Below, piece by piece: positions 1 through 64,000 of a stretch of DNA of 64,000 bases. The stretch covers positions 9,936,001-10,000,000 of the forward strand of contig CM069876.1 of assembly GCA_036172665.1 (NCBI GenBank), read 5' to 3'. Position numbers and translations under genes: made by a program. This stretch comes from Prosopocoilus inquinatus (Eukaryota > Arthropoda > Insecta > Coleoptera > Lucanidae). The stretch's first letter is position 1. Every line of letters starts with the position of its first letter. The notes below the pieces were generated by a model, which was given only the letters and a program-made list of their open reading frames with translations, searched no databases and was not told the DNA's origin.

Positions 1-1783
1 ATAGATAAAAATTAAGATTGGCTTAATTTGTCTTTTGCAAATCATAAAGCACATTGGTTCAAATCAATTGTTATACTTCCCGAAATATAATTATTCGTCA
101 TTGAGCCACCCGCTTGCTTGACAAAACCGAACGTAAAGATAATTAATGTTTTATGTTACCGTCAGTATACCTTAGATTTTCATCCAAGACCAACATATCG
201 CGAATTTACTAACTCGCTGCGACGTACTCGTTTGTACTAATGGGCTGCACTGAATACTAACTTATTTCTACATTCCAAACTGAATGAATACTAACTAACT
301 TAATGATTTACCAAATTTGTCTTTTTAAATTATCCGTACAGAATGTGACAGTGTGCATTTTCTAAAAGTTCGGGTCCAAAAGTTGATATATCGAAACTGT
401 CAGCGTTTCGCTGAAACGTATTTTTATGAGCAAGCGCGTTAATTGCTTTGAATGAATTACGAACAGCTGAGTAGCATTGTCAGTTCAAACTTGGCTTTCC
501 TTTGACAGCATGGAATTCCCTGTATTAAACGTTAATTTTTCGTACGTTCCACAGACTGAAAGATACAATAATACAATAATAAATACAAGTAAATTGTTTT
601 TTAAATTTTTTTGATAGTTATCAGTCGATAGTGAAACGTTGAGTCCTTTTCGAATTATAAATTTGTCCGGTTAGAATTTACAAACCATTTACTTAAATTT
701 TTCATGAGACAAGAGTCGATTTCAATAATAATAAATACGTTGTTTTAAGATAAAAACTTCGTTTTACTCAGAGTCAATGGCTTTTCAATGGCAATGCGAT
801 GGCTTTATAAATTCGTGGATCGAAGAAAATGATTTCAGTATTCTAACAAATATTTGAAAATATTGAAGGGCTTCTTGAAAAGTCACACTTTCGTCTTTCT
901 CTTTTGCATTGTGAAAATCATTAAATATGATTAAGCGTGAAACAACTTCTCAGCGATATAATAAATGCAGCTTTGTTCATATACAACATGACTCTTCCTA
1001 GTTACGGCTCTAAAATACTTTCAAATTATACACACGATTAAGAAACATAATAATTTATTTAAAAAATAAAAAAAAATATCCTTATTACAGTCAGAAATCC
1101 TCTTACGACATGCGCCCACTATAAATATAATTAACTTCGTTCAATGATCTTTACCTTTTACCTTTACCTAATTTAAGCTGTTGTTGTTTCATTATATGAA
1201 ATATCCGACGTACGGTGTTGTTAAACATTCTAATGTTTGTATATTTCGGCATGATACAATCAATAATATCCTATGGCTTAGCATACTGAGGTTCAGTTGC
1301 AAGGACTATCCGCTTCCTGAAGAACATTTCAAGTACTGCAGTACTGCATCTTGTAGAGAACACTTCAAATCGTTAAATATATAGACACTTTCGTTATTGT
1401 ATTACCTTATTACCCTACAAGTGATTGGAAAACAACTAAAAAAAAAGTCCAATTTCTTATGTTTCTCGTCGACTCCTACCCTTAAAATTCCTGTCACATA
1501 TGATTTCGTCGGTCAACTATTTTTTTACTATTTCGCGAGATCATTTCGTTCACAAAAAAACAAATTTCTTAATTTTGATCGTAAAAACTTATGCAAGATT
1601 TTAAACTGTTCCTAATGAAATTCTCATTGCAGATATCAAAGAAAAAAATACGTACATGAATTGGTTCTGTTGCAATCGAACTTGCATCTTCTCGTTACGA
1701 TGTTTGTTGACTTTCTTGGCTGATGATAAACATTTCAGTTCACAATTCATCTTTTAATTTGACTTTGCATCGGTATAGCTTAA
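1..1783. other. AT-rich sequence, nothing recognised
   Basis: No recognisable gene, RNA or transposon end was found. Short open frames near 1181-1384 and 1397-1615 have no motif and AT-rich composition, so they are probably chance. The last bases (about 1775-1783) are the left flank of an older repeat interrupted at 1784. Confidence 0.5.
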
Positions 1784-3760
1784 GGGCGGAATTCAAGAAC
1801 ACTCCTTACACTGCCCCCTTTAACCTCCCTTTATAAAGGAGCATTAAAGTGTAAAGGTGGCCGTATTTATAAAATGCAATTCACAGACATTCCTTTCGCC
1901 CTCCTTCACGAAGGACTTACTTTTAAGGCTTCCTTAAATTTTGAAGCTGGTGTGGTAACTTTTTGAAATGAAAATATAAATATGAAATGAAAATACGAAA
2001 TATTCACACTTATAAAAGCTAAATAAACAAATTTAATTCAAAACTGAGCATACTAAAAAAATTGAAAAATTTACTAAAAGTTGATGAATGGTTCTTTTTT
2101 GAAGTGGTCAAGAAGTTTTGAAATATTTACTGACCATCAGAGGACCTATTCTTGGAAAGCGAGTTTTTGAATGCGCGTAAGCATTCGTTAAAAATGCAAA
2201 CATGTGTATTCTTGACCATTCGATTTTTTGTATTTTATGGGAGTGGACATTACCATTCGTTTTTTATACGTTGTTCACAAATTAAAAAACCACCACCTGT
2301 TGCATTATGTTGGTATAAAACATAAGTCCCCTATAGAACATTAATAAAATACTAAATTGGCAAGGTATTTGAAGTTTCATGTCAAAATAATTTGTCAAAT
2401 CAATTTTACTATTAGTTTATTTACATTTATATTCATTTTAACAAGCCGTTTCAATTAATTACAGTTTGTCTGCTATAACATGACTTACGAACAATAAGGT
2501 AAAAACCATGAAGCTATTATATGTATTAAATTTAGAACCAGGGATTTGTTCCGAAGGTATAACCTTATCGTTTATTTCAAACATTTGCCAATTTTGTTAC
2601 CAAATTTTTAATTAAGACACTGTTGCTGGTTGTATTTTTCACAAGGCAAGGCCGGCAGTGGTCTTTTAATTTGTGAACAAATTATATAATGCGAGCGATT
2701 GTAACTGTAACTAACGTCAAATTTGAAGTAAATTAATCTGACATTTTATATAAAACAGTAAAAGTTAAAGTTTTCACTAAGGTTCTTCTTTTTGATAAAA
2801 TTCACGTTTGAATCAAACTGAATAAGTATTGTTAGTATGTATAATCATGGCAGAAAGATTTATGTGCGAAATGAACAGAGGAGTGATGCAAAGAGGAAAA
2901 TCCCTCAACGATTAGCTTTGCTTTACTTTACTTCAGTGACTATTTTGAGAAACTGTGAGGGTCTGAATATCTACTTATATTGGGGTGACTGAAGGTAGGG
3001 TGGCCAGATCAGTCCTCTATTTCTAAAATAATAATGCAAAATAATTCCCAGTATCATTTTTTAACCATTGCCACATCATAACATGCGGTAAGCACAGGTA
3101 GCGCAGTGACGCGAAGTTTTTTCATGGTGTGCTGTTTTCTTTAACTTAGGAGTCTGACCACCTTAATTGAAGGTCTTAAAAAAATTTTAAATTAACAAAT
3201 TTTTGTAACTCTGCAATTTCGTTATTGGTATTTAGCTACCATTAGACATGCAGCTTTTTTAGATAGTTTTATATTTTCTTCTTTGGTACGATTCTTCTTA
3301 AAGTAAGGTTATAATTTGAAGAAGACTATCGATGCATTATAATCACTGACATCCCATTAATTTGCGTAATTTTAATGAGTATCTGGATTTCACAAATAGT
3401 TCATAATTTCTTAAAACTCTTGGATTTATAGCTAACAATTTATTAACATTTTGAATGTGGTTCGTAAATTTAATAAAATCTTGAAACTTTTGTGTAAGGA
3501 CGGTTAAAGGTACCTCTGTATCTACCTTAATAATTTTAAAGTTAAAACCTTAACTTTTATCTTCCTTGCGTTAAAAGGAAGGTTCGTGAATTGCAATATT
3601 GGTAGTATAAGGAAGTTCAAAGGCTGCCTTAATTGCTTTAAGGAAGCTACTTTACGTTATCTGTCTAAAGGAGGTTTGTGAATTAGAATTAATGTGTAAG
3701 GAACATTAAAGTAAGGCATAAGTTAAGGAGCTGTTTAAAGAAGTTCCTTGAATTCCGCCC
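1784..3760. mobile_element. Non-autonomous PIF/Harbinger-like DNA transposon
   Basis: The two ends are inverted copies starting GGGCGGAATTCAAG. Both are flanked directly by TAA (1781-1783 and 3761-3763), which fits the TWA target preference of PIF/Harbinger. Both subterminal regions hold short diverged repeats around TTCGTGAATTGCAAT and AAGGAAG in both orientations. The 1977-bp interior has no long open frame, so it would need a transposase from elsewhere. Family assignment rests only on the target site and the G-rich terminus. The pre-insertion sequence is confirmed by a related uninterrupted repeat at 62636-62728. Confidence 0.72.
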
Positions 3761-3802
3761 TAACTTTAATCGACGCTTATTTCCCAGGAAATCAATTATT
3801 AT

Positions 3803-5934
3803 TAAAGAGCGGATTCTATGCTAAATGCATATTGCATGCATATTTTGCATATTTGAGCATTTTGTTCAATTTTCGCATATTTCTTAAAAACGTGCATATA
3901 TATGCATATTTGAAAGAATTTGTGTCGAAGTGAGTAAATTTTTTCCTGAATTCTTAATTCGTCAGAACATGTTGTTGCATTAATTAGGGTCTAGTTTGCA
4001 CCCTTCTTGGGCTTAAGCAGGCAGAATTTTCCAAGTAGTGAATTAGGGATTTCCAAGTACTTTCTTAACGATGCGGTGGGGCGTTCATGTTTGCAATATT
4101 GTTTCATCACTTCTTCACGGATTATTAGTCGGTTATTGCTGCGAACGTTTAGTTCTTCCGTAAAAGTATTTTTGTTTGTGAGAAGTGCAATATGCCGAAA
4201 GACAATTCGAGCCTGGTTAATTCCTGGATCAGAAGCTATCCCGACCTTGCTTACACCAATGGAAGCGTATTCTGTAAAGCCTGTAGTAAAATGGTAAGTT
4301 TTAAGTTTGTTTCCTTCCTCCTTAGGTAAATATTTGCTTGGTTCTTGAATATTGAAAGTTCAGACAGTTTAAAAAAATTCAAGTTCTTGTTGTAGATACC
4401 AACCCAACGAAAATTTTCGGTCACACAACATGTCGGGACAGAACTACACAAGTCAAAATGCAAGAAGATGAATGAATCGAAAACATTTCAATTACCCTTA
4501 GACAGTGGACCGTCGTTGATGACTTCATCTAATGAACAACAAGAATTTAATGCTGATTTATGCGAGGCGATGATTTGTGCAAACATACCTTTGAAAAAAC
4601 TGCAAAATTCTATTTTTAAAAGTTTTTTGGAAAAATATACCAAGAAAAATGTTCCCGATGAAAGTACGTTAAGAAAAAATTACGTGCCTCGCATCTACAA
4701 CGGTACTCTAAAAGAAATCAAGAAAATCGTAGAAAATCAATATATTTATTTTATTGTGGATGAAATTACTGATTCTTGTGGGCGTTACATTGTAAATTTG
4801 TTAATAGGGTCTTTGCGGGAAGATAAACCTAGTGAATCTTATTTAATAGCCTGTACACAGTTAGACAAAACTAATCATTTAAGTATTTTAAGATCTGTTA
4901 ATGAATGTTTTATGAAATTTTTCTCACCTAATGTAGTTCCTACTGAAAAAATTTTACTTATGGTATCAGATGCTGCCCCTTACATGGTTAAAGCCGGGCA
5001 GCAATTTAAAACAATTTATAAAAATTTAGTTCACGTGAGTTGTTTAGCTCATGGATGTAACAGAGTAGCTGAACGTGTTGACTAGGTGGGGAACTTGGTT
5101 GGAAGCGGCAATGTTTTATGCTGAACATTTTGTAGCAATTAAGGAATTGGTTGTAGAGTTTAATCCCCAAGATAGTGCTGCTATTGCAAAGGCACAAAAT
5201 ATTGTAACAAAAACTTCATTGGCAAATCAACTGAACTTCATCAAAATGCATTACAGTTTTGTAATACAAACTATAAACAATTTAGAAAAACCGAAAATGT
5301 CTTTAATAGAATCCGTTAAAATTGTTAAAGAATTTAAAGAGAATATTTCAAAAGTTCCAGGTAAAATCGGCAGTTCAGTAAATAAAAAATGTTTATCCGT
5401 TTTAGATAAAAATAGCGGCTTCAAAACCCTTGAGGAAATTTACGAAATTTTGAATGGAAACTTTGAAATTGACTTAAGTGTAGAATTTTCAGCTATGAGT
5501 CACTTTAAATATGCCCCAATTACCTCCGTGGATGTTGAAAGGAGTTTTTCAATTTATAAAAATATTTTGTCAGATAAAAGGCAAAATTTCCTGGTAGAGA
5601 ACTTGGAAAAACACATTGTTGTAAATTATAATTGAAGATTTTTTTAGTCGTTATAATATTTACTTAATAATGTACATACATAATATACATACTTCCTTCA
5701 TATAAGCGTTTACAAATAAATGTAAATAAATTGTATAAAATATAATGTTTTTTATTTGAATAAGAATGCCCATAAAACACAGTAGACCAGTTATTGCATT
5801 ATTTGAAGTGTTCGGCCTATCTTGCACATATTTCGCCATTTTTAGTGCATATATATGTGCATATTTCATCATTTTTTAGTGCATATATATGCGCATATTT
5901 CATCAAAATTACTCGCATATAAATCCGCTCTCTA
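3803..5934 (+). mobile_element. hAT transposon, defective
   Basis: The element is bounded by a perfect 8-bp duplication ATTATTAT (3795-3802 and 5935-5942), the hallmark of hAT. The terminal inverted repeats are TAAAGAGCGGATTCTATGC on the left and TAGAGAGCGGATTTATATGC on the right (read inward). Both subterminal zones carry repeated TGCATATATGCATATTT-like motifs, probably transposase binding sites. It encodes a broken transposase (4192-5635). At 2.13 kb it is close to full length for a compact hAT. Confidence 0.88.
4192..5635 (+). pseudogene. hAT transposase with BED zinc finger, internally deleted
   Basis: Exon 1 (4192-4293) starts with ATG and ends at a GTAAGT donor. The acceptor is TTGTTGTAG and exon 2 starts at 4396 in the same phase. 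The junction completes a BED-type finger: Cys-x2-Cys (VFCKACSK) in exon 1 and a His...His/Cys tail (QHVGTELHKSKCKK) in exon 2. The first frame runs to 5085 and covers the start of the RNase H-like core (IVDEITDS, VSDAAPYMVKAG, HVSCLAHGCNRV). The second frame, 5075-5635, resumes at LTRWGTWLEA and ends with the hATC dimerisation region (APITSVDVERSFS). From the usual family layout I infer a small deletion plus frame change between HGCNRVAERV and LTRWGTW, so the protein is not functional. Resembles the CGGBP1-like BED hAT group. Confidence 0.85.
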
Positions 5935-5992
5935 ATTATTATAATCATCGTTTCTATGGTGTTAACTTAAATTTTAACTGAAAGTGGTACAG

Positions 5993-7904
5993 ATGGCCCT
6001 TAGCAAATAAGCAACGTAAACTGAAACTTTAACAATACATTGATGTTGATGACATGTATTTACTATTTCATGAATTGAACAATACATTACCAATTCCGAT
6101 CTTCATCTTCATCGCTATTGTTTCCTATAAAATAAATTATTTATTTGAGTTGGACAAAATTCTAATAAAGACATTTCACCATTTTACATATCGCATCAAA
6201 AGCCCCAACAGAACAAAAATTGCATTTTTGAACCATACAAAAAATTTAATTGGTTATCGATTGCCACTAACGCACCGTTTTAGTAGTGAACGAAACGCGT
6301 TTAAATTCACCGCAGACTAGCTCGAAATCCTGATTACCTGAACACCTATTAAGCAAATATACATATTTATGAACAAGCACCGAGCAACTTAATTTGAATT
6401 AAGTTTACTCGATTGGCCGGATGAGAGTGAACTCAACTCGTCCTGTGAAGCTTTTGCGCTGGGGCGAAATAATTTATTTAACTTAAATTTATTAAGTTCG
6501 GCGCTTAATTAAAAACGAGTTATTGTTGTTGTTTCGAGACACGGGTTATTAAATAAACACAGTGGAAGTTTGTGGGAAGATTTTGTTAAATGAATTAGGA
6601 AATCGTAATATATACAAACAAAATTTCTTTCTACATGGCATTCACCATCATAAATTCGGTCACCAGACCTTATTTAATATTATTATTTTGAGAAACGTTC
6701 CTTTCGATTGTGTTTTAGAAACCAGTTAAAAATAAACCTTCATTCCTTCAAATGGTGATGGGACGAGTTGAGTAAAAGTTCACCGTATTGTCACAAAAGG
6801 ACTCCGTCAGATCATGAATGACCTTCACGAGGAGACCTCCGGTTTGTAGGGGCGTAGGTAGAGCTTTTAAAACAATTCGATTACAAAAATATACCCTTTA
6901 TTTGATTTAGATTGGAGTTAAATTGATTTCTGGGAGTCGGGGGGTTTCTCTGGCAGTTCGGGTTGCTGGGAACGTAGCAATGAAAACTTCTGCGTTGCAT
7001 TGAATGGGGTGAACGTTGGACCGGCCAGATGATTACTTGGGTTGCTAGCGACAATTTCGGCTTCGACGGAGCAGATGTAGCGTTTGAGTGCGGTGCTTAC
7101 ATCCCGCGATGACGACAGTGCGGTCTAGGGAAAATGACGGCGACGTACATCAGGGGTGGAGACGACGCGGCACGACACGCTGAATAGAACTAATGATTTA
7201 GTTAACGATTGAAGTTCCCAATTCGGATTGGTTTATCTATACGCGTTTGTTTATAAAAATTTGTTTATTTAATTAGTTCGTGATATAGTACCTGGGTTTG
7301 TAAAAAGCTTGCATGTGTGCTTTCCTGTTTCAATACCCGCGCATCGCTTCTCGCTGAGCTCTACGTTTTCATAATTGGATTGAAATAGGAAATTACGCAT
7401 TGATTATGCATAACGTTTAAGTCTTTTAAGTATTTCCGTAAATTTTAAACGGTTTTATAGAAAATCTAATCGTAACAATATCTTTATTAGTTTAGAACCA
7501 TTGAGAGGATGCTTATAGTATTTATATTTATTGGAAAATAAAAAATTAAATGTCGGATGTAATTTTCAAGCTAAAATTAGAATTAGTAAGTTCCTGAGTT
7601 CAAAAGATGGAATAAGTGAAATTCCAGTTTTTACTTGCCCTTTGTTTTGCAGTCGCGCACGACACAGTTATTCGAAGAGCTTCCTCTGATGATACAAGAA
7701 TTTTTATACTAATGTTAACTGTAAAAATAACAATTTCTTGGATAAAATGCCTTAAGAGAAATACGCGAAATTGATAGTATCTAGTCACAAAAATATAAGA
7801 AAATGTTAGATGTTAATGCGTTGGAAATTTTGAACCTAGACTTTTATTAAATCGGATATTTCACTATATCAGCTATGTTTATGGTTTCTATGTAACTATT
7901 AGTA
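5993..7904. other. Intergenic, with one GC-rich block at 6840-7200
   Basis: Mostly AT-rich without recognisable genes. About 6840-7200 is clearly richer in G, C and CpG than its surroundings but has no open frame of note on either strand. It could be a decayed retroelement leader or a regulatory island; nothing in the sequence decides this. Confidence 0.35.
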
Positions 7905-8205
7905 GTAGTACTTTATTCAATAATAACAATAGCGTTACGTGAATAACAAAATAAAATAAAATGGAAAACAAAATATAAAATAGAAGCTAACGAATACGGA
8001 AATCATAAATGATATCACAGTCATAATGGTACATACAAATAACAAAATGAAAAACAGAAGTATCACAATCCTAATAATGACCTTCTGCTAGATCTATTCA
8101 TAGAATTCTAAAAAGTTGTAATAAACACGTTTTTTTATTATTGATGTTTTTAAGTTTGCCTGGACTGGCATTGTAAAATATTGATTTTCAGTCATAATTT
8201 GATCA
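7905..8205 (-). mobile_element. Decayed 3' end of a Jockey/CR1-like non-LTR retrotransposon
   Basis: On the minus strand an AATAAAG signal is followed by a TACTACTAC microsatellite tail near 7905-7915, the typical 3' end of these elements. Just upstream, a decayed frame (near 8100-8190) resembles the final residues of the ORF2 proteins found elsewhere in this window (pattern NLK...KK.VYYNFLEF, compare the 18.85-kb copy). Multiple stops; heavily degraded. Confidence 0.4.
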
Positions 8206-8302
8206 GAATTTTTTTAGGATGGGATGCAAATAAAAAAGAAGTATTAAATATTCCGGACTTCAAACAGAGGTGTATTTGCATCGAAGCTTATATGCCTTAT
8301 GG

Positions 8303-8591
8303 CAGGGGTGGCCTACTCTTGTATACAAATGATCGACTTTTCTACTTAAAAATACTTTGCTATCTCCCTATAAAAAATTGACGTTTTGAAACTCTTTCTA
8401 GAAACGCTTAATACAATATGACCTAATAGGTACTAACTACTGAATACTAAAAGAGTTATAACCTTTTGTTTCTATGAATTACAAGCATGAACACCTAAGA
8501 ACCTTACGTTTGTGTGTTGAAATCAAAATCGTTTCTTGTCGACCATGATTCACCTAAAATCATTTCGCGATCGACTTGTTGGCCATTCCTG
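8303..8591. mobile_element. hAT-type MITE, 289 bp
   Basis: The termini are CAGGGGTGGCCTACTC on the left and CAGGAATGGCCAACAAG on the right (read inward), the common hAT CAGGG-TGGCC pattern. They are flanked by CCTTATGG (8295-8302) and ACTTATGG (8592-8599), a 7/8-match 8-bp duplication. Both ends continue into an inverted ATGATCGACTT/AAGTCGATCG segment. No coding capacity. Confidence 0.65.
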
Positions 8592-8599
8592 ACTTATGG

Positions 8600-9066
8600 G
8601 ATCGATAAGTAGGGCGAATGACAATAAAAATCAAGCGTTTGATATTAGAGAAATAATTCTCTTTTTTGTTTGCACTGCAAAATTGTTGAAGGTGATTATA
8701 ATTCAAATCAATAAATGTATCAATTCATAGTACTGATACTTTATAAAGTATCGATATTCGTAATATCGATACAAGACTTTTTTAATCCAAAAGAAGGGTT
8801 TGAAGTGAGGTTATATGGTTTGAAAGATGATTTCGTATTGTGTCTCTGTTTGAATAATTATGTATTGCCTGTAAAAAATAAATTCAATTAGAAATTTTCG
8901 CTTAGTTAAATACTAATTTGTTTTAGGATACAGTATATTCGATACTTCATTTAATTGGATCGATCCACCGACATATCGGAAGACAAAGTATCGTTACAAA
9001 ATATCGGGTATCGGACCGTAAAGTATCGATACTGAAAAGTATCGATACGTATCGCCCAACACTAGT
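8600..9066. repeat. TATCGATA-rich repeat, probably a DNA transposon remnant
   Basis: The segment is crowded with TATCGATA and GTATCGAT motifs in both orientations and ends at GTATCGCCCAACACTAG. Read from the right this gives CTAGTGTTGGGCGATAC, a typical hAT-like terminus. I could not find a matching left terminus or a target duplication, so only the right end is supported. Confidence 0.4.
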
Positions 9067-9729
9067 CTACCTTCAATTTGAACATACATCAGAAATGTCG
9101 AGCACTTAGATGATTTCTTTACTGTATTTAAAGTGCAAAATAATTTCTCACTTATTTCGTAAAGCACGAAATAAAATAGAGCTAACTTTTGATTAGCTCA
9201 GTTGGAAAGCCATTCAGATTCATTTGCACATGTGTACAGTATTGCCTAGACGTAGCAAAATTCAAATTTATTGGGTTGTATATTAAAACTTCCATTATGA
9301 GGCCCCGCCGGGAATATTAACCGGTGCAACGCATAAAGCAGTTTCGCATTATTAATTTATGCTTAAATAACGAGCTAGTTAAACACATTCATTAAGTACA
9401 TATTGTTCATTCAAGTTACAAAGTTATCACGTTTATAATTAGCGTATCATTTTACGAAGTCGAGTCCCATTAAAATTTGCTGCAGGTTTCCAGAATATTA
9501 GTAAGAAAACCATTATGAAAATATATAAAATATTTCATTCATTATCATTCTCATCGCAGGATGATGCTATTTTTTTAACACAAAATATATTCCACGCCTC
9601 GATCTAGTTTTGCATATTTGGCGTTGATTGCACAATTTTTCCCGAGCATCCGCAGCTATATTTCATCATATTTCGTGGGAATTAAATTGAATGTTTATTT
9701 TAAACGTCGAAAGCGGTTTACGTTTTCTT
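9067..9729. other. Intergenic, nothing recognised
   Basis: AT-rich, no long frames, no terminal repeats seen. Confidence 0.4.
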
Positions 9730-9960
9730 GTCCACTTGTTAATTATAATAATAAATTTATTCATGTTATCGTACTTAAGTATGTCAAGAGGAATATAATA
9801 TAACATTAAATGATAAAAATAAAAGTGTACAACATATAAAAAATCACATAATGGAGATGTCAGAAATTCCTCAAAATTATAGAAAGCTCTTGATATAAGA
9901 AAGTGTTTTATTTGTGGTCTGAAAGTCGGAAGAACCAGTTGTCTAATTTCATCCATTATT
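9730..9960 (-). mobile_element. Non-LTR retrotransposon ORF2 C-terminal relic
   Basis: The minus-strand frame ending near 9840 has KHFLISRAFYNFEEFLTSPL, matching the pattern KRFLIYQAFYSTEEFLT of the 18.85-kb relic. This pattern is characteristic of the extreme C-terminus of Jockey/CR1-group ORF2 proteins. The open frame then runs on through what should be 3' UTR. Only the last few dozen residues remain. Confidence 0.5.
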
Positions 9961-10082
9961 CAACCATCACATGATTTGCTGAATCTAGTGTTACGTGAAT
10001 GAAAGTCACTGTTACAGCTTAAGTGATCCAATTTTTTTTTTAATATTAAGTAAGCATTCAAGAATATACATTCTTTTACTGT

Positions 10083-10331
10083 GTGCAAATATTTAAACCT
10101 GTAATACATTACCATAAATGGCAACGATTAAATTTATATGCCCTTTACACCAAGTTAATAGTATTAGAGAAATGCATTGTAAGATTTTTACCAAACCGTT
10201 TGAGAACTGCTGGCGTAGCTAACGACTGGATGGTACGCCGCCTTGCCTGTGTGAATGACGACCCTGAATATACGTCAGTGTTTTACGATGTCGTAAACGA
10301 ACATCTGTTTGATTTGTATGAGGCCTATTAA
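10083..10331 (+). other. Possible terminal exon of unknown gene
   Basis: From about 10200 the frame has higher GC and balanced amino acids (WMVRRLACVNDDPEYTSVF) and ends with TAA at 10331; an AATTAAA lies some 50 bp downstream. A weak acceptor, GGCGTAG, sits just before the coding-like part. The upstream half of the frame is AT-rich and less protein-like. I do not recognise the sequence. It could be a last exon or a transposon scrap. Confidence 0.2.
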
Positions 10332-11159
10332 TAGATCGTAACAGTCGAAACATTTTAAACGCCCTCACAAAGCGCCTGGATTAATTAAAATAAGTGCCAC
10401 TTCGCTCCAAGTAATTACAATTTTAGGTATTTTCAAATTATAAACCGACGATTATAATTGCTGGACAAAAAATGCGGATGAGTTAAATAATGACATCACC
10501 GTCATTCATCGTTTATTTTCGGATATTTTGCCCTCACAAGTATTAAAGTGCCTTTCCATTTCTAATTAAATAGATTAAGATTTCTTTAGTTTAATAAAGA
10601 AACTTTAAAATAATGTAGTAATTTATCTACTGTTTGTACAGTTTAAAATCGGCCGCATTACGTCATCACACTAGGGAGAATAAAATAGCTGTTAAAACTG
10701 ATATGTGCTCACTACCAATATGACTGACATTAAATTTACAATTTCTATTAATTCCATTACGAAATTCGGCCAAGTAAAGCATTTTTAACCCGCTTGCATG
10801 GCAAATTCCAAAATTTACAAATTGATTAATATCTTAAAGTATTTTCGCATGCATTCGATAAAGTCGCACTTTCGCATTTCTTTTGATGCTTTTTATTATG
10901 GCAATCTTTTGTGTTTTTACATCGGCGGTCGCTGTAACGCGTTTAAGGTGGGGCAGTATTATATTACCTTTCTGTAGTTACGAAAAATTTGACGGACACG
11001 CTTGACCTTTGACTCCATTGGTTGTTCTTGACATCGTCTATATACGGTTGACTTTTGCTTGTGTCTTTATGATTTTGATTCGTCCAGATTCTTCTTTTCT
11101 TAGTTAGTGATAAGGCCACATTTGGCTTTATTAATTTGTGGGGTATATGTAGCAGGCAG
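10332..11159. other. Intergenic, nothing recognised
   Basis: AT-rich sequence with no supported feature. Confidence 0.4.
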
Positions 11160-11452
11160 TCACCGTAGTGATATCCTCAGGGTACGGTGGTGGTTTTGTT
11201 TGTGTGCACGGGCTGGGGCTCTCAGGCTGCCCCTAATCCGTGGGACCAAGGTAGGTCTGTTGGTATCGGCAGGATCTCATGCGAGGTTTCCTGCAGTGAA
11301 CGATGATTATTGATTGTAACTTGGTGTCCTGGTGGAAGAAAACTCATCCGAGGAAGTGCCAGCTTGTCCCCATTGTTATGAACAGGTATGTTTGCGATTG
11401 ATGCAATTATTTTTCTTCCCTTGCAAGCTTTAAGTTTGGATTTTTCGTACAT
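11160..11452 (-). other. GC-richer coding-like block, identity unknown
   Basis: Both strands are open here. The minus frame reads as a plausible protein (LPRMSFLPPGHQVTINN then LQETSHEILPIPTDLPWS) and has less AT bias than its surroundings. On the plus strand a Cys-x2-Cys fragment (PACPHCYEQ) ends exactly at a GTATGT donor-like site near 11383. I suspect a retroelement fragment but cannot name it. Confidence 0.25.
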
Positions 11453-12165
11453 GCTTTTTGTACAAGTTTGAATTTAAACTCGCAGAGACGATCTTTCTAG
11501 GGAAGCGGACTTTTGCGTAACGGCAAAACAACTGTGAAACAACTGTTTTGCACCGGATTTATTCGGAGCTGCCTTCGAGTCGGTAACGGGATTGGCATCT
11601 GCACATGTCAATCAATACGGTGATGGATCGACTACAAGATGATCTCACCAAGCAGATATTCAGGTGGGAGATTCACTTTTATTGCGGTTAAAATTACAAA
11701 ATATTATGAGTAAGGTAATTACAGATTAAATAGAAAAATATAAATAAACTATTAAAACGAATGTGTATTCTACGCAACCGTAATAAAAAATCTAGGACTG
11801 TCTATCGAAATGTTGAAAATTCAACCGTTTTAATGTCTGTCCGGATAGTCATCGCAAATTTGTTTGATAAATTTCAAAGGTAACAGCTTGTATTATTTCA
11901 AAAATAACACTGCAGTGATTTGTTTGCAATCAACGACAAAATAACATACGAGTTTTTCCAACTGATGCGGCAATTATTTATGAACCGTTTTATTATTAAA
12001 AGTGTTTATACAAAAATCGGATCGAATGGTGTTGACATTATTTAAGGCAGCTTCTATTTTCCCTGTTTCCTTTTTTCAACGTTTACCTTTAAGACGTCTT
12101 CCTATTTTTTGTTTTTAAAAGATTTCGCTTATATCTATTGGCTTAAAGCAAATTATTAATGCACC
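11453..12165. other. Intergenic, nothing recognised
   Basis: AT-rich sequence with no supported feature. Confidence 0.4.
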
Positions 12166-12215
12166 AACTTGGATTGAAATAAATAGTGAGAAAACCCCTC
12201 GACCACATTAATTCA

Positions 12216-12276
12216 CTGAAAGCGAATACGTATTTCGGTAACGAAGTTACCATCTTCAGCGCTAAACTGATATCAG
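12216..12276 (-). ncRNA. Hammerhead ribozyme core, minus-strand arm of the palindrome
   Basis: Exact mirror image of the plus-strand core at 12283-12343. CUGAAGA maps to 12259-12253 and the predicted cleavage lies beside 12225. Same reservations as the plus-strand copy. Confidence 0.55.
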
Positions 12277-12282
12277 TTTAAA

Positions 12283-12343
12283 CTGATATCAGTTTAGCGC
12301 TGAAGATGGTAACTTCGTTACCGAAATACGTATTCGCTTTCAG
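12283..12343 (+). ncRNA. Hammerhead ribozyme core (type I, PLE type)
   Basis: The core order is helix I strand GCG, CTGAAGA (12300-12306), helix II GGTAAC-TTC-GTTACC, GAAA (12323-12326), palindromic helix III ATACGTAT (12326-12333), then T at the cleavage position (12334) and CGC closing helix I. A second helix I pairing CTGA/TCAG is available further out. A loop-less palindromic helix III implies activity as a dimer. Departures: one extra U between CUGAAGA and helix II, and U rather than C at position 17, so activity may be weak. Confidence 0.6.
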
Positions 12344-12430
12344 TGAATTAATGTGGTCGAGGGGTTTTCTCACTATTTATTTGGATTACAGCCACAGGTT
12401 TTGTGTTGCTTTGTGAAAACTTGGATTGAA

Positions 12431-13189
12431 TTAAACCGCCTCCAACAACTCTCAATATTTTAATTATCAATCGTTCTGTGACAGTTTAAAGTCAATTCCG
12501 TGGCGTAATATTTACGTACACTTGCTTGCAAAAAAATCGCGTACACTTTCAAAATCAAGTAGCCGAATTTTCACCTATTTTTTGCTTTGTAAATGGGTAT
12601 TTTGAGAATTTTGTCATGTTTCGAAACATACAGGTTAGGAACGGCCGTTGAAATTACTACCATTTTACCTGATTTGAGTTAGACAGTAGCTATTCAATAA
12701 ATATCACGACATTCCAAATATTTAACGGCCCATAAATGTTATGTAATTTAATCGAAATACAATTGTTGATTGCTGTCCTATTAATATAATTTTTTTAACA
12801 CTTGTCGAGACTCTTCAAAGCTCAATTTGTAGTTTTTGACGTGTTGGTGACAAGATTATAGGAAAATTTATTAAAACATGGAATCCTTTGCGGTTTATAA
12901 TGGATTTTTTCTTAACTCAGGAGGGCATTATCCGAATCGCAAATCGGCATTTTTAGACATCTGTCTCCAACCATCTTTTCCATTTGCAAATTTTTCCTCT
13001 TCCTACACATTACTTGTGCACCATAGTATTTTTATTGAAGCTATAATCATTCGCCACTGTTGTGAATCACTCTTCTTCTAACTTATTCGTTTTCTGTCAG
13101 TCTGAATTTTAATTGCTTGACACCGACAAATTAAATCTCAAGCCCAACTTAATACAACGAAAAACAGGTGTACGCGTTTTTTTTGCAAG
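12431..13189. other. Intergenic, nothing recognised
   Basis: AT-rich. The frame at 12878-13081 has no recognisable motif. Confidence 0.35.
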
Positions 13190-14927
13190 CCACAGTGGAT
13201 GCCAAGATTAACTTTCTCAATAAGAATCTATCATTATTGTTGAATATCCACGCCCCCTACGTAATTTCTCATCGCCAGCTCCTTGGGTAACGGATAATTT
13301 GAAAGCTAGGATGAACTTGCGAGCTGGGCCTTGCAGAAATTTAAACAAACAAGAGATCAAAGTGATTGGCTTCATTATAAGGAGCTACGTAACTGGACCA
13401 CAGCAGCTTGCAGGCGCGAAAAGAAAATCTACTTCAACACACACTATAGTACTACTAACTGAGCTGATTTTTGGAGTGATTTGAAAAAGTTAGGCATTGG
13501 TAGCAGAAAGTCGACTTCGTTACCTGAACACTTAACATATCAAAACGACCTAAATCATTTTTTTATTGAGTTTGAACCTGTCATGGACAGCAACTACTCT
13601 CTGCAATTTTTACCGCAACAAGAACTGGTCAGTTTTCAATTTTTCTCCGGTTACTGAATCCGATATCTTAAATGTAATGTCTGAAATCAAATCGAGGGCA
13701 ATTGGTTATGATGGGCTAGGTATATTTCATTTATCTCTTTGTCTGCCTTATTTATCTAACGTAGTTTTTCATATATTTAATTCTTGTATATCGCACTGTG
13801 TATTTCCTACATGCTTGAAAAGCGCCTATGTTATACCGTTACCGAAAGTCAGTAACCCTCAGACGTTTAGTGATATTCGACCAATTAGCATCTTACCAGC
13901 ATTAAGCAAAGTCTTTGAAAAAATTATTGAGAAACAAATGAGGGATTACGTAATAAACAATGACATTTTACCTGTAGTGCAATCGGGTTTCAGATGGGGT
14001 CATAGCTGCAGCACAGCACTTTCTTTGTATTAATCTCAATTTTGAAATATGTTGGCTTTTCGGAAAATGCTACTGTTTCAGATTTCGTGGTGACAGACAG
14101 AGGAGTACCTCAGGGGTCAATCTTGAGCCCTCTTTTATATTGCCTATACGTTTCCAATTTCAGTTCAGCTTTTATGAATTGCAAATTTCATTTTTATGCA
14201 GATGATGTGCAAGTTCACAAATCTTTTCATCTATCGCAGCTACTTCAAGCATTGAATGATATTAACTCAGATCTTAAGAGACTTGCTGTTATCTCTAAAG
14301 AGCATTGTTTGAGTTTAAACCTAGCGAAATCGAAGTTAATCTTTTTCGGTCCCACAGAGAGGGAAGAAGCTGCAAATCGCGTACACATTACTCTGGGGGG
14401 CTTAAGATTGACGCATGTAAGTGTTGCAAAAAAACCTTGGCTTAACTATAGACTCCACTCTGAGATTTAGAGAACATGTTTCCAGCATTGTTAGTAAAGC
14501 CTACATAGGACTTAAATTGTTATACAGAGTGCGACACGTTTTTAATCAAAAAACTAAAATTAGTCTATGTAATTCATTCATTTATCAAAATTAAAGTACT
14601 GCGATATGATATATGGCGCTTATTGGACTCCGTATGCACTACAAGGTTACAACGTGTTCAAAATGCCTGTATACGATTTATTTTTGGATCGCGTAAGTAC
14701 CACAGAGTTATTCATAGATTAAAAGAATTAGGATGGCTGACCATGGTAAACTCTCGTACTATGCATGCTGCTTGCTTTTATTTTAAGATCTTGAAGCTAT
14801 AATGTCTTCCGTACTTGTATCCAAAAATATCTTACCGAACTGATATCCATAACTTGAATCTGAGATTCAAGGGTTTAATGACGCCACCGAACCGTTTCTC
14901 TGAAATTGTCAAACGATCTTATCGGTA
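13190..14927 (+). mobile_element. 5'-truncated Jockey/CR1-like non-LTR retrotransposon
   Basis: Fragments of an ORF2 protein run in order along the plus strand. The end of the endonuclease-to-RT linker is at 13200-13560 (NFLNKNLSLLL, then WTTAACRREK). Reverse transcriptase follows at 13566-14470 and the C-terminal connection at 14470-14927 (RVQNA-like and LKELGWLTM patterns), the latter frameshifted. The 3' end is cut by a minus-strand element whose tail starts at 14928. Numerous frameshifts and stops show it is dead. Confidence 0.8.
13566..14470 (+). pseudogene. Reverse transcriptase of a non-LTR retrotransposon, broken
   Basis: The first frame (13566-14033) carries the N-terminal RT blocks, including DIRPISILPALSKVFEKIIE and the QSGFR..HSCSTAL block. 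The second frame (14042-14470) carries RGVPQGSILSPLLY and the catalytic FYADD motif. The usual stretch with the first catalytic aspartate (DFSKAFD-type block) should lie between the two frames but is missing, so there is an internal deletion as well as a stop. RT activity is not possible. The motif set fits the Jockey/CR1 group. Confidence 0.85.
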
Positions 14928-14973
14928 TAATATAATAATAATAAATAATAATAAATAATAATAAATAATAATA
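14928..14973. repeat. TAA-rich microsatellite, 3' tail of the minus-strand retrotransposon
   Basis: Repeats of a 10-base unit (AATAATAATA/ATAAATAATA type) directly follow, on the minus strand, the AATAAAGTC signal at about 14974-14984. This is the simple-repeat tail typical of CR1/Jockey-like elements that lack a poly-A tail. Confidence 0.75.
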
Positions 14974-15286
14974 GACTTTATTCTCAGATTGATAATTACA
15001 GTGTCAGTATAATTAGATCAGCTTCTTACACATCTGAAAGAAAGGCGAAGTTCAGAGTAGCTGAATAATCAGCTCTCTGCTCTTCCACTTAACCTTTTAT
15101 GACTAATTTAATATAATAAACTAATTTAATTTGAAGAGAAGAATAAACAACAAATATTAAATGTACGAGAAAAAAATATATAAATAAAAGAGAATGATAA
15201 GATTTACTATTTGTCTGTCAACCCACTTATACGCTCTGCTCATTAAAGAGGAACTTTCTTAACTGAATTCTGAATGAATTGCTGCC

Positions 15287-15660
15287 TTAAATCTCTAACT
15301 CATTCGGTAAATTATTAAAAGTTTTGACAATGTTCCAGCTAAATGATCTTTCAAATAGAGCAGTCTTGTGTGGAGGTGGAGTTAAAAGGCCTTTGTACCG
15401 AATGTTTATAAAACTAATTTTATTGTACAGATAGCTTGGCACCTTTTCGATAATAATCCGATAATAAAGACATCCTGAATTAAGCTTTCGGCGATTGTTC
15501 ATATTCAGCCAGCCAACATCAAGAAGCTTATGGGATATCCGCTGATATTTTTTTATTCCATAAATTAATCTTAAACACGCATTTTGAACTTTTTGTATCC
15601 TATTCCTATCTACGGAATCGATGCATCTTTTTCTGTTATTCTTTTTAGTATTGCCACAAC
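15287..15660 (-). pseudogene. Non-LTR retrotransposon ORF2, C-terminal end
   Basis: The frame contains NRIQKVQNACLRLIYG, then LLDVGWLNMNNRRKL, then SFSWNIVKTFNNLPNELE, the conserved series at the end of Jockey/CR1 ORF2 proteins. Only the last 120 or so residues remain and no RT core is present. Confidence 0.8.
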
Positions 15661-15689
15661 TAAAATTAAAAAAAAAGAAGTTTTCTGAA

Positions 15690-16016
15690 CTGGTGAATAT
15701 CGAGTGAATTCTGAGTGAGCGGATCTCCATTATTATTTCCTTCCTCATTCTTTGATTTGAATTTTCCTTTCTTTTTCCTGCTTTCCTTCTCTGCTTCCTT
15801 CCGTATAATTATTTCTTTTTTTCTCTTCTCTGACTTTCCACTTATTTTTCAAGTTTGCTACTCATTTGTTTCTTCCCTTAATATTAGAAATTTAAGGTTC
15901 AGTTGAACAGCTAGCGTTTGTGAAGCTGAGCTGGACTTCGCCTTATAATTTTTGTTTTTTATTGGGCATGTATCCGAGTTGATAATAAAGCCTAATAATT
16001 ATTATTATTATTATAT
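15690..16016 (+). mobile_element. 3' UTR and tail of another non-LTR retrotransposon
   Basis: A pyrimidine-rich stretch (15735-15850) leads to GATAATAAAGCCTAATAATT and then an ATT microsatellite ending at 16016. An AATAAAG signal followed by simple repeats is the 3' end seen in the other copies here, but on the opposite strand to the 14.9-15.7-kb element. No coding part is left. Confidence 0.55.
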
Positions 16017-16239
16017 TTTTTGAGATTCATCGCATTCTTCATTTTTACAAAGGTATTCTTTCGACTCAACTTGTAATAATATTTTTGGCGTCTATACATC
16101 TCCTTTTTGCATGTATCCACAAAATTGTGAAAAGTGAGTTAACTTGGCATTACCTAAGCGACAATATAATAATAATATAGGAGAAGATAAGTTTATTGAC
16201 GTACTATATTGTAACTAATCTGCGAAGAAAGAAATTTTG

Positions 16240-16413
16240 CCTAAAGCCGGGTCCACATCAATAAAAATTTGCGTTGTGCGTCGTTATTTATCTTGTAGAT
16301 AGCATGCGTTGTTCGTACGGTCCACGCCAATAAAAATTTCGACGAACTCGAACAAATTTGTGTCAAACATGACGCACAACACAAATTTTTATTGACGCGG
16401 ACTCGGCTTTAGG
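16240..16413. mobile_element. Hairpin MITE, 174 bp
   Basis: The ends are long inverted repeats: CCTAAAGCCGGGTCCACATC on the left against CCTAAAGCCGAGTCCGCGTC on the right (read inward), continuing through AATAAAAATTTG and TTGTGCGTC for about 46 bp. No clean target duplication could be defined, so the superfamily is open. Confidence 0.7.
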
Positions 16414-17164
16414 ATTTTAAGCAGCATTTTGTATATACATTCTTATAATGTTTTATACGTCGGGGTTAAATCTCTGTGAAATATATGGGACCCTTTCAGC
16501 AATATATCTATCGGAGAAATTTATTTCGCTGGCGCTCCAACCACTGAGGGCCGGTTTTACCTAACGTGAAATGTGTGCAGGGAATTTTATTCGGTGTTAC
16601 ATCATACTGCGACATACTTGTTTTTGTTTTATTTATTTCTTTCATTAATTAGAAAAAAACGTTTTATAATTGTTGGATATTTTTCCTATAAGCAGTACAA
16701 GGAATTAACTTAAACAGCTTGAGATAACATAATGATTAAAAACAATGTCCCATTCATTACTTATCAGTCGATAGTTACCTGTCTCGAACGACTGTGTTTG
16801 TATAAGTCAATTACAATCAACGGGAACTCATGAATGCTAGGTTAGAGACAGTGGGAACGGAGCGATTTGCAGTCGTAATTACTTCACAGGTTCTCAACTT
16901 CAATGAATACTCGAAATTAAGCCAACTTAATCAAGGAGAGAATGGAATTCGACATTATAATGCTTATCTTCTTCGACCAAGTTATCCAAATTGATTTTCT
17001 TAAAGCTCAATAGAATCAATCATAATAATAATAGTCAAAGGTTGTCTCTTTTAAGATCAAATAACTACAGCTGTTAATTATACCTATTAGAATTATATTT
17101 CAAGAATATTGTGTTGTTGGCTTCAGTACTTTAAACGAATTGTTCCACAATACATAACGTTTTC
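16414..17164. other. Intergenic, nothing recognised
   Basis: AT-rich sequence with no supported feature. Confidence 0.4.
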
Positions 17165-17655
17165 TTAACTGTCGCCATAGGGATTTACATGCTAAAAAAA
17201 ATACCTCATGTTAACTTATGTTCTGATAAAAATTTTAGGCAAATTTTAGTCTGTAATAATCAATTACATAATTTGTTACAAAATGCGCATTACCAGAATA
17301 AGAACTGTGTCATTAATTTAATTATTTTAATATTAAAAGCTGAAATTATTAACGAGCAAGTATGAGTCGAGTAGGTCAAAGTAAAAAATTAATTCCTCAC
17401 TCAGACATTTTAGACGCCAGTGAATCATTTCCTTCTGACGTTAACCTATTCGATCAATATTTGTTCATTAAAAATTTCAACTTTTAATATTAAAATAATT
17501 AAATTAATGATGCACCTTTTATTCTGGGATCACGTAATTCGTAATATATTATGCAATTGATTATTAGAAACTAAAACTTGGTTAAAATTTTAAGCAGAAC
17601 ATAAGTTAACGCGAGACAAAATTTTTACTACGTAAAACCCTATGGCCACAGTTAA
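17165..17655. mobile_element. Foldback MITE, about 490 bp
   Basis: The two halves are inverted copies for most of their length, starting CTGTCGCCATAGGG on the left and CTGTGGCCATAGGG on the right and continuing through GTTAACTTATGTTCTG, CTAATAATCAATT and TTTAATATTAAAAG blocks. TTAA stands outside both ends (17165-17168 and 17652-17655), which may be a TTAA target site. A second copy follows at 17752. Confidence 0.7.
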
Positions 17656-17751
17656 ACAAGAGCACTGTCTTCATTGACGAGAATTATGGGTTAAATTGTA
17701 GTAGGTATATGTAATTCAGTTCAAGAGGGAAATGTATACAATGTTTTTCAA

Positions 17752-18063
17752 TTAAACTGTGGTCATAGAGTCTTGCATGGTAAAAATTTAGCGTCATGTT
17801 AACTTTTGTTCTGTTAAAAAAATTGAGCCAATGTATTACAAAATAAACATTACCAGAAATATAGATCATTAATTTAATTATTTAGATATTAAAAGTTAAC
17901 TTTGAAATGAATTATTAATGAGCAATTGTTAATCGAGCAGGTCAACATCAAAAAGAAATTATTCCTACCGTTTATAAAAGTTGTGTGACAAATTAATTTC
18001 TAACTCTGATCTACTTGATTAATATTTGCTCGTTAATAATTTCAACTTTTAATATCTAAATAA
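17752..18063. mobile_element. Second, shortened copy of the same foldback MITE
   Basis: Begins AACTGTGGTCATAGAG and repeats the GTTAACTTTTGTTCTG and ACATTACCAGAA blocks of the 17.2-kb copy. Its inner arms pair through TTTAATATCTAAATAA, but the outer part of the right arm is missing. Lies about 96 bp from the first copy. Confidence 0.6.
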
Positions 18064-18779
18064 GCGGTAATAACGGTAAGAGATTTGAAATCGGTTACAT
18101 TGGGGCAAAGTTGCGTATTTTGGTGCTGAACAGTTTTTGAAATGTGCATTTACAAAAACCGACAAACACAATTTTCTTTTTAATTTTTTCCTGAAGTTAT
18201 TATTGTAGGAATCGCAACAAAGTTAATACTTCCTGACTAACTCTATACATTGATGACCAGTAACAATTATTAATAAACCTGTCAGTTTTATTGACAGATT
18301 AAATCATTCAATACACCAGCCTCTTGCACCAAAAAAGGAATATATTTTTCAGTGCATAAAGCCGTTGCTCTTATTTCTTTTCTCCTCTTCCCTGAGTTTT
18401 ATCAAAACGTTTCTTTTCGAATGTTATAACGTATATTTCACCTTATCGGTATAGGGCAGAATTTCCAATAAATTTTACTAGAGTTTTAAAAATAAACGCG
18501 CTCGTCGTAAATCTTGACAAACGATTTATAGGAAATGCGGAAAATTACTTCCTAAGCTAAATTCTTATTTCTTACCCGTAGTAACTCGTTATAATTATTG
18601 CACAGAGCCGGTGAGATAAAGTGCGTCCTTAATATTTTATGGAATTAAGGAGTTATGAAAGACTTACATGTGTAATACTTAGAAATACTTCGTTTTCAAG
18701 CCACACTTTCTTTTTTTTATTAGAAGAATTTTTTTATTAACCCATCTTTTGACGGCAACAAAAAGTAATTAAAATAGTA
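18064..18779. other. Intergenic, nothing recognised
   Basis: AT-rich sequence with no supported feature. Confidence 0.4.
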
Positions 18780-19199
18780 AATTTTTTTATATAAGTGTAT
18801 GCGTCATTAAAATAAACAAGACAAATAAACTAACAAATTAAAATTTAATATCTAAAACCCCGACTGCAATCTTACAGTATCAGTAGCCTCATAGGTAAGA
18901 AACTCCTCAGTAGAGTAGAACGCTTGATATATAAGAAAACGTTTTACTGTCTTTCTACAGATTCTAAGGTTAGCCGAATTCTTAATTCGATCTGGTAGTC
19001 TATTATAAAAAACTCTACCCAGGTAATAAGAAGAGTTTTTGCACAAAGTGGAGGTAGGTAGTGGGAGTGTCACGTTATTTCCAGCTCTAGTGTAATAATT
19101 ATGTATATGTTCATGCTTGGGAATTAACCGTGAATGCTTGAAAATCAACGAGACAACCTCCAGAATGAAGAGTGAAAAAATGGTTAATATACATGACAT
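18780..19199 (-). mobile_element. Jockey/CR1-like retrotransposon 3' end with ORF2 C-terminus
   Basis: The open minus-strand frame (19199 to 18852) contains HNYYTRAGNN, then SSYYLGRVFYNRLPDRIKNS, then KRFLIYQAFYSTEEFLT, the conserved end of Jockey/CR1 ORF2 proteins. A short 3' UTR follows to about 18780. The rest of ORF2 is absent, which is usual 5' truncation. Related C-termini lie near 8.1, 9.9 and 37.3 kb. Confidence 0.8.
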
Positions 19200-19684
19200 A
19201 CAGATGCTAATTATTAAGTCTTTTTAAAGCAACAACAATTTACAAATTAATAGTTTTCGAAGTACTGCCACTTTTCGGTTTTGAAAATTTCGAACTTTTT
19301 ATATTTCTCGCTAAAATTTAAATAAACTAACTACATATTACTTATTTATTAATGCTGATTAGATCAATCTAAATTAATAATACAAAGTCACTTCTGTCTG
19401 CAAATGGTAAAGCTGTCTCGCGAAAGTTAAAAGGAAGTCGCTATACATATAACAGTTATTAAAATTCTTGTTGTATTTTGTAGTTTATTTTTATTTTTTT
19501 AAACATATAAAATAGCGACATCTTACTATCGCTTTTTGACCTAACATTGCAGTAGGATAGACAAATTGAAGCGGGATTTGCTCCTAATGAGTCCCCCATG
19601 CAAGGCGGCCATGCTTGCTGTCAAAGCATAATGAAAGATTTTAGAAAAATTTTGTGCAAATCGTTTTTGATTGCAGCGAGAACC

Positions 19685-19749
19685 TCGAGCAGCTTCTGGA
19701 CAGCTGTTTCAGCCCTGCTTGGGGCTTCTTCAGGAGAAACGCAGCTCGA
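19685..19749 (-). ncRNA. Hammerhead ribozyme, antisense unit
   Basis: On the minus strand the order is CTGAAGA, helix II AGCCC-loop-GGGCT, GAAA, palindromic ACAGCTGT, C at the cleavage position (19699), then CAGAA for helix I. The 5' helix I strand reads TTCTC instead of TTCTG, so the base pair next to the core is lost. Activity is probably reduced. Confidence 0.65.
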
Positions 19750-19894
19750 CATTCCCGCTGCAGACCAAAAACGACTTGCCCAATTTATTCGCAATTGCGA
19801 TGTAAGAATGATGAACAATGACAATTCAATTCATTCAATTCAATTGCAGTTGCGAATAAATTGGGCAAGTCGTTTTTGGTCTGCAGCGGGAATG

Positions 19895-19959
19895 TCGAGC
19901 TACGTTTCTGCTGAAGAAGCCCCAAGCAGGGCTGAAACAGCTGTCCCGAAGCTGTTCGA
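19895..19959 (+). ncRNA. Hammerhead ribozyme, first sense unit
   Basis: Core CTGAAGA at 19911-19917, helix II AGCCC/GGGCT, GAAA at 19934-19937, palindromic ACAGCTGT (19937-19944), cleavage after C19945. Helix I is TTCTG against CCGAA, with one mismatch compared with the second sense unit. Confidence 0.7.
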
Positions 19960-20206
19960 GGTTCTCGCTGCAATCAAAAACGATTTGCACAAAATTTTTC
20001 TAAAATCTTTCATTATGCTTTGACAGCAAGCATGGCCGCCTTGCATGGGGGACTCATTAGGAGCAAATCCCGCTTCAATTTGTCTATCCTACTGCAATGT
20101 TAGGTCAAAAAGCGATAGTAAGATGTCGCTATTTTATATGTTCATCATTCTTACATCGCAATTGCGAATAAATTGTGCAAGTCGTTTTTGGTCTGCAGCG
20201 GGAATG

Positions 20207-20271
20207 TCGAGCTACGTTTCTGCTGAAGAAGCCCCAAGCAGGGCTGAAACAGCTGTCCAGAAGCTGCTCGA
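20207..20271 (+). ncRNA. Hammerhead ribozyme, second sense unit (best copy)
   Basis: All conserved parts are present. Outer helix I is TCGAG/CTCGA, internal loop CTACGT/GCTG, inner helix I TTCTG/CAGAA, then CTGAAGA (20223-20229), helix II AGCCC-CAAGCA-GGGCT, GAAA (20246-20249), helix III ACAGCTGT and cleavage after C20257. The layout is type I with a loop-less, self-complementary helix III, which pairs between two copies rather than within one, as in other retrozymes and PLE hammerheads. Confidence 0.8.
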
Positions 20272-20329
20272 GGTTCTCGCTGCAATCAAAAACGATTTGC
20301 ACAAAATTTTTCTAAAATTTATTTTTTTA

Positions 20330-21190
20330 CTATGCCCCAGAAATCAAGTCAAAGTCAAGGGATGTTAAATTCGCTGGTCGAGGTGCCCAGTGATTAACTG
20401 TATTTGTAACTATTACATATTATTAAAACGATGATTTATTTATGGGCACAGTAAAAATTTAAAAATATGGGAATAGTTGTAACTACAACAATGAAGAATT
20501 ACGTGAAGCATTTCATAGTATTAACAAAAAAATATGCGCCTGGATAGATGCCCATTGCAGCTACCGTCCGCATCCACCTTTAAGGTACAAATTATTTGCT
20601 CCCGAATATAATTACTGAATATTAGTTTTAGAAGAAAGATAGATATTTTGATTTTACGATATTCTCGTTGCTTTGCTGTTTGTAGGAAAAAATATCTCCT
20701 GATCATATAAAAAATGTTTTAAAAATCAAAAGTCATGTTTTCCGTAGTGTGATTCACAGAACAAAAACTGCAAGAAAAAGAACGCTGTGGCTCTGCTTTA
20801 ACCTTCATCACTTTTAGTGTACGGACAATGCGATAAATGCTGTTATTTTTTTTGCATTTGTTCATGAAAAATTGTGATTTCCAAACTTATTTTGTCCTGA
20901 ATTGTGTTTTCGATTGGATGTGTAAGTGTCCCAAACTTCTGAAAAAGTGCGTAAATGCTCTTTTGAATTCCTTTCATCAAGAAAATGCCTTAACAAAAAT
21001 TGTGTAGGTTTTCATTCTGCGTAATTTAAAATTATTAATATTCAGATTGTTCATTTAATAAGCTACAAATCTAACTTATTTTTTAAATGAACAACTATAC
21101 AGGTATCCCAACAGTACGTTCTCTGGTTATATCTAGATAATACGGAAGTTACAGAAAAATTTTAAAGAAATTTTTGTTCTAAATTTTAGA
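20330..21190. other. Intergenic, nothing recognised
   Basis: AT-rich sequence with no supported feature. Confidence 0.4.
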
Positions 21191-21194
21191 ATAG

Positions 21195-21345
21195 CTATAA
21201 CAGCGACATCCTACGATCGCTTTTTGACCTAACGTTGTATAAGGATTGACAAACTTAAGCCAGTTTGCTACATAATAAGTCACCCCATGCAAGGCGGCCA
21301 TGCTTGCTGTCAAAGTGTAATGAAAGTTTTATGAAATTTTCTCTA
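21195..21345 (-). repeat. Fragment of the 312-bp hammerhead unit, antisense
   Basis: Shares AGCGACATC-TACGATCGCTTTTTGACCTAAC and GCAAGGCGGCCATGCTTGCTG blocks with the antisense unit at 19.5 kb, with diverged bases between. The part holding the ribozyme is not included. Confidence 0.75.
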
Positions 21346-21984
21346 TTACTATACGGTCTTTGAACTATATCATAAATAGTTGCAAAAAACAAGGAAATAG
21401 AGAAAATTATTTAGATTATTAATCCTAACAATGGAGTTTTCTATTACAGATATGAATAATTTCAAACTAATTTGTGAGAATATTTTAACTTTAAAACTGC
21501 AAATGAAAATTATCTAATTGCAAAAATTAAAAGTAAAGTTTAATCGAATATTACAAAAATACGTAAAGAAATGTATCGAACATTTTTTTAAAATCTGATT
21601 CGTTCATCCACGCGTTTTACGATAACGAGAAATTCTCTTGTTACTACCTGCTAATACTCTGGTAATTTGACGAGAAATTTGTTTCAGCAACGTTTCCCAT
21701 ATCACCAATAGGAGAATGTAAAAAGAGAATGAATTCAAGCTTGTTCTTATTTTTACCTGAATTGTAATAGATTTTGGTGGCAATGTCCTCGAAATCAAAT
21801 TTTATTCACAATGCGTTACCATATTTTCTTAGAAAGGTAATTTAATTTACCATAAAGTTTGTTGAGTGTGGTGAAGAAGTGACCTACTGAGCTTCCTAGT
21901 CCGCGTGGAGGCGAAGAACCATCTTTCAAGAAAATAAACAAAAATGAAAGAAAAGGGTACGATTACGTTTCTCTGTTAAATCTC
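21346..21984. other. Intergenic, nothing recognised
   Basis: AT-rich sequence with no supported feature. The minus frame 21604-21798 has no recognisable motif. Confidence 0.35.
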
Positions 21985-22615
21985 GAGGAAGTATTTGAAA
22001 TTTATGAGTTATCCGAGAACATAAGTTTGCTACTAGGATTGCTTACAGCTGAAATGAACTATAGGTATACATAATTACTATCCAAAAAAAGCTTCAAAAT
22101 ATAATCTTTATCTAATGAAAATTTAACTTTAATCTTTAATTTATTTTCAACATCTAATCGATATCCAACGCTAATGATTTGTTGTTGAAAATGTTTTAGT
22201 CTCTAGTGTTCCTTACTTTTTTAATTCGACAAAATACGATCGAATATTAAAAAATGTAAGGCATGTGTTTGCAAAAAATTAGCTAAAAATCATTAGCCGA
22301 TATTCAACAGTTCCCAAGATACCGATTAAAGCCAGATCTTACCACCTTCTGATAAATATATCTACCGATCAATATCCTGAGAAACTATTGTCGACACAAT
22401 GGTTTCCAAGGATACTAATCAGCCTTAAATTTAACAGGAGGTGGTAAGATCGGGCCTAAATGTTGATAATAAATTGACGGATTAATAGAGTTAAATTTTC
22501 ATTAGATAAAAATAATATTTTGAAGTTTTTTGTCTGAACTTTAGCAATTAATAAATTTCAGTTGTAAGAATTCCTTGTAGTGAACTTACGTTCTCGGATT
22601 ATAAATGTCAATACT
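21985..22615. mobile_element. Foldback element carrying two smaller hairpins inside
   Basis: The outer arms (21985-22153 and 22462-22615) are imperfect inverted copies sharing ATCCGAGAAC-TAAGTT, CTAATGAAAATTTAACT and CTTCAAAATAT blocks. Between them sit a weaker hairpin (about 22155-22310, CTAATGATTT/AAATCATTAG) and a long hairpin (22331-22458, GATCTTACCACCT/AGGTGGTAAGATC with an inner ACTATTGTCGACACAATGG loop). Probably successive MITE insertions. No target duplications resolved. Confidence 0.6.
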
Positions 22616-25054
22616 TCATTGAAATTTAATAAATGTAATTATGCCTTTTCTTTTTTCTTTATTTTATTGAAATGTGGTTATCAGAAGTTGGATTATACTA
22701 TAGCTATTTAATTGTGTCAAAATATACAGGGCGTTCATCTAATTTTCTTGTAAACTTTAAACTTTTAAGTTTCAATTGTTTCTATGCAAACATATATCAA
22801 AAATGTTACTTTACTCACAGGGAATATTCTTCACGATATTTATAATTAGTTGATTATGTATAAAATACTTCAACATTTTAGCTCTTTAATTCAATGGAAA
22901 AGCTGTAGATTTCGATTTAGGACTGTAGGTGTGAATTTGTAAGAGAAATTGGTACATTCCATTTAAAAAAGTATAACTGGTAGATAAGTCACTTATGGAA
23001 CATGCTGTAAATGTGAAAATAATTTTCTGATATAGAGTTAATTATAGACAATAACTTTTGTATAAGACATTTTCTTTTATAAGTAATATTTAAGATTCTG
23101 TTGAAGAAATCAATACTAATGACACACATCCTGTATATTCTAGTGATACTATTCTATTTTCAATTACTGCAACTGTTTATAATAAATTTTCAAGACCAAA
23201 AAATTAGAGAGAGAACAATTATGATTTTTGTCCATTTACACCTGTGCAATATTTAATGTAGTGTGTATAGTAGTGTGTATAAAGAGTGGTTCACAATAAA
23301 TGGTATTTCTTTTTTTAGACAGGAAGTTATAATTTCATATCTAGCTATAACTTTTAATTATGAATGACTTTTTCTTATGACATTTTCCTGTATCTTGTGA
23401 AATAATGGCATATTACTCTTAAGTGGTAATCATTTCTTAGTGTCCACGCTGTATATCATTCAAGATGAATTTCATCTGACATTTGTCAATTTGATTTTAG
23501 GAGATGCAGAAGTGTTTTTACTCAATAAATTTAAATAAAAATTGATAATAAAAAAATCTCCTTTTATAGCACACTTTTTGAAAGACACTGTACTACGACG
23601 ATTAACTTAAATGATACTCCTGCACGCGAACCACACCCTTAAGAACGTTCAGCGTAAGGGCTACGAAACTGTCAAATGGTATCAATTATGGTCAGCGTCG
23701 TTGTACATGACAACAATATAATTTCAATTTGACTAATTTTGTGTGTTGAAGAAAAATTTCCGATTAGTTACGATAATATTTATTAACTTTTATTGTTTTT
23801 TTTTTACTAGAAACATATTTAATACACCCAATGTTAAAAGCGATTTTTTTTAATAAGTTGTAAAGCTGATGCTTTATTCATCAACAATTTTTATTGCCGT
23901 CTGTAAAGTGTTTCGCAATAAACGTTGCTCAATTTTTTATTGTTGCAATTGTTTATTGCTGCAAACTATAAAGCTGTCTTTATATTGTAATAATTTCTCA
24001 GTTTCTGTCTTGTGTTGCTGGGAAATAAAGACTTTTATTAATTTATTATTAAATTCGAACCGAATAAAAAAAGCGTTCACTACTGAATTTTCTTGAGCGA
24101 TGTGAATTATAATTAGATCTTTTCGGAATTTGGATATAATGATGTAGGAACGATTTCATTTTATACCTCTACGTATATTCGATAGGCTTATTGGCAAATA
24201 ACATTAGCAAATGCTGATTGCGCTCGTTCACATTATGACGTTATTATCAAATGAAAATTTAATTCCATAATCTGCTTCACTAGTAATCTCATACATTGAC
24301 GTTGCATTTCCATAAATTATGATTAAAACACATCACTTATACATACATTTACATGAGACAGTGCAAACCATGAATTATTTCTAAATATTTTGGGAGATAT
24401 TTACAGTGTGTTCATGGATTGTGTTCACAACAGAAAGGACTTTTTATTTTTTAGTTTTCGAGAAAAAGTCATTTTTCATAAAAGTTTTTACTTGTCCTAA
24501 AACCCCCCAAAAAATCATAAAACGTGGTAAATTCTGGTTGATAACCGTGAAAAATTGAAAATTCTCTTTTGACTTCTAAAATTTAAAGTTTTTCTTAGTA
24601 AAATCACGTCATCTGGTACTGCTTGTGCCATGAATTAAAATGTTTATCATAATATCAAAAACGCTAAAACTTCAATTTAGAAAAAACAAGTCAAAATGTC
24701 TGCCTTTTTAAATTGTTTGGAATCAATATTAAAATCCTCGATAATTTAAATCTTCGATTCTTCATTGTTAAGACAAGCGAAGTGCTGTGAAAATAGTAGC
24801 CTCAGCCTCAAGAAAAACTTCATTCTCTTTCAACACTGGCTTTTTTATCAAATTTTTTAAACATTTTTTTCAGTTATTCGCACTTGGACTTTTGGTAATT
24901 TTTGACTAATTTTTAATCTGACTTAAAGAATTGGTATACTGGGGCAATGTAATATTTATAAATTTTAGTTAAAAAAAATTAGTATAGTATGTTATATGAA
25001 TTATAAGAAAAGCGTAATTTCTGAAAATTATGAAAAAGTGACTTATCATATACC
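22616..25054. other. Intergenic, nothing recognised
   Basis: Very AT-rich. Only a TATACAGGGCGTTCATC motif at 22727, like other ACAGGGTG termini in the window, stands out. No coding frame or terminal repeat pair was supported. Confidence 0.4.
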
Positions 25055-25255
25055 ACGACAACGGACATACCAACTCAGTCCCAACGACTTACAAGAAGCA
25101 GCAGCAAAACCACCACCAGCAGCAGCAGACCTGAGGAAGTTCCTCTGCAATGGAGAATGAAACGTCGGCAATAGAAGAAATCCGAGAGACGCGGTTCCAA
25201 CCGGAAGCCAAGAATTCAAACACGACTTATCAAGTTTTGCGCGAATGCTCTTCAA
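25055..25255 (+). other. PLE-like fragment with a hammerhead-like core (decayed)
   Basis: The segment is GC-richer than its surroundings and contains CTGAGGA, a possible weak stem, then GAAACGTCGG (about 25131-25177). CTGANGA...GAAACGTC is the usual signature at PLE hammerheads, and ACGT would be the short palindromic helix III. Helix II has bulges and helix I does not pair well, so it may be only a relic or a coincidence. The minus frame 25046-25255 is not a recognisable protein. Confidence 0.35.
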
Positions 25256-26416
25256 AAGCTAAAAACATTTATCTGAAACATTTATAGACGAAATGCAAAT
25301 TTACTGAAATGACGTATTCCATACTTTTCCAACACAGTATGTGACAGAAATTAAAAATTTGTTTGAATTTATGAATAAAGTTCAATGAAATAAATAAAAA
25401 CTGAATTTGCTGGTAAAGAAAATATGACAGGAAATCATTGGCTGACTGAAGTACGTGCAATTGTTTTATTTATTTATATTTTTTTATTCCTAAAATTCAT
25501 TTTATTAGAATGAAGTCACTTCTCATATTCTATGTCTACATATTATTTTCGAAACTTATCTCAATGGCAACAGTTCTGTGTGAAAGTAGATATCCAACTA
25601 CCGCTTTAAGCAATAACTAAAATAATAAGATTTTCTAGCAATGTCGAAGGGTGTGCTAAAAATTTATTCTTAATTTTGCCTTTCTGTTAGCTTAACTGCG
25701 TCAATTAGGGCCTGAAAACGACGGAATCTGGGAGATAATTTTAACAACTTACGATGTACAACAAATGTTGAGAATGCGGCGCCCGGGTTAAGTTTTATAT
25801 TTCGGCGATAAATTATAGAGCAAGTGTTCCTAATTTCAGATCATTTTTGTCTGAGGAGCGCTCACTGCCATTTGTAAGGGAAATAAGCATTAAAATTATT
25901 TGCTTATAGAGATTTCACAAAGCAGATAATACAATTCTTTTACTTTAACTCAGATTAAACTTTAAATAATAGTAATCTTGTAGACTTTAAAGACATTAAG
26001 CTCAACTCAGTCTTGTTACATAAAGGTATTTTTATTGGTTATTATGGTTTACAAAACAGTCCTTTTTTTATTCTTTCAATACCCGTTTTCTAAATTCTTT
26101 CCATTTGTAAGGATAGAGTTGTTAAGATTACTCTCAGAGATTTTATTTATGTTTGTATTTGTGTAACTAAAGAACATTAAATTGGAAGCACATTCTATCA
26201 AAGCATACGATCTATTTATTACCCATGTAACTAAATATGCTTCATTAAATTCTTATAAATCTTCATACAGCAAGCCTGTAAAACTTACAGCTTTATTATT
26301 TGGTCTTATAAACATTCTCTCGATATTAATAAAGTACCAAACGACCAAAATGGGCAAAAATAATAAAGCAAAATGATGATATAGAAGTGTCTAAAAGCGG
26401 TTTGTAAAGTAATGAA
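25256..26416. other. Intergenic, nothing recognised
   Basis: AT-rich sequence with no supported feature. Confidence 0.4.
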
Positions 26417-26429
26417 TGTTAACCCTATT

Positions 26430-26577
26430 AAATAGATAAAACAGATCTTACGATCGCTTTTTGACCTAACATTGCAGTAGTACGTCTCTGCTGACGAAGC
26501 CCCAAGCAGGGCTGAAACAGCTATACAGAGGCTGCTCGAAGTTTTCACTGCAATCAAAAACGATTTGCAACAAAATT
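26430..26577. mobile_element. Short insertion of the hammerhead unit, antisense joined to sense
   Basis: An antisense piece (to about 26480, with CGCTTTTTGACCTAACATTG) is joined directly to a sense piece with the hammerhead (26481 on). The whole is flanked by TGTTAACCCTATT (26417-26429) and TGTTAACACTATT (26578-26590), a 13-bp duplication with one mismatch. This repeats the antisense-then-sense order of the 19.5-kb array at an independent site. Confidence 0.7.
26485..26531 (+). ncRNA. Hammerhead ribozyme with changed but paired helix I
   Basis: CTGACGA (26491-26497), helix II AGCCC/GGGCT, GAAA (26514-26517), ACAGCTAT, A at the cleavage position (26525). Helix I is TCTCTG against CAGAGG: both strands differ from TTTCTG/CAGAAG of the 20.2-kb copy, yet pairing is kept (with a terminal U-G). 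One base of the helix III palindrome is mutated. Confidence 0.72.
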
Positions 26578-26640
26578 TGTTAACACTATTGTTTATGTTG
26601 CATAAACGTTTCTGGAAGTATTAAAAATCTATTTAACCCT

Positions 26641-26833
26641 TTAAGGCCAGTTGTACCAATGCAATTCAAGGGGACGTTCAATTGAACCAGATTCAAAGTA
26701 AACAAATTCGCATAGGATTTTAAGGACATATGGCAATTAATGCATTCCTAAATAAAATTTGATGCGAGTTTGTTGACTTTGAACCTGGTCCAGTTGAACG
26801 TCGCCCTGAAATCCCTTGGTACAATTGGCCCTC
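26641..26833. mobile_element. Hairpin MITE, about 190 bp
   Basis: Inverted ends AAGGCCAGTTGTACCAA and AGGGCCAATTGTACCAA (read inward) continue through GACGTTCAA, GAACCAG and TTCAAAGT blocks for about 75 bp with some differences. TTAA stands beside the left end (near 26633), but no matching right-hand site was seen. Confidence 0.65.
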
Positions 26834-27067
26834 AGTGGTGACGTGCGATCTCACAGACCGACGAACTTTTATTATCTCAATAAATTTATAAATAAGGGAG
26901 AATATCTGTTCTTTGTTTGTATACCTTCTTGCTAATATATTATCAATTCTGTGACGTATTTTATTTATTTCCTTGTATTACTCACCAAATAATAGATCTC
27001 ACTTTTACCGGTAAGTTAACCTTGATATATGACTAGTGTTGTTCTCAAACTAGTTTTTATTAAAAAA

Positions 27068-29100
27068 ATGGGTGATTATGAAAAAGAACAAGCAAAAGAC
27101 TTATGAATGAAGTGTTGAATGATGAAATAGAAGTGGTTTTTGACAGCGAAGATGATGAAATTGAAAATGATCATGTTGATATACAAGAAGGAAGCCCTGA
27201 TACGTAACAAGAGCTTGAACCCGAAGAACATGTACAGGCTAGTGTTTGTGGGCAAAGATAAGAAAATATTCTGGAGGAAACACCGACCCCCGCAAGTTAA
27301 AAAAGTTAACCATTTGAACTTAGAAGATGTCTTCAAGATTAATGGTACTGCTCCAGAGGTTTTCCGAACGACGATATGCAAACTAGGGAGGCCAGACGCG
27401 AATTAGACAAACTTGTATCAATTAGGGAATTGTTCGATAAGTTTGTAACGAATTGTAAAGGAACCTTACATCTTGTCCGAACAGGTAACAGTTGATGAAA
27501 AACTCGAGGCTTTTCATGGTCGCTGTGTCTTTCGTCAGTGTCAGTGTACGCCACAAAAACTAAATAAATATGGAATCAAAATTTTTGCCCTATGCGAGGC
27601 AAAAATGTTTTACACATCTAACCTCGAGGTCTGTGCTGGAAATCAACCTGAAAGACCCTTTTCCCCGAGCAATAGCGCGTTGTCAGTGGTTGAACGATTA
27701 TGTGAATGTATGGTTCTAATAGAAACGTCACAACAAATAGATGGTTTACTAGTAATGATTTGGCGAAAAATCTACTAAGCCATAGACTGACAACGATAGG
27801 AACAATACGATCCAACAAAAGAGACCTTCCACCGGAATTTTTACAGCGAAACAATCGACCAATCGGTGCCAGTATGTTTGAATTTAGACAAAATTGTACC
27901 CTTGTATCTCACATATCAAAGAAAAATAAAAATATCCTTTTAATTTCGACTTGTCATGATGACGATAAAATTGATCCAGAAACCAGCAAACCAGAAATAA
28001 TTATAGACTATCAGGGTTCGGAAATGCTCACTCATGAACCACCCGTGGGTGAGTATTGAAAAATGTGCTCGTAAGAAAATGCTCATATTCGTGAAGGTGG
28101 ACGTTAACATTCGTGTGGGCACATGAATGAAATCATGAAACTCATTCCGCAAGAACTCACGACTCATGAGAGAGCGAACGGCAACCGCACACGAGTTGAT
28201 AGTATATGCTTTTACGTCGTTGTGCAGGCAAGCCGTTAAAAATCCTCTATTATTTCATACGGTGCCGTTCGTTCCCCAAATTTAATCCGATGAATAATAC
28301 ACAATTATCATTTATCATTAATTTAATTAGCAAAATATTTTATTATATTATGATTGTCTAGCAACTTACGCAAAATAAATAATAACACCCACATATTTTT
28401 ATGATACAGAAATATTCGGGATCATCCCTGTGATGTTTTGATATTGGTTTGTAAATTAAAAAAAAAAGACTAAAAGCCCGTTATTAAGACCTAGGTCATC
28501 TGTACCGGAATGAGCTGGAATGAGCGCTCGCGAGCGTACATGATCTGTTCATGAACCTGAACAAAAGCGAAAGAACGTATTGCTCATCTTCGCGTTTAGT
28601 ATATATCCATGAGTGAACTATGAGTAGATTCATTGGTTCATGCGCGCACAAGAGTGAGTATTTCCGAACCCTGTAGATTATAAGCAAATCAAGTCGGGAG
28701 TAGATACAGCAGACCAACTTTGTGCGAACTGTAGTTGTACAAGGGCTATTCTACAGTTTATTAAAAACATCCGGTATAAATTCACAAGTAAAATATGTTG
28801 TCAATACAAATGAAAAGGTTCTGCGGCGAAATTTTCTTAAAAATTTAGCATTCGGCTTGATAGATGGCCATCTGAGAGTACGTGCTAATTCCAACTATTT
28901 GTCCAAAGCGCTGCGTCTGAGAATATCTGAGGTATGTAAAATAGAATAACTAGAAGGACCAAATGAGGAGAGAAAAAACATGCTGCGAAGATGCGTTCTT
29001 TGTGTGGTTCGAAGAAAAACAGAAAGGCAAAATATAGCTGTAAAACATGTAAAAATTTTTATGTTTAGAACATGTAACAACTATCTCTGCTGACTGTTAC
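27068..29100 (+). pseudogene. piggyBac-type transposase, interrupted and frameshifted
   Basis: Starts at ATG 27068, followed by an acidic N-terminus in a shifted frame (VVFDSEDDEIEN). Further pieces in order are GKDKKIFWRKHRPP (27250-27300), VTVDEKLEAFHGRC...NKYGIKI (27480-27600, catalytic DDE region), then GSNRNVTTNRWFTS and ..IGTIRSNKRDLPPEF (27706-27840), then SHISKKNKNILLISTCHDDD. After a 662-bp MITE at 28012, the sequence resumes with SGVDTADQLC (28690 on), FLKNLAFGLI, and a Cys-rich C-terminal finger (CGSKKNRKAKYSCKTCK, near 29000). At least five frame changes. No clear terminal repeats were found, so element ends are unknown. Confidence 0.85.
28012..28673. mobile_element. Non-autonomous hAT element inserted in the piggyBac relic
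   Basis: Ends are CAGGGTTCGGAAATGCTCAC and CAGGGTTCGGAAATACTCAC (read inward). They are flanked by TAGACTAT (28004-28011) and TAGATTAT (28674-28681), a 7/8-match 8-bp duplication. It splits the piggyBac coding sequence inside the EIIIDY / YKQ...GVDTADQ region. The interior has GAGTGAGC/CTCACTC motifs in both orientations and no transposase. Confidence 0.85.
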
Positions 29101-29669
29101 AATAATTCAAATACTCAAGGATAATTAGTTTGATACGTCAGTAGTTGTATTGTTTGGAATTACTCTGTCGCTTTCTCTTACCGAAAAAAAAAATATCGGA
29201 GGTAAAAATAACATGACTGAAAACTATATTTGCAAATTTTAGAGTAATTTCAAGCAGCACAAACAGACCTAAAGCCTCATTTATAAAGGGTAGTAGGCTA
29301 GTAGGACACCATTAAGCTGTACTAGTAAGGGTTCACAATTAAAGCGTTAACAGCATCGTAGTAGTTACCAGTAGTTATTTTTACAAATAAGGCATCTGTT
29401 AAGACCGTTTTACATTACACAATTTGTTGTATAAGAAGTTCAATTTTTGAAACAACCCAAATATATAACCTAACATCTGTAAAATTACAATCAACTGCGC
29501 AGAATCACTCACAATTTCTTGTGTGTGAATATCAAACAAGAAACCTCGGGACTACTTAAGATGCTACACAATCTAGATTGTTTCAAAAATTGTACAATTT
29601 CTTGAACAATAAATGTGTAATGTAAAATGGCCTTTAGTAATACTTTTCATCAATTTTTATTTTATTTGT
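29101..29669. other. Intergenic, nothing recognised
   Basis: AT-rich sequence with no supported feature. A weak inverted pair around TACACAATTTGTTGTA / TACAATTTCTTGAACA at 29420-29610 may be a worn MITE. Confidence 0.35.
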
Positions 29670-29718
29670 ATTTAAGTGCTAATTGAAAATAACCTCGGCC
29701 CACAATAATTTTTATATC

Positions 29719-29761
29719 CGTAGATACGTATTTCGGCAGCTAAGCTGTCATCTTCAGTACG
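29719..29761 (-). ncRNA. Hammerhead ribozyme core of the Penelope-like element
   Basis: On the minus strand: CGTA (helix I), CTGAAGA (29757-29751), helix II GACAGC-TTA-GCTGCC with one mismatch, GAAA (29734-29731), palindromic ATACGTAT, C at the cleavage position (29723) and TACG closing helix I with four perfect pairs. As in the 12.2-kb copies there is one extra U between the CUGAAGA box and helix II. Confidence 0.65.
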
Positions 29762-30213
29762 CTACCAACTTAAAAGCACTAAAAAATGTCTAAAAACAAC
29801 CTAATCACACTGACAAAATCATAAAAATGTTAAACCTAACAACAATCTAATCATCCTAAAAGCTAAATATGTGTAAATGAGTAAATATAAATTAATATGT
29901 GAAAATCTAAAATAAACTATATATGTTATGTATAATACGAAAATAAATAGTCCAAAGACCCCGAAAAAACTTCTTATTCTAACGAATAAATAAGAATATA
30001 ATTCCCTGTTATTTGATATCTAAAGACCTAAAAATCCTGAAAAATAAAATAATATATATATATTAGGTATAAATCGTTCAAAAAACAACCTACAGATGAG
30101 AGCAAATCACACTCACACACCGCAAATTAAGAGCACTTTAGGAAAATTTTATCTCGGAGAGTTCTCTCGTTATGAAATATCCAGTGCAAATGCGTCTCTA
30201 ACCCCCCTTTATA

Positions 30214-32079
30214 CTGGGTGTCTCATAACCTATGGAGGAGATTAAAAGGATGGCTAGAGGAGATCAAATTAATTCATTTTACTTAATTCGCTTTTGACCG
30301 AAACCCAATAATAAGAAAGTTACAGCAGTTTAAATTTCTTAAAAACTTCCAGCTACATGTTGGCTAACGCTGAAATTAATGGGAAAAAGTAGTTAGAAAT
30401 AAAGTGTTCACGTTTCCAAGGTAACTTAGTGCCTACATAATATGTTGATAGTTCGCTGTTACTTTAATTTTAAAGTATATAATCATGTACTCGACAAAAA
30501 ATAATGGCAAAAGCAGTAAGCAGAAACCTTTTTAATTAATAAAACTATAGAAAAATAAAAATTAAACTCTAAACTTTATTAAAACTTAAACATTTAAAGA
30601 TGTTCCTCAAAATGCTGACCCTGCATTTCAACACGCAGTTGTGCACGACGAATCCAGTTTCCTGATACTTGTGGAAAATGGTCGCGTAAGTAATCAGTAG
30701 CAACGTTGATGCGATGGCGCAATTCTTCGATTGTATCAACTTCAGTGGCATATACCCGTTCTTTCATATATCCCCATAAGAAAAAATCAAGTGGGTTTAA
30801 ATCGGGACTACGTGGGGGCCATGAAATAAATCCATGCCGACCAATCCATCTTTGCGGAAAAATGGTGTCAAGATAGTCTCTTACGGCAAGACTAAAATGC
30901 GCAGGACAGCCATCGTGCATAACCACATACTCCGCCGCACATTTAAAGGAACATCCTCGAGGAGTTCCGGCAGAACTTCCTGTAAAAACTGCAAATAAGA
31001 ATCACCATTCAGGCGTGGTGGCAATTCGAACGACCGCATAAGGGTGTTGTTCACAATCCCAGCCCACAAATTTAAGCTAAAACATTGCTGAAAGGCATTC
31101 CGGCGGATCGCATGTGGATTTTCATCTGCCCATACGTGAAAATTGTAAGGTTAAGACTCCCAATCATGGTAAAGCAGCATTCATCCGTTACCAGTACATT
31201 TGCTGGAAATTCCGCGTCTCTGTTAGTACGATGTAGTAGCCATTCGCAAAACTGTTGACGAAACGGATAATCATTTGGAGTTAGTCCTTGCACCTTTTGG
31301 AAGTGGTAGGAGTGCAAACCATTCATGCTCAACGTGCGAGAAACAAAGGACCGAGAAACACTAACTTGGTGGGAAATTTTCCGTGTACTTGTAGTAGGAT
31401 CTGAGCTTGCCATTTCTAAAATTTCTTCTTCAACGTTAGCATCATTCACATTTAATCTCCCACCACCATGACCTTTCGTGGGTTGTAATTTCCCAGTCTC
31501 TCTTCCTCGTTGAATCACGCGAAAGATAGTGTTTTCGGAAGGTATTTGTCGATTTGGAAATTTTTCCAAATACATAAGTCTTGCGCGTTCAGCAGCTCCA
31601 TACATTTGGATCATGTCCATACATTTGGATCATGTCCATGTCATTAGAATAATTAACCATTTTATTTGAATGAATTACTTACAGATAAATACCTTTACTT
31701 TGACAGTTAAAGGAATTGATATTTAAGTAAATTTCTATGAGAACTTGTTTTAGTTTTAGTCAGCGGCTCTCAATAAAATGGACACCAGTTTTTGAACATT
31801 AAGAGAAAAAAATAAATACGCGTAACTTTTAAGGAACTAATTTTTTATTAACTTTTTTAACTAAACTTTGTTCAACTAACTCTTAGACACTACAAATTTG
31901 AATTTAAAAGTAATTTAATACTGTGGTTAGTGAACATTTGCTTCTTAAATATTTAAACTTTAAACTGCTGTAACTTTCTTATTATTGGGTTTCGGTCAAA
32001 AGCGAATTAAGAAAAAAGCTTTCATTTGATCTCCTCTAGCCACTCTTTTAATCTGCTCCGTAGGTTATGAGACACCCAG
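30214..32079 (-). mobile_element. IS630/Tc1/mariner-superfamily transposon inserted in the PLE
   Basis: Long inverted ends CTGGGTGTCTCATAACCTA (30214 on, and the complement up to 32079) continue for over 50 bp through AGATTAAAAG and GGCTAGAGGAGATC. TA lies directly outside both ends (30212-30213 and 32080-32081), the target of the superfamily. The 1866-bp element codes a transposase on the minus strand. Removing it rejoins the PLE sequence. Confidence 0.9.
30594..31660 (-). pseudogene. Mariner-type DDE transposase, three frameshifts
   Basis: ATG at 31660. N-terminal helix-turn-helix region (GAAERARLMYLEKFPNR, then STRKISHQVSVSRSFVSRTL), then the catalytic triad region: VLVTDECCF (first Asp), MHDGCPAHF (second Asp) and WPPRSPDLNPLDFFLWGYMK (third Asp, 37 residues after the second). 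Stop at 30594. Frame is broken by a 19-bp tandem duplication near 31603-31640 and by single-base changes near 31135 and 30925. All three catalytic residues are still readable, so decay is fairly recent. Confidence 0.88.
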
Positions 32080-32247
32080 TATATGATTTAGGTAGTGACA
32101 TGTAGCGGATGATTTCTGACGTACAAGTACGTCATCTAGTGGCCAATTTTTGACTTATGATATATGTATCTAAATACGAACCATCAAATAACAATCTACA
32201 AATTAGAGTAAATCAAATAATACGGAATTAGGTATTGGTCCGGTGTC

Positions 32248-32427
32248 TCAATTCATTAAATTGTTTTTATTTTTCCGAATAAAAATACTTTCGTAAGCAT
32301 TTAATTCCCTATTATTTGAAACTTCCTTAATGAGTTTTAAATTATCCTTAATAATACTATGTCCTGTATTGTAAATATGTTGTGCAACACTTGATTTCTC
32401 AAACCTATTATACCTGTAGTGACTTAA
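32248..32427 (-). pseudogene. Penelope-like protein, C-terminal end of the GIY-YIG region
   Basis: The minus frame contains RFEKSSVAQHIYNTGHSI, then NNRELNAYESIFIRKNKNN and a TGA stop at 32248. The pattern AQH...TGH followed by L.AYES..I.K is typical of the end of the GIY-YIG endonuclease in PLE proteins. The catalytic GIY-YIG core itself and the RT are absent because of 5' truncation. Confidence 0.78.
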
Positions 32428-32438
32428 ATTTAAGTGCT

Positions 32439-35018
32439 GTTAGATAATATTTGTTTTTCTAGGAATTTCTACTCACATCACATAATAAAGTTACAATATT
32501 TAAAATGCAAACAATTAATTCAAATTAAAAAAATTCTTGGAAAGAAAGTCAGTTATAATACAAATGAAGGGTTAATAAAAACGTTATAAAGCAATGGGCA
32601 GTCGTGTTAATATTGCTCTTAGACAACTCTTATAGAATAGGTTTATAGTTACTACTTTGTTGCTTAATTACTGTTATCTTTTATATATATTCTAAAAAAC
32701 TATTTCGCTGAATAACTTAAGTATATACAAATCAAAATTTATCAACAAAGTTGTTTCGATATTTTTAAAAACTTTACCCGCCACGTTTAAAATTTATTTT
32801 ATTAATAAAATAAAAAATAAAATTATTATTTTTACTTTAATTACCTTGTCATTACCTGATTTATTGATCATTGAATTTACTAAGTAATTCATTATGTACA
32901 TTTATAATTTTTTATGCAAAACAATAATAATTGTATTATTCTATATGTGGTTCAAAACAATGGCTGCTGCTTCCTATCAAGAGTGAAATATAATAATATG
33001 GCCGCTTATACAAACGATGTCGTAGAAGCCTGTAAGCAATTATAAAACCTATTAAAAGCTGCAATTCCAATAGGTTTTGTAAGCTATTTATCATGCGAAG
33101 CATTGCAACCTTTACAAGAGTAAATTACTATATTAATACTCTCACAGAGACTTACTGTTATGTAATGCATTTATAACAATGTAACAAACGATCCTCCTCC
33201 AAATCTTGCATTAATACTTTTATTTGCGTCATCCCTGGGGTAATATGTACTTGCTACATGTTTGAAATTACCTTTATTTGTTGTTATCGTAAATTTTAAA
33301 CGTAACAATATTTTTAAATGAAAAATGTTTTATTACTTGGAATTATAAGCACTCTTACAGCTTATTCTTAAAATTGAATTGTTCTGTAAGCATTTTTACT
33401 TTATTAAAAAACCTTAATAAATCAAAAAATCGTAATGCTCTAAATACGCAGTAATAATACAGTAATTTAGCTATAAGAAGCAAAATATGTGTTACTTGGG
33501 TATCATATCTATCCATACTATATTATGGTAGTGCATAAGGCTGAAAAAAGCCCCCGAATTTCAGCCCTCTGTTTATGATGCAGTACACACATTCATAATA
33601 GATATCATGTTTCAGTTAGGTGTATACCCAAGCGTATTGATTTTAGCCGCAGCTAAATAGGGCCAAGGCAGCCAAATTAATCCAATTTCATAATTGCTCT
33701 TAATTTTATGTATGCATACGATACAAATAGTTGCAATTCAAAATATGTTCTGAGCTGAAAAAACTGCCTAAATTTATCACAAGTCAAACATTGTTTCGTT
33801 TACCCAACTGCAATTTAAGGAGGTAATAAGTAAAAGGGCAAGAGGGAAGTACACGTACCATCCCAACTGAGGTACTTCAGTCGGGGAAATGACTTCCCTG
33901 CACGGCTAAGTAACTGGTAGTTTCTCTCAATAATGTTTATTGCCTGCGAGTTTGTGTTACATTTGTCCTGACAAAGTGCGGAATGTGAAATCTTCTGAAA
34001 CAATATCTCTCTGCACAGGTTAGAATGAAATCTAAACCTTCCCCTACGGGGAAATAGTATTGCGAACTGTTGCAGTCCTTTTATGTTACTTGAAAGTACC
34101 AAACATACATATACGCGGAAAATTTTATCAAACTTAGTTTTTGTTTTGTCTTGCTTGATTTTTATTTAAAAATTGAAACGGTAAAGTACAATAATAAATG
34201 AAATTTACAAAACAAATATTTTTTTTTATTTGAATATTCGATATACATTTACTGTTTAAATATTCAACTTATACAAAAAAATGAAAGACCAACTACGTAT
34301 TCATATTCAACGTCTTTCCTACAAATAAAATTCAATGTGTGTTTGTTTACCTGTTAGATAGCGACTTAAACGTTATTGGGGAAACATTACTTTTAATTAT
34401 GACTTTACATTTCATAAGCTATAGATGTCTACATTAGAAGACTTTTGGGGCACACGTTATTTAATATTGACACATTCCAACTCGCTTTCGATTTCCTAAA
34501 TTATAATACGTTTTAAAAAAGTAGTTAAACGTGTTTGTTTTGTTGGTATTGTTTCACTTAATTTAATAATGATAATGATTAACCGAAACAATACAAATTT
34601 AGAGGGTGTTTTAAATTTTTTTAACAATGTTTCATCACGAGCAGGCCGTCAATCAATTTGTATCAAATTACAGTTTATTTATTTTCACGAGCTTGTTAAT
34701 TCTTTTTACAGGCTTATTTATAACTTGCACGCATTTATTTGTCTGTTTACGTAACTAAATAAAACTCGCAAAATTAACATTTGCCTGAATTAATAAAGCT
34801 TTTAAAATGTATACGAGGATTCCGATTGTGAAGTTATTAAGTTTATTAGTGGTTTGCGATCGTATCAGTTTTATGGCTATAAAAGGTCGCCGCGTCGGTT
34901 ATTTTACGACTTTCATTATATTGAAATGTACTATATCATAACTTTTGAAAATTATTCACAAAGTATAAAATTTCTTTTAATACCTTTTGTCTCGTTAGTT
35001 TAAACAGTACCACGAATT
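32439..35018. other. Intergenic, one weak hairpin
   Basis: Mostly AT-rich. A hairpin at about 33497-33640 (CTTGGGTAT ends in inverted order, ATAATATAG/ATGATATCTATTATG inside) may be a worn MITE. The minus frame 33815-34102 is less AT-rich and could be coding, but I recognise no motif. Confidence 0.35.
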
Positions 35019-35019
35019 A

Positions 35020-35395
35020 TACAGGAGTCCCGTGACGTAATGTCAAAAATCAATTCATATTAAGTTAAAGAACTTCTCCGTTCACCTAATAAGCAATTCA
35101 AATTAATAAAAAGAAACTCTAATAAGACGTTTTGTAGTTTTCAGAATTTTTAAACTTTATCTCAAAAGGTGTTCAAAATGATTGATAAATAGAGAGAGCT
35201 AGAGAACACTAAATTTTTCAAATGCCCCCATAAACAATAATCTAAACTGGCTAAGTCTTGTAATCTTGGGGGCTAGGCCAGATTTTCTCCCCTATTAATT
35301 GCACGACCTTCAAATCGTTGGTTTAAAAATCGCCTTACACGTGCAGTAAAATGTCCCACCAAGCTGATACTGTCACATTAAGCGAAAAGTTATAG
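35020..35395 (-). mobile_element. Mariner-type relic, 3' part
   Basis: A minus-strand transposase end (35160-35393) is followed by about 130 bp of non-coding sequence and a terminus-like ACAGGAGTCCCGTGACG at 35022, a form common at mariner-like ends in insects. No partner terminus found. Confidence 0.55.
35160..35393 (-). pseudogene. Mariner-type transposase, C-terminal third
   Basis: The frame reads VRRFLNQRFEGRAINRGENL, then a TAG where the family has Trp, then PPRLQDLASLDYCLWGHLKN. The pattern matches the region between the second and third catalytic Asp of Tc1/mariner proteins. The second Asp is perhaps the D near the start of the fragment. A nonsense codon and missing N-terminus make it dead. 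Confidence 0.75.
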
Positions 35396-36131
35396 GAGTA
35401 TTTATATTTTTTGATAACAAAAGCATCCTGTTAGAGAACGAAAAAAGTTGTCCGGAAGTTATAATTATGTACAAACAAAAATGTGCTGTTACGTTTACGA
35501 CTGGTTATTAAAATACTAATTATGTACATTAAATGATTAATTAACTAAAGTCGAGTCTTTACATTACAACAATCGTAAAATAGTTTATCTGGTTGCGTCA
35601 AACTAATTGTTATTCTTTCCGAAAAATAATTATTTACGTTTTACATTTCAAAACGTAGCCGAATTAAAAAATAATTAAAGTTTTTATATTACCATCCATG
35701 TACTTCTGGCACTAGAGGTCAAAAAAAATAATTCACTAACTCACTGAGTGACTTCGATTAACTCTCCGATGTATTGAACTGAGCCGATTAACTTACTAAT
35801 CCGCAATTTCAACTACTAATTACCTGATTTAAAAATTTGCATTTTTATACTACCAGTGCAAGATGTGGCAAAATGCTTATTTTCGTATTATTCTGAAAAG
35901 CTGAGTCCAAAGACCTTGATCTGCGTGCTAAGCAGACATAGGTAAACCGAGCTAGACCACCGTACTTGCCAAATGTTCACTAAACAATTTTGTCCTAAAA
36001 ACACTCGCCTTAAATTTTGTATTATTTGAAAAGCGAATTTATATAATTTTTTATACGCGACAATACTACATGAGTAGTAAGAGATAAACATTAAAAAAAA
36101 TTCTTAATACTTAGAATAATTTAGAAACCCT
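35396..36131. other. Intergenic or insertion between two mariner fragments
   Basis: About 740 bp separates two minus-strand transposase pieces that would be near-adjacent in one protein. I found no terminal repeats here that would prove an insertion. Confidence 0.3.
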
Positions 36132-36140
36132 GCAATAGGT

Positions 36141-36482
36141 GAATCCGGGACAATTACGCCTCGCACATTTGCGCTGCCGATAAAAAAATTAAGATGGCTT
36201 TCGAAAATCAGAAGCACTTTTATCTGGACAAAATATTTTATCGTTATCCCTTCGTACTGTGTAATTTTGGTTACACCAACTTTCTTCTGGACTTTATTGA
36301 TTCGAGGATATTTAAGGTCCTAATAGTTATTGCCTCACCCTGTATATGCACGTATGGAATTGTAATTAAACAGTTCATTGGTAAAAAATTGCTGATAACC
36401 TGAGCAGTTCCCCAAAAATTTAATTCAAGAGACGCAAATGTATCGAAGGCGCAAATGTTCGCGGCGCAAATGTCCCGACACC
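36141..36482. mobile_element. Small element with ACATTTGCGCC repeats (342 bp)
   Basis: Ends start GAATCCGGGAC on the left and GGTGTCGGGAC on the right (read inward), followed on both sides by repeats of ACATTTGCGC. Flanks GCAATAGGT (36132-36140) and GCAATAAGT (36483-36491) form a 9-bp duplication with one mismatch. Its termini match the 2.3-kb element at 41.8 kb, of which this is a deleted relative. A 9-bp duplication would suit MULE. Confidence 0.65.
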
Positions 36483-36640
36483 GCAATAAGTAGATCATCC
36501 AGCATATCAGTCAGATAATTATCCAAAAAGTTCAAATATCTATCAGCAGTTTGTGTGTTTTCAAAAACGAATGGACCAAAGAGTATGTTATTAATAGTGC
36601 CGCACCAAATATTTACTGAAAATTCGTGCTGAAAATTCAT
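36483..36640 (-). pseudogene. Mariner-type transposase, middle fragment
   Basis: FSVNIWCGTINNILFGPFVF followed by a YLNFLDNYL-x-DML stretch resembles the segment between the first and second catalytic Asp in Tc1/mariner proteins (compare NLWAGIVNNTLM and YLQFLQEVLPELLEDV in the 31-kb copy). The small element at 36141 interrupts it on its C-terminal side. Confidence 0.65.
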
Positions 36641-37099
36641 CTATTTTATAAAATTTCGCTAACGATGTTGATTTTCACTCATTCATCGGCAAAATGTCAT
36701 ACATTTAGCATAATTTGAGGGTAAGAGAGCTTGAACAGGCTGTGACGGATGTGAAGAGGATGAAGACTATGTTGGTTTATACAGGGTGAGTTACGATTCG
36801 ATTTTTTTTAAATAACTTTCTCATTTTAAGAGATACAGCAAAGAATCTTTAAGAAAAGTTGCATTGGATGTTAAGTATTACAAATTGGACAACTCCAGCG
36901 ACCTTGATCTGCACTTCTCGGCATTTGTCTTGACGAACAGCTAAACTGACAAGAACAAATTAATAGTGTATGCAAGCATCTGAATAGGACTCATTCTGCC
37001 ATTTTACATATAAAAACCGTTATCAACAACGATCAGTTGCTCGCCACGTACTACGCTTTAGGGTACAGTTATTTAACTTATAATGTAATTTTATGAAGA
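36641..37099. other. Intergenic, with a TATACAGGGTGAG terminus-like motif
   Basis: No gene. TTATACAGGGTGAGTTACG at 36778 resembles the terminus of mariner-type MITEs; no partner end identified. Confidence 0.35.
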
Positions 37100-37700
37100 A
37101 ATGCAACCAACTGCTCAAGAGTTTTTCTTGCCCAAAAAAGATTGATCCGCCTGATATTTAATTTGAAGCCGAGACATTGAAGAAACGTAGTTTGCTATCG
37201 TTTCCTGCAATTTATATTTACAAATGTTTACAATTTGTTAAAGCTAATGGAGGTATTTTTTTTACAAATTCGTTTTACCATTTTCATGATTACAACACGC
37301 GATCAAAAAATTTATTCTTTGTCCCCGGATACAATTCCATCAAATTCGAAAATTCTCCGAGTTTTATGGACAGGAAGTTTTTTAATAAATTGCCGGATCC
37401 GTTGTAAACTGCTGATTCCAATGAACTTTTAAGCGCACAGTTAAGAAATTACTGTTAGACAAAGCTTATTACTCAGTCGCTGAATTTCTAGCGAACAAAT
37501 TAGCCTAACTCCACTACATTATTTCTAAGTAATTTTTTTTTAATGTTTTTGTCCTGTTTCTGTTTCTTGTCATTCTTTATTGATATATTTTAATTTATTA
37601 TTATTATTAATTGTTCTTTTTATGGCGAATTATAGTAGACGTTTAAAATCTATATTGACCTGAGAAAAAAAATGGATCTCCATAGATAATAAAATTTTCC
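37100..37700 (+). mobile_element. Jockey/CR1-like ORF2 C-terminus and 3' UTR
   Basis: Decayed pieces in order on the plus strand: AQKRLIRLIFNLKP-like (about 37120-37165), LLSFPAIYIYKCLQFV and HDYNTRSKNLFFVPGYN (37190-37340), MDRKFFNKLPD (37365), then in another frame KKLLLDKAYYSVAEFLANK (37440-37500). This is the conserved end of Jockey-group ORF2. A 3' UTR follows to about 37700, ending in GATAATAAAATTTT. Confidence 0.75.
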
Positions 37701-38915
37701 AGAAAAATGCGAGAAATCATTTTGTCATGTCAGAATGATTCACCGTTCTATATTTAAAATACCTTTTTTATTTTAAAAGATTGAGCAAAAAAAAAATGTT
37801 TCATGAAAGTTGGTTTGAAATATTAAAGGTACAATCTTATTATTTCTAAGACCTCGATTTTCAATTGTTTCCAGGAGACGACTTTCTTCAGTTGTTTAAA
37901 CAGAATGTTGTATTGCTAAGGATGGGATACAGAAATATTCGTATCTCAAAAGATAGTAAATAGTAGCAAGTGAATTTTATATAATATATTTTAGGGTACG
38001 GTCCTGTTTATTATTTGATACACAAATGAAAGTGGCGACTCGTAAAAACTCAGTATTAGGGCTATGGTAAAGCGTCAAAATTCCTGTAGAAAATGACTTC
38101 AGGATTGTTTAATGATCTTATTTCAGGAGAAGATGAATCAAATATTTAATAACAAATTGGTGAAAAATTATAGATCTCCGAACACTTTTACAAGATTTCA
38201 ATTTTGGCTGCTTTTTATAAATTCTGTTCCACTGTGTGGGGGCTCGAATGACTGTCTGGTTTTTGATCCCTTTTGGGTTTAAATTAAAAACTTTACGAGA
38301 ACATTTCAGATAAAAATACTATTTTTTTTTAATATAGAAATATATTAACAAAAACGTACAGGGTGTTGCATTGATGAATGCAACATAGGAAAGCGATTTA
38401 CATGTGCAGTTTGAGAATTTTTCATTTGTTTAGATTCAATATGTTTAAAAAAAATTACGATATTCAATTTATAGCAAACTGTTAGCACGGCCTTCATTAG
38501 TGAATGTTAAAATGAAATTTCGTTTCGACTTACCAACGCTGGCTGAAATCTTTCTTGAAACACAGAAGTTAGATTAAAATTCATAAACGTTTGGTTACGA
38601 TTTAATTGGTTATCAAAACTAAATAAGAGACACAGCGAACAATTGTTTCTTCATCCGCGAAATTATTTACAAACTGTGGAAAATATACTGGGAAAACGAG
38701 GAAAAAAATAGGAACGTGTAAATAAGTCAGGAAAACTACACTGGAAGAAGTCCTTTTTGGTCTGCTCCCGCCTTCATTAAAGAAAGGCGCAAGCGGGGGC
38801 ATCATCCGGTGAATTTTCATACGTCTGGAAAATCCCTAAGCGATTGCACAATTGTGTGCAACGTTGCACTTCTGCAGCAAGACTTCACTGTTTCTAACAC
38901 TGCGCGCGCGACCAG
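37701..38915. other. Intergenic, nothing recognised
   Basis: AT-rich. An ACAGGGTGTTGCATTG motif at 38359 is another member of the ACAGGGTG terminus set. Confidence 0.4.
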
Positions 38916-39237
38916 GCACCGTATTCTCGAATCGAGCGACAAGAGTCGTATGCGAAAATGACGTCAAAATGATGCAATTCTCGAACGATTTGTGTAGTTT
39001 TGTATAAGAGTCTACGTCATTTTGACGTCATTTTCGCATGCGACTCTTTCCGCTCGACTTGAGAATAGGGCCCCAGGGAACGTATTCTCGAATTGAGCGA
39101 CAAGAGTCGCATGCGAAAATGACGTCAAAATGATGCAATTCTCGAACGATTTGTGTAGTTTTGTGTAAGAGTCTACATCATTTTGACGTCATATTCGCAT
39201 GCAACTCTTGTCGCTCGATTTGAGAATAGGGCCCCAG
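38916..39237. repeat. Palindromic MITE, two head-to-tail copies of 161 bp
   Basis: Copy 1 (38916-39076) and copy 2 (39077-39237) are nearly identical. Each is a hairpin: GTATTCTCGAATCGAGCGAC on the left against TATTCTCAAGTCGAGCGG on the right, continuing through AGAGTCG, GCGAAAATGACGTCA and AATGA. Each unit ends GGGCCCCAG. The period is exactly 161 bp. Confidence 0.85.
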
Positions 39238-40734
39238 ATCTTCCAGAAATTTGACGACGCAATTTTATTCTGACCTGTACTTGTGTGTACGAGTTATAAT
39301 ATTATGTAATTGCCACTTAGATTTTATAAATCATTGCATTGTAAATATATAACAGAGACATTATTTTGAAAGTCAACATTGTATGACGACAGAAAGAGTT
39401 CGAAAAATATAAAGAATTTTCGGTTGAAATGAAGCCCTTTCTACTGTTGACGTGACGAAAAACATAAAGAAAGTTTCATTTTTCATTTTAGTGTTTGTAT
39501 AGTTTATGAAATGCAGCCTGTACTTTGAAAATATTTTCTCAATATTTCCTAGTGGTGTTCAAATAAACATAAAAGGATTTATTTTGTACCACGGAAGTTT
39601 GACACCATACAGGGTGAATCAGAATAAGTGTCGGACTCGTTAAAAGCGTATTCACTAAGGTCATGCAAGTAAACAGCAAGAAATAAATCTATTAGAAGAA
39701 TTTCAAAAATCAACCTCTTTTGAATCATCTCCCAGCATATTTGTCAATGTTTCAAAGGCGTTACTAAGTCCAGTATCGAAAAAATAGGCACTTAAAAAAC
39801 ACAGTTGATGGCCCACCCGTTATTTATTACTATTTTCTGTGAAACATTTATAACTAACAAAATATACAGTGAAGCATAATAAAATGTGTTTTAAAAAATT
39901 GCGTGGAATTACAAGTGAAATTATCGCCACATATTTCAGAAAACGTCGGCTCCCTTTTAAATAAAGTCGACGGTGCTCCGAGCTATTTTATGATGTAATG
40001 CAAGTGGAGGGTAATTTAGTCATTTTGAATAATATATGAGTGCACGACATTTATTTGCTCCGGACAGAATTGCCTTGCGAATGTTATTTGTAAAAGTAAA
40101 ACATTAATTCACCACTATAACATGCGGTGTTAATTTCATTAGGTTTTATAACGTATGATATATGTACACTAAATGACTGCTATTAAATTAGAGATAATTG
40201 AAGATTAAATATCGATAGCGAAAAATATTTTTAACCCCAAAAATTTAATAATAATTTTAAAATTTTTTACATGCACCGTATGTGCCAAAGACAAAATATG
40301 TAAGAAGTGAGACTTTTAATAATAAATCTCCGGGGAATTTATTTTGCGGTGGGCATGTCGGGTAAGTTTTCCTTGTATATCGAAATACGTAGGGCTGGCC
40401 TTCCACCGTTAACCTTGTGAAGGGATTGTGAAGGGATTTTTGTATTATATCATACACTGAATGTGTAATATTTCATGACCTAAAAATAATCCTGCAGCAA
40501 AGTACTAAGATTACGCTGTGTTATTGCATCCCCCTGGTTTATATTGGATAAATAAGGGTAAAGTGATTGTTAAATTAAGTTCTTAGGGTAACTTGTATAA
40601 TGAACCAAGTCTTCTTAAAAATAATTTTATTATTAAAATTATACCGGGTGTTTAGGGTGTTTATGCCATATTTACTAATATGGGAATTTTTTAGTTTTGA
40701 TGTATTGAAAATAAACTACACAGGGTCTTCACGG
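39238..40734. other. Intergenic, nothing recognised
   Basis: AT-rich. ATACAGGGTGAATCAG at 39607 is a mariner-like terminus motif without a partner. Confidence 0.4.
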
Positions 40735-40736
40735 AA

Positions 40737-40900
40737 AGTTTAGTTTAGTTTAGTTTATTTATTTTCTATCAGATTTTTACAGATATCAGATTCGTCGTCA
40801 CCATAATATAATAACTTCTTCATTTATTTGTTTTAACATCTCTAGGGGGCAGTTTCTGCAACTTACTAACAGGCTATTAAAATTTGAGGAAAAAATAAAA
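40737..40900 (-). mobile_element. Non-LTR retrotransposon 3' end with AAACT tail
   Basis: On the minus strand AATAAATAAACT runs into three to four AAACT repeats (40760-40737), a simple-repeat tail. Upstream coding is too worn to read with confidence. Confidence 0.4.
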
Positions 40901-41381
40901 ATTTATTACTTTTATTGTAAGCATTTCATAAAATATGTTACAATAAAGAAATTATTATATCAGCCTCTTCATTGACATTCGTCAATCATTACAAGTCAAC
41001 ATTTTAATTTTGTTGTAAATGATAATCTTGAAACTGAAAACAAAAACAAACGAAAGTTAACGAAACTATTCACACAGTACACCATGAACCGTTTGTTCGC
41101 ATTTCTATTGCAGCGAAACATGAATTCGCCGCAAGATTTCAGACGATGGATCATGTCTATTTTCTTCTTCTAAAATTTGTTGTGCAACTATTTTTTATAT
41201 CACCATTTAACTGATAAGACTGACGATCAAAGACTATATCAGAAAATTAGTTTTTCATAAAAAATGAAATTAAAGATGACATCAAGGTGGAAAAACAAAT
41301 GCTGATCAAGAAAAGATTTTTACAATAAAATGTGTCTTTAAAATTAAAAATTTTCCAGTTTTAGGACCCCAGAGCTTGCTG

Positions 41382-41580
41382 CAAGTCGGATTGCAGTGTG
41401 GCTCTCAAAAGCGTCCTCTGGATAGCTATTTCGGCCCTAACTGGGGTTTCATCAGCAGACGAGTAGCTCGAGAAATTACATAGCAATCGATTCGCTTGAT
41501 TTAAGGTCAAACCCGCCGCTTCGCGATGGCGCGCCTTAAACAAAATATGGAGCTTGTTATGGAGTATGATCACCAATCTG
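41382..41580 (-). repeat. Diverged copy of the hammerhead unit
   Basis: Minus-strand order matches the 312-bp unit around its ribozyme: CTCGAGCTAC, hammerhead core, then ACTGCAATCCGACTTG. Parts further away have diverged beyond recognition. Confidence 0.6.
41414..41462 (-). ncRNA. Hammerhead ribozyme, partly decayed
   Basis: CTGATGA (41455-41449), helix II reduced to CCC/GGG with two A-C mismatches next to the core, GAAA (41432-41429), palindromic ATAGCTAT, C at the cleavage position (41421). Helix I keeps four pairs (TCTG/CAGA). Probably inactive now. Confidence 0.55.
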
Positions 41581-41795
41581 AAAACACTTTATTTCGGCCG
41601 AAAATACTAATACTAATTTACTTAATACATAAGATGTGTTTTCTTTTTCATATGTCATAATAAATGTTAAAAATGTGAATTAAGTTCTTTTTTTCTAAAT
41701 ATTATGTGTAAGTAATTAGAGTTTACTTTTACATTTACCGGAATTTTTCTCCATTAGAAAATTGTAAAAAAAGGAACTGAAAAGTCCGCTGTGAT

Positions 41796-44120
41796 GAATC
41801 CGGGGCACTTGCGCCGCGCACATTTTCGCCACCGATACATTTGCGCCCTTCTAAGAAAAGGTGTTCAATAACCGGGCAGGTAAAGATTTAAAGTTGAACA
41901 TTTGCGCCTCCGTTCTGGGAAATTATTTATTTCTTGCCTAGACGAAAATTTACCTGTAAACTTTTTATTAGGTGAACACATCTATCTGAAAACTTATTTC
42001 TTGCGGATTAAAAATAATCATATGTGTGATACTTTACTGTGAGTTCACTTATAATACTTTATAATAATATAATACACTTGATGTGCTCACTTTTCTTATC
42101 CACTCATAAGTTTAGTTATAAGGATTATTTATGTTTATTTTTATTTTTATTGTTTGCTATCCTTTCTATGTATTCTTATGTTTTGCATTTCCTTAAATAT
42201 TTAATCTATAATTATATTACATTTTATATTTACTTTTAGTTATATTTGTATTTTAGGGAAATTCATAAGTACTATTATTATATTGTAGTAGTTAAAAAGC
42301 CAGCCAATTAGAAACTTTGTAAGCGTCTTTCCAGGCCGTCTTTGTTTTTTAGTCGCGAATATATTAGGAGTAGTATTTTAAACTCAATTGTTATATTATT
42401 AGAAACTGTTCTGCATGCAAATATCCTGTACTTTTGAATTTAGGGAAAAAAATGCCTTTCATTTGATCAAATAATATACAAGCCGTTCCATTAGAAAACA
42501 CAAATTGTATTTTGTTCTCCTCTTTGTGATGCGCTTTTGTTTTTCGTAAAAACTTTGAAAATCAATAAGCATAAAACCTTACAACTTTTAAATTTAAAGT
42601 TTCTTCTCTAGCTCCTAGAAATAAAGTTTCTAAAGAGAATGCAAATATATCAAAAGCCTTGCACGGTGTGTATCAATTTTGGTGTCTCATGGGCTTCTCT
42701 ATAAGTATAAGAGTAAGAAAAGTCTTGATCTATATTTTTAGAAACAAAGTCAACAGTGCAAACAGAAATTGACTATTTTCTTTGGTTTTCAAGTTTCGTC
42801 AATCGAACCTATCTCGTTTATTTTTCGAGATACTAAAAAACAGCTTTAACATTATTAGGGCACTTTTTCGAATAAAATTCAGCAGTATAGTTGGTTTTTT
42901 GTTAAACATAAAATATCACATATCACAGCCAGTGTCATCATTAAATAAACAGTTTCTTTCCGATTTCAAAAATATGTTTACACTTTCTTGAGTCTTAAAT
43001 TAATAGAATTATTAAATATTAACCAGCTCTATTGTTCACATGTTTTGACAAATCTAGCAAGCGGTTCTTTGTTTTTATTAAATATAAATGCATGCAAATT
43101 TAGTTTAATAGATGTTCAGTTTTATGGTTTACAATTTCAGTATTTTTTTATGATAAGAAATTCATTTTCGAGACAATGTCAGACAGTATCTCTTACCAAA
43201 TTGGTGGCGATATTATATTTCACAAATTTTCATAACCGAAATTTGTAAAATAACGTGAATATGAAATAATTTCCACAGCCAAAAGTGTCAAAACATTTTA
43301 ATAATAGTTGATTAACATTTAATAAAAGCAAAAAAAAGTCGACACTGTATTAAAAAAGGCAGCCTGCTAAGACTAGCATAGGAAAGAAAAGAAAAGCGGT
43401 GTATCCTATTAGTTCAAGAAATTAATCCAAAATAGTTATTTTTATATACCGTGATTCAGAAATATTTTCAGGGTGAATAAAACATCAAAAAATAAGGTCA
43501 CATTTTTATATAATTTTGAATTGTATTCAAAAAGTGTTACACAGTTACACAGATGCCCGTAAGAGATAGAAATTGATATACCTGTACATACAATTAAATT
43601 TGGATTAAGCTTGAGAGTGTAAATTTATTTGAAATTTTGATAAAAACTGCCGCAATGTCAATTCCACTTAATATTGCACTACTTAGTATCAGTGCTAAAT
43701 AATAAAACGTGAACATGGTTTTATTTTTCAAAAAAACAATTATTTCCATATTTATTAAGTTTACAGTTTGAAAGGCATTGCTATTAATTAATTAATAAAA
43801 AATTTTCAATAAATTCTAAGGAAGAATTATCCATCTTCTTATTAATAAATAGCACGTTAAATAAAATTCACTAAAACAAAACAAAAAACTACTAATTTAG
43901 AAATACAACATACTAGTTCACAAAAAGATTTATATGCACGTGCACGTGAAGTTTTTTACAAAGTGGTAGAAATAATTTTATTTAAAATTTGCAGAAATTC
44001 AAATTTACCAAAGTGGTCAAAATTTTCGAAGAATATATTTATTCTAGGGCAGCGGCGCAAATGTAAAATTGCTAATGACATGCGGCGCAAATGCATCGGT
44101 GGCGCAAATGTCCCGACACC
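41796..44120. mobile_element. 2.3-kb DNA transposon with ACATTTGCGCC repeats, class uncertain
   Basis: Ends are GAATCCGGGGCACTTGCGCC and GGTGTCGGGACATTTGCGCC (read inward), with three to four further copies of ACATTTGCGCC or a close form inside each end, probable transposase-binding repeats. GCTGTGAT stands at both sides (41788-41795 and 44121-44128), a perfect 8-bp duplication. The interior is very AT-rich. Small frames at 42039-42239, 42782-42991 and 42988-43248 match no transposase I know. The duplication size fits hAT or MULE; the iterated motif is closer to MULE habits. Confidence 0.7.
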
Positions 44121-44461
44121 GCTGTGATCAGGAAGTAATTTTTTTCACCATCATAATATTTCTCTGCGCTATAGTTGCGAAAATAAAATAATTAAAGCAC
44201 TTTACAATATTTTTTTATTTAAAATTTAATATTTTTAAGGTTGGAGTCGTTGATCGTGTGTGAATGTGTCGTGAATGCACAAAAAAAACCTTAATCCATA
44301 GTTTAAATAAATCGTTGCTCAAGGTAATATTTTTTTTATTTGAAGTAGATATGTCCCTTTACTGCCAAATTTTTATTATTTTAAGGAACAAAAAATTCGT
44401 TTAAAGTAGCAAAGGACTTATTTTAATTTACGTTTCTCGTTTTTAAATAATTTCCTATTAA

Positions 44462-44650
44462 AGGAGTTCGCCCATTAGACCAGACCGTAATAGAACCGTA
44501 TCCGGACCGACACAGTCAAAAAAACATTCTTTCCATATATTTAAATGGGGTAACGCACGGTCTGAAGCCTGTCGGAGCCGATACGGACGTTTTTTTGACT
44601 GTGTCCGGATACGGTCCTATTACAAGGTCAGGTCTAATGGGCGAACTCCT
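44462..44650. mobile_element. TTAA-flanked hairpin MITE (piggyBac-type target)
   Basis: Ends AGGAGTTCGCCCATTAGACC are identical in inverted order for 20 bp and continue for about 65 bp through GGACCGTATCCGGAC and ACAGTCAAAAAAAC. TTAA lies directly outside both ends (44458-44461 and 44651-44654), the piggyBac target. No coding sequence. Confidence 0.8.
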
Positions 44651-44654
44651 TTAA

Positions 44655-45468
44655 ATCGTACCCTTCAAATTAAAAATGCAGTTCTATGGCTGGTTATCAC
44701 AACAACATAGTTTAACAGCCCCTTAAATTTAACGCTCTTGAAGAATGGGCCCCTAAATCTGCTATTTTATAAATTATTAAAATATTTCTAATATGAATTA
44801 GTTTAGAGAAATTATTAATCATAATAGTTAATCTAATTTTGATAGTTTGAAAACAAATTGTATATTTTCCTTGTTATTAATATGAAATGTTAATCAATTG
44901 CTGGGCAATGAATGGTGTAAATTTTTGGTAAATAATGAAACGACATAAGTATCCCCACATTAGGAAACCAATTTTTCTGCTGTCGGATATTTGTTGTAGT
45001 TTTAAAACCTGAATATATGGTCAACAACGAATCACCTGATGTTTGCCACACCGAAATAATTATTGAGTTGAGGAGCAAATTTATAGTTCTTTTAAGAAGT
45101 GTCTGCAATTTAGAAATGAAATCAATAGAGAATGTTTTATAAAATCCTAAAGTATTGCCACGATTACGGAAAATTTGGAAATTTGATTAATTAATTTAAA
45201 CGCATTTTTGTTTGAAGCAATGCGAGTTATTTACTGATAGGCTAGTCACTGTTCGCGACCTGCATGGCCAACGACCAAGGCGTTGAACCAGCAAACTTGC
45301 AAATAATTGCAAACTTGTGCCATTGTGTAAGTGTTAGCGGAATCAATTAATTTGCGATTTAAAAGAAATTATGATTGGAAAAAACATGAAAGTACTGACA
45401 TCACCTTTTCGGCAACCGAGTGAAAACGTGGTCAATTAAATTTAGACTTTTAGTCATAACGTCACGTA
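44655..45468. other. Intergenic, nothing recognised
   Basis: AT-rich sequence with no supported feature. Confidence 0.4.
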
Positions 45469-45937
45469 CAGTTGGGGAAATAGAAAGCGGGACAGTAAAT
45501 TTTCGCTACTTTAAACCTTACTGCTAAATTTCGGTAACTAGGGTAATTTATCAACAGTCACATTAAGTAAAATGTTTAATCATTCCGTTTATAATTAAAA
45601 ATTATAACGAACAAATACTTCATACAAATAAATCATAAATGCAAATGTTTGATTAAATTAAGATTTCTAATATACATATTCCACATCCAAAATGTCACAT
45701 ACTTTTTTCAAAGGCTTCATTAATTCTATTTGATTCACTGGTCGAAAATTTTCACTTACATTTCCCTTAGAAAGACGATACATTTTTAAGAACTCAATTT
45801 GACAAGTTATTTCTGACGTTCATTGGCGGTAATAAATTAATTAGAAGGGTCACAACCGTCACCAAGGAAGCTTCACACTATCAAAATAATCGGAAATGTT
45901 GTTATAAGACTTGTCCCGCTTTCTATTTCCGCTACTG
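45469..45937. mobile_element. Tc1/mariner-type MITE, 469 bp
   Basis: Inverted ends CAGTTGGGGAAATAGAAAGC and CAGTAGCGGAAATAGAAAGC (read inward, both continuing GGGACA) with TA at both outer borders (45467-45468 and 45938-45939). CAGT...GGAAATAGAAAG is a usual Tc1-type terminus. The AT-rich interior has no transposase. Confidence 0.82.
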
Positions 45938-45939
45938 TA

Positions 45940-46406
45940 CATCGGTGGTATAAAATATGTGCGTATTTTGTAAACGATAGCATTATTTCTGATCGTTTTC
46001 GATGGATGTCAGCTGTAATTGGTAAGTCTACGAGGGACCAAGGAACACCCATTCGTGACAAGAAGCCTCCTGTCACTCGTAACAGTATCAGCGCGTGAAA
46101 TTGAACAAGGTCATACGGTGTCCATATTTTCGGTATTTTCATTGTATTTTTATGTATTTACGACTTCTGAGACGAAATGTTTTAATGTACCTATTTTAAT
46201 AAGGTCCAGTATCCACAATGTAAATTTTTATTTGTCTTTCATCAAACATCAAAAACATATTTCCAAGAAATTTCTTAACGACTGTTAAATTACTCCTTCG
46301 TATTGCATGCGAATGAAATATTCGTGCCGCAGCGCGAAACACCGATGCATTTGGATAAGAAAAGTGCAACGCAATTAAAACGCCATTGTGTGGTAAGGTG
46401 CTATTA
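45940..46406. other. Intergenic, nothing recognised
   Basis: Overlapping short frames on both strands (45873-46142, 46019-46288) show no family motif. Confidence 0.35.
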
Positions 46407-46606
46407 TCGTGTAGCGGCGTTGGTGAGTTGGGCCACAACAGCAGGTGATCCATAAATCTTACGGGTGAGTTGGGCCACAATTTAACAAGGGTAGGGATTA
46501 AACGATTAAAGAAATAGACAAAGAAGAAATAAACAGTTTATTTATATTAACAAAATATTTACAATAATAATTAATGCAATATTAAAAGAGATATAATAAC
46601 AGTTTC

Positions 46607-46993
46607 TTAAGGATAATATTTAATCGAAACTAATTTTACAAAATGAAATCTAGATATAATATTTTGTTTATATTCACAAATTTTTTCATTAATGTAATTT
46701 TGTTTACGTTCTATTTCTGGTCTGATTTTTTTCGTTAATGTTTGAGCAGTTCTAATTTTTATATAAATTTCAGTTTGTTGATTTAATAGGGTATTGATAA
46801 ATTGAAAAATATTTGGATGTGGAGAATAGAAACTAGCATTAAATTTAGAATGGAAAGATTCGCATGCATTCGTGGTACGATATAACGTATTACAGTCACT
46901 TGCCCATACTGATGGAGGAAATAGTGCGTTATCCTTAATGTAATAATTATATACATAATCCCTAAATTCTACAATTCTTGGGTCTTGTGGCAT
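46607..46993 (-). CDS. MULE transposase, C-terminal part
   Basis: Starts at ATG 46993, which overlaps the stop of the upstream frame as TAATG. It contains the pattern PQDPRIVEFRDYVYNYYI, then TTNACESFHSKFN, where the glutamate is the third catalytic residue of the MULE DDE triad, followed by a helical, Lys-rich tail. In related proteins this region is joined to the upstream frame with a short linker that is missing here, so I read it as the second half of one transposase after a small deletion or frame change. Re-initiation at TAATG could in principle give a separate polypeptide. Confidence 0.72.
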   Translation of the reverse strand: MPQDPRIVEFRDYVYNYYIKDNALFPPSVWASDCNTLYRTTNACESFHSKFNASFYSPHPNIFQFINTLLNQQTEIYIKIRTAQTLTKKIRPEIERKQNYINEKICEYKQNIISRFHFVKLVSIKYYP

Positions 46994-47937
46994 TAAAGTC
47001 CAAAGTACATCTTTAAATAACTTCCTAAATTAGAATTCTTGTCTTTATATTCTGTTACTAGGCCTAAAGATTGAATTTTCTTGAACCAGTTTTGGCATAA
47101 ATGAAATCTACAGCCAATAATATTCGCCTGTGGCCACATAATTTTACATGCATTGTGTGTAGCAATCTCAAAATCTATTACAATTTCTTTTGGGTCGAAA
47201 GTTAAATCTAATTGTACACATTTGTTTTTAATACTCGTAAAAAAATCTAAATAACACTCACTGGCTTTAGTAGGTAGCAAACCAAACACTAACGGTACAT
47301 AATAGCCGTTTTTGAACCCATGTATTGTAAACATTTGATAAAAGAACTTACAAGAAAATTGAAATGTACCGTCCATGTACACTGTATTGACATTACACAG
47401 AAAATGTAAATTAGTGTAACAGGAGAAAATTATCAGCTTTTTCGATTCGTCCACAAACATAAGAAAATTCTCTTCTTTGTTAGTTATTAAATTTAAACTT
47501 TTCACAGCACTTATAACTTCTTCTTGACTTTTAGGGAGTGTTGGCTGGATTTTTCTTCTAGCCACATATAAATTTTTCCTTATATAATTGATGTCGTTCA
47601 CAGTTAAAGTTTCAGCGCGGTTAGACTTTAATTCTAGGTGAATAATTTTCGACGGTTTTTCTGTTAAATCCTCTACAGCTTTTCTTTTTATAGAATTGCT
47701 GACAATTTGCCTTTCGATAAACGCATCAGCTTCGTGATTATGAATTGAATTAGCTTCAACTAATTTATTCTCATCCGAAATATGCGAATAAACTTTTGCA
47801 CCACACTTCCGATTGCAGCATCTCCAACGACTCTTTCCACTTTTAGACACATTGGCCTTAGAAAATTTATAATTATTGACCACTAACAATTTATATCCCT
47901 TTTCACTTAACATTGATTTCGTTGTATCACCTTCCAT
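46993..47937 (-). CDS. MULE transposase, FLYWCH finger and catalytic core
   Basis: Residues about 5-65 form a FLYWCH zinc finger: GYKLLVVNNYKFSK, then RWRCCNRKCGAKVYS, then SIHNHEA (Cys/Cys and His-x-His ligands). Residues about 180-310 are the MULE DDE domain: YMDGTFQFSCKFF (first Asp), KEIVIDFEIATHNA (second Asp), GCRFHLCQNWFKKIQ (Cys-x2-His motif between second Asp and Glu). The third catalytic residue lies in the next frame. All catalytic and metal-binding residues I can place are intact. ATG 47937 gives a natural N-terminus before the finger. FLYWCH proteins in insects often derive from such elements. Confidence 0.85.
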   Translation of the reverse strand: MEGDTTKSMLSEKGYKLLVVNNYKFSKANVSKSGKSRWRCCNRKCGAKVYSHISDENKLVEANSIHNHEADAFIERQIVSNSIKRKAVEDLTEKPSKIIHLELKSNRAETLTVNDINYIRKNLYVARRKIQPTLPKSQEEVISAVKSLNLITNKEENFLMFVDESKKLIIFSCYTNLHFLCNVNTVYMDGTFQFSCKFFYQMFTIHGFKNGYYVPLVFGLLPTKASECYLDFFTSIKNKCVQLDLTFDPKEIVIDFEIATHNACKIMWPQANIIGCRFHLCQNWFKKIQSLGLVTEYKDKNSNLGSYLKMYFGL

Positions 47938-48196
47938 TTTTTTTAATTCGATAAGAACACTACAGACGTCTGCTAGGATCTTACTGGTCTCACTGACAAT
48001 AACAAACTAATTAGACAATTACTAGGATTTTATTTATCACCTTGTCATCACATCCCCGTCCCCCCTCCTTCAAAAGAAAACCTATAATACTAGATTACCA
48101 TTTCGGCCCAACTCACCCATCTTGCTAATCCCTATATTTTGCTATTAGGAGATTATCTTTGTGTTTGTGGCCCAACTCGCATACGCCCTCGTGTAG

Positions 48197-48839
48197 TCCC
48201 TTCTAAAACGCATCACCCTGTGAGCAATGTGTTTGCACTTATAAAAAGTACATGCATACCTCCCTCGAAGTGATTTATTATAACGATGGAGCTAATACTT
48301 GCGCTACATTACCTTGCTGCGCTTATAATATGCCTCCTCTAATTGCATCATGCAAGTACAGTTAATATGTTTTCAAGGAAAATGACAGAAGTTGCCGTAT
48401 ATAAATAACTATATACATACTCATTTAAAATAACATAATTGTGAACTGTACAAAAGTGCAATTAAATTTTCAATAAACTAACTGTAAAACATTTATACAA
48501 ACTATCATTTCAAGTTGTCTGTCGCTCTTAGGTAATAGTAAGCTCAGTGAATGGAAGATTAATGCAGGAGTTACTAGAATAATTTATTCTGATTGTATCT
48601 GCAGCAAAATACCAATAATCTGCAGATAATAAAATCGATGTCCGGTAATAACTAATATTCTTATTTACATTCTCACTAGCGGTAATAATTACATTTTAAC
48701 ATAATTAAAAACAGTTTAGCATAAAACAAAAAGTGCAAAATTGAAAACAGAATTAAATATTTCAATGGTCTCAAATCAATACCATGTAAGTCTAATAGTC
48801 TCTAGCTGCTATACATGCTTTCATATGAGAAGGTACTCT
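48197..48839. other. Intergenic, nothing recognised
   Basis: AT-rich sequence with no supported feature. Confidence 0.4.
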
Positions 48840-49225
48840 CAAGTAAGTGCAAAATTTCTTCTGGGGTAATCTTCATTCAAGCTGTTTGAAAATTTCTTGA
48901 GAGGTCTTCGAAGGTTCGAGGAGAGCGTGGAAGTTACTGAAGTTTTCCTCTTACGATATTCCAAAGATTAGGATTTAAGTCAAGACTTCATGCCGACCAG
49001 ATTTGTGCCCCTGTTCATAACAATCAGATGGCACCAGTCAACTGCCAGTCTTCTGAGTAAATTATGCGTTGCATACAAAATTGGTCTTGTTGCTGTCCTG
49101 TAAGGTTTTAAATTTACCGTTTTAAGCCTCTTTCTTAAGGTATCTTTGTATATGACTAGTGACAAGCTGACGATCTGTTTTAACTTGTTTAGTTGTGTAA
49201 AATCTTCTGCGTTTTTCAATAATTC
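48840..49225 (-). pseudogene. Tc1-type transposase relic, first copy
   Basis: The minus frame 49219-48980 has DTLRKRLKTVNLKPYRTATR followed by PILYATHNLLRRLAVDW, matching the end of the helix-turn-helix region of Tc1 proteins and the start of the catalytic domain. Downstream pieces (to 48840) continue with stops. The same family recurs at 49230-49520 and 50945-51180. Confidence 0.7.
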
Positions 49226-49520
49226 GAATTATGTGTGAACTTTCTTCTCGGGTAATCTCCAACTAAGCTGTTTTCTTGAGAGGTCTTCGAGGGTTTGAGG
49301 AGGGCGTGGAAGCTACCGAATTTTTCCTCTTATGATACTCTAAAGATTCTCAAATGGATTTAAGTCAAGACTTCGCGCTTCGCTGCGGCGCCAGTCAATT
49401 GCCGATTGTCATCTGAGCAAATGATAATCGAGCTCTTTTATGTGTTGCAGACAAAATGGGTCTTGTTGATGGCCGGTAAGGTTTTAAATTTACAGTTTTA
49501 AGCCTTTTTCTCCATATTTA

Positions 49521-50944
49521 CACATCAAAATTGGCTACGGAACGTAAAGTTTTCTGTTGCAAAGGATAACATGAGGACTAATACTAAACTAAATTTTATT
49601 AAATATAACTAGACCAATTAATAAAAATTAATTTGATTTATTTTAGTTTCAAATACAAAGACATCTTTGCCGAAAAAAGCTTAAAGAAGAATTTTGTATC
49701 TAATAAATCTAATTCCTGATTTTTAATTTCTGAGGCACTTGTTATTCTAAACATGAACTTTTTAAATTTAGTAACTAGTGGTCTTTCCTCTTGCATTTAA
49801 GATTGCTCTATTTCGTCGCCGCATTGATCGTATCAAGTGACTGTAATTTGTTCTTGTGGTATAGCATTCCAGTGATGTTGAATGCACCTGCAATGTCTAA
49901 ATTGGTTGGAATGTTTTCCAAATCCGCAACATCTCTTCTTTTAAGCATGTCCCGAAAATGTTCTATTGAATTTAAGTTTGGCGACTGCGCAGGCAAGGTT
50001 AAAACATCTGCATTATGCGCTTGCAGCCACTGAGAAGCGGTAGCCACAACATAAGGTCTTGTATTATCGAGAATCAAACAAAATTCTGGATGTAGTTATT
50101 CAGCCGTTATAAATCCTTCGATATAAACGAGCTCTGTTCTACTTCCTACCATTATTCACCCAATGCCATGATCGTTCGCCTTTGTATTTTTTTACCTCTT
50201 CAATATATCTCAGCCGTTCCTGATTACCAGACCATCTCCAGAACCAAGTTCTATTCATATCAGGAGAAAATCCAAATCGCGACTCGTTGGTAAAAAGAAC
50301 AGTAACTTATTGTTGCTCATTTCAATTTTCCTACTCTGCATATCAAATATTTCGAATTTCTCGATTGCCACGATCAATTGCCGGATATCATAATGGGCTT
50401 CATGAAATCTGTTCCTGATAGTTTGACTTGAAATTGTTTTATGGTGTGTATTTTTTAAGGAGCTGTCCAAAACAGATGCATTTATTTGAAGAGTTTCGTC
50501 ATGTTCATGGTGTCAAAAATCTATCCTGAATTGGAGTTGTAATTCGTGGTTTTCTCGAACTCTGCTTTTTGGGTTTCCAAATTCTTGCTAACATCGCCAC
50601 AATTGATGAATTACTCCAAAGCGCTTGCAGTATTTGCTTGATTTCCACTACCTTCAATGATTCCAGTTGCGCGAAACATTTCACCACGGCTGACATGACG
50701 TCTTTGTTGAACACTTTGCGTCCAATTATACTTTATAGGTACAAATTACGTAAAAAATACGAAACTGTCGGCTTTTAGAAACACCTATAAAAACGGTATA
50801 AATCAACAGCTCAGATTTAAACAACTGGAGTAAACAAAACATTATTTCGGAGAAACATAACTTGATATTGCTAACTAGGAGCAACTATGAATATTATATT
50901 CTAAATTTTAATTTATTTTGTTCCTTAGACATTTTTGATGTGTG
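49521..50944 (-). mobile_element. Tc1-type transposon nested in the relic
   Basis: Ends are CACATCAAAATTGGCTACGG and CACACATCAAAAATGTCTAAG (read inward), with TA outside both (49519-49520 and 50945-50946). The 1424 bp carry a minus-strand Tc1-type transposase, in pieces. Its boundaries coincide with the break in the surrounding Tc1 relic, confirming the nesting. Confidence 0.75.
49808..50714 (-). pseudogene. Tc1-type transposase, several frames
   Basis: In order on the minus strand: N-terminal helix-turn-helix (50714-50505, SNSSIVAMLARIWKPKKQ, then KPRITTPIQDRFLT), a second DNA-binding helix (50470-50255, ISSQTIRNRFHEAHYDIRQ), then the catalytic end (50077-49808, ILDNTRPYV with the second Asp, and LPAQSPNLNSIEHFRDMLKR with the Glu-bearing motif; Asp in SPDLN is changed to Asn, Glu is kept). 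The region of the first Asp, near 50240, is broken by stops. Confidence 0.78.
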
Positions 50945-51180
50945 TATCTTTGTTTATGACCGTTCCAGTGGCAAGCTGACGATCTGCTTTAACTTGTTTA
51001 GGTGTGTTTGTTTGTTTAGGTCTGCGCTTTCCAATAATCCGCAACAAGCGATCCTTTGCACCCCTTGTTTTATTTTTTTGCCTTGAACAGGTCTTTCTGC
51101 AATAAATGCCGGTTTCTCTGTAGCTGTTCCAAACCCTACTGACAACAGATTGTTCAACGTTAAACCTTCTTCTTCTTCTT

Positions 51181-51839
51181 GTTGTGTATAACCTTCCTCA
51201 AGAAGAACTGACTATATCCACTTCTTCTAAACGATTTGTTAGGCAATTAATTAGCCTGCATGTTTCATTAAATTGAATGATGTTATGAAGTTTCTTTATT
51301 TTGCAAATTGCACAACCACAGACACAAAAATTATGTGTTGTCATCAGTATTGTTGATATCTTGTAATTTAAGCAAAATTTTGTCGAAATTAATTTAAAAT
51401 TTATATTACGATCTTGCAGGAACTGTTTTAAAAATTATTAGTAAAATATGAAGTCTTAATTATCCGCTAATTTTTCTGTGAAGTATGCATTGAATCTTCA
51501 ACAATTTTCCAAAGAAATCTTATGAAAATATCAAAAACGCTGTCAGTCTGCCTAATCCAACGAGTTTTTGTTTACACCGTTCCGATTTACTTATTCATGA
51601 GCGCTCTGTTCGTTTTGTTCTGTTTTTCATTCATTTTTCTTTAAATAATTTTTTTATAATCTTTGTCCGTCATACGAACTAATTTATTAAAAAGTCTTTT
51701 GACGGCCGATTCCTGACTAGTTTCCTTTTGACTAATCAGCTGCTAAAAACGAGGAAAGAGGTCATCAATTTGGCAAATTATAAAAGGATACCAACAAAAA
51801 GTAAATAGGTTGTTTGTTACGTTCGGCTTGTCGTTTTCT
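51181..51839. other. Intergenic, nothing recognised
   Basis: AT-rich sequence with no supported feature. Confidence 0.4.
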
Positions 51840-53840
51840 CCGTTTCGGTTAGGCTGTGTTTTCTTCTTCTGTTCGAGATCCGTTTTTACACTTCTTCCTC
51901 CTTGTCTTGCTTACGCTGGATGTCTTTCACAGGGCGTGTTTCTGCAAATGTTACTCGTGTACTCGCTTTCTATCTAATGTCGCACGTACCTTGCTTGGTC
52001 ATTTCGCTGCGTGGCATTCACGGGTTGTTTTCCATCTTTGCGCATTTCCTCGGGCGTGTGTCTTCGTTTCCACCAACTGCCTTCGGGTCCGTGCCCTTTT
52101 GCGAACCGTGAAATGTTTGTTTGTTTTTTTACTCTTTTAGTAAAGGTTATGTGTTGCCCGGCTGACTTGACTAAGTGGTGCCATCTGTAGCTTTTTCTTA
52201 CCCTAGCGTAAACCTTTGGGGTGTTTGGTGACACGTTTGTTTTTACGGTGTGCCACTGACGGGTTCTCGTTCCCTTTTTCTTATTTCTCTCCTCATTCGC
52301 TTTTTTTCCTGTTGGGCTCAGTTTGTTTTCTCTTCGTTCCACCAACTTTCGGTATTCTTCATTAAGTTGTTTCTCCTTCCTCTTGCTGCTAATTTCATGT
52401 CGGACGCGCGTTCCGTTCGTCTCCGTTTTTCGGCGTTCCGGTCAGTCGTTAACTGATTGCGACGAAGTGAAGGTTGTCGTCGGGGGCTGAGGTTTGGCTT
52501 TGCCGAAATTTTGGGAATTTAAGATTCCATTTTGGCTTGAAGAATCGGCTACCCGTGTTGGGATATTGCCTCCTCAGTTTTGGTGGTTGAAAAGTTAACC
52601 TTCGTTTGGATGCGGATTGATTTTCCCGACTTCGTGTGATCTCCTTCACCGCCATTTTATCGACGCTCGCCACGTGCTCTCCGTTTGAGGTTTTTGGAAG
52701 CTTTTTCTGTTATGGCAAGTTCCCCCCCCCCTCTCTCTTCTTTTTGACGGTGGTCAAATCACGGTGAAATCTAAGGCCAGCATCGTCGTTGCTCGACTCG
52801 AAATTCACCGGCCCTCAGAATCCCCGTCTGTTAGTAGACATGGTCCATCGGGACCAAGGCGTACTAAATTCCGCCAGTTGAGGGGTCACCCTTCTCCTTC
52901 GAGCCTGCTGAGCTGCTACGGAAGTGATTGAACCGCCTACCCGTTTGGGGAACACGATAAGTCTGTATTTTTACCTCTACTCCGAATTCGGATCTCTTTA
53001 AGTGCGTGTTGCATTGCACTGTACGTCGCGCCTCCCTTCCCCCCATTTTGGTTATCGCTTTTGGCTCCGTCAATTAAACTTTTTTTTCATATATATTATT
53101 TTTCTCTGTTAATTTTCCTTTACGGACTATGAGTCTATTTTATTGTTTTTTTTTGTTTGTTTGTCATATTTTGAAATTCAGCCCTTCCGGCCTACTTTTA
53201 TTTTTGCGCCCCGCCCATCAGGCTAATTGCCCCCCCCCGTTCCGGTTTTCTTTTTTGTCGTTGTTTTGCTGTGTTTGCGTCACTCTTTTTTTGGTGTATA
53301 CTTATTTTTTTTTTGATGTTATTATGTACATGTAGGGCGAACGCTTGGATCCATCGCGTAACGCATAACTGGGTACCATCTGTACCATTGTATCAGCCTA
53401 CCGTTAGGCAAACCACATTTTATTTGTTCAATCTATTGTGGCAAATAGATGTATTTCTCTTATACCCGTACGGATTTAGTTTTTTTCTCTCTTTTGGGGA
53501 TTTCTTCGGGAAAAGTGAACCTTTTGGGTTCATTGAACAAGATCCTGGGACCTTTAGAGTTGAACCTCACTGTGGGACCCGAATACTTTCCTAGTGAAGT
53601 ATTTGGTAGCTCACTCCCTCGCAAAGCTACACTAGGTGGCGCCCCTTCTCCCCTGTCGGAGTGTATCGCTACGGCTATCTCGCCGCGTAACTTTGTTACC
53701 CACGACCATCTCCCTGAGCTGGGCACTACTTTGCGAGAGAATACCCTCCGCCCACACACAGGTAGGTTCGACCGTCCCGATCGCGACAAACAACACGCGA
53801 GAGATAGTCAATTGTTGCGAAAGTCGTAGCATGTTATAAT
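51840..53840 (+). other. GC-rich, pyrimidine-rich block, LTR/leader-like (copy 1)
   Basis: GC content and T/C skew jump relative to both flanks, with poly-C runs (52722, 53230). No protein motif could be recognised among many overlapping frames on both strands. At 53637 TGGCGCCCC follows a possible LTR end, as a retrotransposon primer-binding site would. About 200 bp after it lies a CCCACG..TCTCC...TGGGCAC...GGTTCGACCG series that recurs, inverted, near 57.9-58.0 kb. I infer a decayed LTR-retrotransposon 5' end; LTR limits were not found. Confidence 0.35.
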
Positions 53841-54278
53841 TTAATAACGTACAGGGTGGATAAAAAGTAACGCACATCGGAGTTGCTGTTACAAGTTTAC
53901 GTTGACTATCTGCCTATTAACGCAGTATATATATACAGGGCCTCCCAAGTTGAGTGGCCTATTAAAAGTTACTCAGGAAAAGGAACATACATATATTCTG
54001 AAAATTAACACGCTGTCCTAGGAGTAAGTGATCTTTCAGACTAAAATATTTTCACTTTTACATCATTTCCGGTTATACCGGAAGTAACCATTAACTTTCT
54101 TATTTTAAGTATAATGCTGTACTTTTTATTGTAAATTTCGATTCTACACATTATTCTAAGTAAAAACTGTTAAAGCTTCCCTATACTTAAATGTAACGGT
54201 TTTTGAGAGATCTTCGAATTTCTGAAAATATTATTTCGGTGGCCTTTTATTTAAGAGAATCGATTTACGACACGTTCG
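53841..54278. other. Intergenic with two terminus-like motifs
   Basis: GTACAGGGTGGATAAAAAG at 53850 and ATACAGGGCCTCCC at 53934 resemble mariner-type termini. No matching partners could be set. Confidence 0.35.
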
Positions 54279-55469
54279 AATTTCAAGATTCATGTGGCCT
54301 ATCGTTTGAAAGAATAATGTTCTGCCTTTCACATCTTATCCTAGTCATCATTGAAAAATTCACAGGCTGATTAAAATAAGAACCTTGATCTGTCCAACTG
54401 CCCAAAACTCAGTTTTCATAAATGGAATACCCTGTATATTTTTAGATTATGAGATGCAGAATCAACTTCTACATTGATTGGTATTAGCATTTCCTATACC
54501 TATTTCCATTATTTTTTTTTTATCAATTATTGTTTCTTATAATGGCATATGTTGGTAAAATTATGGTAATTCTTCGCAGTAAGTGTCGACAAAACAAAAA
54601 TATTTATTGAGTTACAAGATATATTAACATATATGTACAAATGAAAATAGGAAATTGACAAAATTAACAAAAAATAAATAAAAAGGAGCCCTTAATGTTT
54701 AATCGTCAAGGACTACGACACGATGGTACTTTTTGTACAAAATTTTTGCAAAGTGAGAGAGATAGGTTACCATTTGTCAATATTTATTAGTTTGGTTTGA
54801 CTTTTGTCTTAGTTATTTGCAAATTTTATACAGTATTTACGAACGTATCGTAGGGACTCGAGAATAATAAATAAAACTGTAATTATTTTTACCCCTTTAC
54901 CGAGAGCACTTACAACAAATGTAAGTTTTACTTTTTTGCTTTTTTTAAACAAAAATTTTAGCCTGACAAAGGGAATTGTTTTTGAAAATCAGTCTACTTA
55001 TTTCTTTAAGACCCTTGTTTATGAAAACAGTAAGTATTACGATAGGTATGTATTTACCTATAGCTTTATTTCGAAATGTATGGAGAAATAATGCTAATGT
55101 TAGCAATTATTTATTTCCTAAAAAATAGGAATTCGATATTTGTTTTTTTTTTCAAAGCTAGATACGAATAACTGTATAAATGCAATTAATTAACACAATA
55201 AAATAAACAATTCTTGATAACAAGAAAACTAATGAAAATAGGTATAGGGAATACTACTACTGATCGATGTAGAATTTGTTTCTGCATCTCATGATGCAAA
55301 AATATACAGGGTGTTCCAGTTACGAAAACTGAGTTTTAGACAGTTGAACAGAACAAGATTCGACACTATCGACATCATGTGAATTTTTCAATGATAATTA
55401 GGATAAAATGTGAAAGGCAGAACATTATTCTTTCAAACGATAGGCGACTTGAATCTTGAAATTTGAAAG
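54279..55469. mobile_element. Foldback element, arms about 210-230 bp
   Basis: Left arm 54279-54510 and right arm 55240-55469 are inverted copies at high identity, sharing GCCTATCGTTTGAAAGAATA, TTGAAAAATTCACA, AAAACTCAGTTTTC, CACCCTGTATATTTT-type and GAGATGCAGAA blocks. The AT-rich middle (about 730 bp) has no frame of interest. The ACAGGGTG motif lies inside each arm, so the structure could be a mariner-type MITE duplicated in inverted order. Confidence 0.65.
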
Positions 55470-56043
55470 TAGTACTTGTTCCTGCCCACCCGCAACAGAT
55501 CATCACGAACTGTTACTGGTATAAAGATGTGATGTTCACAAAAGTAAACACTAAAAACTGAAGTGAAAAGAACTTCTCTAAGAACTTCTCCCAGAACTTC
55601 CCAAGAACCTTTTTCCCAACTGTCTTGCAATCCAAATAAACAACGTTTCAATGGGTTACAGTTACCTAATTGCAAAATGACCAATTTCAATTAACTATAA
55701 TTAATGTTTGTTTGCAATTGTTTCTGTAACTGTTTATTTGTATGTATTTTTAATTTTTAAAACATCCTTGACGAAATATTCCAAATTAGTTCAACTTAAT
55801 TTTTGAAAATATTCGACTTTCAACAACTTGACTTTGAGAATCAGAATCCACTAAAAAATCGATTTATCAAAAATTTGCAGTTGAACCCTTTTCAGAATGA
55901 CCGATTTTATTAATAAGAACCGGCAGAAATTATAACTTCTTGATTTCTTTAACAAAATTTATTTAGTATTTTAAATAAAACGTACTTATTTCACAATAAT
56001 TTAATTAAAAAATACAGTTTTTCTTATAATTATTTTTACAGAC
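55470..56043. other. Intergenic with a short GAACTTC tandem repeat
   Basis: At 55570-55612 AGAACTTC recurs at 11-15-bp steps (about four times). Otherwise nothing recognised. Confidence 0.4.
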
Positions 56044-56170
56044 GTTTTGATGGGTACAACAGTACAATGAACAGGAATTATTTGTAAACGATCTGAATAA
56101 AATCTAATCAAATAGTTACTGACCGTTTCCAATTAATTCCTGTTAAACTGTTGTACACATCGAAATGCTA
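56044..56170. repeat. Hairpin, about 125 bp (MITE-like)
   Basis: GATGGGTACAACAGT-x-ACAGGAATTATTT on the left pairs with the complement of AATTAATTCCTGT-x-ACTGTTGTACACATC on the right. Target duplication not resolved. Confidence 0.55.
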
Positions 56171-57829
56171 ATTGAATAATGTAATACCAACGACATATTA
56201 ATATCCTAATTAGCGTGCAATTAATATGCTAATTGTTTAGTTGCGACGAGGAGCTGTTAATTACGGTTAGCACAGAAAATGTAATATAAATGTGGCAAAT
56301 TAACGAAAAGTATACAGATCTGTCCTAACTTATTTTGGTTGAATATATTTTTGCTTTTATTTTATCAACTACCAAGTAAATTGGTTGTTTAAAAGAAAAC
56401 GAATTTTAACCATTCTTGTTGTGATTAGATTTAGGTGGTGGAGTAGATTATAAAAAGAATCAAGAAGACAAACTACCCTAATGAGAATAAGAATAAAAAG
56501 AGAAATATTACAATAGGATCGCAGCGTATGTAACATCCCACATGTTAGCATACAAGCAACTGCCGTATGTCCACCACATATCACTGATATGGAGCATATC
56601 ACGTGATTACATTTGCTGATGTACGCCGATTTAAATTCTATGCCTACTTAAAGTGGTTTTATTTGTATAATATATCAACTTCCTTGAATTAGTAATTGAT
56701 GACTGGTTGATGGTACAAACATTAAACAATATACACGAGATACTACTCTCTGTGAAAATGATAGTTCTAATTAGAATGAAGCCAAATTTATATTGATCAT
56801 CAGACGTTCGTCATTGGTGGGAGCGGGTGCTGTAGATTGAAGAACGATGTCCAATTTTAACTTTTACATATATATCTTCAGTACACTACTGTAAGTTTTA
56901 TACATACTTTTGCAATATAACTTATAAACAATTCAATAAAAAATGAGATTACTTAAAAATTGCATTTACTTTTTTAAAACTGACAAAAAAAGGTAAAAAA
57001 GTACAATAGAATTATAAATTTTATATTTATCCCTTAAAAAGAAAGTTGCGGATGTTGAAATAGTTACCGAAAATCTTACAAATCAAAGTGAATTTCTTAT
57101 TATTGCCTTACGTCAAGTCCACGTATTTATAAATCACCTGAAGCGAAGTATGGTCGCAGCAGTAGCAAACACGAAAGCCGACCATTTGCCGACATTAAAT
57201 CAGTAGCATAATAGTGCAAGGATGCAACGAAAGCCTCGCATTAATAGAGATAGATATATTCCAGCCGAGGGCCAATTCTGTCCCGAGAGGGCATCTAATT
57301 CTCGTTCTATTAATGCCAATTACTGCCTTGGGCAACACATACTGAATCAAACGTGCAGACGTTTTCGCGTAATTAAAAATGCCGTTTGGAAAACACTTTG
57401 ATGTACCTCTAACCCTCCAACTTTTTTCGTGTTCAAATAACGTCATTAAAATGTAGAACTTTCGTAATTATATTCTACGCATGAATGGGTATGAAAAGAT
57501 TTAAAGCTCTGATTAAATTTTACAGAATTTATTTTGTTGGAAAAGAAGCTTCAAAAAAACATAGGCCATAGCGTTTGGCTTGGGGATACATAGGGGTGTC
57601 ATAAGGTCTCAGATCACAGTATTCTGTTTAAGTGCATAAAATATTGAAAACACTTTTATAAAATACATTTTGTATAATACACGAATTTCTCTGTGATAGG
57701 TGCAACCGTTTTACTTATCATTGTACAGGCTAATTGTAGCCGGGTAATTTACATTTATTATTAAACTAAATATTATTGTTATGTTCTTATTTATTTTGTT
57801 TCGATTTGCTTTTGAAACTTCTTGTTACC
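56171..57829. other. Intergenic, nothing recognised
   Basis: AT-rich, with a slightly GC-richer stretch at 57120-57420. Frames there (57195-57446 minus and an overlapping plus frame) show no known motif. Confidence 0.35.
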
Positions 57830-59900
57830 ACCGGTTTGATTCTTGTGACGACAAGGAAGCGCACAGCGCTATTTGGACCCAAGGCAATGGTAGAAAACGG
57901 AGGAGGGTCTGCGCCAATCCGTAACTTACCGTATACTCGGAATCGAGTCGGTCGGAACCTCGAGGTTCAACAGAGTTACGTAACTGTGCCCACCCAGTGG
58001 AGACAGCGTGGGAAGACTTAAAAGTTCTTATCGGAAAGGGCGCCACCCAGCAGTGGTCACGTAACTCAAGAGTAAAGAAAATACACGGCCGGGAGGGTGC
58101 ATTCTGTTCCATCAGCAGAGTAACCAACACCCTAGAACTCGTATTCGAGCGCAAAATCCCATCCCTTAACGATGTAAAGTACCCGCAACAATGTTACCCT
58201 GACAATGAATACAAAGAAAGAAAAAAAGTAACTTCGGCCGTAAATCGAAGTATTGTTACCACGTTCGTACAAATCAATATTATGTACACATACGCCTGGT
58301 TACGAGGCGAGCAATGACCATGCCTTATATAAATTCATATACAAAGCTCAACTCGTGGACAGAAAAAACGCCTTTACGGGAGTACTCACGCGTCAGCTTA
58401 CACCAAAACCTAAAAATCAACGCTCAAAATTAAATTAAAGCGCCAAACCAAAAAAAGAAAGTGAGAAATTTACTATAAAATCTTTTTCAAAATACAAAAA
58501 CAAAAATAAAACATGTTCAAAAATTCCAACAATGTTTAACGCTCTGAAGGAGCCCCTCAACAGTAATAGCAAAATATAAATTCGTCCCAAACAAAAGAAA
58601 AAACAAGGATCATAAGAGGCGATGTAGCAAAATATGCGCAGTGCGCCAATGAAGGCTCCGGGAAGGGGGAGAAGAAAAATTTTCCAAATAGCGATGACGT
58701 AAAACGAAGATGTCACCTCGCAAGGAATATTTTGACGAGAAAAGGAAAAAATAAAATAAAACCACCCTAAAATACCTCCGACGCGGCGTCGACGACTCAG
58801 CGACGGTCCTGCTTAGGACGTTCGGGCGATAGTGGCCCTTTTTAACGGGACAGAAAATGGCGGCTGTCGGGCCCGTCTTGCTGACGCAAGTTAAACGGCG
58901 ATCGGTCGATGTTACAAAGGATTCGTCAATGCCAAGCCTTCTCAGAGTCGTAACGCGGTTAAAGAAAAATGTGAATCTGCCCCTTGCCCGGCACTAGCAC
59001 TATAATAACGGAAAACTAGAAGAAAATAATTAACAAAAGAATGACCACGAGGTCGCAAAAAAATAACTTACCCTACGCTGCACGTAGGTACAGGAGAGAT
59101 ATCAAAATCGCTGCCAAAACCGCAGAAAGCGATCCCCGCTTACATCTTGAAGAAAAATAACGACGGGCAAAACATCGAGATATGCGGGCCAACTCACAGA
59201 AAATTCGTAGCAAAAGGTTCAGAGCCAAACAGCCACACCCAAGTCGTTAGCGAAAATGTTAAACCTCATCCCTGCCGAACGCGTGTCCACCTGTGTTTCT
59301 CCCACCAAACACCGCAATGCGACATATTAGCCGCTACAAAATGGAATATCCGGTGAAATCTAAACGTCGAAAACTCCAAAGCGCGGGGTAAAGAAAGGAA
59401 ACCATCACCATTAGGAAACTTAACATAACACTTTCTTTGGGATATCTTATTTCTGCTACAAAAAATTATATTTACTTTTTTAGAACTTGTTACTAATTAA
59501 TTATTCCTAGTTACATTCTGGCAACCACGTATGGTATGTGCTTGATTTAGTACAGTGATAACATTACGTCTCAGAACTGACGCCGTTTGAAATAAAGGCT
59601 TTAGTTGGTCTTAGGCAATCACGTTCATTCCGTCCTGTGTTCGGATTGTCTCGCCATTTTGCTGGCAGAAGGCCGTTTCTGGCATCGTCATTCTCTCGCT
59701 CCGGGGGACATATTACCGTTACACGGTAAGGTGAATACACGTTCAGCTTTTATCATGAATTTGTGCATAAATGAGTTGGAAAATTCTTTAACGCAGTGTA
59801 TCTGGAATTACATCGGCCCTACGTGTCATCTTATTTGCTTTTGTGAAAATTTTCCGAGCGGATAAACAGTATTTGCCTTAAAAACAGTGGTAAATAGGTT
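57830..59900 (-). other. GC-rich LTR/leader-like block (copy 2, inverted)
   Basis: Same kind of base composition as copy 1 but on the opposite strand. On the minus strand TGGCGCCCTTTCC at about 58056 is followed by CCCACGCTGTCTCCACTGGG, TGGGCAC and GGTTCCGACCG, the order seen after TGGCGCCCC in copy 1. A CCGCCATTTT motif lies about 800 bp upstream of it and about 1 kb upstream in copy 1. The two blocks converge on a 4-kb interval. Short frames here (for example 57997-58317, 59147-59356) have no recognised domain. Confidence 0.35.
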
Positions 59901-60456
59901 ACGATGCAGCGTGGGCCACGTTTGTGGCTTCGCTTCTACGTTTGAATAGCGTGACTGTTCCACCTTCTCTGAGGTCGCCCCTATGACGCATCTGCTCGAG
60001 ATCATCAAAGTACGAGTTTGGTACAATCGCATTGCCTGAAGTTTGATACATTTCGGATATTTGATACATTTGATACGTTGGATACATTTCGCACTGCTGG
60101 GCTTTTGTGAAAAGAAAACATAGAAAATGTAACAATCAGAAAGTGGCGTAGGCATACAAAAGAGATGGAGTAGGTCTTCATTTGACCCTCATCATCACGC
60201 GGTCACACCGACCGATTGGAATCTCAGATCTGCAACGCACATTTCTGTTTTCTAATTGACGTAATTTTAACTGTTTACATATTTATATTATCAGTTGTGT
60301 ATACGGGTAAATGATTTCTAGTGGTTTTAAACCGAGGATCTTTTAAGTAGATTAAATTACCGTCTAACGTTACTGCGAAGGTTAGTACTGATTCGTTTTA
60401 TTCATTGTTTAAATTGTGTTAGGTTATTTTTGGCCTTTATTTTAGGTCCTTAAGGG
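59901..60456. other. Intergenic, GC-richer to about 60240
   Basis: No motif was recognised; overlapping frames at 59826-60155 may be chance. GATACATTT/TTGATAC-type short repeats occur at 60045-60090. Confidence 0.3.
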
Positions 60457-60458
60457 TA

Positions 60459-61697
60459 CGTGGGGTGTTGGAGAAGTTTCTGGAAACGATATGAAAAAAC
60501 ACATATGAAATTTGGTAAACGGTATCATTGTTTTTCGAAGTATTCGCCTTTGACGTCAATACACTTTTGCATACGCTCGAACCAATTTCTAAAGCACGTT
60601 TTCCACTCTAAAGATGGTACCTCAGAAACCAGTGTCCGGAATGTTTCAACCACTGCTTCAGCCGATGAAAATCGCTCACCACGCATTTTATTTTTGATAT
60701 TTGGGAACAAGAAGAAATCATTAAGTGATAAATCAGGTCAATATGGACAATGAGTCATTAATTCAACATTTGTGTTGGACAAAAAATCAACTGTTTGACG
60801 GGCTGAGTGAGAGCTGGCATTGATATGATGGAGAATAATACGTCGATTTCGATGGTTTTTTCCTATTTGATCGATGACTTCCGGCAAACAAATTGTAGTA
60901 TACCAATCAGCATTCGCGGTTTCTCGATCCTCTAAAGCCACGGTTGCTACATGTCCAGTTAATCATTGGTTTTGGTTCATTTTGAGATACCCAAACGGTA
61001 GATTGTTGTTTACTTTCTGGCACGTACGAATAGATCCACGTTTCGTCACCACTAGCGATGTTATAAACTAAATTTGAACGACTTCCATTAAATTTCTTGA
61101 GCATTTCTTCGCACCATTTGACACAACCCTGCTTTTGCGCTTCTGTTAAATTGTGTGGGATCCAACGAGTGCTAAGCTTTCGTACGTTCAAATGATCATG
61201 CAAAATCTGGTGTATTGCTTTCATGTCAATGCGTAAGGATGCTTGAATCTCACGGTATGTCACATGTCGAACTCGCTCAAGCATTTCACGCACAGCATCT
61301 ACATTAGTGGCAATAACAGCTGTTGGTGGACGACCTTCACGAAATTCATCACTGAGAGAGGTACGTCCACGATGGAATTCGGCAAACCAATTATAAACAC
61401 TGCTCTTTGATGATACTTCATCTCCAAAAGCCAAATGAAGCCGATCGAGGCATTGTTTCGGCGTTAGACCACATTTGAAATCGTAAAAAATCATGGCACG
61501 AAAATTTTCACGCGAGATTTCCATGTTTAAACAAAATTACTTTTTCTTAAATGCTGTACAAACAAAACTAGTTCACTTGGATAGGAACTGTTAATAGAAT
61601 TATAGGCGAAAAAAGTCAAATTTTTTAAATATGACAGTTGATGAACGCTAACAATTCTAGACCTACTAGATTCCAGAAAATTTTCCAGCAGCCCACG
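60459..61697 (-). mobile_element. mariner (DD34D type) transposon, 1.24 kb
   Basis: Ends CGTGGGGTGTTGGAGAAGTT and CGTGGGCTGCTGGAAAATTT (read inward) with TA at both borders (60457-60458 and 61698-61699). Length is near the 1.3 kb usual for mariner. The only gene is a minus-strand transposase with a deletion and a stop. Confidence 0.9.
60525..61524 (-). pseudogene. mariner transposase, catalytically dead
   Basis: Start ATG 61524. N-terminus ISRENFRAMIFYDFKCGLT and SVYNWFAEFHRGRTSLSDE are the paired helix-turn-helix regions; WIPHNLTEAQK is the linker; SGDETWIYSY carries the first catalytic Asp. After NEPKPM about 20 residues are missing and the frame changes, resuming at TGHVATVALEDRE. In LHHINASSH the second catalytic Asp (HHDNASSH in the family) has become Ile. 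A TGA stands in the third Asp motif (Y-stop-PDLSLNDFF), and the frame closes at 60525 after EYFEKQ. Three independent lesions. Confidence 0.9.
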
Positions 61698-61709
61698 TAG
61701 TGTACTTAC

Positions 61710-62222
61710 TAGAGACGCGGAGTTCGTGAACGAACTAGTTTATTAATCCTATTCCCTACGATGAACTAAATTCTTATTTAGCTCGCGAGTAGTTTAGTTC
61801 GTTTACTCGAACTAACTTAATTCGCTCTTGTTCGCACCCTGCCGCGGAGACATGAGGAAATCGGTCATCTGTTTGCGCCCGAGCGTCGAGCCCGTGAATC
61901 ATTTTATTGGGATACGACGATGGTTGATGTGTGAGTCATTATTATGACACAAATTCGGATTTTCACATCAGTGCAAAAATGGAGTGAAGTGTGAAATCAT
62001 TTTAAAATTGACAAAAACGAGTTTGTAAAAACTAAGTACTTATGGTGGTTCTACACTTTCCGAGAACATTTCGTATTCGTAACAATCTCAGTTTTTGCAA
62101 ATTGTAAAACATGCAAGCGCAAACTTATACGATTGCACCGATTAAACGCAATCGTGGGATTGTCTCTTTCTACACACGAACTAAATGAGCTAAATGAACA
62201 AGGTTCGCGAACTAGCTCCAGA
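61710..62222. mobile_element. Possible worn hAT-like MITE
   Basis: CTAGAGACGCGGAGTTCGTG on the left and CTGGAGCTAGTTCGCGAACC on the right (read inward) are loosely inverted, with repeated GAACTA/TAGTTC motifs inside. No target duplication was found, so this is tentative. Confidence 0.3.
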
Positions 62223-62635
62223 CTGATAATAAGAACAAAACAATCAGTTCGTGAGAATGAGCTAATTTTACCTCTAATACTTAGTATATTACGATTTCGT
62301 ATGCCTAAATATACTTATTTTTAAGAACATTATAGATCCTTGGGAGTCAGTTCTATGGTGCGAATATCAGTTGCAGTTTCTCCCTGGCACCCTAATTGTT
62401 TATAAACCCATACTCTTCTCCTTCAGGGACTAGCTCGCGACAGCTGATTGACTTCACCACCAGGCATCGGTAAGTAACCAGAAGTAAATGTAGTAATTGT
62501 AATAAGGTGGTTGCAAACTAGTTTTTGCAACTTTTATTTTGTTGCTGAAAACGACATCCATCACGAGTATATTTTTGTTTACACAACACATCAGCTGATT
62601 ATTATTTTCACTAAACTACATTTGCACTAGTGTAG
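62223..62635. other. Intergenic, nothing recognised
   Basis: AT-rich sequence with no supported feature. Confidence 0.35.
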
Positions 62636-62728
62636 ATTAACTTTAATCGGCGATTATTTCCCACGGAATAAATTATTTTCATAATCGTTTCTAAGGGGTT
62701 AACTGGAGCTTAAATTTAAATTGAAAGT
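62636..62728. repeat. Uninterrupted relative of the repeat at 1.78-5.99 kb
   Basis: ATTAACTTTAATCGGCGATT, TTTCCCACGGAATAAATTATT and ATAATCGTTTCTA-GGGGTTAAC run without a break here. In the other copy the Harbinger-like element sits in the TAA (62638-62640 here) and the hAT sits in the AATTATT segment. Confidence 0.6.
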
Positions 62729-64000
62729 ATAAGTTGTAGCAAAGATAATTCAGTTGCATTTGGTAAGTTTTTCTAAGTGTTAATATGAATGTATTTATTA
62801 ATATTAAAGGAAGCTTTTCTATTTACAATCACTTGAAATTTTATTTTATGAGACATTCGGACATTTCTATGTAACATTCGTTTTATATTTTCTCCGATTT
62901 CAGTAAAGTTTGGATTGTAAAGTATGCATGCATTAAAGTTAATAACTGTAGTTAAAACTTCATTGCTTTATTTTGTACTTTAATAAACATTCCGAGTTTG
63001 TATGTAATAACCGACAGTACTTGAAACTTCTATTTATTTCAATATAGCTTCACTGTAAAATAGTTTCCTGTAAATCCTGTTTAATGTAGTAATTGATTCG
63101 CGTGTGAAAAAAGAATGATTTTTAGTGTGCATCAACCCCATTTTGTATATGTATTGCTTGTGATACAAAACACATGTGGGCATGCATCAGCCGTTGTGTA
63201 TTCTGAGCAAATGAAGAAGAATTAGCTAATTAATTTCACTGAATAGCAGGTCATTTGTACCGATAACAACGGTATTTGTTATCCTGTCGGGTGTGTGATG
63301 CAGTTCAATCGAAAACCGTGATGCATGTTTATAACAAATTTACCATTGTACACGTTGTCATGCGTGACATGTACTAAATTGTACTCTGCGTCAATAACAT
63401 CCATTGGTAAGCGTATAGATGAGGATGACTTATTTAACGCTACGCAATTTTCAGAGTGAAAAATGTTTAATAAATGATTCGGTCTGGTAGTGTAAAATGA
63501 CTTTGAAATTGCATACACATAGGCATCGACAGATTTTTATTTGAAACATTTCAGCAGAGAGCCTTATTTTGTAGAGTTATATAGTTTATATGCAATATAT
63601 TTAGTCCTGGAATATGCGAAAAGTCCGCAATAAGTCATCTATATTTAGTTGAAAAATAGCGTAAAACTCAATAAAATTGTAGTGCTTAAAAGCTTTCTCT
63701 GGTAAGTGTGAAAAATTGAACCTGTAAAATCGGCTAACTAATCAGTTTTAATTTGGTAATACGTTTAGTTTGGGGAAAAAAGAGACAGGATTATGCTTGA
63801 TTGCAACGATTGAGATAAGGACGTCTTTAGCTCTTGCAAGATAAAAAAAAATTTCAATCTGTTACTAAACATTTTTATTTAGTACATATTCACATAACTT
63901 ATTTATTTACATCTTGAATTTTGTAATTATGATTTCCATCTTTTTAGAAACTAATTAAACAATATAGAAGTATAATTTCTTTTGAGTCATTAAAGTAGAA
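62729..64000. other. Intergenic, one coding-like minus frame
   Basis: AT-rich. The minus frame 63518-63279 (LNKSSSSIRLPMDVIDAEYN, then HHGFRLNCITHPTG) has a more protein-like composition than random frames nearby, but I recognise no family and no splice signals are clear. Confidence 0.3.

Follow-up and report, generated by a model that had tools for sequence, protein, structure and literature searches.

The metazoan non-LTR retrozymes of coral, mussel and axolotl have also been reported from insects, and retrozyme target duplications longer than 4 bp are noted (accessible sections of PMC7229834). The same sections name Penelope-like elements (PLEs) or LINEs as possible retrozyme helpers, and a PLE helper has been proposed because retrozymes and PLEs are found together and have a type I hammerhead and a tandem arrangement in common (PMC7229834 and the accessible sections of PMC7761336). 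As for the PLEs themselves, both target strands are cut and extended in the Anolis element PAc, where reverse transcription has two internal start sites that are apparently the same for either strand (PMC11167929). In Adineta vaga, PLEs have inverted pseudo-LTRs that lie mostly head to head, duplications of 8-10 bp and a tail that is optional at one inverted end (PMC3846280, accessible sections). Neither head-to-head retrozyme insertions nor a rule that both start sites are used in every insertion was found in PMC11167929 or in the accessible sections of PMC7229834, PMC7761336, PMC6466107 and PMC3846280.

The family described here was found in a 64,000-nucleotide stretch of the Prosopocoilus inquinatus assembly GCA_036172665.1 (contig CM069876.1, positions 9,936,001 to 10,000,000; the window). 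A preliminary description of the window had distinguished five dispersed hammerhead copies; these are real, but it went unremarked that positions 19502-20317 (plus strand) form one insertion of 816 bp with an inverted first half. In this insertion, which has relatives elsewhere in the genome, an antisense block is followed head to head by a sense block, with inverted arms at 19502-19801 and 19843-20142 that match at 98%. The antisense block (19502-19817, minus strand, 316 nt) holds one unit, is 98% identical to the sense unit and reaches site B (RNA phase ~197) with its outer end, and the sense block (19843-20317, plus strand) holds 1.5 units and has its outer end at phase ~60 (site A), phase 1 being the nucleotide after the cleavage site. 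The predicted cleavage sites of the sense block, 19945/19946 and 20257/20258, are spaced 312 nt apart, and the coordinates thus bear out the earlier statement that two sense copies lie head to tail at this distance. The unit between them, 19946-20257 (plus strand, phase 1 at 19946), is the predicted circular monomer. The insertion is bordered by the same 12 letters, TTTATTTTTTTA, at 19490-19501 and 20318-20329; this target-site duplication is weak by itself because of its low complexity, and it is backed by the 12-13 bp duplications of the family. The unit has a GC content of 43.3%, low as in metazoan non-LTR retrozymes, and appears to be non-coding, with no Pfam match in frames crossing the retrozyme copies. 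A coding origin is unsupported, since the Pfam search and a search for homologues of a 114-aa sense frame at E 0.01 were both empty.

Two further copies lie nearby. A second insertion of 148 bp (26430-26577, plus strand) consists of a short antisense piece from site B and a sense hammerhead piece that terminates near site A, and its flanks, TGTTAACCCTATT and TGTTAACACTATT (26417-26429 and 26578-26590), are one mismatch apart. The core-less fragment that had been noticed at 21.2 kb is genuine; alignment to the unit places it at 21196-21340 (minus strand) as one antisense block that spans roughly the stretch between sites B and A, and a convincing duplication was absent from its flanks on inspection. 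At 13554-14467, the window also holds a reverse transcriptase remnant (RVT_1) in two overlapping frames, LINE-like by eye.

When up to 3 mismatches were allowed, five type I hammerhead cores (CUGANGA, helix II, GAAA and NUH, with an open helix I) were found on the two strands of the 64-kb window and none in 100 shuffles, at the 19.7, 19.9, 20.2, 26.5 and 41.4 kb positions given in the preliminary description. A canonical core with a pairing helix I had been attributed to all five; this is true of the intact copy at 20.2 kb, whereas the other four bear defects. The intact hammerhead (20217-20263, plus strand; core 20223-20254, cleavage predicted at 20257/20258) is the only copy in the window that passes a strict descriptor with 0.05 matches expected by chance. 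Helix I has a C-C mismatch at its base in the antisense copy (19702-19733, minus strand; H17 at 19699) and a U-C mismatch at its second pair in sense copy 1 (19911-19942, plus strand; cleavage predicted at 19945/19946), and the core of the second insertion (26491-26522, plus strand) has a broken helix III pair. The core at 41424-41455 (minus strand; CUGAUGA, H17 at 41421) has diverged by 3 mismatches, and its helix II is weakened. This hammerhead, within 41330-41530, possibly belongs to a separate, older family; its helix III reads UAGCUA, changed on both sides relative to CAGCUG.

A covariance-model search, proposed earlier as a check, remained below threshold. Scanning the whole window with Rfam gave zero matches at the gathering score and no hammerhead up to E 10; when positions 20170-20310 were scanned alone, RF00163 (Hammerhead_1) matched 20217-20263 over the full model at 30.6 bits, with an E-value of 3.3e-6 over the 141 bases scanned, under the gathering score of 34. 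The miRNA matches inspected from the permissive scan were dismissed because their positions are those of inverted repeats; one region that draws such sub-threshold matches, 38912-39240, is a 161-bp tandem duplication with inverted repeats. In the fetched genomic loci, BLAST detected 151 complete hammerheads, a set biased toward intact copies; the 135 of these that are equal in length show hardly any variation in the core. Viral contigs searched with the core pattern gave zero exact matches.

Searching the 649.6-Mb assembly with 19502-20317 yielded at least 272 matches (40 of 1472 first-look candidates scored), and the 39 loci fetched among the matches listed gave 45 element calls. Exact 312-bp tandem spacing was present at other loci of the genome, so the suggestion that a lack of tandem copies elsewhere might refute the retrozyme reading has failed. 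The order antisense-left and sense-right was seen in 38 of the 45 elements and a single block in 6, which include one duplicated pair; L043 ran off its locus. Both ends could be classified in 33 elements, of which 33 were heterotypic, with one end at each site, and 0 homotypic, in a sample that includes two duplicated locus pairs and was retrieved with a query that is itself heterotypic, such copies being favoured among the top matches. Four of the remaining 12 elements, cut at a locus edge and including L043, were heterotypic too once extended. The exceptions are L020, which has four blocks, and L022, which has one end at phase 138. Target duplications scoring at least 10 were found at 25 of 41 elements (four that run off a locus being left out of the count) compared with 1% of 797 mismatched flank pairs, and were absent from the other 16. 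End positions were analysed in antisense-left and sense-right elements only, leaving out the duplicates L026, L035 and L039 as well as L043 and the other edge elements; in the 25 head-to-head elements with exact duplications of at least 10 bp, the outer ends fall within phases 52-67 at site A and within 191-207 at site B. Their duplications are 10-15 bp long (12 or 13 bp in 20 of 25), longer than 4 bp as in described retrozymes.

Inner junctions are compatible with a uniform distribution of phases (KS p 0.52, 30 elements) and 46 of 60 cDNAs are longer than one unit, in a sample of elements with exactly two blocks and classified ends from which L026, L035, L039 and L043 were left out. Fold-back self-priming of one cDNA was rejected, as the inner phases of the two blocks are mostly unmirrored and the outer ends differ. 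The largest array (C1:22598853-22615985; G000, L058 and L060) has about 55 units arranged head to head, of which the antisense part takes up about 14.7 kb and the sense part 2.4 kb, with ends near phases 199 and 54 and with TTTAAATTATAGT in both flanks. At 312 bp, the unit falls within the ~150-450 bp of retrozyme tandem repeats with type I hammerheads, and its insertion footprint is of the PLE type. It is not itself a PLE because an RT-EN ORF is absent. Among 10 chromosome ends read, (TTGGG)n telomeres with short tandem repeats alongside were seen at 8 (L048, L050-L055 and L057); the motif is also reported from a lacewing and from beetles and is in keeping with an insect source.

Unit variation was compared within and between insertions, in sets that leave out L026, L035 and L039, blocks under 150 nt and units under 100 positions and in which the enlarged array (BIG) replaces L043. 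With the largest array left out, two units of the same block differed by 1.69% (154 pairs), units on opposite strands of an insertion by 1.07% (125 pairs) and units from different insertions by 2.89% (11,737 pairs); including it, the values were 1.16%, 1.22% and 2.68%, respectively. Of 30 insertions, 2 had a cross-strand divergence above the between-insertion mean; within-block divergence was above it in 6 of 36. Units are identical within some insertions (L027, L030 and L033). In 17 of 31 insertions, all units that covered a given position, whichever their strand, carried the same rare variant (present in 5% or less elsewhere), these units often numbering just 2-6, and in 10 of the 17 one such variant was missing from all other elements; the remaining 14 had no shared rare variant. 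Partial rare variants were singletons in 28 of 31 insertions. Three insertions had rare variants common to several but not all units; the largest array is one of them and may have expanded after insertion, given that these variants are common to subsets of its units. Taken with the low divergence within insertions, the rare variants found on both strands agree with a single 312-nt template for each insertion, the simplest form of which is a circle, although they stop short of proving circularity.

The circular minimum free energy predicted for 19946-20257 was -113.7 kcal/mol, with a z score of -8.6 relative to 200 dinucleotide-shuffled sequences, a value in keeping with a stable self-paired circle. 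A long arm carrying the hammerhead is predicted, with phases 3-48 paired to about 228-275, and both start sites are unpaired in the minimum-energy fold (phases 50-69 and 190-210). Over 60 distinct units, the unpaired probability was 0.723 and 0.715 at the start sites vs 0.35 overall, so ranked that their accessibility is moderately special (top 7% and 11% of windows). The similarity of the two start regions to each other ranked no higher than the top 15% of window pairs and was discounted. The alignment backs the fold weakly: of 94 consensus pairs, 1 has changed on both sides, a change present in 12 of the 34 sequences. An active hammerhead was not predicted in the minimum-energy fold of the monomer circle; in the two units folded, the CUG of the core is base-paired to the helix III CAG, and cleavage may therefore depend on a different fold, on a dimer or on a protein. 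The same pairing could protect the circle, and the hammerhead may become active in a non-minimum or dimeric fold.

A search of the genome with the GIY-YIG profile matched 150 of 150 candidates scored, the best 150 of 2232; among the matches listed, many share one score, and about 47 minus-plus (head-to-head) pairs were recognised by eye, the rest being unpaired. One copy of this PLE, a young family, encodes an intact 787-aa ORF with a reverse transcriptase (RVT_1, 1.6e-14) and a C-terminal GIY-YIG domain (9.9e-7), and this ORF has full-length homologues of up to 58% identity. The PLE tandem junction includes a hammerhead-like motif (CTGAAGA, helix II, GAAA) with the palindromic UACGUA, for which there was no recognition by Rfam. 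In the window, positions 12179-12417 are a palindromic head-to-head terminal copy of this PLE, 97% identical to the tandem-junction sequence L064, with ends at J418 and J452 and a flanking 13-bp duplication, AACTTGGATTGAA (12166-12178 and 12418-12430). It bears two hammerhead-like motifs absent from the preliminary description, a CTGAAGA core at 12300-12306 and an antisense counterpart. Ends were scored in 23 PLE insertions, namely 20 listed pairs whose ends had not been seen beforehand, two short pairs and the window copy at 12.2 kb. Each of the 23 ends once within J415-422 and once within J451-464, the two sites being separated by 39 nt, and all 23 have a duplication scoring 9 or more, vs 0.6% of 506 mismatched pairs; head-to-head order was chosen for 22 of these insertions, and ends and duplications were unselected. 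The duplications measure 11-18 bp, most commonly 12 and 13.

The two PLE sites flank a predicted stem-loop, as retrozyme sites A and B flank a structured domain, although the spacing is about 139 nt in the retrozyme vs 39 nt in the PLE. Six pairings of retrozyme and PLE start sites included none with significant sequence similarity, and overall similarity was marginal (p 0.07 and 0.04), so that homology is not claimed. A tie between the two families is suggested by a common footprint, not by a common sequence. Structure of the insertions, fixed ends, duplications, shared variants and a helper candidate whose footprint matches are all read from the assembled DNA.

Because the insertion scars of the two families match, it is suggested that the PLE copies retrozyme RNA circles into new sites, and we consider it probable that the 312-bp family is a non-autonomous metazoan retrozyme moved by the PLE protein of the same genome from both target strands. 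The 312-nt unit would be transcribed as a multimer and cut to monomers by the type I hammerhead, and the monomers would then be circularised. Reverse transcription would start in two A/U-rich segments on either side of the structured domain, site A (phase ~58) and site B (phase ~197). The PLE protein would take up the circle and cut both target strands about 12-13 bp apart, and both DNA ends would prime on one RNA, giving one cDNA from site A and the other from site B. Each cDNA could run from a fraction of a lap to several laps round the circle, and joining of the two cDNA 3' ends mid-element would leave an array in head-to-head order that terminates once at each site. In this scheme, we infer cleavage, circularity, the identity of the enzyme and the use of one RNA per event. 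We lean slightly toward a wider proposal, that PLE retrotransposition is obligately paired: the enzyme, probably a dimer, would engage two start sites flanking a stem on one RNA, one for each target strand, with no site used twice; the retrozyme circle would present both, and each insertion would record two rolling reverse transcription tracks off one circular RNA.

Linear multimeric transcripts of genomic arrays might instead have served as templates, with hammerhead cleavage and circles uninvolved in insertion. An array of about 55 units could supply long transcripts, the predicted minimum-energy fold differs from the active hammerhead, and a PLE hammerhead mutant kept its insertion activity in vitro (PMC11167929), so cleavage may be dispensable. 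A mutated array should, however, pass on the differences between its units, whereas the partial rare variants seen here are nearly all singletons and rare variants are often common to all units on both strands of an insertion; we regard linear templates as unlikely. The inverted segments and duplications could also be produced if a LINE mobilised the retrozyme by target-primed reverse transcription with frequent twin priming, and fragments of LINE-type reverse transcriptase do lie in the window at 13.5-14.5 kb. Twin priming should start the inverted part at variable RNA positions and invert just a fraction of copies, whereas in the present family both outer ends are fixed and 33 of 33 fully classified copies are inverted. 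The footprint is moreover common to the local PLE, the one element family compared. LINEs are named beside PLEs as candidate helpers (accessible sections of PMC7229834), and twin priming yields inverted L1s with flanking duplications (PMC2837659, accessible sections), yet mobilisation by a LINE appears to us quite improbable.

The least credible rival would make the repeat a satellite, or a foldback DNA element, that spread through recombination and kept its hammerhead as a relic. Near-perfect inverted repeats, tandem arrays and the subset-shared variants of the largest array would agree with such an origin, to which we give hardly any weight: the insertions are dispersed, duplications accompany 25 of 41 elements, outer ends are fixed with inner junctions scattered, and units are identical within the three insertions named above. 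The retrozyme-like reading of the preliminary description thus holds by sequence, in its tandem copies, duplications, near-invariant core and unit identity within insertions; the head-to-head structure of the insertions and their match to the PLE of the genome are new beyond it.

Retrozyme and PLE scars of a single genome agree in duplication length, in head-to-head order and in the rule of one end per start site, a shared footprint that can be checked in any genome assembly. With one 787-aa protein and one 312-nt RNA, the pair offers a two-component system for biochemistry, and it bears on how animal retrozymes move, a matter left unsettled in the accessible sections of PMC7229834 and PMC7761336. 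Like plant LTR retrozymes (PMC4918200; PMC7229834, accessible sections), the 312-bp family is a retroelement with hammerhead-processed RNA, circular by inference here, but the plant elements have type III hammerheads, LTR features and 4-bp duplications, whereas the hammerhead of the 312-bp family is type I. With PLEs that have pseudo-LTRs (A. vaga, accessible sections of PMC3846280; Anolis PAc, PMC11167929), the retrozyme shares head-to-head terminal repeats, target duplications, two reverse transcription start sites, a tail at one inverted end and an upstream hammerhead. It differs from them in that an ORF is absent, its sites lie about 139 nt apart instead of 30-40, its cDNAs circle the 312-nt unit repeatedly, and its duplications are mostly 12-13 bp, compared with 8-10 bp in A. 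vaga. The closest likeness is to the metazoan non-LTR retrozymes in the accessible sections of PMC7229834, which likewise have type I hammerheads, repeats of ~300 bp from dimers to multimers, GC below 45-50% and a highly self-paired predicted circle. Those sections describe tandem repeats, with no mention of head-to-head order, two fixed ends or cross-strand variants, and the palindromic helix III of the 312-bp family, CAGCUG, is unlike that of the retrozymes they describe. The family therefore fits the published metazoan non-LTR retrozymes, and its way of inserting is new.
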